Of a stretch of DNA of 48,671 nucleotides, positions 1 through 48,671 are shown piece by piece. The DNA is from Chitinophagales bacterium (GTDB lineage Bacteria > Bacteroidota > Bacteroidia > Chitinophagales > JADIYW01). Numbering within the stretch: the stretch's first letter is position 1; each line of letters opens with the position of its first letter. Position numbers and translations under genes: made by a program. Under the pieces are notes generated by a model. That model was not told the origin of the DNA and ran no database searches. It was given only the letters and a program-made list of their open reading frames with translations. The stretch spans positions 1 through 48,671 of the forward strand of contig JADKZZ010000018.1 in the NCBI GenBank assembly GCA_020848475.1. The letters run 5' to 3'.

Positions 1-180
1 AATTTAAACTATGGTAAAGATTACCAATATGCACATCATTATGAAAATAATTTCGTGAATATAGAGTTTTTGCCAGCAGAAATTAGTGGTACAAAATTTT
101 ATGAACCAGGAATAAATGCGAGAGAAAATGAATTGAGAAAATTTCTGAAAGAAAGGTGGAAAGAAAAGTATAATTATTGA
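1..180 (+). CDS. rarA: Replication-associated recombination protein A (RarA/MgsA AAA ATPase), C-terminal fragment cut by window start
   Basis: Frame 1 reads NLNYGKDYQYAHHYENNFVNIEFLPAEISGTKFYEPGINARENELRKFLKERWKEKYNY*, resembling the conserved RarA C-terminus (YxYAHxYxxxxxxxxYLPxxxxGxxFYxPxxxGxE type). Confidence 0.75.
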   Translation, partial: NLNYGKDYQYAHHYENNFVNIEFLPAEISGTKFYEPGINARENELRKFLKERWKEKYNY

Positions 181-216
181 TTTTAACCACTTAAGGAACT
201 TAAGAAAATAAGAATA

Positions 217-621
217 ATGACAACACAGAAAGGCATAAATGATTTAGCATATAAAATTATTGGATGTGCCATTGAAGTACATAGAGAATTAGGACCTGGT
301 TTGCTCGAATCTATTTATCAAAAATGTATGGAAGAAGAACTGAAGAATAGGAATTTATCCTTTCAGTCTCAGATAAATATTCCTATAAAATATAAAACTA
401 TTACATTAGATTGTGACTTAAGATTAGACATCTTGGTTGAAGATCTAATAATTATTGAATTAAAAGCAGTAGAAACTTTGCTTCCTTTATTTCACGCACA
501 ATTGCTAACTTATATGAAGCTATTAAAGAAACCCAAAGGTTTATTAATTAACTTTAATTCAGACAATATAGTAAATAATACTGTTTCCTTAGTAAATCAG
601 CATTTTAATGAATATCTTTAA
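217..621 (+). CDS. GxxExxY family protein (PD-(D/E)XK nuclease-like small protein)
   Basis: 134 aa ORF with GCAIEVHRELGPGLLESIYQKCMEEEL and DILVEDLIIIELKAVE, both typical of GxxExxY proteins. Confidence 0.85.
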   Translation: MTTQKGINDLAYKIIGCAIEVHRELGPGLLESIYQKCMEEELKNRNLSFQSQINIPIKYKTITLDCDLRLDILVEDLIIIELKAVETLLPLFHAQLLTYMKLLKKPKGLLINFNSDNIVNNTVSLVNQHFNEYL

Positions 622-661
622 TCTTTGTTTCTTTAGTTTCTAATGTGGTAAATTAAAATAA

Positions 662-1450
662 GTGGTAAATCTCAATACTGATAAGTTCTTCTTAATTGCT
701 GGACCTTGTGCAGTAGAAAGCAAAGAAATTTGTTTTCAAATAGCAGAAGAATTAAAAGCAATAACAACTGACTTAAATATTCCATTTGTTTTCAAGGCAT
801 CATACAAAAAAGCCAATAGAACCAAATTGGATTCTTTTTCTAGTATTGGTGAAGAAAAAGCTTTGCAAATATTAGCAGATGTAAAATCGCATTTCAATAT
901 TCCTATTCTTACAGATGTGCACGAAACAGCAGACTGTGAAAAAATAAAAGACCTTGTAGATATCATACAAATTCCAGCATTTCTATGTCGGCAAACAGAA
1001 TTATTACTCGCGGCAGGAAAAACTGGCAAAGCCGTAAACATCAAAAAAGGACAATTTGTTTCCGCTGAGATGATGCGATTTGCGGCAGAAAAAATAGCCT
1101 CTACAGGCAATAAAAACATCATGTTGACAGAGCGAGGCACAATGTTCGGCTACAACGATTTGATTGTCGATTTTCGCAATATACCTTTGATGAAGCAAAT
1201 AGGATATCCTATCGTATTTGATGCTACGCATTCTGTACAACAACCCAACCAAAGTGAAGGAACAAGTGGCGGAAAGCCTGAATTTATTGAAACATTGGCA
1301 AAGGCGGCTATTGTTGCAGGTGCTGATGGTCTCTTTTTAGAAACACATACAAATCCGAAAGAAGCACTAAGTGATGGCGCAAATATGTTGGCATTGAGTG
1401 AAGTAGCATCTCTTCTATTAAAGCTTAAAAAAATAAAACAAGCATTATAA
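662..1450 (+). CDS. kdsA: 3-deoxy-8-phosphooctulonate (KDO-8-P) synthase
   Basis: FLIAGPCAVES, FKASYKKANRTKLDSF, LTERGTMFGYNDLIVDFRN, VFDATHSVQQPN; GTG start. Confidence 0.93.
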   Translation: MVNLNTDKFFLIAGPCAVESKEICFQIAEELKAITTDLNIPFVFKASYKKANRTKLDSFSSIGEEKALQILADVKSHFNIPILTDVHETADCEKIKDLVDIIQIPAFLCRQTELLLAAGKTGKAVNIKKGQFVSAEMMRFAAEKIASTGNKNIMLTERGTMFGYNDLIVDFRNIPLMKQIGYPIVFDATHSVQQPNQSEGTSGGKPEFIETLAKAAIVAGADGLFLETHTNPKEALSDGANMLALSEVASLLLKLKKIKQAL

Positions 1451-3325
1451 AACCCTCACCTCTATTCTTCTGTTTTTAGCTTTATTTTCTTCTGTGTCAT
1501 TTGGTGATATTGCTTGCGTTTCACCATAGCCTTTTGCCACAATTCTTGTTATGTCTATTCCTTTTTGCAATAGGTAATTGACTACGTTTTCAGCACGTTT
1601 TTGTGATAATATTTGATTGTATTTTGCATCACCTTTGTTGTCTGTATGTCCAGCAATTTCAATTTTTATCGTCGCATTCTTCTTTAATAATTCAGCCAAT
1701 CTATCCAATTCTATAAAAGACTCTGCTTTCAAATCACTTTTATCGAAATCAAAAAAAACGTTATTCAAAGTAATTTTATTATTAGTAGCAATTGGTTCAA
1801 GTAGCACCAACAATTCATAAGGTTTTGATTGCGTAGTATTTTCTTTTAAATTGATATTTTGCGAATAAAATAGATAGCCCTCTTTTTGAATTTGCAAAGC
1901 ATTATTTTTATTTAATGGAATAGATACAAAAAACATTCCATTCGCACTCGAACCTTTGTGCTCTTCCACTTTTGAATCTAAATCAACAATAGAGTAATTG
2001 GCATTCAACATTTGATTCGTTTCAGCATCTTTGATGACAGCTTTGATATAGGTGATTTTTTGAGGTTGCACATTTTCTGGCAATTCAAAACTATAAATAT
2101 CTAAGCCACCAAACCCGCCTTCTCGACTGGAAGACAGAAATGCCGTCTTGCCATCGTAGGAAACGGTCAAGCCATTGTCGTCATTTTCCGTGTTGATTGG
2201 AAAGCCAATATTTACAGCTTCTGTCCAAGAGGTATCTGTTTTGCGCGACACAAAAATATCGCCGTTGCCCATGCCTGGCCAGCCATTAGATGTAAAATAT
2301 AAAGTTTGATTATCAGCATGAATAAATGGACATTGGTCGTCGTTTTTGGTATTGATATTTGGCCCTAAATTCACAGGTTCACTCCATTTCATATTATCAT
2401 CTAAATAACTTACCCAAATATCTTTTCCGCCAAATCCGCCCGCTCGGTTGCTCGAAAAATACAATGCTTTACTATCTGATGAAAAACTTGGCTGTGCTTC
2501 CCAAGCGCTTGTATTTATTGGCTTTCCAATGCCATTTGGAGGTGTCCATGCTTTGATTAATTTTTGGGAGAAATAGATATCACAACTGCCATAGCCTGTA
2601 GGCCTATTGCATGCAGTAAAAAATAATAGGCTACCATCAGCATTCATCGTTTCAGCTCCTTCGTTTTCTTCTGTGTTAATGATATCGCCAAATGAAATTG
2701 CAGGAGAAAAGGCAGAATCAATTTTTGCGGACATATACAAATTCTCTTCTCTGCCGTCTAATCGTGTAAATGCTAAAATTTTACTATCTGGTGTTAAGTA
2801 TGGAAAATATTCTAATCGTGCTGTATTAATATTTGCTCCTAAATTGATAGGTTGAAATGGAACAGGATTTTTCTTAGCTTCAATGGCAAAATTTACATTG
2901 CGAATAGTTTGCTCTGCTTTTACGCTTGCATTTGGCGCTTTATCCTTTCTGGCTAAATATTTTTCTGCATACCATTTCGCTTTATCACCATTATTCAATT
3001 TCACAAAAATTTCTGAAGTTAAAAATGTGGAACGCCCTGAAAAATCGACAGCATTGGCTGCATCTTCTAAGACGATGGCAGCATCATCGTATTTTTTTAA
3101 TGCGTAATAATATTCGCCTAAAAGTTCTTTGGCTTGTGTATAATTTGGTGCTATTTTTATGGCATTTTTTAATTCAATTATGCCTTCTTCCCATTGTGTG
3201 CGGCTTCCATATTCTTTTGCTTTAAAATAAGCAGCCATTGCCTTTTGTGGAACTTGCTGTGCGAAAGAATTACAAGTAGAAAGTAGTAAGTAGTAAGAGA
3301 ATAATATTATCAGTTTCTTTCTCAT
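1445..3325 (-). CDS. OmpA family protein with TPR, PD40 beta-propeller repeats and C-terminal OmpA domain
   Basis: TPR-like N-term; repeated SFSSDSKALYFSSNRAGGFGGKDIW motifs; C-term FFDFDKSDLKAESFIELDRL...IEIAGHTDNKGD...NRRIEVRVL. Confidence 0.9.
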   Translation of the reverse strand: MRKKLIILFSYYLLLSTCNSFAQQVPQKAMAAYFKAKEYGSRTQWEEGIIELKNAIKIAPNYTQAKELLGEYYYALKKYDDAAIVLEDAANAVDFSGRSTFLTSEIFVKLNNGDKAKWYAEKYLARKDKAPNASVKAEQTIRNVNFAIEAKKNPVPFQPINLGANINTARLEYFPYLTPDSKILAFTRLDGREENLYMSAKIDSAFSPAISFGDIINTEENEGAETMNADGSLLFFTACNRPTGYGSCDIYFSQKLIKAWTPPNGIGKPINTSAWEAQPSFSSDSKALYFSSNRAGGFGGKDIWVSYLDDNMKWSEPVNLGPNINTKNDDQCPFIHADNQTLYFTSNGWPGMGNGDIFVSRKTDTSWTEAVNIGFPINTENDDNGLTVSYDGKTAFLSSSREGGFGGLDIYSFELPENVQPQKITYIKAVIKDAETNQMLNANYSIVDLDSKVEEHKGSSANGMFFVSIPLNKNNALQIQKEGYLFYSQNINLKENTTQSKPYELLVLLEPIATNNKITLNNVFFDFDKSDLKAESFIELDRLAELLKKNATIKIEIAGHTDNKGDAKYNQILSQKRAENVVNYLLQKGIDITRIVAKGYGETQAISPNDTEENKAKNRRIEVRVL

Positions 3326-3385
3326 TAAATTGAATTAATCAAATTATATACCGTTCTTTTTATTTATTACATATCACTATTACTG

Positions 3386-4000
3386 TTAAGGAATATCCAA
3401 ATACTTATGTGTTTGTGTAGAAATATTCCATTCAGGATGTTCTTTTATGTAGGCTATCAATAATGGCAATAATTGTTCTTTTTTCGACCACTCTGTTTGC
3501 AAATACAATTTACAGTCATTGTTTACCGATTTTCTATTTTGTTCAGCAAAGTCGAAATCGCTTCGATTAAAGATAATGCATTTTAATTCATTTGCGGCTG
3601 CTAATACTGTTTTTAAAGGTGCTTTGAACTTTTTTGGCGACACACAAATCCAATCAATACTTCCACTAATTGGATACGCACCAGACGTTTCGATATTGAT
3701 TTGAAATCCATTTTCTTTTAATGCCAATGTTAGATAAGATAAATCGTACATCAATGGCTCACCACCTGTAATCACGACTAATCGCCCTGGATATTTTAAT
3801 ACTTCTTGCACTAATTCATCTATCTGCAATAACTGATGTGCTTCTGCTGTCCACGATGCTTTTACATCACACCATACACAACCAACGTCACAGCCAGCTA
3901 ATCGTATGAAATAGGCAGCATGACCAGTGTAAAATCCTTCACCTTGTATGGTGTAGAAATGTTCCATTACTGGAATGTGTGTAGCTGGATTAAATTGCAT
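3386..4000 (-). CDS. queE: 7-carboxy-7-deazaguanine synthase (radical SAM QueE)
   Basis: HFYTIQGEGFYTGHAAYFIRLAGCDVGCVWCDVKASW (CxxxCxxC-type radical SAM motif in QueE context), VVITGGEPLMYDL. Confidence 0.88.
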   Translation of the reverse strand: MQFNPATHIPVMEHFYTIQGEGFYTGHAAYFIRLAGCDVGCVWCDVKASWTAEAHQLLQIDELVQEVLKYPGRLVVITGGEPLMYDLSYLTLALKENGFQINIETSGAYPISGSIDWICVSPKKFKAPLKTVLAAANELKCIIFNRSDFDFAEQNRKSVNNDCKLYLQTEWSKKEQLLPLLIAYIKEHPEWNISTQTHKYLDIP

Positions 4001-4201
4001 GGCACTTCAAAAATAAAAAAAGATTCCCGCTTTATGCTATCCTTTCTATTTTGTTTGATTTGCATATTATATTACAATAACATGTCCTGATTATTTTCAT
4101 TGCATTAAACAAGAAAAAGAAAATCTTGCTCATTTATGCTCTAATAAAATTGAGAAATTAAAAATAATTGTAACTTCAATTTTGCAATAAATTATAACTT
4201 C

Positions 4202-5569
4202 ATGGTGTCAGAAATTTTACAAGCAAGTAGCAAGAAAATCATACAAAATATCAGCGATCCATTTCCAAATATTCCTGGAGATTTGAAACTTCCCATATTA
4301 GGTTCGAGTATAGAATTATTTTTAGATGCCAATAAATTGATAGTACAAAAATGGAAGAAATATGGAAATATCTTTAAAATCAGAGTAGCTGGAGAAAACA
4401 TGGTAGTGCTCATTGGTGCAGAAGCAAATGGGCTTGTTCTACAAGACACTGCCGGAAATTTTTCTGCTAAAGAAGGTTGGAATTTTATTATTGGTGATTT
4501 ATTCAAAGGTGCCATTTTATTAAGTGATGGCGAAGAACACGCCCGTTACAGACGCATCATGCAAACTGCTTTTCATCGCGATCCGATGCTAGGCTATATC
4601 AAAGTAATTGAGGACACAGTTCAGCATTACTTTGACCATGAATTGACTATAAAAAACAATAAACTCATTACCTTTCCAACTATCGATAGGCTTTTAGTTC
4701 TAATAGCTGGAAAATTATTTTTTGGTTTCGACTTTACTACAGCACAAGTTGCTGCGATAAAATCAATTGTACACGCCAGCGTTACACCTTTACATCTCGA
4801 AATACCATTTACGCCATATTGGAAAGGCATGCAAGCACGACGTATGCTAGCTAAATTCTATAAAGAAAAAATAAAAGCAAACAGAAAAAATCCTAGCGAA
4901 GATATTTTTTCTCAGCTGTGTGTGGCTCAAAGTGAAAATGGCGAAATGCTCTCTGATGATGAAATCATTAGTCAGATGGTATTTATGATGATGGCATCAC
5001 ATGATACGACAACGAGCACCATTACGAGCATGATTTATGAAAGTGCAAAATCCATAGAATGGCAAGAAAAAATGCGCAATGAGAGTATTGCATTTTACAA
5101 AGAAGGGCCTATTAATTATGGCAGAATAAAAGATTTAAACAATATTAATAAAGTATTTTTAGAGTGCCTGCGCCTGCATCCTGCTTTAATAATATTACCA
5201 CGTATGGCCATAAAAGAGGTGACGTTTGAAGGACATACAATTCCTGCGGAGACGCGTGTTGTGCTGTCCACCTATGCAACACACATCGATCCAAAAATAT
5301 ATAGCAATCCTTTGCTATTTGACCCTGAGCGATTTAATGAAGAACGTGCAGAGCATAGGAAAGTAACACATAGCTTTATTCCATTTGGTGCAGGTAAGCA
5401 TCTGTGTTTAGGGAAATATTTTGCTGAAATTGTTGCTAAAATAGTAATCTCTCATTTTGTAAAAAGATTTGAATGGCAGGTGCCTAAAAACTATGTCATG
5501 CAATACGCACCACCATTAAGTCATCCGAAAGATGGCTTGCCCATTTTCATCAAACGAATAGATAAATGA
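4202..5569 (+). CDS. Cytochrome P450
   Basis: I-helix MMMASHDTTTST, K-helix ECLR (ExxR), heme loop HSFIPFGAGKHLCLGKYFAEI. Confidence 0.93.
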   Translation: MVSEILQASSKKIIQNISDPFPNIPGDLKLPILGSSIELFLDANKLIVQKWKKYGNIFKIRVAGENMVVLIGAEANGLVLQDTAGNFSAKEGWNFIIGDLFKGAILLSDGEEHARYRRIMQTAFHRDPMLGYIKVIEDTVQHYFDHELTIKNNKLITFPTIDRLLVLIAGKLFFGFDFTTAQVAAIKSIVHASVTPLHLEIPFTPYWKGMQARRMLAKFYKEKIKANRKNPSEDIFSQLCVAQSENGEMLSDDEIISQMVFMMMASHDTTTSTITSMIYESAKSIEWQEKMRNESIAFYKEGPINYGRIKDLNNINKVFLECLRLHPALIILPRMAIKEVTFEGHTIPAETRVVLSTYATHIDPKIYSNPLLFDPERFNEERAEHRKVTHSFIPFGAGKHLCLGKYFAEIVAKIVISHFVKRFEWQVPKNYVMQYAPPLSHPKDGLPIFIKRIDK

Positions 5570-5708
5570 CTTGAAAAAATAATACACATTTTTTCTGGCA
5601 AACGATATGATGAAATCAAGCATTTCAACACATCGAATAACATGAAATTTTATAAAAAAAGATGCACAAATTCTCGTGCATCTTTCCTTTTCAAACAATT
5701 AATATTTT

Positions 5709-7310
5709 CTATATTTTTGGTGCTGCTGCTAAAATTTCAGCACTTGCTTGGTCAGCATATTTTTTAAAATTATCATTGAATTTTGCTGCCAATTCTCCTG
5801 CTTTCGCATCGTAAGCAGCTTTATCTGTCCAAGTATTTCTTGGATTTAAGATTTCACTTGGCACGCCATCTACAGCGCTTGGAATTTGGAAATTGAAAAT
5901 AGGTAATGTTTCAAATTCAGCATTATTTAATTCGCCATTTAATGCTGCAGTAATTAAAGCACGCGTATATTTCAAACTCATACGCTTACCAACACCATAC
6001 ACACCACCAGTCATACCTGTATTAATCAACCAAACATTGGCTCCGCTTTCTTTTAGTTTATTGCCCAGCATCTCTGCATATTTTGTTGGATGCAATGGTA
6101 AAAATGCAGCACCAAAACAAGCTGAGAATGTAGTTTGCGGCTCCGTAACACCTGCTTCAGTTCCAGCTACTTTTGAAGTGTATCCAGAAATAAATAAATA
6201 CATGGCTTGCGCTTCTGTTAATTTAGATATTGGAGGCAATACACCAAATGCATCATAGCTTAAAAAGAATATATTTTTAGGCGTAGTACCGACAGAAGGA
6301 ACTGCAATATTATTGATATGAAATAAAGGATAGGAAACACGCGTATTCTCTGTGATTTTTACATCTTCAAAGTTTACTTCATTTGTACCTTCATAGAATC
6401 CAATATTTTCTAAGATAGCACCATGTTTAATGGCACGGAAGATATCGGGTTCTTTTTCTTCAGTTAAATCTACACATTTTGCATAGCAACCTCCTTCAAA
6501 ATTAAATACGCCTTCATTACTCCAACCATGCTCATCATCGCCAATCAATTTACGATTTGGGTCAGCAGAAAGTGTTGTTTTTCCAGTGCCTGACAAGCCA
6601 AAGAATAATGCTGTATCACCATCATTACCAATATTTGCGGAGCAGTGCATGCTCAACACATTTTTTAGATGTGGTAATTCAAAATTTAATACGGTAAAAA
6701 TTCCTTTTTTGATTTCGCCTGTGTAGCCACTACCACCAATTAAGATTACTTTTTTAGTAAAGTTGATAATCGAAAAATTATGTTGTCTTGTACCGTCAGC
6801 CTTTGCATCAGCCATAAAGCTAGGTGCACATAAAATTGTCCAATCTGGGTCGATGCTTTGTTTTTCCTCATCACTCGGGCGAATAAACATATTATCTGCA
6901 AATAAGCTTGCCCAAGGTGTTTCAGTAATTACACGAACATTAACTTTATAATTTGCATCAGCGCAAGCGCTAACATCTCTAACAAAAATTTCAGATTTAG
7001 CATCAAGATGTGCTACTACTTTTGTTTGTAAAGCATCAAAAGCTTCTGTAGAATAGGCTTGATTAATGTTATTCCAATCAACAGCATTTTCTGTCAATGC
7101 ATCTTTAACAGTAAATTTGTCTTTAGGAGAACGACCTGTAAATTCGCCCGTATTGATACAAAGTGCGCCAGTGTTGTTTAAAACACCTAGGTTTAAATCT
7201 AAAGTACGTTGGATAAGTTCATCTCTGGTTGAATTCCAATTGGCCGTTGTGTGTTGGAAACCAAGCTTTGTCAAGTCTGCTGAAGGGTTCTTCACGCCTT
7301 TATCATTCAT
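5709..7310 (-). CDS. pckA: Phosphoenolpyruvate carboxykinase (ATP)
   Basis: FGLSGTGKTTLSADPNRKLIGDDEHGW, NTGEFTGRSPKDKF, FLSYDAFGVLPPIS; ATG at 7310 (MNDKGVKNPSADL) preferred over the extended ORF start at 7403. Confidence 0.94.
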   Translation of the reverse strand: MNDKGVKNPSADLTKLGFQHTTANWNSTRDELIQRTLDLNLGVLNNTGALCINTGEFTGRSPKDKFTVKDALTENAVDWNNINQAYSTEAFDALQTKVVAHLDAKSEIFVRDVSACADANYKVNVRVITETPWASLFADNMFIRPSDEEKQSIDPDWTILCAPSFMADAKADGTRQHNFSIINFTKKVILIGGSGYTGEIKKGIFTVLNFELPHLKNVLSMHCSANIGNDGDTALFFGLSGTGKTTLSADPNRKLIGDDEHGWSNEGVFNFEGGCYAKCVDLTEEKEPDIFRAIKHGAILENIGFYEGTNEVNFEDVKITENTRVSYPLFHINNIAVPSVGTTPKNIFFLSYDAFGVLPPISKLTEAQAMYLFISGYTSKVAGTEAGVTEPQTTFSACFGAAFLPLHPTKYAEMLGNKLKESGANVWLINTGMTGGVYGVGKRMSLKYTRALITAALNGELNNAEFETLPIFNFQIPSAVDGVPSEILNPRNTWTDKAAYDAKAGELAAKFNDNFKKYADQASAEILAAAPKI

Positions 7311-7463
7311 TTTTTTGCGTTTTGAGTTAGGATTCCAAAAATAAGACTTTTTGGTTTTAAAAAGCCGTCTTAAAGTTTTAGTAACGTTAAAAGTAATACA
7401 CAATTTACGCTTGTATATTGATAATTAAAGACTCCTAATTTTTTATCTGTTATGATTTTATTA

Positions 7464-7498
7464 CAAAAAAAAGAGCCTGCTCAAATAAGCAGGCTCTT
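7464..7498 (-). terminator. Rho-independent terminator of rpsA
   Basis: Perfect stem aagagcctgct / agcaggctctt with a T-run on the minus-strand side, just 3' of rpsA. Confidence 0.75.
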
Positions 7499-7516
7499 AG
7501 TGAATTTAAAATGAAA

Positions 7517-9397
7517 TTATTCGTTTTCCATTTTTGATTTTAAATCAGAAAGTGCACTAATATCGCCTAATGTAGATTTCTCGATTTTTGAGTTCGATTT
7601 TTCTACAGCGTCTTTAGTTTTTTTAGCTGCTGCTTTTTTCTCATTGTCAACAGATTTCTTTTCTTCCAATTTCACATCTTCGTTTACACGTGTATGTGAA
7701 ACGATGATACGTTTGTCATCGCGGTCGAATTCTAACACTTTAAATGGTAATACTTCTTCTACTTCTGCAAGCTTGCCATCTTCTTTTTTGATATGACGAG
7801 TTGGTGCAAACGCTTCGATACCATAAGGCAACTGAACAACAGCACCTTTGTCTTCGCGTTTTAAAACAGTAGCTTCATGTACAGAACTGATTGGGAACAA
7901 TGATTCGAATGTATCCCATGGATCTTCTTCTAATTGTTTATGTCCTAAAACAATTTTTTTGTTTTCTACGTCGATTTCTAAAACAACAACATCCAATTCA
8001 TTTCCAACTTTTGTAAACTCAGAAGGATGGTTGTAACGTTTTGTCCAAGATAAATCAGAGATATGAATCATACCACCAACAACATCATCTAGCTCAACAA
8101 ATACACCGTAAGGCGTGATGTTTTTCACCAATCCTTTCATTTTGCTACCTACTGGATATTTTTCTGCGATGTGTTTCCAAGGATCTTCTTGCATTTGTTT
8201 TAAACTCAATGACATTTTGCGTTCATCTTTGTCTAATGTTACAACAACTGCTTCGAACTCATCACCTAATTTGAAGAAATCACGAGAGTTAATTGGTTGA
8301 TTGCTCCAAGTCACTTCAGAAACGTGGATTAAACCTTCAACACCTGGAACGATTTCTAAGAAAGAACCATAATCTTCGATATTAACGATTTTACCTTTTA
8401 CTTTAGCACCAACTTCGATACCTTCTGGCAATGAATCCCAAGGATGAGCTTGTAATTGTTTTAAACCTAAAGAGATACGTTTTTTATTGTCATCATAGTC
8501 AATTACTACAACTTGTAGTTTTTGATCCATTTTCAATACTTCATTTGGATGGTTGATACGACCCCAAGAAATATCAGTGATATACAACAAACCATCAACA
8601 CCACCTAAGTCGATGAATGCACCGAAATCAGTAATATTTTTGATTGTACCTTCTAATACTTGACCTTTTTCTAATTTGCCAATGATTTCTTGACGTTGTG
8701 ATTCTAAATCGCTTTCGATTAAAGCTTTGTGAGAAACAACGGCATTTTTGATAGTCTCGTTGATTTTCACCACTTTGAATTCCATTGTTTTACCAACAAA
8801 TTGGTCGTAATCTGTGATAGGTTTAACATCAATTTGAGAACCTGGTAAGAATGTTTCCATTCCATATAAATCAACGATTAAGCCACCTTTTGTTTTGCTG
8901 ATAACACGTCCTTTTACAACGATATCTTTAGCATTTGCTTCGCAGATATAATCCCAAGCTTTTGTCAATTTTGCTTTTTTGCGAGAAAGGATAAGTTGAC
9001 CTTTTTTGTTTTCTTTGTTTTCTACATAAACATCTACTTCATCTCCAATTTTCAAATCAGGTGTATCTTTAAACTCTGATTTTGAAATCATACCATCAGA
9101 TTTGAAACCGATATTTAAGATAACATCTGCATCTGTAATACCTGTAACAATTGCTTTTACAATTTCGTTGTCTTCAACTTGTTTAAATGTTTGATCATAA
9201 AGCGTTTCTAACTCAGCAATTTTTTCTTTTGAATACTGGTTAGCACCTCTTTTGCTCACGTTCCAATCGAACTCTTCTGTTTTTGAAACTGGGATTTTGA
9301 TATCCGCAACTTCCCGTTCGATTACTTCTTTTTCTTTGTGTGTCGGAATGATGTCTTCATTTGCATCAATTGCCGGAATTTCTGGTTTGTCTGTCAA
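7517..9397 (-). CDS. rpsA: 30S ribosomal protein S1 (multiple S1 RNA-binding domains)
   Basis: Repeated S1 domains such as GQVLEGTIKNITDFGAFIDLGGVDGLLYITDISWGRINHP and GSKMKGLVKNITPYGVFVELDDVVGGMIHISDLSW. Confidence 0.95.
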   Translation of the reverse strand: MTDKPEIPAIDANEDIIPTHKEKEVIEREVADIKIPVSKTEEFDWNVSKRGANQYSKEKIAELETLYDQTFKQVEDNEIVKAIVTGITDADVILNIGFKSDGMISKSEFKDTPDLKIGDEVDVYVENKENKKGQLILSRKKAKLTKAWDYICEANAKDIVVKGRVISKTKGGLIVDLYGMETFLPGSQIDVKPITDYDQFVGKTMEFKVVKINETIKNAVVSHKALIESDLESQRQEIIGKLEKGQVLEGTIKNITDFGAFIDLGGVDGLLYITDISWGRINHPNEVLKMDQKLQVVVIDYDDNKKRISLGLKQLQAHPWDSLPEGIEVGAKVKGKIVNIEDYGSFLEIVPGVEGLIHVSEVTWSNQPINSRDFFKLGDEFEAVVVTLDKDERKMSLSLKQMQEDPWKHIAEKYPVGSKMKGLVKNITPYGVFVELDDVVGGMIHISDLSWTKRYNHPSEFTKVGNELDVVVLEIDVENKKIVLGHKQLEEDPWDTFESLFPISSVHEATVLKREDKGAVVQLPYGIEAFAPTRHIKKEDGKLAEVEEVLPFKVLEFDRDDKRIIVSHTRVNEDVKLEEKKSVDNEKKAAAKKTKDAVEKSNSKIEKSTLGDISALSDLKSKMENE

Positions 9398-9526
9398 AAC
9401 TGACTAATTTAAAAGGTTAATAAATAATAATCTCACCATTTTGATGTGCAAGTATTCTAGTTTTGAGCATTCAACAAGAATTACAATGTTGAAGCATTTA
9501 GAAGAATCGACTCAAAAAATGGACTG

Positions 9527-9534
9527 CAAAGATA
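9527..9534 (-). promoter_or_regulatory. Putative Bacteroidota -7 element of rpsA
   Basis: Minus-strand TATCTTTG matching TAnnTTTG, about 130 nt upstream of the rpsA start. Confidence 0.5.
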
Positions 9535-9772
9535 CGACTAAATCAATTAAAATGAAGGAAATAGCTCTAAAATATGTTCATTTCCCTATAAATTAATGCG
9601 ATTTTAACAAAAACAAGCTGTTTTTAGCACGAGATATTTGCTTATGCAATTGCAATTATTATTTAACCAATCACATATTAGGCTAAAACATGTCGTTAAA
9701 AGACATGATTCGCGTATAAAACCTTAACAAATCATTTACTCTTAATAACAGCGATATTCACTAATAAGCGCG

Positions 9773-9780
9773 TATTTTTG
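9773..9780 (+). promoter_or_regulatory. Putative Bacteroidota -7 element of purH
   Basis: TATTTTTG matching TAnnTTTG, 21 nt upstream of ATG 9801. Confidence 0.5.
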
Positions 9781-9800
9781 CGCCAAATTTCCGTCATTTT

Positions 9801-11336
9801 ATGAAAAAAATAAAAAGTGCATTAATCTCTGTTTACTACAAAGATGGTTTAGATATTTTAATTCATACACTTGCTAAGCAAGGTGTTGTGTTTTACTCGA
9901 CAGGTGGCACGCAAGCATTTATCGAAAACCTCGGATATACAGTAATTCCAGTAGAAGAACTAACGTCTTATCCAAGTATTTTAGGTGGACGAGTAAAAAC
10001 GCTGCATCCAAAAGTTTTTGGCGGAATTCTAGCACGCAGAGAAAATGCAGATGATTTAGCACAACTAAAACAATATGCAATTCCTGAGCTCGATTTAGTA
10101 GTTGTGGATTTGTATCCTTTTGAAGAAACTGTAAAAAATCAAAGTACACTTTTTGCAGGTGAGCTAACGTCCGAAATTATAGAAAAAATAGATATTGGCG
10201 GCATTTCCTTAATACGTGCGGCAGCCAAAAACTTCAGCGATACGGTAATCGTTTCTCAGAAAAATCAATATGGCATTCTTGCTCAATTTTTAGAAGAAAA
10301 CGACGGTAATACAACACTAAGTTTTCGCCAAGAATTTGCAAAGCAAGCATTTGCTGTAAGCTCACATTACGACACGCTCATTCATCGTTATTTTTCATTG
10401 CAACAAGCGAATGAAACCTTTAAAGAAAGCTACTTACAAGGCGAGACCTTAAGATATGGCGAAAATCCGCATCAAGCTGGTTTTTATTATGGAAATATCA
10501 ATGATGTATTTGATATTTTAAATGGCAAGCAATTATCGTACAATAACTTGGTGGATATTGATGCCGCGGTACATTTAATAAGTGAATTTTCAGAAACAAC
10601 ATTTGCTGTTTTAAAACACACGAATGCTTGTGGCGTTGCAAGCAAACCAAGTGTTTTAGAAGCATGGAAAGCGGCATTCGCAGCTGACACCATATCTGCT
10701 TTTGGTGGTGTGTTAATTACAAATGCCAGCATCGACATTGCAACAGCAGAAGAGATAGATAAATTATTTTTTGAGGTATTAATTGCACCAGATTTTTCAG
10801 CAGAAGCCTTGCAAATATTAATGAAAAAGAAAAATAGAATCTTGCTAAAACAAAAACTATTTAATTTTCCAAATAAACAATTCAAATCCTTATTGAATGG
10901 TGTAATTACACAAGATTTTGATAAAAAAATTGAAAGTAGCGATGAGCTAAAAACCGTTACTACTATTGCACCTACATCTCAACAAGTGGAGGATTTATTA
11001 TTTGCCAATAAAATTGCAAAACATCTAAAATCGAATACCATCGTTTTAGCAAGAGACAAGCAATTAATTGCAATGGGCTGTGGCCAAACTTCACGCGTTG
11101 ATGCCTTACAACAAGCCATACACAAAGCAACCGCTTTTGGCTTTAGTTTACAAGGTGCTGTTATGGCAAGTGATGCCTTTTTTCCATTTCCTGATTGCGT
11201 GGAAATAGCTGATAAAGCTGGTATTTCTGCGGTTATTCATCCTGGAGGAAGCATCAAAGATCAAGATTCAATTGACTATTGCAATGCCCATCAAATGACA
11301 ATGGTATTGACAGGTATTAGGCATTTTAAGCATTAA
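9801..11336 (+). CDS. purH: Bifunctional phosphoribosylaminoimidazolecarboxamide formyltransferase/IMP cyclohydrolase
   Basis: ALISVYYKDGL, FYSTGGTQAFIE, GGRVKTLHPKVFGGILARR, LRYGENPHQ, KHTNACGVA, IHPGGSIKDQDSIDYCN. Confidence 0.95.
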   Translation: MKKIKSALISVYYKDGLDILIHTLAKQGVVFYSTGGTQAFIENLGYTVIPVEELTSYPSILGGRVKTLHPKVFGGILARRENADDLAQLKQYAIPELDLVVVDLYPFEETVKNQSTLFAGELTSEIIEKIDIGGISLIRAAAKNFSDTVIVSQKNQYGILAQFLEENDGNTTLSFRQEFAKQAFAVSSHYDTLIHRYFSLQQANETFKESYLQGETLRYGENPHQAGFYYGNINDVFDILNGKQLSYNNLVDIDAAVHLISEFSETTFAVLKHTNACGVASKPSVLEAWKAAFAADTISAFGGVLITNASIDIATAEEIDKLFFEVLIAPDFSAEALQILMKKKNRILLKQKLFNFPNKQFKSLLNGVITQDFDKKIESSDELKTVTTIAPTSQQVEDLLFANKIAKHLKSNTIVLARDKQLIAMGCGQTSRVDALQQAIHKATAFGFSLQGAVMASDAFFPFPDCVEIADKAGISAVIHPGGSIKDQDSIDYCNAHQMTMVLTGIRHFKH

Positions 11337-11485
11337 TTGTTTATATATTTAATTTTTAAAAAGCGAATAATCTTTTAAGAAAGCAAATAGATTAGTCCTT
11401 ATGTATTTGTAAAATCAAGGAATTTGCTGATTAGTTATTAAAAATTAAATTTTCGATTCACGATTATTATATCATTTATAAATCT

Positions 11486-11493
11486 TACTTTTG
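11486..11493 (+). promoter_or_regulatory. Putative Bacteroidota -7 element of the mre/mrd operon
   Basis: TACTTTTG matching TAnnTTTG, 36 nt before the mreB ATG. Confidence 0.45.
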
Positions 11494-11528
11494 TTCATTA
11501 ATTAGAACAATAGTTTAAGCGTAGAAAA

Positions 11529-12551
11529 ATGGGATTATTTAGCTTCCTGAACAAAGAAATAGCGATTGACCTTGGAACGGCAAACACACTAATCATTTAC
11601 AAAGATCAAGTAGTGGTAGATGAGCCCTCCATTGTTGCCATAGACAAAAAGACTAATCAAGTCATTGCAGTTGGACAAAAAGCAATGTTGATGCATGAAA
11701 AAACACATGCAAATATTGAGACCATCAGACCATTGAAGGACGGAGTAATTGCCGATTTTACAGCAGCAGAAGCGATGATACGTGGTTTTATTGCCATGAT
11801 TACTGATGGAAACAGATGGTTTAGACCATCATTAACCATGATTATTTGTATTCCATCAGGTGTAACAGAAGTAGAAAAGCGTGCTGTAATTGAAAGTGCG
11901 GAACACGCGAATGCACGAGAACGCTATTTGATTCACGAGCCAATGGCTGGCGCACTTGGTATTGGTTTAGACGTAGAGCTTCCTGAAGGAAATATGATTA
12001 TTGATATTGGTGGCGGAACAACTGATGTTGCTGTTATCGCATTATCTGGTATTGTCACAGACCAATCTATACGTGTAGCTGGCGACGACTTTACATTAGA
12101 CATTGTTGAATATATTAAACGCCAGCACAACATATTAATTGGTGAGCGTACTGCGGAACAAGTAAAAATTCATGTAGGCTCTGCCTTGCAAGATTTAGAA
12201 TCACCACCAGAGGACTTTGCAGTACATGGCCGAGATTTATTAACAGGCATTCCTAAACAAGTTACAGTGGCTTACTCTGAAATTGCAGGTTGTTTGGATA
12301 AGTCTATTTCAAAAATAGAAGAAGCCATTATGAAAGCCTTAGAGTCAACACCACCAGAATTAGCATCAGACATTTATCGCAAAGGAATTTACCTGACAGG
12401 TGGCGGTGCATTATTGCGTGGTTTAGACAAACGAATAGCTATGAAAACAAAATTACCGGTAAAAGTTGCAGACGATCCACTTCGTGCAGTAGTGCGTGGT
12501 ACTGGCATCGCATTAAAAAACAGACACCGTTATACGTTCCTGATGAGTTAA
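11529..12551 (+). CDS. mreB: Rod shape-determining protein MreB
   Basis: EIAIDLGTANTLIIYKDQVVVDEPSIVAID, IDIGGGTTDVAVIALSGIV, YLTGGGALLRGLD. Confidence 0.96.
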   Translation: MGLFSFLNKEIAIDLGTANTLIIYKDQVVVDEPSIVAIDKKTNQVIAVGQKAMLMHEKTHANIETIRPLKDGVIADFTAAEAMIRGFIAMITDGNRWFRPSLTMIICIPSGVTEVEKRAVIESAEHANARERYLIHEPMAGALGIGLDVELPEGNMIIDIGGGTTDVAVIALSGIVTDQSIRVAGDDFTLDIVEYIKRQHNILIGERTAEQVKIHVGSALQDLESPPEDFAVHGRDLLTGIPKQVTVAYSEIAGCLDKSISKIEEAIMKALESTPPELASDIYRKGIYLTGGGALLRGLDKRIAMKTKLPVKVADDPLRAVVRGTGIALKNRHRYTFLMS

Positions 12552-12555
12552 ACAA

Positions 12556-13380
12556 ATGCGTAGCATATACTATTTATTTACTCGATTTTATGTGCTCATA
12601 TTTTTTGTGATATTAGAAGCGTTTGCGCTCTCGCTTATTTTCAAAAGCAATACGTATCAAGAAGTAAAATTCCTCAATACATCAGGAAATATCACAGGAA
12701 CATTTGTAAACTATTTAAATAGCATTAAGCATTTTATTCACTTAGGTTCCACCAACAGCATACTGCTTGAAGAAAATACTCGTTTAAAAAACCAATTATA
12801 TTTTCAGAATAAATATCCCAGCGATTCTTCATTACCAAAAAATTCTACAGCCTACAAATTCGAGTATATTCCTGCTAAAATAGTAAATAACACTATTAAC
12901 AAAAGTATCAACTACATTACAATAGACAAAGGAAGCAAAGATGGTGTGGAAAAAGGTTTAGGCGTAATTAGTAGTAATGGTGTTGTTGGAATTATCACTA
13001 ATGTTTCGACCAATTATTCTTTATTGATGTCGGTTATAAGTGTTAAAACATTAATAGGCGTTCGACACAAAAAGACAAATGCACTTGGCAACCTAAGGTG
13101 GAATGCTGAAAATCCATTTATACTACAAGTAGATGGCTTTAGTAAAACATTGCCTATTAAAAAGAACGATACCATTGTTACTGCAGGTTTCTCTTCTATT
13201 TTTCCGCCAGATATACCTGTTGCTTTTGTTAAAAATATAGAAGCAGATGAGAGTACAAGTTTCTTTAATTTAGATGTCAAATTAAGCAACAACATCAGCT
13301 CCTTGAGTTATGTATATATTGTAAAAAACGAAAAGAAAAAAGAATTAGATTCTCTTCAAACTTTAATAGCAAATGAATAG
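12556..13380 (+). CDS. mreC: Rod shape-determining protein MreC
   Basis: N-terminal TM plus coiled coil, ITIDKGSKDGVEKGLGVISSNGVVGIITNVS; position in mre operon. Confidence 0.92.
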   Translation: MRSIYYLFTRFYVLIFFVILEAFALSLIFKSNTYQEVKFLNTSGNITGTFVNYLNSIKHFIHLGSTNSILLEENTRLKNQLYFQNKYPSDSSLPKNSTAYKFEYIPAKIVNNTINKSINYITIDKGSKDGVEKGLGVISSNGVVGIITNVSTNYSLLMSVISVKTLIGVRHKKTNALGNLRWNAENPFILQVDGFSKTLPIKKNDTIVTAGFSSIFPPDIPVAFVKNIEADESTSFFNLDVKLSNNISSLSYVYIVKNEKKKELDSLQTLIANE

Positions 13381-13882
13381 CAAATACTTCATCACTAATG
13401 CCATTCGTTTTGTATTGCTTATTGCATTACAAATATTGCTATTAAATGAACTTCCATTTGGGAGAGCTTATCTAATGGTATATCCTTTGGCTATTTTACT
13501 TTTGCCGGTTTTTACACCACGTATCACGGTTTTATTCTTAGGTTTTTTTACAGGACTAACTATCGATATATTTAGTAATGGCGGTGGTTTACATGCGGCT
13601 TCGCTCACAGCAATTGCCGATGCTCGCAGCTATATTCTCGATACTTTTCAACCACGCTCAGGCTGGGACAAATTAGATGTTCCCAATCTATCAAGTCAAG
13701 GTTATGTTTGGTTCTTCTATTATTCATTAATATTATTTTCTATTCATCATTTTCTATATTTCTTTTTAGAAGTTTTCTCGTTTGCTAATTTTTTCTCCAC
13801 TATATTTAAGATAATTATCAGTCTATTTGGCTCTCTTGTTGTAGTTTGGATGACAAGTCTATTTTTTAAGCGCAGTAAATAA
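13373..13882 (+). CDS. mreD: Rod shape-determining protein MreD-like membrane protein
   Basis: Polytopic 169 aa ORF overlapping mreC end, between mreC and mrdA. Confidence 0.85.
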   Translation: MNSKYFITNAIRFVLLIALQILLLNELPFGRAYLMVYPLAILLLPVFTPRITVLFLGFFTGLTIDIFSNGGGLHAASLTAIADARSYILDTFQPRSGWDKLDVPNLSSQGYVWFFYYSLILFSIHHFLYFFLEVFSFANFFSTIFKIIISLFGSLVVVWMTSLFFKRSK

Positions 13883-13899
13883 AACGAGAACACCATTTT

Positions 13900-15918
13900 A
13901 TGCAACGAGGAAATGAAAGCGGCATTTTAGAAAAAGCAATCTATTTTGCAGCCATCGTGCTTGTTGTCAAACTATTTTTTCTACAAGTTCTCACACCAGA
14001 ATATAAACTAAAAGCACACGACAATGTGGTGAAAAAAATAACAGTCTATCCTTCGCGCGGATTAATTATCGATAGGAATGGAAAAGTAATGGTGTACAAT
14101 GGCGCTGTTTATGATATTTTGGTGCAGTGGAATATCACAAAAAACTTAGACACACTCAGACTTTGTGAGTTATTAAATACCGATGTAGATTTTGTCCGAA
14201 AAAAATTAGATGAGATAAAACGTACTACACCAAATAAACCAACACCTTTCATTAAGCTATTAGATCCTCAAACCTTCGCACGTTTTCAAGAGCATTTATT
14301 TGAATTTCCATCTTTTACATTTCAAGTAAGAACAGTGCGCCGATATCCATATCACAGTGGTGCTGCTGTATTTGGATATTTAAGTGAGGTGACCGAAAAT
14401 AATATTCAACAATCTGGTGGTTATTATGAATTAGGTGACTATATGGGAACGACTGGAATAGAGCAATATTATGACAGTTTATTGCGTGGCGAAAAAGGAT
14501 ATACTTTCCAAGTCGTAGATGTAAAAAACACATACAAAGGAAAATATAAAAATGGTAAAGAAGATAAAATACCTATTGCTGGTTGGGACATGTACGCTGG
14601 TCTTGATGCTGAACTTCAAGAATATGGTGAAAAATTAATGAAAGGAAAAGTAGGCGGCATAATTGCTATCGAACCTGCGACAGGTGAAGTATTGGCATAC
14701 GTTAGCAGTCCTGGTTATGATCCAAATTTATTGACAGGCAGATATCGACGTTATAATTTTAATGTATTATTTAAAAACTACTATAAACCATTGTTAAACC
14801 GACCAATCCAAGCGATGTATCCACCTGGCTCTACATTTAAAGCCGCTGCCGCTTTGGTGACATTGCAAAGTCATACACATGAAGAGAAATGGCATTGGTT
14901 TTGTCCTGGTGGCTATCGTGTTGGCAGCCACACGGTAAACTGTCACGGCTCGCATGGTATTCCTGATGTGCAGACTGCTTTACAATATTCTTGCAATTCC
15001 TATTTCTGTAAAGTCTATAATGATTTCATTATGGATTCGATTTATAAAACGCCCGCCATTGGCTATCAAAAATGGTGGGACATGATGAGTGTTTTTGGAT
15101 ATGGGAAAAAATTAGGAATTGATTTAAAAGGAGAAAAAAGAGGCAACCTGCCAAGTGTTAAATATTATAATAAAATATTTGGTGAAGGCAAATGGCGTGC
15201 TGCAACTGTTATTTCTAATTCTATTGGGCAAGGTGAAGTGTTGGCAACACCATTGCAAATTGCTAATGCGATGGCGATTATTGCCAACAAAGGATATTAT
15301 ATTACACCAAAAATAAGTCGCTACTTTGTAAAAGATAAAAAGATAAGAAAGCCGAAAACACAAAAAATTCAAACAGGCATCGATACTGTATATTATAGAT
15401 ATGTAACTGATGGACTTGAAAAAGTAGTGCAAGCTGGTACCGCAAGAATTGCACAGATTCCTGGTATTAGCTTTTGCGGAAAAACAGGAACAGCACAAAA
15501 TCCACATGGAAAAGATCACTCCATATTTTCTGGCTTTGCACCAAAAGACAATCCTAAAATTGCAATTGCCGTATTCGTAGAAAATGCAGGATTTGGCGCT
15601 ACTTATGCTGCACCTATTGCATCGCTAATGGTAGAAAAATATTTGAATGACACCATCGCAAAAAAAAGAATACCACTGCAAGAGCGTATGTTTAAAGCCA
15701 GAATCATTAATGAAGAATTGAAAGTTGGCGTACCTAAAACGCCAGAACAAATTAGGCAAGATTCTTTAGCAAAAGAGAAAATAAGAAAAGACAGAATTAA
15801 ATTTGTAGAAGACTCTATCAAAACGGCAAAAGAAAAAGATAAAAATAAAACGACACCTAAAACAAAAAAAGACAGCGTACTATTTATTAAAAAAGAAGAC
15901 GATATCTTTCAAGAATAA
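13900..15918 (+). CDS. mrdA: Penicillin-binding protein 2 (transpeptidase)
   Basis: YPPGSTFKAAAALV (SxxK), YSCNSYFCK (SxN), CGKTGTAQNPHG (KTG); PBP dimerisation domain. Confidence 0.94.
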   Translation: MQRGNESGILEKAIYFAAIVLVVKLFFLQVLTPEYKLKAHDNVVKKITVYPSRGLIIDRNGKVMVYNGAVYDILVQWNITKNLDTLRLCELLNTDVDFVRKKLDEIKRTTPNKPTPFIKLLDPQTFARFQEHLFEFPSFTFQVRTVRRYPYHSGAAVFGYLSEVTENNIQQSGGYYELGDYMGTTGIEQYYDSLLRGEKGYTFQVVDVKNTYKGKYKNGKEDKIPIAGWDMYAGLDAELQEYGEKLMKGKVGGIIAIEPATGEVLAYVSSPGYDPNLLTGRYRRYNFNVLFKNYYKPLLNRPIQAMYPPGSTFKAAAALVTLQSHTHEEKWHWFCPGGYRVGSHTVNCHGSHGIPDVQTALQYSCNSYFCKVYNDFIMDSIYKTPAIGYQKWWDMMSVFGYGKKLGIDLKGEKRGNLPSVKYYNKIFGEGKWRAATVISNSIGQGEVLATPLQIANAMAIIANKGYYITPKISRYFVKDKKIRKPKTQKIQTGIDTVYYRYVTDGLEKVVQAGTARIAQIPGISFCGKTGTAQNPHGKDHSIFSGFAPKDNPKIAIAVFVENAGFGATYAAPIASLMVEKYLNDTIAKKRIPLQERMFKARIINEELKVGVPKTPEQIRQDSLAKEKIRKDRIKFVEDSIKTAKEKDKNKTTPKTKKDSVLFIKKEDDIFQE

Positions 15919-15919
15919 C

Positions 15920-17194
15920 ATGCAAGCAAATAAACGAGCATACGATCCGATTGACAGTACTGTTTTGTATTGTTATTTATTCTTAGTCATATTAGGCATC
16001 ATGTCTATTTTTGCCACAGAATATAATGGTGTGCTTGGCGATACTTTTCTCAGTTTCAAACACAGCTATATTCGTCAAGCCATTTTTGCCATTGCCTCAG
16101 GGTTGATGTTTTTTACCATCTTAGGATTTGACAGAAGGATATTGCAACTCATCTCCTATCCAATGTATGGCTTGATTTTATTACTGCTCTTATCTGTTTT
16201 TGTTTTTGGTGAGCGAACGAAAGGTGACCAAAACTGGATTAATCTCGGATTTTTCAAACTTCAACCATCTGAGTTTGCAAAATTTGCAACGGCAATGGCA
16301 CTTGCTAAATATTTCGACACTCCATCAATGCGCTTTGTGACACGCAAAGAACAACTCACTGCCTATGCTATCATTGGATTGCCTTTATTAATGGTAATGG
16401 CGCAAGGCGATGCTGGCTCCAGCTTAGTATTTGCTGCTTTTATTTTTGTGCTTAACAGAGAAGGTTTATCTGATTTATATATCTACTTAGGATTGTATGT
16501 CATTGCCGTGTCTGTCCTTTCGCTTATCATCAATCAATACATTATTATCGGCATTAGCGTAGTCTTGTTTTTAGGTTTAATTTATTGGAATTGGATGAAT
16601 AAGCAACTCGTAAAAATTTTAACCATCGTGATGATAGGGACTTGCATATACACATCATCTGTAAGTTATATTTTTAATAATGTATTAGAAAAACATCAAC
16701 GCGATAGAATCAATGTAATATTAGGTAAAGAATTGACAAAAGAAGCGAAACGTGGCGTTGCCTATAATCTCAATCAGTCCAAGATTGCCATTGGCTCAGG
16801 TGGCATTATTGGGAAAGGCTATTTGCAAGGCACACAAACAAGATATAATTATGTACCAGAAACCAGCACCGACTTTATCTTTTCAGCAATTGGTGAAGAG
16901 TGGGGATTTTTAGGCGCAGTCGTATTGATTTTTGTGTACACTACCATGCTATTACGGCTTTTGTGGCTCGCCGAACGGCAACGAAGTCCATACGGTAGAG
17001 TATATATCTATTCTGTTGTTGCTATCATATTTACGCACGTCGTCATCAACATAGGTATGACTATTGGTTTATTACCTGTTATTGGTATTCCATTGCCATT
17101 GCTAAGTTATGGCGGTTCATCTTTATTATCTTTTACGTTTATGATTGCAACAGCTTTAAAATTAGATAGCGAACGCAGAATGACCATGCGTTAA
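15920..17194 (+). CDS. rodA: Rod shape-determining protein RodA (SEDS family)
   Basis: RTKGDQNWINLGFFKLQPSEFAK, ETSTDFIFSAIGEEWGFLGA, GIPLPLLSYGGSSLLS. Confidence 0.95.
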   Translation: MQANKRAYDPIDSTVLYCYLFLVILGIMSIFATEYNGVLGDTFLSFKHSYIRQAIFAIASGLMFFTILGFDRRILQLISYPMYGLILLLLLSVFVFGERTKGDQNWINLGFFKLQPSEFAKFATAMALAKYFDTPSMRFVTRKEQLTAYAIIGLPLLMVMAQGDAGSSLVFAAFIFVLNREGLSDLYIYLGLYVIAVSVLSLIINQYIIIGISVVLFLGLIYWNWMNKQLVKILTIVMIGTCIYTSSVSYIFNNVLEKHQRDRINVILGKELTKEAKRGVAYNLNQSKIAIGSGGIIGKGYLQGTQTRYNYVPETSTDFIFSAIGEEWGFLGAVVLIFVYTTMLLRLLWLAERQRSPYGRVYIYSVVAIIFTHVVINIGMTIGLLPVIGIPLPLLSYGGSSLLSFTFMIATALKLDSERRMTMR

Positions 17195-17234
17195 ACAAGT
17201 GCTTAATTATTTCATTATATAATGAGTAAAAACT

Positions 17235-17864
17235 ATGGAAACAACAGCATTATTTAAAGAGATATTTGAACCAAAATTAATCAAAGAATTAACTGAAAAA
17301 GCCAAACCCATTTCAGCAAAAGCTGGTGATATTATCTTGGACTTTGGTGAAACAGTGCGACAAATTCCTATTATACTCAGTGGTTCTGTAAAAGTTTCGC
17401 GCATAGACGAAGAAGGAAAAGAATTGTTATTGTATTATGTGAATCCGAAGGAAAGTTGCGCCATGACGTTTACTTGTTGTATGCAACAATATCCGAGCGA
17501 AATAAAGGCAGTAGCAGAAGAAGATGTAGAAATGCTTGCAATACCAATAGCAGTAATGGATCAATGGCTGGTGAAATATCCGAGCTGGAAAAGTTTTGTA
17601 ATGAAAACCATTCATCATCGCTTTAATGAACTGCTAAAAGCAATCGATCAAATCGCATTTCAAAAATTAGACGATCGCTTGATTTCCTATCTAAAAGAAA
17701 AATCTAAAGCCACCAAATCCACTTTAATTAACTTATCGCATCAACAAATATCAGAAGAGCTTGCCACTTCTCGTGTAGTAATTTCTCGATTGCTAAAGAA
17801 ACTGGAAAACGAAAAAAAGATATTATTGTACAGAAATCAAATTAAGCTACTTAAAGATTTGTAA
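17235..17864 (+). CDS. Crp/Fnr family transcriptional regulator
   Basis: cNMP-binding-like N-domain and C-terminal HTH LSHQQISEELATSRVVISRLLKKLE; Cys-containing CAMTFTCCM motif. Confidence 0.88.
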   Translation: METTALFKEIFEPKLIKELTEKAKPISAKAGDIILDFGETVRQIPIILSGSVKVSRIDEEGKELLLYYVNPKESCAMTFTCCMQQYPSEIKAVAEEDVEMLAIPIAVMDQWLVKYPSWKSFVMKTIHHRFNELLKAIDQIAFQKLDDRLISYLKEKSKATKSTLINLSHQQISEELATSRVVISRLLKKLENEKKILLYRNQIKLLKDL

Positions 17865-17923
17865 CATTTGTAACTGACAATCGCAATTTTGCTAGCTAAT
17901 TTTGTTTTATAAAATTCAATGTT

Positions 17924-18133
17924 ATGAAACAAAATATGGGAAAAATAGACAAAGCTATACGCATGTCGCTAGCTGTTTTAATTGCAGTATTGTATTTCGC
18001 AAATGTCATCAACGGAGCACTCGCAATCATTTTATTAGTATTTGCTACTGTGTTTATACTTACAAGTTTTATTGGCACTTGTCCATTATACTTGCCTTTT
18101 AACATCAACACCAACGAAAATAAAAACGCTTAA
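17924..18133 (+). CDS. DUF2892 / YgaP-like small membrane protein
   Basis: MGKIDKAIRMSLAVLIAVLYFANVINGALAIILLVFATVFILTSFIGTCPLYLPFNINT. Confidence 0.85.
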   Translation: MKQNMGKIDKAIRMSLAVLIAVLYFANVINGALAIILLVFATVFILTSFIGTCPLYLPFNINTNENKNA

Positions 18134-18149
18134 TCTTAAAAAAAACAAT

Positions 18150-18464
18150 ATGATCTCTCAATTAAAAAGTATGTTTGGCTTAGGTCCAAAAATCGATTTT
18201 AAACTTGCTATGCAAAATGGCGCACAAATTATTGACGTACGCACAAAAGCGGAATATCAATCAGGCCACATTAAAGGCTCTTTAAATATTCCACTAAACA
18301 ATCTATCTAATCATTATGCAAAATTAGATAAAAACAAAACCATTATTACTTGTTGTGCTTCTGGAATTCGCAGTGCACAAGCACAAAACATCTTACAAGC
18401 CAATGGATTTAAAGAAGTCTATAATGGTGGTGGCTGGTATGGTTTACAAGAAAAACTAAAATAA
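18150..18464 (+). CDS. Rhodanese-like domain protein
   Basis: IIDVRTKAEYQSGHIKGSLNIPL, active-site loop CCASGIRSA; ATG at 18150 preferred over the extended ORF at 18042. Confidence 0.88.
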   Translation: MISQLKSMFGLGPKIDFKLAMQNGAQIIDVRTKAEYQSGHIKGSLNIPLNNLSNHYAKLDKNKTIITCCASGIRSAQAQNILQANGFKEVYNGGGWYGLQEKLK

Positions 18465-18465
18465 T

Positions 18466-18753
18466 ATGCTACAAACAATCAAATACAATTTATTTCATAA
18501 TTGGAATGCCATTCGCATAATACGTTTAGTATTGAGTGTCATCATTATTGTACAAGCTGTACAAATACACGACGTGTTATTTGGTTTATTAGGCGTTTTC
18601 TTTTTATATCAAGCACTGAGCAATACTGGTTGTTGTGCGATGAATACTTGCTCACCAACGCCTACAACAAATTCCAGTACGCAAGAAGTTGCTGTTGAAT
18701 TTGAAGAAATAAAAAATAATAAAGATGGAAAAAATGCAGAAGAAATCATTTAA
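18466..18753 (+). CDS. Small membrane protein (DUF2892-like) with CC..C motif
   Basis: Two hydrophobic segments then SNTGCCAMNTCSP; overlaps the thioredoxin start, conserved-looking operon position. Confidence 0.65.
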   Translation: MLQTIKYNLFHNWNAIRIIRLVLSVIIIVQAVQIHDVLFGLLGVFFLYQALSNTGCCAMNTCSPTPTTNSSTQEVAVEFEEIKNNKDGKNAEEII

Positions 18754-19036
18754 AGAATACATACAAGATAATAAACCAGTCTTAGTTGATTTCTACGCAG
18801 ATTGGTGTGGACCTTGCCGAGTGATGCATCCAATTTTAGAAGAAGTGAAAGCGAAATTAAATGACGATGTTACTGTTATAAAAATAAACATCGATAAAAA
18901 TGCACGTGTCGCATCGAGCTATCAAATTCAAAGTGTACCTACTTTAATTTTATTTAAAAATGGCCAGATAAAATGGCGACAATCAGGTGTGGTGCCGGCA
19001 AATCAATTAGAAAAAATTATACAACAAAACAAATAA
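18725..19036 (+). CDS. Thioredoxin
   Basis: VLVDFYADWCGPCRVMHPILEE, QSVPTLILFKNGQ. Confidence 0.93.
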   Translation: MEKMQKKSFKEYIQDNKPVLVDFYADWCGPCRVMHPILEEVKAKLNDDVTVIKINIDKNARVASSYQIQSVPTLILFKNGQIKWRQSGVVPANQLEKIIQQNK

Positions 19037-19043
19037 AGACAAC

Positions 19044-19484
19044 ATGACAACAGCACATTTATATGACGTGAGCGTTCAATGGAATGAAGATAGAAAAGGA
19101 ACAATGAGCTCTACTGTTTTAACACAAAAAATAGAAGTGGCAACACCACCAGAATTTGCAAAAGGAATGCCCAATATCTGGTCGCCTGAGCATTTATTTG
19201 TTGCTGCCGTAAACAGTTGCTTGATGACCACATTTTTAGCTATTGCAGAAAACTCAAAATTAGAGTATCTTAGTTTTGACTCAAAAGCGATCGGAAAACT
19301 GGAAATGATAGATGGAAAATACATGATGAGTGAAGTGGAACTACAACCAGAAATTACGATTGCCAATGAACAAGATAAAGAAAAAGCAGAGCGTGTTTTA
19401 ATCAAATCAGAAAGAGCCTGTTTAATTTCAAACTCAATAAAATCTACCATCGTCTTCAATCCTACTATCACCATTAAACAATAA
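19044..19484 (+). CDS. OsmC/Ohr family peroxiredoxin-like protein
   Basis: WSPEHLFVAAVNSCLMTTFLAIAE and second Cys ERACLISNSIKS. Confidence 0.85.
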   Translation: MTTAHLYDVSVQWNEDRKGTMSSTVLTQKIEVATPPEFAKGMPNIWSPEHLFVAAVNSCLMTTFLAIAENSKLEYLSFDSKAIGKLEMIDGKYMMSEVELQPEITIANEQDKEKAERVLIKSERACLISNSIKSTIVFNPTITIKQ

Positions 19485-19487
19485 AAA

Positions 19488-20192
19488 ATGAAACTACATT
19501 TTATAGCACTATTACTGACAATCTCTTTTATTTCTACATCGTGCAATTCACAAAATGCTGGACAAGTATTGACACCTACAGCATTTAACGAAAAGATGAA
19601 TACGACAAGTGATGCTGAAATTTTAGACGTACGAACACCAGAAGAATATGCTGGTGGCTTTATAAAAAACGCACAAAATATCGACTACAACAGTGCCGCT
19701 TTTGAAGAAGAAATTTCAAAACTCGATAAGAATAAAACCTACTTCGTGTATTGTCTATCAGGCAAACGCAGTGCGTCAGCGGCAAGTGTTATGCGCAAAA
19801 ACGGCTTTGCTAATGTCGTTAATCTTGACGGTGGCATCTTAGCATGGCAATCTGCCAACTTACCAATCGTGACAGAAAACAGCAAAGCAGTAGCAGATAA
19901 AATCACTATGGAAATGTATCAGCAAATGATAACATCAGACACGCTAGTATTAGTAGATTATTTTGCGCCATGGTGTGCGCCATGCATGAAGATGAAGCCA
20001 ATGTTGGAAGAAATTGAAAAAGAATATGCCGGCAAAGTAAAAGTTATTCGATTAGATATTAATGAAAATAAACAACTCGCACAGCAATTAAAAATTGCAG
20101 AAATTCCAATTTTAAAAACCTTTGTAAAAGGAAAAGAAACTTGGGTACATAAAGGCTATATCGAAAAAGCCGACTTAGTAAAAAATCTATAA
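19488..20192 (+). CDS. Exported lipoprotein with rhodanese domain fused to thioredoxin domain
   Basis: Lipobox ISTSC; ILDVRTPEEYAGGFIKNAQNID, YCLSGKRSASA; then LVDYFAPWCAPCMKMKPMLEE. Confidence 0.9.
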   Translation: MKLHFIALLLTISFISTSCNSQNAGQVLTPTAFNEKMNTTSDAEILDVRTPEEYAGGFIKNAQNIDYNSAAFEEEISKLDKNKTYFVYCLSGKRSASAASVMRKNGFANVVNLDGGILAWQSANLPIVTENSKAVADKITMEMYQQMITSDTLVLVDYFAPWCAPCMKMKPMLEEIEKEYAGKVKVIRLDINENKQLAQQLKIAEIPILKTFVKGKETWVHKGYIEKADLVKNL

Positions 20193-20194
20193 AT

Positions 20195-20908
20195 TTAGAT
20201 GTATTTTTCCGACGAAATAGTAGCAGATTTGTCAGACATTTGATACCTGACAACATCTGCTATTATTTTTACGATAGCAAATAATATGGCACAGGCAATG
20301 ATAGCTGTGTGATGGTCTAATGATAATTTTTCGGTGACACCTGCATAGAGAAAAGTACCTAATACAACTACAATATGCACGACAATAATATGTGGATCGA
20401 GTAGCGTAAAATTGTCATTCGGCGTTGATGTCTTATATTTACCATTCAACCTAAATTGCATCAGATATTCTACCAAATTATAAATAAAAAAACTAGTTAA
20501 AGTAATCCTGTAAAAACTGCCTTTCAGTGTCAAAGCATGCGCAAAAGTCAATAATTCACTATCAGAATTTTCTGTGTTCGTAATTAGCAATCCTAGGAAA
20601 GTAACTATAAAAAGTAAATAGAAAAGGAAAATACCCGTTCGAAATAAGAAAAAACGAATGGCAAGAAACAGTTTGCCAATCATTGTGATTTCTTTATCAC
20701 CTTCGGCTGTCAATATTTTCAGCAATTGGAATGTGCTGACAATTAATAATTCTAACCAATATAAATAGACAATGGAAAAAATTGTCCAATTGTATGTTAT
20801 CACACCATATATTGGAAATAAATTGGTGAAAATAATTAAAGGCAAGGCTGCTCTTTTAAAATTTTGTGATGCTTGATTGTCTATATTGTTATTTTTCATT
20901 ATTTGCAA
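20195..20908 (-). CDS. DUF6498-like polytopic membrane protein
   Basis: Polytopic; FPIYGVITYNWTIFSIVYLYWLELLIV reminiscent of DUF6498 proteins. Confidence 0.6.
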   Translation of the reverse strand: MQIMKNNNIDNQASQNFKRAALPLIIFTNLFPIYGVITYNWTIFSIVYLYWLELLIVSTFQLLKILTAEGDKEITMIGKLFLAIRFFLFRTGIFLFYLLFIVTFLGLLITNTENSDSELLTFAHALTLKGSFYRITLTSFFIYNLVEYLMQFRLNGKYKTSTPNDNFTLLDPHIIVVHIVVVLGTFLYAGVTEKLSLDHHTAIIACAILFAIVKIIADVVRYQMSDKSATISSEKYI

Positions 20909-20952
20909 AAAATTGGTTTCTGTGTTTCAAATATAATAGCTAATTTTCAGTT

Positions 20953-21594
20953 ATGCCACAACGAGATTTAAACAATATGCGTGAGCAGTATGACGCTGAT
21001 ATCTTATTAGAAGCAAACTGCCATACCAATCCATTTCAACAATTTGATGCTTGGTTTCAAGATGCAATTCAACAAAATATTATAGAACCTAATGCCATGA
21101 CACTGGCAACGGTTGGCCATGACGGTCAGCCATCTGCTCGAATCGTGTTGCTGAAAAGTTTCGACAAAAATGGATTTGTATTTTATAGCAATTATGAAAG
21201 CCATAAAGGAAAGCAAATACAAGAAAATGAAAAGGTAGCTTTATTATTTTGGTGGCAACAAAGACAAATTCGAATTGAAGGAGCTGTACAAAAATTAGAT
21301 AGAGAAAGTGCTATGCAATACTTTCATTCTCGACCAATTGAAAGCCAAATAGGTGCTACCGTTTCCTTGCAAAGTAGCATAATTGAGAGTCGAGAAATTT
21401 TAGATGAAAAATATGATACAGCCTACAAAGCATACGCTAATAAAGTAGTGCCATTGCCTGATTATTGGGGCGGCTATTTGGTGGTGCCTACATTGTTTGA
21501 ATTTTGGCAAGGCAGAATGAGCAGATTACATGACAGAATTCAGTATTCATTACAAGCAAATCAAGATTGGAAAATCGAGCGACTCTCTCCTTAA
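20953..21594 (+). CDS. pdxH: Pyridoxamine 5'-phosphate oxidase
   Basis: MTLATVGHDGQPSARIVLLKSFDKNGFVFYSNYESHKGKQ, FWQGRMSRLHDRIQY, C-terminal WKIERLSP. Confidence 0.96.
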   Translation: MPQRDLNNMREQYDADILLEANCHTNPFQQFDAWFQDAIQQNIIEPNAMTLATVGHDGQPSARIVLLKSFDKNGFVFYSNYESHKGKQIQENEKVALLFWWQQRQIRIEGAVQKLDRESAMQYFHSRPIESQIGATVSLQSSIIESREILDEKYDTAYKAYANKVVPLPDYWGGYLVVPTLFEFWQGRMSRLHDRIQYSLQANQDWKIERLSP

Positions 21595-21617
21595 TGTTTT
21601 ATATTTTCTTATAGAAA

Positions 21618-21647
21618 AAAAATAAGCCTCACACGGAGGCTTATTTT
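21618..21647. terminator. Bidirectional terminator between pdxH and HU gene
   Basis: aataagcctc-acacg-gaggcttatt with A/T runs on both sides between convergent genes. Confidence 0.75.
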
Positions 21648-21664
21648 ATTACTTAGCAGTTTGA

Positions 21665-21946
21665 TTATTTATTTTTTTTCACTGCTTCAGATAATTCTTT
21701 ACCTGCTTTGAAACGCACGATTGTTTTTGCAGGAATTTTAATTTTAGCACCAGTTGCTGGATTTCTTCCTTCTCTTTTTTCTCTCTTAGAAGTGCTGAAA
21801 GTACCAAAACCAATTAACGTAACTTTGTCGCCTTTTTTCAACGTTTTACGAATGCTGTCTAATACAGCGTTCAATGTGTCATTAGCTGCTGCATTTGTTA
21901 CACCTGCTGCATCAGCGATTACTTTTACTAAATCTCCTTTGTTCAT
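21665..21946 (-). CDS. HU-family DNA-binding protein
   Basis: MNKGDLVKVIADAAGV...GDKVTLIGFGTFSTSKREKREGRNPATGAKIKIPAKTIVRFKAGKEL. Confidence 0.96.
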   Translation of the reverse strand: MNKGDLVKVIADAAGVTNAAANDTLNAVLDSIRKTLKKGDKVTLIGFGTFSTSKREKREGRNPATGAKIKIPAKTIVRFKAGKELSEAVKKNK

Positions 21947-21983
21947 TATTTTCTTATTTAATGGTTAAAAAAACATTATGACA

Positions 21984-22013
21984 CAAAGTTAAATTGTTTA
22001 TTTAATTATCCAA
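21984..22013 (-). promoter_or_regulatory. Bacteroidota-type promoter of the HU gene (TTG-N19-TAACTTTG)
   Basis: Minus strand shows TTG, exactly 19 nt, then TAACTTTG, matching the -33/-7 consensus. Confidence 0.65.
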
Positions 22014-22088
22014 ATAATTAAGCGAAAATGTTAGTAAAAATGGAGGCTTGTGTAAAATTTTGCTTCAAAGTGCTTGCTATTACTGACT

Positions 22089-22439
22089 TTATGCCGAAAA
22101 AGAGGTACCACAACCACAAGTTGATGTAGCATTTGGATTATTAAAAATAAAACCTCTGTTATCCAAACCACCTTTAAAGTCAATTTCACAATCAAGTAAA
22201 TAAAGTTCTTGCGACTTATCTACATATAAAGGAATTGAATTAATGGAATATACATTGTCATTTTCTTTCTGTGTATCAAATTCCAATACATAAGAAAATC
22301 CGGCACAACCACCACCTTTCACGCCAATGCGCAATCCAAATCCGGCTTCGTAGTTTCCATTTTTATACAAGTGCAATATTTCTTGTACCGCATTCTGTGT
22401 CAGCGAAATTGGTAATTTATTTACAGTATCAATCCTCAT
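22089..22439 (-). CDS. Iron-sulfur cluster assembly accessory protein (IscA/ErpA family)
   Basis: GLRIGVKGGGCAGFSYVLEF and C-terminal CGCG motif (STCGCGTSFSA). Confidence 0.93.
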   Translation of the reverse strand: MRIDTVNKLPISLTQNAVQEILHLYKNGNYEAGFGLRIGVKGGGCAGFSYVLEFDTQKENDNVYSINSIPLYVDKSQELYLLDCEIDFKGGLDNRGFIFNNPNATSTCGCGTSFSA

Positions 22440-22596
22440 AGCTATTTAACAATAATAAGCAAAGTTAGTTCAATAAATACATTTATTATTCGTTTTAACA
22501 AGTAAAGTAAATTCACAAACATAGATTGCAATAAAATTTGTATTTTTAGATTCCTATTTTACATAACATTAACATCAATTCGAAAACAACAAACAC

Positions 22597-23136
22597 ATGC
22601 TTACTACCATTTTAGAAATTCTTAAATATACTGTTCCTTCATTAGTCGTGTTTGGCGGTGTTTATTCAATTATCAAAGTATTTATAGAAAATGAAAACAA
22701 ACGAAGAAATCAAGAAATAAATAAATCTCTGTTATTTGAACAACGCAAAGTGTCTTTGCCATTGCGCTTGCAAGCTTATGAGCGCATTCTTGTTTTACTA
22801 GAAAGAATTCATCCATTTAGCTTGCTCACCAGAGTATATCAACCGAATATGTTGGTGGCAGAATTGCAGTTAGAATTAATCAAAAGCATACGCATCGAAT
22901 ATGAATATAACTTATCGCAACAAATGTATATCAATGATGATGCGTGGCAAATGGTGTCAACAGCAAAAGAAGAAACAATAAAAGTGATAAATTTATTTGC
23001 TTCTAAATTACCTGATGACGCAGACGGCATTGAATTAAACAAAGCAATCTTTAATTATTATATGCAAAGCGATAAAGATGTGCCTGTACAAATTGCCATT
23101 AATTATGTAAAAAGTGATGTTAAAAAATTATTCTAA
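22597..23136 (+). CDS. Conserved-looking hypothetical protein with N-terminal TM
   Basis: 179 aa ORF, N-terminal hydrophobic anchor then charged helical region; overlaps start of next gene. Confidence 0.6.
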   Translation: MLTTILEILKYTVPSLVVFGGVYSIIKVFIENENKRRNQEINKSLLFEQRKVSLPLRLQAYERILVLLERIHPFSLLTRVYQPNMLVAELQLELIKSIRIEYEYNLSQQMYINDDAWQMVSTAKEETIKVINLFASKLPDDADGIELNKAIFNYYMQSDKDVPVQIAINYVKSDVKKLF

Positions 23137-23869
23137 ATATATCGCATTTTGGATGCTTGCAATTGTAGTTTTTACAGCATGCAAAACCTACGTACCAATA
23201 CAAGAAAAATTTAGTCTAAATAAAATAAATAAAACCATAATTGCCGATAGTGCAACGCTCGCCTATTACCTGCCTTACAAAGATTCTTTAGACAAAATAA
23301 TGAAAATTCCATTGGCAGAACTTGCGGAAGATCTTTCTAAAAAAATGCCAGAAAGCACACTTGGAAATATGATGGCAGATATCTTAAAATTAAAAACGGC
23401 TGCATATACGCATCAAACAATTGACGTTGCTATTTTAAATTACGGTGGCATACGCACACCATCACTCAGCAAAGGTACATTAATGGTAGAACATGCTTAT
23501 TTACTAATGCCATTCGACAATTATTTGGTAGAACAAATTTTAACAGGACAGCAACTCAGCGATTATTGCGACTCATTGGCTATCAAAGGCGGATGGCCTG
23601 TTGCTGGTATTGCCTTTGTTATCAAAAATAAAAAAGCAAGTGACATTCGCGTAAACGGCATTCCAATTGACTTGAAAAAAAATTATAGTGTTGCCACAAA
23701 TGACTACTTGGCAAATGGTGGCGATGGAATGACATTTTTAAAAACAATACCGCAAATTCAAACTGGGAAATTATATAGAGATGCCATCATAGAATACTGG
23801 AAAGAGCAAACTAAAGCAGGTAAGAAAATTCAATCTAATCTGGAAAATAGAATCCGTTATGCAGAATAG
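23114..23869 (+). CDS. 5'-nucleotidase C-terminal domain protein (lipoprotein)
   Basis: Lipobox VFTACK; ILNYGGIRTPSLSKGTLMVEHAYLLMPFDNYLV, ATNDYLANGGDGMTFL. Confidence 0.88.
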   Translation: MMLKNYSKYIAFWMLAIVVFTACKTYVPIQEKFSLNKINKTIIADSATLAYYLPYKDSLDKIMKIPLAELAEDLSKKMPESTLGNMMADILKLKTAAYTHQTIDVAILNYGGIRTPSLSKGTLMVEHAYLLMPFDNYLVEQILTGQQLSDYCDSLAIKGGWPVAGIAFVIKNKKASDIRVNGIPIDLKKNYSVATNDYLANGGDGMTFLKTIPQIQTGKLYRDAIIEYWKEQTKAGKKIQSNLENRIRYAE

Positions 23870-24794
23870 AAGAACATTTATTAAACAAAGTGTACTTTCT
23901 GGTGCCATGCTTACTGCCATAGGCACGCCACTGTCTTTATTGGCTGATAACACAAAAAGCACACTCACTATTTTGCATACTAACGATGTGCACAGTCACA
24001 TAGAACCATTTGCTGATGACGATAAAAAATATCCTGGTTTAGGCGGCGCTGCGCAGCGAGCCGCCATCATACATGAGATACGAAAAAACAAGGAACACGT
24101 ACTCTTATTAGACGCTGGCGATATCTTTCAAGGCACACCCTATTTTAATTTTTTTAATGGTGATATCGAAATCGATTTGATGAATAAAATGGGCTATGAT
24201 GCCGCCACAATCGGCAATCATGATTTCGATGGCGGTATTGATGGTCTTGCAAAACAAATTAGTAGAGCAAATTTCCCATTTGTAAATTGCAATTATGATT
24301 TTACCAGCACGCCTGTACATGGCAAAGTGCACAAACATATTATCATCAAAAAAGGCAAATTAAAAATCGGCATTACAGGTTGCGGTGTTGAGCTCGACGG
24401 CTTAGTGCCAGATAAATTATATACTTCTACTAAGTATTTAGATCCAATTTCATGTGTGCAAGAACAGGTAGATATTTTAAAACATAATGAAAAATGCCAT
24501 TTGATTATTTGCCTATCACATTTAGGCTATCAATATCAATCAACAAAAATATCTGATATTATTTTAGCACAACAAACAAATCATATAGATGTTATCATTG
24601 GCGGACATACACATACCTTTTTAGATGCACCAGTAAGTCAAAAAAATAAAGACGGCAAAACGGTATATATTAATCAAGTGGGTTGGGCTGGTATTCAAAT
24701 CGGGCAGCTAGATTATCTTTTCGAAAAAAAATTCAGCAAAAAGTTATCAAACACTCAAACTGTAATTGTTGATAAAAAAACAAGAGGAAAATAA
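23859..24794 (+). CDS. Metallophosphatase, 5'-nucleotidase N-terminal domain, Tat-type signal
   Basis: NRRTFIKQS Tat-like motif; ILHTNDVHSHIEP, LLDAGDIFQGTPYFN, TIGNHDFDGG, VIIGGHTHTFL. Confidence 0.92.
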   Translation: MQNRRTFIKQSVLSGAMLTAIGTPLSLLADNTKSTLTILHTNDVHSHIEPFADDDKKYPGLGGAAQRAAIIHEIRKNKEHVLLLDAGDIFQGTPYFNFFNGDIEIDLMNKMGYDAATIGNHDFDGGIDGLAKQISRANFPFVNCNYDFTSTPVHGKVHKHIIIKKGKLKIGITGCGVELDGLVPDKLYTSTKYLDPISCVQEQVDILKHNEKCHLIICLSHLGYQYQSTKISDIILAQQTNHIDVIIGGHTHTFLDAPVSQKNKDGKTVYINQVGWAGIQIGQLDYLFEKKFSKKLSNTQTVIVDKKTRGK

Positions 24795-24875
24795 TTTTTT
24801 TATTAAGGAAATTTTTCTCAACTTAGATTCATCAAAGTTATCCATTTTTAATTTTTAAAAAACCTAATAGAGCGT

Positions 24876-26312
24876 ATGAAAAACAAGCATGAACTTGTGT
24901 GGGAAAATTGTCTCAAAATTATCAAAGATAACATTAATGTACAAAGCTTTAAAACCTGGTTCGAACCTATAAAACCTGTAAAACTCGATGCTAACAGTTT
25001 AACAATACAAGTACCAAGCCAGTTTTTTTACGAATGGCTAGAAGAACATTATGTCACTTTGCTTCGCAAAACAATTAAGAGAGAATTAGGTGATGATGCT
25101 AAACTAGAATATCGCATCTTAATGGATACCTCTAATGGCACCAAAACTGCACCTAAGACTATCGATGTGCCCAATCATAGAGAAGGTGTGTATGGTACAA
25201 ACGAAGTATCTATGCCAACAATCTTCTCGAGTCCAATGGTAAAAAATCCGTTTGTAATTCCTGGCCTTAAGAAGATACATGTTGACTCGCAACTCAATCC
25301 AAACTATACTTTTGATTCATTTATAGAAGGTGACTGTAATAAATTTGCAAGAAGTGCAGGCATGGCAGTTGCCAAATCGCCAGGTGGCACAGCCTTTAAT
25401 CCTTTAGTAATATATGGTGGCGTTGGCTTAGGTAAAACACATCTTGCACAAGCGATTGGCAATTATATAAAAGTCAATAACTCAACTAAGACTGTTTTAT
25501 ATGTAAGCTCAGAGAAATTTACTAGCCAATTTTTAAATGCTATAAAAGATAATAACACAAATGATTTTATTCATTTCTATCAGCAAATAGATATTTTAAT
25601 TATTGACGATATTCAGTTCTTCGCCAACAAAACAAAAACACAAGATATTTTCTTCCATATTTTTAATCACTTACATCAAAATGGAAAACAGCTGATATTA
25701 ACATCAGACCGTGCGCCAAAAGATTTAGAAAATATGGAAGAGCGTCTCTTGTCTCGTTTTAAATGGGGCTTGACTACTGACTTACAAACACCAGACTACG
25801 ATACACGCATTAGCATCTTACAAAAGAAATTACATGCAGATGGCATCGAGATGAATGAAGATGTAACACGATTTATTGCAACAAACATCAAAACAAATAT
25901 TCGCGAATTGGAAGGTGTGCTTACGTCTATTTTGGCACAAGCTACTTTCAACAGACAAGATATTACATTAGACTTAGCGAAGAAAACAGTCATCAACTTT
26001 GTAAAACATGCAACGAAAGAAATTTCTTTAGACATGATACAAAAAACAGTATGCGATTTCTTTGAAGTGCCTGTAGAAAAACTAAAAGAACCAACCCGTA
26101 AAAGACAGTTTGTGCAAGCACGCCAATTATCTATGTTTTTTGCAAAAGAATATACCAAGTCATCATTGAAAGCAATCGGGCATCAATTTGGCGGCCGCGA
26201 CCACAGCACCGTTATACATTCTTGCCAAGCCGTGCGCAATCTTATCGATACAGATGAAGAATTTAGAGACTCAGTCGAAGAATTGAAAAAACGAATTGAA
26301 TTGAGTTTATAA
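24876..26312 (+). CDS. dnaA: Chromosomal replication initiator protein DnaA
   Basis: NPLVIYGGVGLGKTHLAQAIGN, ILIIDDIQFFANK, C-terminal GGRDHSTVIHSCQAV. Confidence 0.97.
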   Translation: MKNKHELVWENCLKIIKDNINVQSFKTWFEPIKPVKLDANSLTIQVPSQFFYEWLEEHYVTLLRKTIKRELGDDAKLEYRILMDTSNGTKTAPKTIDVPNHREGVYGTNEVSMPTIFSSPMVKNPFVIPGLKKIHVDSQLNPNYTFDSFIEGDCNKFARSAGMAVAKSPGGTAFNPLVIYGGVGLGKTHLAQAIGNYIKVNNSTKTVLYVSSEKFTSQFLNAIKDNNTNDFIHFYQQIDILIIDDIQFFANKTKTQDIFFHIFNHLHQNGKQLILTSDRAPKDLENMEERLLSRFKWGLTTDLQTPDYDTRISILQKKLHADGIEMNEDVTRFIATNIKTNIRELEGVLTSILAQATFNRQDITLDLAKKTVINFVKHATKEISLDMIQKTVCDFFEVPVEKLKEPTRKRQFVQARQLSMFFAKEYTKSSLKAIGHQFGGRDHSTVIHSCQAVRNLIDTDEEFRDSVEELKKRIELSL

Positions 26313-26334
26313 AATCTAGTTTATAGAAAAAAGG

Positions 26335-26359
26335 ATCCTGCTAAGCAGGATTTTTTTTT
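26335..26359 (+). terminator. Rho-independent terminator of dnaA
   Basis: atcctgc-taa-gcaggat followed by T8. Confidence 0.85.
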
Positions 26360-26438
26360 GAAAAAAACATTATCAATTTATTAAAGCAATAAATGCAGAT
26401 TTTTTTTGCAGTATATTTGCAAAGTTCTTTAAAAAACC

Positions 26439-26446
26439 TATCTTTG
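26439..26446 (+). promoter_or_regulatory. Putative -7 element of tRNA operon
   Basis: TATCTTTG ~32 nt upstream of tRNA-Ser; a second TATATTTG lies at 26412-26419. Confidence 0.5.
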
Positions 26447-26477
26447 CCGTCCCAAAGTTCTTGTAAAGAAATAAGGA

Positions 26478-26564
26478 GGTGAGGTGGGTGAGTGGCTTAA
26501 ACCACCAGTTTGCTAAACTGACGTACGGGAAACTGTACCGAGGGTTCGAATCCCTCCCTCACCG
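26478..26564 (+). tRNA. tRNA-Ser (GCT)
   Basis: Acceptor GGTGAGG/CCTCACC, anticodon stem-loop cagttTGCTaaactg (GCT), long variable arm, T-loop ttcgaat. Confidence 0.93.
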
Positions 26565-26584
26565 CAGCAAACAATCCAACCAAT

Positions 26585-26659
26585 CGGGATGTAGTTCAGT
26601 CCGGTTAGAATGCCTGGTTTGGGACCAGGAGGTCGTTGGTTCGAATCCAGCCATCCCGA
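26585..26659 (+). tRNA. tRNA-Pro (TGG)
   Basis: Acceptor CGGGATG/CATCCCG, anticodon loop cctggtttgggaccagg (TGG), T-loop ttcgaat. Confidence 0.93.
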
Positions 26660-26670
26660 CTAACCAAGAA

Positions 26671-26702
26671 AAAGCTTCGCAGCAATGCGAGGCTTTTTTG
26701 TT
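26671..26702 (+). terminator. Terminator of tRNA operon
   Basis: aaagcttcgc-agcaat-gcgaggcttt followed by T-run. Confidence 0.75.
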
Positions 26703-26721
26703 TTTATAAAAACGTCCCGTC

Positions 26722-26747
26722 CTTAAATAACGATAAGCTTATTTAAG
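26722..26747. repeat. Inverted repeat CTTAAATAA-N8-TTATTTAAG
   Basis: Perfect 9-bp arms read directly in the intergenic region. Confidence 0.7.
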
Positions 26748-26899
26748 CTAATCCATGAAAAACCTAATTAACGCGCTCTGTCTTACAATTAAAATTTTGT
26801 AAAAAGAACGCAAATATTTTCGTATGCTTTATATTATATTGAAATAATAAATCATTGGTTTTTAGAAAAACGATAGGAAATTATTTAAGTATGCATTTT

Positions 26900-26913
26900 A
26901 TGACATCTATCAT
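26900..26913. promoter_or_regulatory. FNR/CRP-like palindrome ATGAC-ATCT-ATCAT upstream of fasciclin gene
   Basis: Half sites fit ATGAY-N4-ATCAT; cf. 38717-38730. Confidence 0.4.
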
Positions 26914-27005
26914 AATAAAACGTTATAAAGCATGACATTACGCATCTCAACTTCGCTCCTTTTGGCTTAAAATTGTAATGTAATTTTTAACCAAATTCAA
27001 CAAAA

Positions 27006-27569
27006 ATGAAAAATTATCTTTTAATGCTATTTGCAGTTACAATGTTACTATTTACTGCATGCAAGAACAATGAAGCAGCAGGCGATGCTGGTGCTGCAAG
27101 TGAAGAGTCTTCTCCTGCTGTCGGACAATCAGGTGTGCAAGATGATGTATCCAATCCTAACATCGTTCAGGTGGCTGCTGGCAGCAAAGACCACAGCACT
27201 TTAGTGGCTGCTGTTAAAGCAGCAGAACTGGTTGACGCATTAAGTAATGCTGGTCCGTTCACCGTATTTGCACCAACGAATGCTGCTTTCGATAAGTTGC
27301 CGAAAGGAACTGTTGAAGGGCTTTTAAAACCTGAGAAAAAAGAAGATTTAAAAAACATCTTAGAGTATCATACTTATGTTGGCTCTTTAAAAGCAGAGTA
27401 TTTCCAAGATGGACAATCTTTTGAGCAAGTGAACGCACAAAAGGTGACAATATCTGTAAAAGATGGAAAAACTTATGTGAATGGCACTGCGGAAATTGTT
27501 GCATCTATACCTACTTCAAATGGCATGATACATGTGGTTAATGAGGTATTGCTTCCACCGACAAAATAA
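27006..27569 (+). CDS. Fasciclin (FAS1) domain lipoprotein
   Basis: Lipobox LFTACK; STLVAAVKAAELVDALSNAGPFTVFAPTNAAFDKLPKGTVEGLL; NGMIHVVNEVLLP. Confidence 0.93.
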   Translation: MKNYLLMLFAVTMLLFTACKNNEAAGDAGAASEESSPAVGQSGVQDDVSNPNIVQVAAGSKDHSTLVAAVKAAELVDALSNAGPFTVFAPTNAAFDKLPKGTVEGLLKPEKKEDLKNILEYHTYVGSLKAEYFQDGQSFEQVNAQKVTISVKDGKTYVNGTAEIVASIPTSNGMIHVVNEVLLPPTK

Positions 27570-27599
27570 TCTTTTGAAATAATAAAATGGGTTTAATTA

Positions 27600-27636
27600 A
27601 TGCGCCTTTGAATTCTTCAAAGGCGCATATTTTTTA
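27600..27636. terminator. Terminator between fasciclin gene and convergent ligase gene
   Basis: tgcgcctttgaa-ttc-ttcaaaggcgca then T-run. Confidence 0.8.
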
Positions 27637-29406
27637 GTCTGCTGCATAAATCGAATTTATTTCTTTACTATAGCGTTCAGCTATAATTTTTCGTTTTGGC
27701 TTCATTGTAGGCGTCAGTTCTCCACTCTCCACAGACCATTCATTTGGCAGTGCAACAAACTTTTTAATCTGTTCCCATTGGCCAAAATTTTCGTTATATT
27801 TTTTTATTTCTTTATCTAATAATGACAATACTTGTTTGTCTTTTATCAACTCTTCATTTGACAATACAACTACGCCATTTTTTTAAGCCCATGCAATTAG
27901 TTGCACAAAAGATGGTACTATTAATGCCGATATATATTTTTTATCATCGCCACCAACTACCATTATCTGTTCGATGTATGGGCTTTCTTTCATTTTATTT
28001 TCTATCACTTGTGGCGCAATATATTTTCCACCTGCTGTTTTAAATAGCTCTTTTTTCCTATCAGTAATTTTTAAAAATTTATTGCCATTTTTTTCTACCC
28101 ATGTACCGATGTCGCCTGTGTGAAACCAACCATCTTTATCGATTACTTCTGCTGTTAAATCAGGTCGTTTATAATAGCCTTTCATAATATTTGGACCTTT
28201 GGCAATAATTTCACCGTCTTCTGCCATTTTAATTTCTACACCAGGAATTGGAATACCAACGGTACCAATACAACGTTGTTTTTCATCGACTAAATTACAA
28301 CTCAAAACTGGCGATGTTTCTGTAAGGCCATAACCTTCTAATACATTTACGCCAGCTGCCGTGAACAGCGTAATTAATCGTGGTTGCATTGCTGCCGCAC
28401 CCGTTATGATAAAGTGAACATTTCCACCTAATGCTTCTTGCCATTTGCTGAATACTAATTTCCTTGCTATTGCTAATTGTGCATTATAAATCCAACCTTT
28501 ATCAGTGCCAATTTCATATTGAGCACCTAATTCCATCGACCAATCGAACAATAACTTCTTAGCGCCCGTTAATGCCGCACCTTTCGCCATAATTTTCTCA
28601 TATACTTTTTCCAATAATCGAGGAACTGTGGTAAAACAATATGGCTTTACTTCTTGCAAATTATCTGCAATAGTTTCCAAGCTCTCGGCATAATGAATAT
28701 GAATTCCAAAACATAAATAGGCATAAAACACCATTCTCTCAAAGCTATGACACAAAGGCAAGAAGCTCAAAGATTTTTCTCCTATCACAAACGGCGTAAC
28801 CTCTTTCACACTGATTACATTTGACACAATATTTTTATGCGTGAGCATCACTCCTTTCGGATTTCCTGTAGTGCCAGAAGTGTAGATAATGGTAGCCAAG
28901 TCGTCTTCTGTCACTGTTGCTTTAATATTTTCGATTGCTGTAATATCAATATTTTCAGGCAATGCAGACCAAAATGATTTGGCATCTTCGGTTTCATCAA
29001 AAGTATAAATTCCTTTTAATGAAGTGCATTTTTGCAGCAGTGGTTTTACCTTTTGTAATATGGTATTATCGCCAACAAAAGCATATTTAATTTCTGAATC
29101 ATTAAAAATATATTCATAATCATGCTCTGAAATAGTTGGATACATCGGCACGACAGTAACGCCGATTTGTTGTGCACCAAAATCTGTAAAATTCCATTCG
29201 GGTCTATTGTTCGCAATCACAGCAATTTTATCATCTTTCTGCAAGTTCAATGATAATAGCAATTGGCTTACTTTATTGGCTATTTGTTGCACTTCTTGAA
29301 ATGAATAATGCTTCCATTTATTATTTACTTTTGAAGCAAGGAATAAGTTATTTGGATTTTCATTGACATGATTGGTCAATAAGTCGAATAAGCGTTTAAA
29401 TTCCAT
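27634..29406 (-). pseudogene. Long-chain acyl-CoA ligase (AMP-forming), interrupted by in-frame TAA at 27883-27885
   Basis: 27883-29406 encodes IIYTSGTTGNPKGVMLTHKN, GYGLTETSPVLSC, WFHTGDIGTW; the same frame continues after TAA as KNGVVVLSNEELIKDKQ...ELTPTMKPKRKIIAERYSKEINSIYAAD*. Confidence 0.8.
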
Positions 29407-29431
29407 TTTAGTCAGGTTAAGTATGAATATT

Positions 29432-29983
29432 TTATTTTATTAATTTGCTAATCGCTTTAAATGCTGGTGTGCCTGCTTCTTGAATTAATTGAAATAACAA
29501 CATTTCTGTAGATACAATAAAAGCACCAGACTGACGCATTCTCTCGAGTGCCAAATTTTTATTCTCGGCAGTTCGAGAGGAAACCGCATCTGCAACTACA
29601 TGAACATCAAAGCCCGCAGCGAGTGCGTCTAATGCTGTTTTTAGCACACAGATATGCGATTCAACACCACATAGAATCAATGTATTGATATTGTTTTTCT
29701 TCCAGCTTTCTAATAATTGCTGTGACTGCATACAACTGAATGCAATTTTTTCTACTAAAGTAATATCAGAAGGCATCTCTATCGCTGTGCAAGTATTTCC
29801 TAAACCTGCTGGATATTGCTCTGTGATGTAGCTTGGAATTTGCAGAATTGATGCACCTTTTAACAAGCGGTTTGCGTTGGCAAATATGAGTTCTGCTTGT
29901 TGCATTACAGGCATTAATTTGTCTTGAATATCAATGACTACTAATGCAGTTGTTTCTTTGTTTATTAATCCGATATTTTTCAT
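29432..29983 (-). CDS. Isochorismatase-like cysteine hydrolase
   Basis: TALVVIDIQDKLMPVM, ILCGVESHICVLKTALDALAAGFDVHVVADAVSSR. Confidence 0.9.
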   Translation of the reverse strand: MKNIGLINKETTALVVIDIQDKLMPVMQQAELIFANANRLLKGASILQIPSYITEQYPAGLGNTCTAIEMPSDITLVEKIAFSCMQSQQLLESWKKNNINTLILCGVESHICVLKTALDALAAGFDVHVVADAVSSRTAENKNLALERMRQSGAFIVSTEMLLFQLIQEAGTPAFKAISKLIK

Positions 29984-29988
29984 AGCAA

Positions 29989-31713
29989 TTACATTGAAAT
30001 AGAACCTTTTCTAAATTCGCTTTTGCCGATAATAGCATTAATAATATAAGGCATACCTTTTCTAGTGTTTTTTAATGCGGCCAGCACAGATTCATTAAAT
30101 GCTTCCATTGTTTCTACTCGATCGCCAGCTGCTCCAAATGCTTTGCCTATCATTTCATAATTGGAATGTGCTAATGTTACAGCGCAATCGCTTTCTAAGA
30201 AATCTACTTGGTCGCGAGCTATCTGTGCCCAACAAGCATCATTTCCAATAAGTGAAATCACAGGCAAATTATGTCGAACGAATGTATCATATTCCATTAA
30301 GCTATAACCAGCACTTCCATCGCCATAAATAATCCAAACATCTTTTTCTGGATAAACCAATTTTGCACCTAAAGCAAAACCAGCACCAACGCCGAGCGTT
30401 CCAAATACGCCTGGATCTAACCATGAAAGTGGCGATCTCGCTTTTAGAGTATATGCTGATGTTGCCACAAAGTCGCCGCCATCAGCAACTAAAATAGTAT
30501 TATCACTTAATAGTGTATCTAGCGACCTGAACAGTTGTACTGGATTTATGCCATTCAATTTATCTTTCGCTTGTGCATCAATATTGCGTTCACGTTCTTC
30601 ATCTCTTTTCTGAAGTTTGCTTATCCATTCTGGATTATTGATTGCATAATTCTTAGCTAATTCTATAATAAAATCTTGAGGATCGGCATGTATTCCAATT
30701 GTTGGCCTTTTATTTTTGTATAAATCTTCTGTGCTTCTATTGATTGAAATAAAAGGACGATGTCCTATGTGATTTCCATAGTCTAATCTAAAATCATTAG
30801 GCACGCCAGCTAACAAAATTAAGTCTGCTTCTTTGATTGCCTCTTTACGTTTATGGCGCATTTGCAAGTTGGCATCTTTGCCTAACAAACCTCTCGCCAT
30901 ACCGCTCAAATACACTGGAATGCCTAATTTTACTACTGCTGCAGCTAATTCATCTGCTTTATTAGGTTGCATTAATGCACCACTGCCAATAATCATCAAC
31001 GGATTTTTTGCTTCTTTTAGCATGGCTACCGCTTTAGCAATGTCAGAAGATTGATGGTTTGGAATTGTAAACGATTGTGGTTCGTGAAAACGAATTTTGT
31101 CTTTATCTTCAAATAAGAGACGTGCGTGTCTATTTACATACCATTGGATGACTCGCTCTTGCATATTACGTGGTGGAACGTCTTTACTTTTTGCGCCATA
31201 CCATTCGCGCACCAATTCTTCGTTATATAAAGTATCGATTGGACACTCAACAAATACAGGACCTGGAATGCCTTCTTGTGCTACTGCAAAAGCACGCTCT
31301 AATGTAGGAGCAATTTCTTTTACTTTTGTGATGCGAGCAGCCCATTTTACTACTGGTTTCATCAAGCTCATTTGGTCGATATCTTGTAATGAGCCTCTAC
31401 CTTTTAAAATCGTTGCTGCACCACCACCTAATACGATTAATGGCGATTGAGCCATGTATGCATTTTTAACTGCAGTAATCGTATTGGTTAACCCTGGTCC
31501 TGCTGTAACAGCTGCTACTCCAGGCACGCCAGTCAATCGAGATACCGCATCTGCTGCAAAAACGGCATTTACTTCGTGTCTAGTATCAACAACGCGAATG
31601 CCTATTTTTTGTGCACTAACAAAGATGGGAGAAATATGTCCTCCACAAAGTGTAAAAAGAAATTTTACGCCATGATTTTGTAAAACTTTTGCAATGATTT
31701 CGCCTCCGTTCAT
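29989..31713 (-). CDS. Thiamine pyrophosphate-dependent enzyme, acetolactate synthase-like; closest by eye to 2-hydroxyacyl-CoA lyase 2 (HACL2/ILVBL)
   Basis: [39 protein letters not shown]..., [31 protein letters not shown]-binding [29 protein letters not shown]. Confidence 0.85.
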
Positions 31714-31805
31714 AATTTGTTTTTTTATGTATTTATGTTAAAAATTATTTTCTATTGACTCTTGTTTTTATTACTCGATGAAAAAATCAACATTATATTC
31801 AAACA

Positions 31806-32192
31806 TCATTCTGACATCTCTTTTGGTATGATATTTTTTTGAATGATGTTGGATATATTGATGGAACGTTTTTTAATTAAATCTGCATTTTTGCCTGCAT
31901 ATAATTCATCGACTGTATCTGAAAACAACTTATTCCAGCGTTGGAAATGTGATTTTTTAATATTTGTCAATTGATGTAAATGTCGATGTAAATGAAGCGG
32001 ATTACCCTCATAATTTCCAGAGAAGAATAGCATATTTTCCCAAAAATTATACATCGTATTTAAGTGCTTTTCCCAATTAAACCCTTCAGGGTTCGTGAAG
32101 AAAGATTGCAATAGTTTATCTTCTTTGATTTTTGCATAAAACGCATTAACCAATGTTTCGATATCTTTTCTATTTTTTATGTCTTTTTTCAT
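31806..32192 (-). CDS. Group III truncated haemoglobin
   Basis: IETLVNAFYAKIKEDKLLQSFF, MYNFWENMLFFSGNYEGNPLHLHRHL, HFQRWNKLF. Confidence 0.85.
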   Translation of the reverse strand: MKKDIKNRKDIETLVNAFYAKIKEDKLLQSFFTNPEGFNWEKHLNTMYNFWENMLFFSGNYEGNPLHLHRHLHQLTNIKKSHFQRWNKLFSDTVDELYAGKNADLIKKRSINISNIIQKNIIPKEMSE

Positions 32193-32231
32193 TTTATTTC
32201 ACTTTTATATTTTATAAAAGCTGCTCAATTA

Positions 32232-32999
32232 TTATAAATCTTTTTTTCTAAATCTTACTAATGAAATCCAATAGGGAACAATAAACCACAAACAGAGTAA
32301 ACACAAACTGATAAGGAATCCTAAAGTCGTGCCAAAGAAATCTTTAAAAATGGCACCTGTATAACCTAGCATTGCTGAAACATCTAGATGAAGCAATATC
32401 AAAATTCTTGCTAAATCGACAGGACTGAGTGCTGTAATAATGACCATTATTTTCTCAATTGGATAATCAGAAAATTGAAATAATAAGAACAACACAATAC
32501 CATCAAACAACAAACAAAAATACAACCATAACATGATGGACATTCCTATGCCTTTTGCCTTGTCGCGTGTTGTAATAGAACTTAAGAAGGCAATGGAAAT
32601 AAACACAACTGATATTATTACACCTAAGAGCAACATCATAACGCCTGTATTTATTGGTGCATAAATTAATAATGGAATTCCCGCACCAATGATAAATGAA
32701 ACGATAAACGACATAGACAAGCCGATAAAAAGGCTAAACCAAATTTTTTTTCTAGCTATTGGCTGACTCAATAATAATTCAATAAACTCAGCACTGTTAT
32801 AAATATAAATAGTTGTAAATAAGATGGACACCAACGGAACTGTCAGTAAAATAATATTCAACAAGGTAAGCATGCCTTTAGTACTGCTATCTTCTAAGCT
32901 GAAAGCACTCCATGACAAAACAGCCAACATGATAGTATATGCTACAACTATTTTATTTTTGAGAATATCGATGATTACATATTTTATTATTCTGTTCAT
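32232..32999 (-). CDS. nosY: ABC transporter permease, NosY-like
   Basis: Six-TM ABC-2 type permease (SAEFIELLLSQPIARKKIWFSLFIGLS), adjacent to NosF/NosD. Confidence 0.85.
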   Translation of the reverse strand: MNRIIKYVIIDILKNKIVVAYTIMLAVLSWSAFSLEDSSTKGMLTLLNIILLTVPLVSILFTTIYIYNSAEFIELLLSQPIARKKIWFSLFIGLSMSFIVSFIIGAGIPLLIYAPINTGVMMLLLGVIISVVFISIAFLSSITTRDKAKGIGMSIMLWLYFCLLFDGIVLFLLFQFSDYPIEKIMVIITALSPVDLARILILLHLDVSAMLGYTGAIFKDFFGTTLGFLISLCLLCLWFIVPYWISLVRFRKKDL

Positions 33000-33754
33000 G
33001 ACTTAACACTTTGATTAATTGTAGATTGTGTGATTACATCTTTATTTCCTATTTTATTTTTTAAGATAAAAGCAATTGCTTTCGATATTTTTGTTTCTCC
33101 AGTATCATTTCTAAGCTGTTCTACGCTATGATGAAATTCTACTCTTCCATCTTGCATGAAAATAATTTGTGTAATCAAATCATCTAATTCACTAAGTAAA
33201 TGTGATGTAATCAGAATTAGTTTTCCTTTGTTTTTTTCTGTTATAATTTTTTCTTTTAAGATTTCTGAAGCCAAAGGATCGAGCCCTGCCGTTGGTTCAT
33301 CTAAGATTAAAATATCAGGATTAAATAAAAATGCTAAAGCTGCGCTTACCTTTTGTGTAGTGCCTCCAGATAGTGTTCCCATTGCTTTGCCATAAAGATG
33401 TTCCAATTCAAAAGACTTTATCAAATCTTCGTCTAGTGTTGATGTTGTTTGCCTGATTTCTTTCATCATTTGTAAGACTTGGCCAATCGTCATGTTTTGT
33501 GGATACCTACCAATTTGCGGCATATAGCCAATATGTTTACGATATTCGAAATTGGCTTTTGTATTTTCGCCGTTTACAATGATTTCGCCACTATCAGGAA
33601 TTACCATTCCTAAAATAGATTTGATGAGCGTTGTTTTTCCGCAGCCATTTGGGCCAATCAGTGCAATACATTCGCCTTTGTTGCATTGCAAATCGATGTG
33701 TTTTAACACTTCGAGTTTGGAAAAACGTTTTGATATTTGTTGGATGTTTATCAT
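32996..33754 (-). CDS. nosF: ABC transporter ATP-binding protein, NosF-like
   Basis: Walker A GPNGCGKTTLIKSI, signature LSGGTTQKVSAAL, Walker B ILILDEPTAGLDP. Confidence 0.9.
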   Translation of the reverse strand: MINIQQISKRFSKLEVLKHIDLQCNKGECIALIGPNGCGKTTLIKSILGMVIPDSGEIIVNGENTKANFEYRKHIGYMPQIGRYPQNMTIGQVLQMMKEIRQTTSTLDEDLIKSFELEHLYGKAMGTLSGGTTQKVSAALAFLFNPDILILDEPTAGLDPLASEILKEKIITEKNKGKLILITSHLLSELDDLITQIIFMQDGRVEFHHSVEQLRNDTGETKISKAIAFILKNKIGNKDVITQSTINQSVKS

Positions 33755-34986
33755 AGCAATAGTGGTCGCATTAGCGGTGAATTATCAATAAAATTATCAG
33801 GAGTAAGACTAGGAATAATTTTTTCTGATTTATCTAAAAGTGTTACCATAAAGCTTCTAAATAGTAACATGGCTGGTGGATTTTTTTCCACTATAACAGA
33901 AAACAAGCTTAAAGGATGGTAAGGCAAATCTCCAATTTTATCTTTATTTAAATCATAGCCTTCGTATTTGTCCCAATAATTATTATCGAATGTATTGAGC
34001 ACCAATGTACCGTTAGTACTAATATCAAAGGTGTTGGCAATAAAGTTATTTTTCTTGATGGTGTTGTCCATACAACTTGCTTGTATTTTCATTCCCCAGC
34101 CATTTTGCTTAATGCTGTTTTTTTCAGCAATGATACGGCTTGTGCCTTCCATAAAAATGCCTGTTGTATTATTTTCAAAATGGTTGCCAACAATATAGCT
34201 ATCTGAAATTTCTTTAAGCAATAAACCATACGCTGCATCACCCCAATTTTCAGAAAAGTAATTGTTATACATTTTCACATTTTTTGTAAACATCACGGCA
34301 ACACCTGCACCATTGTTTTTAAAGACATTACAAATGTATGCATCATCGTTAGAGAACATAAAATGCAGGCCATATCTAATGTTGTTGTTGGCAATATTCC
34401 GCCAGATAGTAGAGCCTGTCACAAATTCAAAATAAATGCCATCGCGATGTCCATCTACTTTATTACCTATTATCAAAAGGCTATCGCTTTTCCAACAATG
34501 AATACCATTTCCGATTTGTTGTTCTTCGATGCCATACGCTTTTATTTTGTTATTTCTAATGATGCAATGCTTGCCATATTGAATATAAATTCCAAAAAAA
34601 TTATCTTCTAGTATGCAGTTTTGTATCACCACATAATTGCTGTTATATACTTTTATGCCTCCAGGATCATCTAATGTAGCCACGCTTGAGCGTTGTATTA
34701 CAAAGCCATCTATTGTAACATTATTTGATTTAACAGAAAGTACTTCATACTTTTTTTGTCCATCAAGAATTGGCAGATTTTTCCCTACTAAGCTTAGCGG
34801 TTTATCAATGACAATATTACCTTCTTTATATACGCCTTTTAATACAATTATCGAATCGCCAGGCGATGCAACATGTACAGCAGTTTTTATTTTTGTATAT
34901 GGCTGTCCTTTCCCTACAACAATAGTTTTTCCAAGTACGTTGTGTACTAAGAAAAATAAAAAAACGATATAGAAAAATCTATTCAA
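33751..34986 (-). CDS. nosD: NosD, periplasmic right-handed beta-helix copper-insertion protein
   Basis: Signal peptide, parallel beta-helix repeats (NGIHCWKSDSLLIIGNKVDGHRDGIYFEFVTGS..., NNIRYGLHFMFSNDD). Confidence 0.92.
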   Translation of the reverse strand: MNRFFYIVFLFFLVHNVLGKTIVVGKGQPYTKIKTAVHVASPGDSIIVLKGVYKEGNIVIDKPLSLVGKNLPILDGQKKYEVLSVKSNNVTIDGFVIQRSSVATLDDPGGIKVYNSNYVVIQNCILEDNFFGIYIQYGKHCIIRNNKIKAYGIEEQQIGNGIHCWKSDSLLIIGNKVDGHRDGIYFEFVTGSTIWRNIANNNIRYGLHFMFSNDDAYICNVFKNNGAGVAVMFTKNVKMYNNYFSENWGDAAYGLLLKEISDSYIVGNHFENNTTGIFMEGTSRIIAEKNSIKQNGWGMKIQASCMDNTIKKNNFIANTFDISTNGTLVLNTFDNNYWDKYEGYDLNKDKIGDLPYHPLSLFSVIVEKNPPAMLLFRSFMVTLLDKSEKIIPSLTPDNFIDNSPLMRPLLL

Positions 34987-34987
34987 T

Positions 34988-36016
34988 TTATAAATTTAAA
35001 GACTTCCAATCCAATACACTTGTGTTTAATTTTTTTGCATATTCTTCTGCTTTCGCCTTGTCAGAAAATGCAGCAACATTACCGCCCATAGGACTTTTAA
35101 CATCAGCATGTTTTACATAAAATGCAGTTTCTACTGGTGTTAACAAGGTAGGTGTTGCAAAGTCTGCAACATACATCGCACCTATCGGCACCTGTTTATT
35201 TTCTGTGATATAGCCATGTAAACAAGAGATATCATCAAACTTATATGCTCTTCCTTTTTTTGTAATGACTTCTGTTCCAAATCGTCCATCGGCGATTGAC
35301 ATTTTACAATAATCACAATTATCTATATTTAATTTTATTGCTTGCGGTTCTGTGCTTACGCATGAAGTAAGTAGCGCAATAGATAAGAGCGAAAGCAATA
35401 TGCTTACAACAGGTTTTTGTTTTTTAAATTTAGAAAACCATCCTGCCTCGATGCTTACTGCTGCTAACATAAACACGCCACAAATAATAAACAAGCAGCC
35501 ACCATAAGATGGAATAGAAAAAGCGCCAAAATTCAATAGTTGTTTAAAGCCGATTAGCGGTGGTTGATATGCCATGCCTGGCACAACAATCGCTGCATTT
35601 GGGTCGAGGTTGTGGCCATAATCATATTCCCATCTATAAAAATCTATCATAGAAAGCACACCAAATAATGCGAATGCAATAAATAAAATATACACCAATT
35701 TCTTTTTGCCAATAAGTGCAGTAATCAAAGCAAATAATGCGAAAGCACCAATAATATATGGCAATACAGTGAATTCAATAAAATCATCAGCATGCAATGT
35801 TTTCATACCGATGTAATGGTTAAGTCCATTTATTATTTCAACATTGCCACCAAGTTTATACGTATAAATCAATAATTGTAAGCCTTCTGGATACTGCGGT
35901 GCATCTAAATCAATTCGCCAAAGTGGTACAAAAATGGAAATGACTAAAAAAACTGAAGAAAGAAATAATAATATCCGAGACAAATTGGATATTTTTTGTT
36001 CATTGACCTTGTCCAT
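34988..36016 (-). CDS. nosL: Membrane protein with C-terminal NosL domain
   Basis: N-terminal multi-TM; internal lipobox-like LLTSC; NosL motif DNCDYCKMSIADGRFGTEVITKKGRAYKFDDISCL. Confidence 0.85.
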   Translation of the reverse strand: MDKVNEQKISNLSRILLFLSSVFLVISIFVPLWRIDLDAPQYPEGLQLLIYTYKLGGNVEIINGLNHYIGMKTLHADDFIEFTVLPYIIGAFALFALITALIGKKKLVYILFIAFALFGVLSMIDFYRWEYDYGHNLDPNAAIVVPGMAYQPPLIGFKQLLNFGAFSIPSYGGCLFIICGVFMLAAVSIEAGWFSKFKKQKPVVSILLSLLSIALLTSCVSTEPQAIKLNIDNCDYCKMSIADGRFGTEVITKKGRAYKFDDISCLHGYITENKQVPIGAMYVADFATPTLLTPVETAFYVKHADVKSPMGGNVAAFSDKAKAEEYAKKLNTSVLDWKSLNL

Positions 36017-36041
36017 GATTATGATTTAAAATTAAAAATAA

Positions 36042-36074
36042 AAGGAGCAGAGAAATGAAATTTCGCTGCTCCTT
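36042..36074 (-). promoter_or_regulatory. Strong hairpin between nosZ and nosL (attenuator/terminator or mRNA stabiliser)
   Basis: Minus strand AAGGAGCAG-C-GAAAT-TTC-ATTTC-T-CTGCTCCTT followed by TT and AT-rich sequence. Confidence 0.65.
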
Positions 36075-36095
36075 AAAAAAATGTTCACTTATTTC

Positions 36096-38087
36096 TTATT
36101 TCGCAGCTGGTGCTGGTGCTGGCTCTGTTTTTCCGATGTGGAAAGACAGTGGCACATTGCTACCTGCTGGCGATACGCGTACATATCCTTGCATTTCTTG
36201 GTGTAAAGCACTACAGAAGTCAGTACAATACATTGGGAAAATACCTGTTCTATCTGGTACCCATTTTAAAGTTACTGTTTCACCAGGCATGATTAATAAT
36301 TCGCCATTGTTTGCTCCTTTAATTGCGAAACCATGAGGAACGTCCCAATCTTGCTCTAAGTTTGTAACGTGGAAATAAACTTCATCGCCCATTTTAATAC
36401 CTTCAATATTATCAGGTGCTAAGTGAGAGCGAATAGCAGTCATAAATACATCAACACGATTACCGTTGCGTATTACTCTAGTTTCTTTTTCACCTTTTGA
36501 CACATAAGGATGTTTGTTGTCATCAATTTTAAAGATTTTCACTTGATTTTTAGAAATCAAATCAGCAGGCACTGCTTGCGCGTAATGCGGTTCACCAATA
36601 GTAGGATAATCTAAAATTAATTTCATTTTCTCACCGCTGATGTCATACAATTGTGCACTTTGAGACAACTCAGGACCAGTAGGTAAATAACGGTCTTTTG
36701 TAATTTTGTTGTAAGCAACCAAGTATTTACCAAATGGTTTTTTAGTATTACCACCAGGCACCATTAAGTGGCCCACAGAGTAGTAAGTTGGCTGTCTGTC
36801 GATTACTTTCAAGTCTTTAATATTCCATTTCACAACTTCAGAAGACACGAAGAAAGAAGTATAAGCATTACCATTCGCATCAAACTCAGTATGCAAAGGT
36901 CCTAAGCCTGGTTTTTTTACTTCGCCATACAATGCTGCTTCGTATTTAATTACAGGAATACCATCATATTTTTCAGCTTCGAATTGTTTATCCGCAATTG
37001 CTTTTTGGATTTTATCAAAGCTAAACACTGGCAATAAAGCTGCTAATTTACCACTACCTACAATGTACTCACCTGTTGGGTCAACGTCGCAACCGTGTGG
37101 TGATTTAGGGCATGGAATAAAATATACGATATCAGGGAATTCAGCCACATCTAATACAGTCACTTCATTTTTCATTTCTGAAGTAGCGGTATGTGTTTCT
37201 TCGCTGAATTTATTATGCGCATATTTTGCAGTTTGTTTCTTGCCTTTTCCTGCTTTGATATATTCTTCAGCTTTTTTCCAGTTTACAGCCATGATGAAGT
37301 CTTTATCTCTTTGAGATGCGTTTACTTCTAACAATGTATTTGCTTGTTCTGTATTATAAGTACTGAAGAAGAACCAGCCATGAGATTTGCCTTTACCAGC
37401 ACGAGCTAAGTCAAAGTTAACACCTGGCGTTTTTAATTGGAATGCAACATTCATTTCTCCATTTTCTTTATTTACAGAAACAAAGCTAATGTGACCTTTG
37501 AAGTTTTGTTTATAGGTGCTGATAGGAACGTCGCCATTCACATTGTCTGCTGGCACGCTAAAGCGAGTACCTGCAACAATGTATTCAGAATTTTCTGTTC
37601 CGAACGGTGAACTGTGATTACCGCCACTATTTGGTAATTCTAAAATTTCTGCTGTACGGAAAGTTTTTAAGTCGATACGTGCTAAACGAGGTGTGTTATT
37701 ACCATTAACAAAAACCCACTTACCATCAGCTACACCATCAGTCATTGACATTTCAACGTGGTGCAAGTCATCCCATGGAACAAAGCCATGCGATGTATTC
37801 AACATCGGTTTTGTTTCTTCGCTGTAGCCCCAGCCTTTTTCTGGGTCAACAGAGAAAACAGGAATCACGCGTAACAGACGACCACTTGGTAATCCGTACA
37901 CACTTAATTGTCCGCTGAAACCACCTGACACGAAGTTATAGAATTCGTCGTATTTTCCTGGTGCGACGTACACTTTTTGAGCAGCATCGCCACTTACAGC
38001 GCTTCCTGCATTTTTTGGTTTACATGCTGTGAACGTTAGCATAGAGATAGCAACTACCACTAAGGTCCCGAATATGCCCTTTTTCAT
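36096..38087 (-). CDS. nosZ: Nitrous-oxide reductase, clade II (Sec/lipoprotein-type signal)
   Basis: Signal ends in lipobox FTACK; DDLHHVEMS, SPHGCDVDPTGEYIVGSGK, GPLHTEFDANGNAYTSFFVSSEVVKWN; CuA MYCTDFCSALHQEMQGYVRV. Confidence 0.95.
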   Translation of the reverse strand: MKKGIFGTLVVVAISMLTFTACKPKNAGSAVSGDAAQKVYVAPGKYDEFYNFVSGGFSGQLSVYGLPSGRLLRVIPVFSVDPEKGWGYSEETKPMLNTSHGFVPWDDLHHVEMSMTDGVADGKWVFVNGNNTPRLARIDLKTFRTAEILELPNSGGNHSSPFGTENSEYIVAGTRFSVPADNVNGDVPISTYKQNFKGHISFVSVNKENGEMNVAFQLKTPGVNFDLARAGKGKSHGWFFFSTYNTEQANTLLEVNASQRDKDFIMAVNWKKAEEYIKAGKGKKQTAKYAHNKFSEETHTATSEMKNEVTVLDVAEFPDIVYFIPCPKSPHGCDVDPTGEYIVGSGKLAALLPVFSFDKIQKAIADKQFEAEKYDGIPVIKYEAALYGEVKKPGLGPLHTEFDANGNAYTSFFVSSEVVKWNIKDLKVIDRQPTYYSVGHLMVPGGNTKKPFGKYLVAYNKITKDRYLPTGPELSQSAQLYDISGEKMKLILDYPTIGEPHYAQAVPADLISKNQVKIFKIDDNKHPYVSKGEKETRVIRNGNRVDVFMTAIRSHLAPDNIEGIKMGDEVYFHVTNLEQDWDVPHGFAIKGANNGELLIMPGETVTLKWVPDRTGIFPMYCTDFCSALHQEMQGYVRVSPAGSNVPLSFHIGKTEPAPAPAAK

Positions 38088-38117
38088 ATGATTTATTTTT
38101 AGTTTAAAAAGTCTTGA

Positions 38118-38621
38118 CTATTTTACGCCGTCATTTTTACGCATAAACTCGTAAAGTTGTCTTGCCTCATCATCAGAAAGATTTTGATTTGGCATTCTCA
38201 CTAAACAAATTTCCAATTGTGCTTGTGCTTCTGGATCTTTATCCAACATTACATCTGTATTTGTAATGAAGTTCATAATCCATTCTGGTGTTCTTTTTTT
38301 AGTTACATCTTTCCAACCTGGACCCACTAATTTTTCGTCAGTTAATTTATGGCAAGATGAACATTTAACACCATATACCTTTTCACCACTTGATGCTAAT
38401 GCTGCATCTAATGTTGCGCCAACTTCTACGTTTGTAAATTTACCTTCACCTCTTTTAGGATCGTAAGAAGGATTTCCATTTTCAGTAGTTGCTGGTGCTT
38501 CTGTACTTTCAGTGCTTTCAGTACCTTCCGTAGAGAAGTCATCTTTGTTCGGATTTGAATTACATGCATTAATAATTACCATAGCTGCGGTAATAGACAT
38601 AATTAAAAATAATTTTTTCAT
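38118..38621 (-). CDS. Cytochrome c lipoprotein (nos-associated)
   Basis: Lipobox IINACN; heme c motif CSSCHKL; MPNQNLSDDEARQLYEFMR. Confidence 0.9.
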   Translation of the reverse strand: MKKLFLIMSITAAMVIINACNSNPNKDDFSTEGTESTESTEAPATTENGNPSYDPKRGEGKFTNVEVGATLDAALASSGEKVYGVKCSSCHKLTDEKLVGPGWKDVTKKRTPEWIMNFITNTDVMLDKDPEAQAQLEICLVRMPNQNLSDDEARQLYEFMRKNDGVK

Positions 38622-38692
38622 ACTTGATATTTTTTTTCGTGTACAATGTTAGTACAAGTTAATAAAATAAATTATGATTATCGTCATGTTTT

Positions 38693-38705
38693 GTCAAAAT
38701 TTGAC
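38693..38705. promoter_or_regulatory. Palindrome GTCAAA-A-TTTGAC in the nos/regulator intergenic region
   Basis: Perfect 6-bp arms with one central base. Confidence 0.4.
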
Positions 38706-38715
38706 CATTTTGGCG

Positions 38716-38731
38716 TATGATTTATATCATA
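38716..38731. promoter_or_regulatory. FNR/DNR-like operator TATGAT-TTAT-ATCATA
   Basis: Perfect 6-bp arms; fits NTGAT-N4-ATCAN, between divergent cyt c-nosZ and Crp/Fnr regulator genes. Confidence 0.6.
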
Positions 38732-38815
38732 TTATTGGGTGCCGAATGTCATGTTTAGCATTTATGTTTCTATATACCTTTATAATAATATGTTGTTGAG
38801 AAAGACACACTGTAT

Positions 38816-39439
38816 ATGGAAATGATTCATGAAGATATTTTATTAACGCTTGGTGCCGTATATAAGCGCGTAAAAAAAGGAGAATATATCTTTCGTGAAG
38901 GTGCAAAATGCTATTACTATTATCAATTAGTTCAAGGAAAAATAAGCTGGTTAAACTTAGATGAAGATGGAAAAATTTTCATTCAATCGATTATTGAACC
39001 TGGTGAAAGTTTTGGAGAGTTACCCTTATTTGACGGCGAACCCTATGCTGCAAGTGCAATTGCCGAAACAGATTGTATTATTTTGCAATTACCAAAGAGT
39101 GCTTTCCAATTATTGCTAAAAGAAAATACTGATATTCTATTTAGTTTTAATAAACTCTTGGCACAAAGAATGCGATATAAGTTTTTACTTTTAAAAGATG
39201 TTGCCTATCATACACCAGAACAGCGCATATTGACATTATTACATCACTTTAAGCAAAAAGAAGCACGACACAATGGACATGCCGATTTTAAAATAGACTT
39301 CACTCGACAACAATTAGCTGCAATGAGCGGTCTGCGAGTAGAAACAGTCATCCGTGTTATTAAAAACCTCAGCAAAAAAGGTCAGTTGTATATTCAAAGA
39401 GGAAAGGTATTTATGTTAAATAATGAAAATAGTATTTGA
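38816..39439 (+). CDS. Crp/Fnr family regulator (DNR-like, no FNR Fe-S cysteine cluster)
   Basis: cNMP-fold N-domain; HTH DFTRQQLAAMSGLRVETVIRVIKNLSKKG; no N-terminal multi-Cys cluster. Confidence 0.88.
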   Translation: MEMIHEDILLTLGAVYKRVKKGEYIFREGAKCYYYYQLVQGKISWLNLDEDGKIFIQSIIEPGESFGELPLFDGEPYAASAIAETDCIILQLPKSAFQLLLKENTDILFSFNKLLAQRMRYKFLLLKDVAYHTPEQRILTLLHHFKQKEARHNGHADFKIDFTRQQLAAMSGLRVETVIRVIKNLSKKGQLYIQRGKVFMLNNENSI

Positions 39440-39459
39440 AATCTTACGTCTGTTTCTCC

Positions 39460-39467
39460 TATCTTTG
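39460..39467 (+). promoter_or_regulatory. Putative -7 element of 39486 gene
   Basis: TATCTTTG with TTG 21 nt upstream, 18 nt before the ATG. Confidence 0.5.
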
Positions 39468-39485
39468 CAATAGAAATACTCATTC

Positions 39486-40709
39486 ATGAACACCGACTCA
39501 TACATTCGACGATATCTTAAAATTTCATTATTAAACATAGCCATTGTGGCATTACTAGGCTCTATACTTCGATATAAAATATTGTATTCATTGCCATTTT
39601 TAGATCAAAAACATGTACAACACAGCCATTCACATTTTGCATTTGCTGGCTGGGTAACACAGACATTAATGGTATTAATGGTAGCCTATCTTTCTAAGCA
39701 AAAAAATGAAAATAAATTTATCGATTATAAAAATTTACTGATTGGCAATTTGCTTAGTGCGTATGGCATGCTGCTTGCTTTTCCAATACAAGGATATGGA
39801 TTTGTGTCCATTACTTTTTCTACTTTATCTGTTTTTGTATCTTACTTTTTTGCTGTCAAATATTGGAAAGATTTATCGTCAATAAAAAGCCACAACACCA
39901 CTCATTTATGGTTCAAAGGCGCATTGATTTTTGCTGTTATTTCATCTATCGGCACCTTTGCGCTTGCCTATATGATGTCGAATAGGATAGCGCATCAAAA
40001 TTGGTACTTAGCTTCTATTTATTACTATTTACATTTTCAATACAATGGTTGGTTTTTCTTCGCATGTGCTGGTTTATTACAATCTATTTTGCCAGCAGGT
40101 ATTGTACATCAACACAAAAAGTTAAGTTATATATTTTGGTTATTTGCCAGCTCATGTGTACCTGCCTACTTACTATCGACGCTTTGGATGAAAATGCCAA
40201 GTTGGCTCTATGGAATAGTCATCATAGCAGCACTCATGCAAGTTGTTGCATGGTATATGTTTATACAAATTTTATTACAACACCGTCAATTGCTCAAAGA
40301 TAAATTCTCTTCACATGGGGCTTGGGTGCTCATCTTATCTGCAATGGCGTTAAGTATTAAACTGATATTACAAATTGGCTCTACAATTCCTGCATTAGGG
40401 CAATGGGCATTTGGCTTTAGATCAGTGGTTATTGCTTATTTACACTTAGTGTTATTAGGTGTTATTTCTTTGTTTTTGCTTGGATTTATTTTTACAGAAA
40501 AACATATCAAAGTGACCAAGCTCAGCACATTGGGTTTATGGATATTTGTAGCAGGTGTTTTTTTAAATGAATTTATTTTATTGTTACAAGGCGTTGCTTC
40601 CATAAAATATATTCTTGTTCCCTATAGCAATGAAGCCTTACTAGTAACTGCTCTTATTTTATTAAGCGGTGCGCTGATGATGTTTATTTCTAAGTTCAGA
40701 AATGAATAA
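39486..40709 (+). CDS. Polytopic membrane protein with His motifs, distantly resembling heme-copper oxidase subunit I / NnrS-type proteins
   Basis: About 12 hydrophobic segments; HSHSHFAFAGWVTQ, YYLHFQYNGWFFF, AYLHLVLLGVISLF. Confidence 0.55.
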   Translation: MNTDSYIRRYLKISLLNIAIVALLGSILRYKILYSLPFLDQKHVQHSHSHFAFAGWVTQTLMVLMVAYLSKQKNENKFIDYKNLLIGNLLSAYGMLLAFPIQGYGFVSITFSTLSVFVSYFFAVKYWKDLSSIKSHNTTHLWFKGALIFAVISSIGTFALAYMMSNRIAHQNWYLASIYYYLHFQYNGWFFFACAGLLQSILPAGIVHQHKKLSYIFWLFASSCVPAYLLSTLWMKMPSWLYGIVIIAALMQVVAWYMFIQILLQHRQLLKDKFSSHGAWVLILSAMALSIKLILQIGSTIPALGQWAFGFRSVVIAYLHLVLLGVISLFLLGFIFTEKHIKVTKLSTLGLWIFVAGVFLNEFILLLQGVASIKYILVPYSNEALLVTALILLSGALMMFISKFRNE

Positions 40710-40712
40710 AAA

Positions 40713-40735
40713 AAAGATTCGCGATGCGAATCTTT
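40713..40735. terminator. Bidirectional terminator
   Basis: aaagattcgc-gat-gcgaatcttt with flanking A run, between convergent genes. Confidence 0.7.
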
Positions 40736-40759
40736 CACAAAAAATATACAGTACAATTT

Positions 40760-41092
40760 TTAGACAGTAGTATCGTCAATTGTTGCTTCTGGTGCATTAT
40801 TTTTTACGCTAGAAATGCCATTGTCGCGGCTGGCTACGCTTTCATATAATTCGCTAGTGCCAATTACTTGTCCATTTCCTGCTTTTAGATTAAAATAAGG
40901 TTTGCCGTTTTTTGATTCATTTTTTTCGTAACGATTATCGTCAGCAGCATTTGATTTAACAGAGTTGATGCCATTTAGGCAAGCTGGCTTAGTCGTATAA
41001 GCTTCGCTTTTCAAAATCGATTGTCCATTGCCGGCAACTAAGTTAAAATAGAACTGTCCGTCCTTTTGTGTTTTAATTACAAATTTTCCCAT
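40760..41092 (-). CDS. YegP/DUF1508 family protein with two tandem repeats
   Basis: GQFYFNLVAGNGQSILKSEAYTTKPACLNGINSVKSNA repeated as GKPYFNLKAGNGQVIGTSELYESVASRDNGISSVKNNA. Confidence 0.92.
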   Translation of the reverse strand: MGKFVIKTQKDGQFYFNLVAGNGQSILKSEAYTTKPACLNGINSVKSNAADDNRYEKNESKNGKPYFNLKAGNGQVIGTSELYESVASRDNGISSVKNNAPEATIDDTTV

Positions 41093-41155
41093 GATATTTT
41101 TATTTTATTTAAAGATACAAATTAGTTATAATTGGTTGCAGCATTAATTCTTAAA

Positions 41156-42445
41156 TTATCCAAAATCACTTTCATTTACATCTTTTACGCTTCCAAATCC
41201 GATGACGTCATCAGCGGTATCTTCGTCATTTAATTCAGAAGCACGTTTGATGGTTTTGCCACCATACTTGTCTTTAATTTCGTAAATAGCTTTTCGCACT
41301 TTGTTGTTTTTGATATGTGTATTGTCAAAAAAATTAAGTTGTAAAAATTCGTCATTAATAAAATTTTGCACAACAACACCAATTCTAATAATATTGTTAT
41401 TGAGTAATTGTTGTGAGCATTTATTTTTTTGTTCAAATACTTTCATCCTATCTAATAAAATATGGAATAATTCCATACCATCTTGCAAAGGTTGTTCGGT
41501 ATGAAAATTATCGTGATAGCCTGTTTCCATTTCTTCATACTGAATAAAAAATTGCACATGCTTGCAAAACAAATGTTTTTTCATCATGCGTTTTTCCAAA
41601 GTGATGCAAAGCATCATCATGATATCTTTGAGGTGCTGCACCTCTTTTCGTTGCTCTTTAGACACCATACGCATTGCCGACATGTTTTTGTACTCATCAG
41701 TCGTGTGCATATCCACTTCTTGAAAATGCAAACGATGATACCAATGCAAACCGATAATACTTTTGCAAGCGGCTCGCAGCTTCTCTGGTGTAGAATGTCG
41801 TAAATCATAAGGAGTATAAATTCCTGCTTTATTTAAGCGCAGTTTCATGCCTTTGGCTATACCAGGCAAATCTGTTAATTCCAATTTTTTTAAAACCTGA
41901 TCAATATTTTCAGGTGTAATAATCGTCAAGCCATCAGGCTTTTGAATATCAGATGCCAATTTTGCCAAAAAAGCATTTGGTGCAATACCTATAGAACATT
42001 TCAGATAATCGCCAACCTCTTCTGTGATATCTTTTTTTATTTTCTTTGCCACTTCCACCACATCTGGATAAATATTTTTATATGAAGTCAAATCCATTAC
42101 AGCTTCATCGATGCTTCTTGGAATGACATCATCGGCATAGCGTTTTAGAATTTTCATGATACGCGCATGAAAGGTTCTGTATTTATCTGGATTTGTTTCT
42201 AAAGGCACTAAGTCTGGACAAATTTTCATTGCCTCATTTAGGCGAATGCCCAATTTTACACCTCGTTTTTTTGCTTCGATAGATGGCGCAATCACACAAC
42301 CATATTTACCAGTATATACGCAAACGGCGACAGGTCTGCCACGCAACCAATAGTTGGTTTGTTGTTCGCAACTTGCAAAAAAACTATTCATGTCTATAAA
42401 CAAGACACGTGCTTCTAATTTTGTTTGCAAGGAGTTCTGATTCAC
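41156..42445 (-). CDS. Y-family DNA polymerase (DinB/PolIV-like)
   Basis: VLFIDMNSFFASCEQQ, PRSIDEAVMDLT (catalytic SIDEA), IGIAPNAFLAKLASDIQKPDGL. Confidence 0.9.
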   Translation of the reverse strand: MNQNSLQTKLEARVLFIDMNSFFASCEQQTNYWLRGRPVAVCVYTGKYGCVIAPSIEAKKRGVKLGIRLNEAMKICPDLVPLETNPDKYRTFHARIMKILKRYADDVIPRSIDEAVMDLTSYKNIYPDVVEVAKKIKKDITEEVGDYLKCSIGIAPNAFLAKLASDIQKPDGLTIITPENIDQVLKKLELTDLPGIAKGMKLRLNKAGIYTPYDLRHSTPEKLRAACKSIIGLHWYHRLHFQEVDMHTTDEYKNMSAMRMVSKEQRKEVQHLKDIMMMLCITLEKRMMKKHLFCKHVQFFIQYEEMETGYHDNFHTEQPLQDGMELFHILLDRMKVFEQKNKCSQQLLNNNIIRIGVVVQNFINDEFLQLNFFDNTHIKNNKVRKAIYEIKDKYGGKTIKRASELNDEDTADDVIGFGSVKDVNESDFG

Positions 42446-42521
42446 AAGTTGAAAGTTAAGAGATATTAATTTAATAAGCTAAAAATCTTAAATCCTAAAT
42501 CTAAAATTGTAATTTTATCGC

Positions 42522-42956
42522 ATGAATTTACCATCAATCATCGTTATTGGCGCTGACCATGCAGGCTATGAATATAAAGAAGCAATCAAAAGTTATTTAG
42601 CTAAAAATAATGTGGAAATTATTGATGTAGGCACAAATAGCTTAGACAGTTGTGATTATCCAGATTATGCACACGCCGCAGCAAACGAAATTGAAACGGC
42701 AAATGTAGCGTTTGGAATACTGATATGTGGGTCTGCGAATGGCGTTGCAATTACAGCGAACAAACACCAAAAAATAAGAGCTGCTTTATGTTGGAAAAAT
42801 GAGATTGCCAGCTTAGCTCGTCAGCATAATGATGCCAATATTATTTGCCTACCAGCACGTTTCATCACTATTGACGAAGCAGCAGAAATGGTACATACTT
42901 TCTTGACTACCGAATTTGAAGGCGGAAGACATCAGAAGCGAGTGGATAAAATTTAA
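42522..42956 (+). CDS. rpiB: Ribose-5-phosphate isomerase B (RpiB/LacAB family)
   Basis: IVIGADHAGYEYKEAIK, VAFGILICGSANGVAITANKHQKIRAALCW, LPARFI. Confidence 0.93.
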   Translation: MNLPSIIVIGADHAGYEYKEAIKSYLAKNNVEIIDVGTNSLDSCDYPDYAHAAANEIETANVAFGILICGSANGVAITANKHQKIRAALCWKNEIASLARQHNDANIICLPARFITIDEAAEMVHTFLTTEFEGGRHQKRVDKI

Positions 42957-43095
42957 TACAAATGATTGATGCTGAGAAATAGATTTTTTTGGTTTTATAA
43001 GAATTTTTTGAAGAATATCACTAAAATTTAACATAAAATCCTCATTTTCACTTCGATATTTATCGATATCATTTCCCTATTAACTAATTAATTAC

Positions 43096-43103
43096 TATCT
43101 TTG
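43096..43103 (+). promoter_or_regulatory. Putative -7 element of rpsF-rpsR-rplI operon
   Basis: TATCTTTG matching TAnnTTTG, 38 nt upstream of rpsF. Confidence 0.5.
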
Positions 43104-43140
43104 CAATCCGAAATTTTTCGGAATTTAAAATTAATCCATT

Positions 43141-43494
43141 ATGAACAATTACGAAACGGTTTTTATTACAACGCCGGTGCTCAGTAACGATGAGTACACA
43201 AGAACCGTAAAAAAGTACGCAGACCTTATCGAGAAGGCTGGCGGAAAAGTGGTTCACAAAGAAGATTGGGGCATTAAGCAATTAGCTTATCCAATCCAAA
43301 AAAAGACAACAGGTTTCTATACTTTGTTGCAATTTGAGGTTGACGCTCAATTTATCCGCAAATTCGAAGTAGAATTTAAACGCGATGAGAACATCATGCG
43401 TTTCTTAACTACACGATTTGACAAACACGCGTTGGCGTATTCAGAACAACGCAGAAACAAACTAAGTGGTAAATCTAAAAAAGCGGAGGCATAA
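43141..43494 (+). CDS. rpsF: 30S ribosomal protein S6
   Basis: [50 protein letters not shown]. Confidence 0.96.
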
Positions 43495-43495
43495 C

Positions 43496-43762
43496 ATGGC
43501 AACACAAGACGAAATCAAGTTCTTAAACTCGCCAAAAATTGGCTTGCAAAAGAAAAAATACTGCCGATTCAAAAAAAGCGGTATCAAGTACATCGACTAC
43601 AAGGATCCTCAGTTCTTGTTGAAATTTATTAATGAACAAGGAAAATTATTGCCTCGTCGTATTACTGGAAACTCATTGAAGTTCCAACGTAAAATTTCAC
43701 AAGCTGTGAAAAAAGCGCGCCACTTGGCTTTATTACCTTATGTTACTGACCTTTTAAAATAA
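43496..43762 (+). CDS. rpsR: 30S ribosomal protein S18
   Basis: [65 protein letters not shown]; start moved to MATQ at 43496. Confidence 0.95.
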
Positions 43763-43769
43763 TACAATC

Positions 43770-44216
43770 ATGGAAGTCATTTTATTAAAAGATATAGAAA
43801 ACTTAGGTACTAAATTCGATGTAGTGTCAGTAAAACCTGGCTACGGTCGTAACTACCTTATACCACAAGGATTTGCTCAAGTAGCAAATGCTTCGAACAA
43901 GAAGCACAACGAAGAAATCAAGAAGCAACAATCTGCAAAAATTGCTAAATTAATCGAAGATTATAAAGCATTAGCAGAGAAATTGAAAGCTTCTAAAACA
44001 ATAGTAGGAGCAAAAGCAGGTACTACTGGTAAATTATTCGGAAGTGTAACAAACATTCAAGTTGCAGAAGCTTTGAAAAAACAATTCGACTTAACAGTGG
44101 ACAGAAAACGAGTTCACATCATCGGTGAAGTAAAAGAAGTAGGCACTTACAAAGCAACAGTAAATTTGTATAAAGAAGTTTCTACAGAAATCGAATTCGA
44201 TGTTGTAGCAGAATAA
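43770..44216 (+). CDS. rplI: 50S ribosomal protein L9
   Basis: MEVILLKDIENLGTKFDVVSVKPGYGRNYLIPQGFAQVA. Confidence 0.96.
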   Translation: MEVILLKDIENLGTKFDVVSVKPGYGRNYLIPQGFAQVANASNKKHNEEIKKQQSAKIAKLIEDYKALAEKLKASKTIVGAKAGTTGKLFGSVTNIQVAEALKKQFDLTVDRKRVHIIGEVKEVGTYKATVNLYKEVSTEIEFDVVAE

Positions 44217-44237
44217 TAATTAGTTGCTAATTATATT

Positions 44238-44271
44238 AAAATCGCCAAACTTACGTTTGGCGATTTTTTAT
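44238..44271 (+). terminator. Terminator of ribosomal operon
   Basis: atcgccaaac-ttac-gtttggcgat then T-run. Confidence 0.8.
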
Positions 44272-44288
44272 TTGAATCACATCAAATA

Positions 44289-45524
44289 TTACTCATACCG
44301 CAATGCCTCTATCGGATCTAATTTTGAAGCTTTAAATGCTGGATAAATGCCAGACACCAAGCCAACAATTAAGCAAAATACGACACCGACTAGTATCCAC
44401 ATCCACGGTATTACAAAAGTGCCTCCAACGGATAAAGAAACTGCATTTCCGGCAGCAATACCTAACACTATGCCAAGCAAACCGCCGAGTTGACAAATAA
44501 CTATAGCTTCCAATAAAAATTGTAATCGTATCGTATTATTTGTGGCACCAATTGCTTTTAAAGTACCAATTTCTTTTGTTCGCTCAGTAACACTGACCAG
44601 CATAATATTCATCAAGCCGATAGCAGCGCCTACGAGTGTAATAATACCAATTACAAAGCCTGCCATGGTAGCATATTCCATTTTTTCGACAAACATTCCG
44701 GAAATACTATCGCTTTTTAAAATATCAAAATTTATCTCTTCGCCAGGATGTAGTTTACGTACATTTCGCATCACTTGAATTGCATCATCTTCTGCAGGTT
44801 GCATATTTTCTGGATCTTTGCCTTTTACACTTATCACAAAAGAAGGATTAGGATAGGTATATAATCGTCGTGCTGTTGATAAGGGTACTAATACCATATT
44901 ATCTGTCGTGATAAAGCTCGAACCTTTTTCATCTAAGACTGCGATAACATTGAATTTTACATCATCAATGCGAACTACTTTATTTTCCATTGTATAATTG
45001 GCACCGAATAATTTTTTTGCAACCGTATAACCAAGCATCACTACCTTGGTACCATATTTTATATCTGTTTCTGTGAAATTTCTGCCATGTAAAATGGTAT
45101 AACTTTCATTGCCAACATAATTCTCATCTGAACCAATGACTAAAATATTCGGATTGGTTTTTTTATCTCCAGATTTGACTACTGCACCCTGTGCACCGAT
45201 ATATTGTACAGACGTAGGATATTTATCATTAAACTTATTTTTAAATTGAGCGGCTTCAAAATAGGAAATACTTTTAAAGACTTTCTGTGCTTCGTCAGTA
45301 TCGGCATCTAAGTTAAAACCCAAACCTCGATTTCTGATTTTAAACGTACCTGCGCCCATACTACTAAAACTCTCTGACAGATATCCTTTTAATCCGTCGA
45401 CCGATGTCAAGATACCAACCAATGCCATTATACCAAAACCAATAATACAACATGTAATAATCGTGCGAACGATATTTGTGCGAACCGAGCGATAGGCAAG
45501 TTGTACTACTTCTAAAAAATTCAT
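44289..45524 (-). CDS. MacB-type ABC transporter permease
   Basis: N-terminal TM + periplasmic domain; C-term MNIMLVSVTERTKEIGTLKAIGATNNTIRLQFLLEAIVIC...GIYPAFKASKLDPIEALRYE. Confidence 0.93.
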   Translation of the reverse strand: MNFLEVVQLAYRSVRTNIVRTIITCCIIGFGIMALVGILTSVDGLKGYLSESFSSMGAGTFKIRNRGLGFNLDADTDEAQKVFKSISYFEAAQFKNKFNDKYPTSVQYIGAQGAVVKSGDKKTNPNILVIGSDENYVGNESYTILHGRNFTETDIKYGTKVVMLGYTVAKKLFGANYTMENKVVRIDDVKFNVIAVLDEKGSSFITTDNMVLVPLSTARRLYTYPNPSFVISVKGKDPENMQPAEDDAIQVMRNVRKLHPGEEINFDILKSDSISGMFVEKMEYATMAGFVIGIITLVGAAIGLMNIMLVSVTERTKEIGTLKAIGATNNTIRLQFLLEAIVICQLGGLLGIVLGIAAGNAVSLSVGGTFVIPWMWILVGVVFCLIVGLVSGIYPAFKASKLDPIEALRYE

Positions 45525-45599
45525 TGTTTAAAGATAAGATTTGCTATCAATATTGGTATTTAGCCACAACAAAATATTACAGTATTTGCAATATTTCAT

Positions 45600-45624
45600 A
45601 AAAAAAGCCACCTTAATGGTGGCT
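45600..45624 (-). terminator. Terminator of 45646-46311 gene
   Basis: gccacc-ttaat-ggtggc with T-run on minus-strand side. Confidence 0.7.
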
Positions 45625-45645
45625 CACTATAATAAGATTCAAAAA

Positions 45646-46311
45646 TTAACAAGGTAATGCATTGCAAATAGCTGTCAATAAGCCTACACCTAGATTGAGC
45701 ACTAAAGTGCATAATAAACCACCAACTACTGGAATCGTAGTCACGTTGATGGCTGCACAAATAGCATCGCCAGCAAATATTCTTGTTAGCGTCACTGCTA
45801 AATTACAGATATCGCGTAAAGGACATGCAGTAACTCTTCCGTCAACTAATGCTGATGCACCTAATGAATTTTGCAATGTCGGGTTCAACTCGATTGATTT
45901 TTTAAATGTTGCTTGCAAGTCTGCTTGATTCATTTTAGCTAACTCAGGATATTTTTCATTTACCTTAGATAAAGCAATTCCAAAATTTTGTAATTCCTGA
46001 ATAAAATCATTGTATGACATACCTACAATATTTTCCACTGCTTGATAATCCGCTGTGCTTGCAGTTTTATTATTAATTTTTACTGCAATAGCTTCTAAGG
46101 CAGGAATGCTGTTTGGATCACTTAAAGTACCATTCGATGTTTTTAAATACAAATCTGTTGCGGCAGCAATAGCATCTGACAATACTTTGTCTTTAGATAA
46201 GCGTTCTTCTAATGGTGGTGCAGTGGTGACATCTGCTACCTTGTTACACGATACGAACAAAGTACTGGCTACTAATACTACGCTAAGTAGTGAAAAGATT
46301 GATTTTTTCAT
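45646..46311 (-). CDS. Hypothetical lipoprotein with hydrophobic Cys-rich C-terminus
   Basis: Lipobox STLFVSC; C-term VTACPLRDICNLAVTLTRIFAGDAICAAINVTTIPVVGGLLCTLVLNLGVGLLTAICNALPC. Confidence 0.7.
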   Translation of the reverse strand: MKKSIFSLLSVVLVASTLFVSCNKVADVTTAPPLEERLSKDKVLSDAIAAATDLYLKTSNGTLSDPNSIPALEAIAVKINNKTASTADYQAVENIVGMSYNDFIQELQNFGIALSKVNEKYPELAKMNQADLQATFKKSIELNPTLQNSLGASALVDGRVTACPLRDICNLAVTLTRIFAGDAICAAINVTTIPVVGGLLCTLVLNLGVGLLTAICNALPC

Positions 46312-46423
46312 GTTTAATTAATTAGATTATTTGGTTAGTAAAATCTTCGAATACTGAAATTAGGAAAATAAATTAAAGATATGCATGCACATATTAATTA
46401 TTGACAAATATCAAGCTGTGTCA

Positions 46424-46855
46424 TCACATCAAATACTGATCATTATAATTCGGATAACGCCAATTAAAATATAAAGACGAGCATATCACCAAACCATTAA
46501 TGTGATAATTTTCTTTACCAATGATGTTGAATACGATACCAAATACTTTTTTGTCATCAGCTACGCTTATTTCATTAAAGTTTAATATACTTTCCAATTC
46601 CTCGTCATCTAATAAAAAAAGCTGGTCATTACTCCAAGCATCAGGCCATTTTGCATTCGATGCAATATTTGTATAAAAAACTTCTCTACATTCAATATCA
46701 ACATTTACATAATATGCGAAATCAAAACTAGCTTGAACATATAAGCAATGTGTATCTGATGTATATACTTCAAAATCTAAACCAGCATTATATGCGTGTT
46801 TATTAAATAAAGTGATGGCTTTTTCAATAGCTTTTCTAGTCGAAAATGTTGGCAT
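46424..46855 (-). CDS. Hypothetical protein, no recognisable family
   Basis: 143 aa intact ORF with soluble, acidic composition; no strong competing ORF. Confidence 0.55.
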   Translation of the reverse strand: MPTFSTRKAIEKAITLFNKHAYNAGLDFEVYTSDTHCLYVQASFDFAYYVNVDIECREVFYTNIASNAKWPDAWSNDQLFLLDDEELESILNFNEISVADDKKVFGIVFNIIGKENYHINGLVICSSLYFNWRYPNYNDQYLM

Positions 46856-47047
46856 ATTCTAAGATAATGCAATCGCATATTCTAACAAAATTTTAAGATT
46901 TTAATTAGAAAACGTATAAATAATACTAAATAAAGAAAATCTATCGCTACATAAGATTAAAAATTTTAGCATGTTCTTCATTTTTTGTAAATTTGCAGTG
47001 AAATATATATCTAATTTTTATTCTAATATTTAATAAATTTATATTAT

Positions 47048-48671
47048 ATGAGTATTTATAACGACTACATCAAGGAAATTGATGAAAGAAAAGAACAAGG
47101 CTTACATCCAAAACCAATTGATGGAGCAGAATTATTGAAAGAAATTATTGAACAAATCAAAGATTTGAGCAACGCCAACAGAGATGCCTCTCTACAATTC
47201 TTTATTTACAATACATTGCCTGGCACAACGCCAGCAGCTGGTGTGAAAGCTGATTTCTTAAAAGATATCATACTAGGAAACGTAGTTGTAAACGAAATTA
47301 CACCAGCATTCGCTTTTGAATTGCTTTCACACATGAAAGGCGGTCCATCTATCAAAGTATTATTGGATATTGCTTTAGGTGCGGACACTGCCAAAGCAGA
47401 GCAAGCAGCAAATGTTCTTAAAACACAAGTATTCTTATACGAAGCAGACACGGAGCGTTTGAAAGCTGCTTATGAAAGTGGCAATGCCGTTGCTAAAGAA
47501 ATACTGGAAAGCTATGCGAAAGCAGAATTTTTTACAAAATTACCTGAAGTACCAGAAGAAATAAAAATTGTTACATATATCGCTGGCGAAGGTGATATCT
47601 CTACTGACTTACTTTCTCCTGGCAATCAAGCACACTCGCGCTCAGACCGTGAATTGCATGGCAAATGCATGATAACGCCGGAAGCGCAAGCTGAAATTGT
47701 AGCATTGCAAGCTAAACATCCAGCTGCAAGCATCATGCTAATTGCTGAAAAAGGAACTATGGGCGTTGGTTCATCACGAATGTCTGGTGTAAATAACGTC
47801 GCACTTTGGACAGGAAAACAAGCAAGCCCTTATGTGCCATTTGTAAACATCGCTCCTATAGTTGGCGGAACAAATGGTATTTCTCCTATTTTCTTAACAA
47901 CAGTTGATGTAACTGGCGGTATCGGTATCGACTTAAAAAATTGGGTAAAGAAAGTAGATGCAGATGGCAAACCTGTGCTTAATGAAAATGGCGAACCGAT
48001 TTTGGAAGAAAAATACAGCGTTGCTACTGGCACTGAACTTACCATCAATACAAAAAAGAAAAAATTATTAAACGGCGACAAAGAGTTAATTGATATTTCA
48101 AAAGCACTTACGCCACAAAAAATGGAATTCATAAAAGCTGGTGGCTCTTATGCGATTGTGTTTGGTAAAAAAATTCAAACTTTTGCAGCTCAAACGCTTG
48201 GCATTGAAAGCACGCCTGTATTTGCGCCTTCTAAAGAAATTACTATCGAAGGACAAGGCTTGACGGCGGTTGAAAAAATATTCAATAAAAACGCTGTAGG
48301 CGTAGCAGCAGGAAAAATATTATACACTGGTTCTGATGTTCGTGTTAAAGTAAACATCGTAGGCTCGCAAGATACTACAGGTTTAATGACAGCTCAAGAA
48401 TTGGAATCAATGGCAGCTACAGTGATTTCTCCAATCGTTGATGGTGCGTATCAATCTGGTTGCCACACGGCTTCCGTTTGGGACAAAAAAGCACAAGCCA
48501 ATATTCCAAAACTAATGAAGTTCATGAATGACTTTGGCTTAATTACGGCACGCGACCCGAAAGGTATCTATCCTGCAATGACTGACGTTATACACAAAGT
48601 ATTGAATGATATTACAGTGTCTGACTGGGCGATTATTATCGGTGGCGACTCACACACGAGAATGTCAAAAG
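47048..48671 (+). CDS. acnB: Aconitate hydratase B (bifunctional aconitase/2-methylisocitrate dehydratase), truncated by window end
   Basis: Open frame from ATG 47048: MSIYNDYIKEIDERKEQGLHPKPIDGAELLKEIIEQI...FIYNTLPGTTPAAGVKADFL...HSRSDRELHGKCM...; runs off the window so is absent from the ORF track. Confidence 0.93.
   Translation, partial: MSIYNDYIKEIDERKEQGLHPKPIDGAELLKEIIEQIKDLSNANRDASLQFFIYNTLPGTTPAAGVKADFLKDIILGNVVVNEITPAFAFELLSHMKGGPSIKVLLDIALGADTAKAEQAANVLKTQVFLYEADTERLKAAYESGNAVAKEILESYAKAEFFTKLPEVPEEIKIVTYIAGEGDISTDLLSPGNQAHSRSDRELHGKCMITPEAQAEIVALQAKHPAASIMLIAEKGTMGVGSSRMSGVNNVALWTGKQASPYVPFVNIAPIVGGTNGISPIFLTTVDVTGGIGIDLKNWVKKVDADGKPVLNENGEPILEEKYSVATGTELTINTKKKKLLNGDKELIDISKALTPQKMEFIKAGGSYAIVFGKKIQTFAAQTLGIESTPVFAPSKEITIEGQGLTAVEKIFNKNAVGVAAGKILYTGSDVRVKVNIVGSQDTTGLMTAQELESMAATVISPIVDGAYQSGCHTASVWDKKAQANIPKLMKFMNDFGLITARDPKGIYPAMTDVIHKVLNDITVSDWAIIIGGDSHTRMSK

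Follow-up and report, generated by a model that had tools for sequence, protein, structure and literature searches.

The 194-bp gap between the divergent nitrous-oxide reductase (nos) operon and regulator gene of a Chitinophagales bacterium very probably contains a real, conserved two-promoter Crp/Fnr switch with predicted operators. In dozens of relatives a set of sites has retained constant spacing to each of the two promoters, which makes it very probable that the switch serves both. The switch is probably read by Crp/Fnr dimers, with the divergent regulator activating nos and itself in response to a signal of the NO type and an FNR-type paralog providing a further input. Switches of this type are already known from other bacteria; the present regulator is new for the lineage, going by the literature searched. 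The window, that is, the whole stretch of 48,671 bp that was analysed, corresponds to contig C18 of a 2.68-Mb genome in 228 contigs. A Por secretion tail among its genes and the type of its promoters assign this genome to the Bacteroidota. The features discussed are collected in Table 1.

The palindrome and its conservation

The initial annotation had described a perfect palindrome with 6-bp arms and a 4-bp spacer at 38716-38731. The sequence, TATGATTTATATCATA (TATGAT-TTAT-ATCATA), is present as stated. No other exact copy exists in the window, and none of 100 dinucleotide shuffles yielded one. A search tolerating two mismatches shows no enrichment of the motif across the window (9 matches seen, 6.8 expected), so the lone sequence is suggestive at best and it is comparison that makes the palindrome significant. 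The comparison comprised 41 gaps, from the window and from related genomes in which the regulator is divergent to the cytochrome c-nosZ genes. Exact ATGAY-N4-RTCAT sites number 40 in these gaps, whereas 200 shuffles gave 0.11 on average and 2 at most; at least one exact site was found in 33 of the 41. The density is 4.26 sites per kb in the gaps and drops to 0.068 per kb elsewhere in these loci. The arms of the sites are 87% pairwise identical and the spacers 37%, so that common descent of the entire sequence does not simply account for the pattern. The motif is thus kept upstream of nosZ in relatives, and the proposal of an FNR/DNR-type operator region is supported by its conservation across about 40 genomes. 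A functionless AT-rich inverted repeat arising by chance would be compatible with relaxed matches in the window that are no commoner than expected (9 vs 6.8). Conservation of both sequence and spacing in about 40 genomes makes this scarcely credible, and the cross-genome site counts refute it.

Promoter architecture

The -7 promoter consensus of Bacteroidota is TAnnTTTG (PMC7366714), and the distance from each site to the nearest -7 element resembling it was measured. In the 41 gaps these distances peak sharply, at 22 bp for nos and at 44 bp for the regulator. After refined calling, the nos-side site lies 22-23 bp from the -7 element in 39 of 41 gaps. The regulator-side site lies exactly 44 bp away in 26 of 41, together with an RTCAT half-site 22 bp downstream, and in 26 aligned gaps TCAT at the offset of this half-site is conserved at 84-96% per base.

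A second full site, ATGATTATCGTCAT, and the half-site GTCAT had been missed by the initial annotation, which attributed control of nos and of the regulator itself to the palindrome. Control of both agrees with the presence of sites placed for both, but the palindrome fits the regulator promoter and the nos site is a separate one. By its position 44 bp before the regulator -7 element (about -63), the palindrome is assigned to the regulator's own promoter, which it most likely serves, and ATGATTATCGTCAT is predicted to be the class II activator-position site of the nos promoter (about -41), both positions presupposing that the consensus-matched -7 elements are right. Divergent regulators often exert negative autoregulation, and one site centre lies between both promoters, as might be expected if the regulator repressed nos and its own gene. 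Such repression is nevertheless very unlikely, given that the site centres are found upstream of the predicted -7 elements: at about -41 and -63, they occupy positions from which Crp/Fnr proteins activate.

Table 1. Features of the nos-regulator locus, of the fasciclin promoter in the window and of the paralog locus (sites and -7 elements are predicted)
Feature	Position	Strand	Remarks
nos operon, overall	31806-38621	-	cytochrome c, nosZ, nosB-L fusion, nosD, nosF, nosY, truncated globin
c-type cytochrome, first nos-operon gene	38118-38621	-	Pfam Cytochrom_C; position conserved
nosZ, clade II Sec-dependent nitrous-oxide reductase	36096-38087	-	TIGR04246, E=1e-280
nosB-L fusion, nosD, nosF, nosY, truncated globin	31806-36016	-	Pfam/NCBIfam; order same in relatives
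nos -7 element	38644-38651	-	TAACATTG; TAATCTTG in most relatives
Full operator, nos operon	38674-38687		ATGATTATCGTCAT; about -41, exactly 22 bp before nos -7
Full operator, regulator promoter	38717-38730		ATGATTTATATCAT; palindrome core; centre about -63, exactly 44 bp before TACCTTTA
Half-site GTCAT, regulator promoter	38748-38752	+	about -41; 22 bp in register with full site
Regulator -7 element	38775-38782	+	TACCTTTA; TAnnTTTG-like octamer, conserved at fixed spacing
Crp/Fnr-family regulator, 207 aa	38816-39439	+	contains GLRVETVIRVIK; recognition helix GLRVETVIR
407-aa, 12-helix membrane protein	39486-40709	+	co-directional with regulator; adjoins most regulator orthologues
Fasciclin-domain gene	27006-27569	+	downstream of dnaA; two predicted operators at 26900-26945
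Fasciclin operator 1	26900-26913		ATGACATCTATCAT
Fasciclin operator 2	26932-26945		ATGACATTACGCAT; 22 bp before TAAAATTG (26968-26975)
FNR-type paralog locus L110	G000:C22:5000-23932		neighbours ccoNO, ccoP, ccoG, FixI-type P-ATPase, RIC-like hemerythrin, hemF

The divergent regulator

The regulator matches PF00027 (cNMP_binding, E=3e-22) and PF13545 (HTH_Crp_2, E=9e-10) in Pfam, and has the N-terminal cNMP-binding-like domain and the C-terminal winged helix-turn-helix of the CRP/FNR superfamily. Its AlphaFold model has a mean pLDDT of 93, and the best PDB matches are CRP structures (TM about 0.8). E176 and R180 align with E181 and R185 of CRP. All regulators of the group have Glu where CRP has E181, and the helix TGLRVETVIR is nearly invariant among them. 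The protein has two cysteines, C32 and C87, neither of them conserved in orthologues, and no conserved Cys column was found among 52 homologues. It therefore lacks the N-terminal cysteine cluster that holds the 4Fe-4S centre in FNR, as had been claimed. A CRP of the cAMP-dependent type was rejected, as the cAMP contacts R82/S83 and T127/S128 correspond to Y/A and K/F in a profile alignment to CRP. The only well-conserved C-helix histidine of the regulator group is Leu in the window protein.

The protein had been labelled a DNR-like or other non-Fe-S sensor; the likeness to DNR is apt for its likely way of working and doubtful for its descent. CRP is the closest match in a PDB sequence search (67 bits vs 42 bits for DNR) and in the profile comparison (108 vs 90 bits), and these scores speak against descent from DNR. 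In the best model, the regulator would be an activator that acts on both nos and its own gene, resembling DNR in how it works.

Of 399 genomes from the order, 66 contain orthologues of the regulator (E up to 1e-30). About 40 of these orthologues lie divergent to cytc-nosZLDFY, in most cases followed by the 407-aa protein, and linkage to denitrification operons is likewise a mark of DNR genes. A related-locus search of genome contigs returned a single match, an unrelated alpha-proteobacterial one. In other families of the class (loci L252-L258, L263-L265, L267, L269 and L271), regulator homologues are mostly followed by the motif, a membrane protein of about 95 aa that was assigned to no family, and a truncated globin.

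The FNR-type paralog and the identity of the binder

A Cys-rich Crp/Fnr paralog is encoded on contig C22. It carries the helix GTATETVIR and an N-terminal CxxC-x8-C, and tandem motif copies 22 bp apart are present at its locus. The fit between the recognition helix and the palindrome had been offered as evidence for the divergent regulator. This match proved non-diagnostic, and the helix was rejected as proof of the binder's identity, because the paralog has the same ETVIR and the motif nearby. The 44/22-bp layout is also found near orthologues of the paralog, including relatives that have no nos regulator (G002, G003, G005 and G008), and the motif thus appears to be common to both regulators. 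FNR-type homologues occur in all 40 genomes tested, so their absence cannot be used to separate the two.

The paralog might mainly bind the symmetric sites, the palindrome included. Oxygen would then control both nos and the regulator gene, leaving the divergent regulator to act elsewhere or only to fine-tune. The paralog's ETVIR contacts and cysteine motif agree with this, as do the shared layout where the nos regulator is missing and the symmetric -41 sites in nos promoters without a dedicated regulator. This is nonetheless unlikely. The motif stays beside distant homologues of the dedicated regulator at unrelated genes, a CGCAT half-site occurs only in those nos promoters that have the dedicated regulator, and the conserved divergent pairing speaks for local control. 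Binding by the divergent regulator is therefore the preferred reading.

The half-site variant was studied in the 41 nos promoters and in a comparison set of 40, from genomes picked for having no close regulator beside nos. With refined calling, the promoter-proximal half is CGCAT (ATGCG on the other strand) in 21 of 41 nos sites, and RTCAT or near it in the others. By one common rule, CGCAT was found in 19 of 41 nos promoters with the dedicated regulator vs 0 of 40 without; the variant follows the clades of the regulator tree, with 5 changes, and the Fisher p of 2e-7 therefore exaggerates how independent the cases are. A site of any kind at -41 is present in 37/41 nos promoters with the dedicated regulator vs 23/40 without, the 23 being of a symmetric type, and about 14 of the latter 40 have a perfect symmetric site upstream. 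Of 399 genomes, 16 have the composite CAAGATTA-N22-ATGCG-N4-RTCAT, which in every case lies in the gap between regulator and cytochrome c; there were 0 control matches. The asymmetric nos site, formed by an ATGAT half of the FNR/DNR type and a promoter-facing ATGCG half of the NnrR type, could be a deliberate hybrid operator that admits the dedicated regulator and excludes the FNR-type paralog, which would read symmetric sites, a doubtful proposal at present.

The nos operon and the downstream membrane protein

The operon is a clade II nos cluster, with a Sec-dependent NosZ (TIGR04246 above cut-off), NosB, L, D, F and Y and a cytochrome c. The NosL gene (34988-36016, minus strand) encodes a NosB-L fusion with the signatures LNHYIGM and YGHN. 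A NosB-L fusion has been described for some Flavobacterium (PMC9697520).

The 407-aa protein next to the regulator matched no Pfam or NCBIfam family. Its AlphaFold model (pLDDT 93) shows about 12 long helices, and Foldseek retrieved cbb3 CcoN and NorB with TM of about 0.7 and 11-13% identity. H48, H183 and H320 are invariant. According to the model, its fold is like that of heme-copper-oxidase subunit I, and the protein is possibly an undescribed NnrS-like or oxidase-like one.

Predicted regulon

The regulon was called from pattern searches of the genome. ATGAY-N4-RTCAT occurs 28 times vs 14 for the reversed pattern, and a related pattern that includes the -7 element at 22 bp gave 11 matches and its reversed control 1. 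Motif sites lie ahead of nirK (TIGR02376), a norC-norB-like pair, ccoNO and hemN (TIGR00538), as well as genes for a RIC-like hemerythrin, a universal stress protein and the fasciclin protein of the window. The norC-norB-like pair and the copper nitrite reductase gene (TIGR02376) are located at L114 and L119 (contigs C94 and C195), with the motif upstream of each. Judging by its sequence, the genome would seem to equip the bacterium for the reduction of nitrite to N2.

One of the two fasciclin operators is of the CGCAT type and lies at the -41 position; CGCAT as a strictly nos-only half-site was therefore rejected. In relatives, the fasciclin gene is part of the nos cluster or adjoins it, and often has a site of its own.

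Proposed mechanism and comparison with known systems

Dimers of the Crp/Fnr family would recognise ATGAY-N4-RTCAT in the gap. The divergently encoded regulator would bind there as an activator of cytc-nosZ(BL)DFY-globin, and also of its own gene and the adjoining one for the 407-aa membrane protein. At low oxygen it may respond to nitric oxide or to another, related signal of the nitrogen-oxide kind. Distant homologues with the same recognition helix have the motif beside a globin and a small membrane protein or hemerythrin, beside RIC and a NorB-like protein (so named from its sequence, with no NCBIfam match), or beside nos. These neighbours point, by association, to NO, which is the best guess for the signal. 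The FNR-type paralog, encoded beside cbb3 oxidase genes, would read this motif too; it may thereby act on the promoter of the regulator gene, in the way that FNR/ANR stands above DNR.

DNR is known from Pseudomonas and beta-proteobacteria and binds the box TTGAT-N4-ATCAA (PMC1274295). Like DNR, which is tied to nos, nor and nir, the regulator is a Crp/Fnr protein without the Fe-S cysteine cluster, and it would use an FNR-like box (PMC1274295). Heme binding and activation by NO are further marks of DNR, to which the globin, RIC, NorB-like and nos neighbours would offer a link by association. DNR works downstream of an FNR-type oxygen sensor, and a similar cascade is proposed here. In Dinoroseobacter shibae, the oxygen-sensing FnrL stands above denitrification-specific Dnr regulators (PMC5398030); in the present genome the cascade would be arranged likewise. 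Unlike the DNR box, the half-site is ATGAY and not TTGAT, with A instead of T as the outer base, although the spacing and the GAT/ATC core are the same. The regulator sequence is also nearer to CRP, and its promoter context is the TAnnTTTG of Bacteroidota. The NnrR of alpha-proteobacteria recognises ctTTGcgnnnncgCAAag, with the half-site TTGCG (PMC1274295). Both regulators are associated with nos (NnrR also with nor and nir), and the TGCG of NnrR resembles the ATGCG in 21 of 41 nos sites; in contrast to the palindromic TTGCG-N4-CGCAA, only one half-site here is of this type and the other is ATGAY. With FNR the regulator shares the core contacts (equivalents of E209/R213) and a similar box, and a likely FNR-type paralog is present in the genome. 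It differs from FNR by the missing N-terminal cysteines and by Ile at the equivalent of Ser212.

No report of a nos regulator from Bacteroidota was found in the literature searched. The nearest work on nos regulation is a correlation study in Nitrosophilus (PMC11539149). A meta-regulon study of a reactor found no evidence of Crp/Fnr control of denitrification in the MAGs of Ignavibacteria, Flavobacteriales and Saprospiraceae that it covered (PMC8510549).

Bacteroidota with clade II nos are important sinks of N2O. For these organisms, the analysis provides a candidate nos regulator, predicted operators at two promoters and a predicted nitrite-to-N2 regulon. The swap of the half-site from RTCAT to CGCAT is a directly testable difference, and, if the hybrid-operator reading were true, N2O reduction would be controlled separately from general microaerobic genes.
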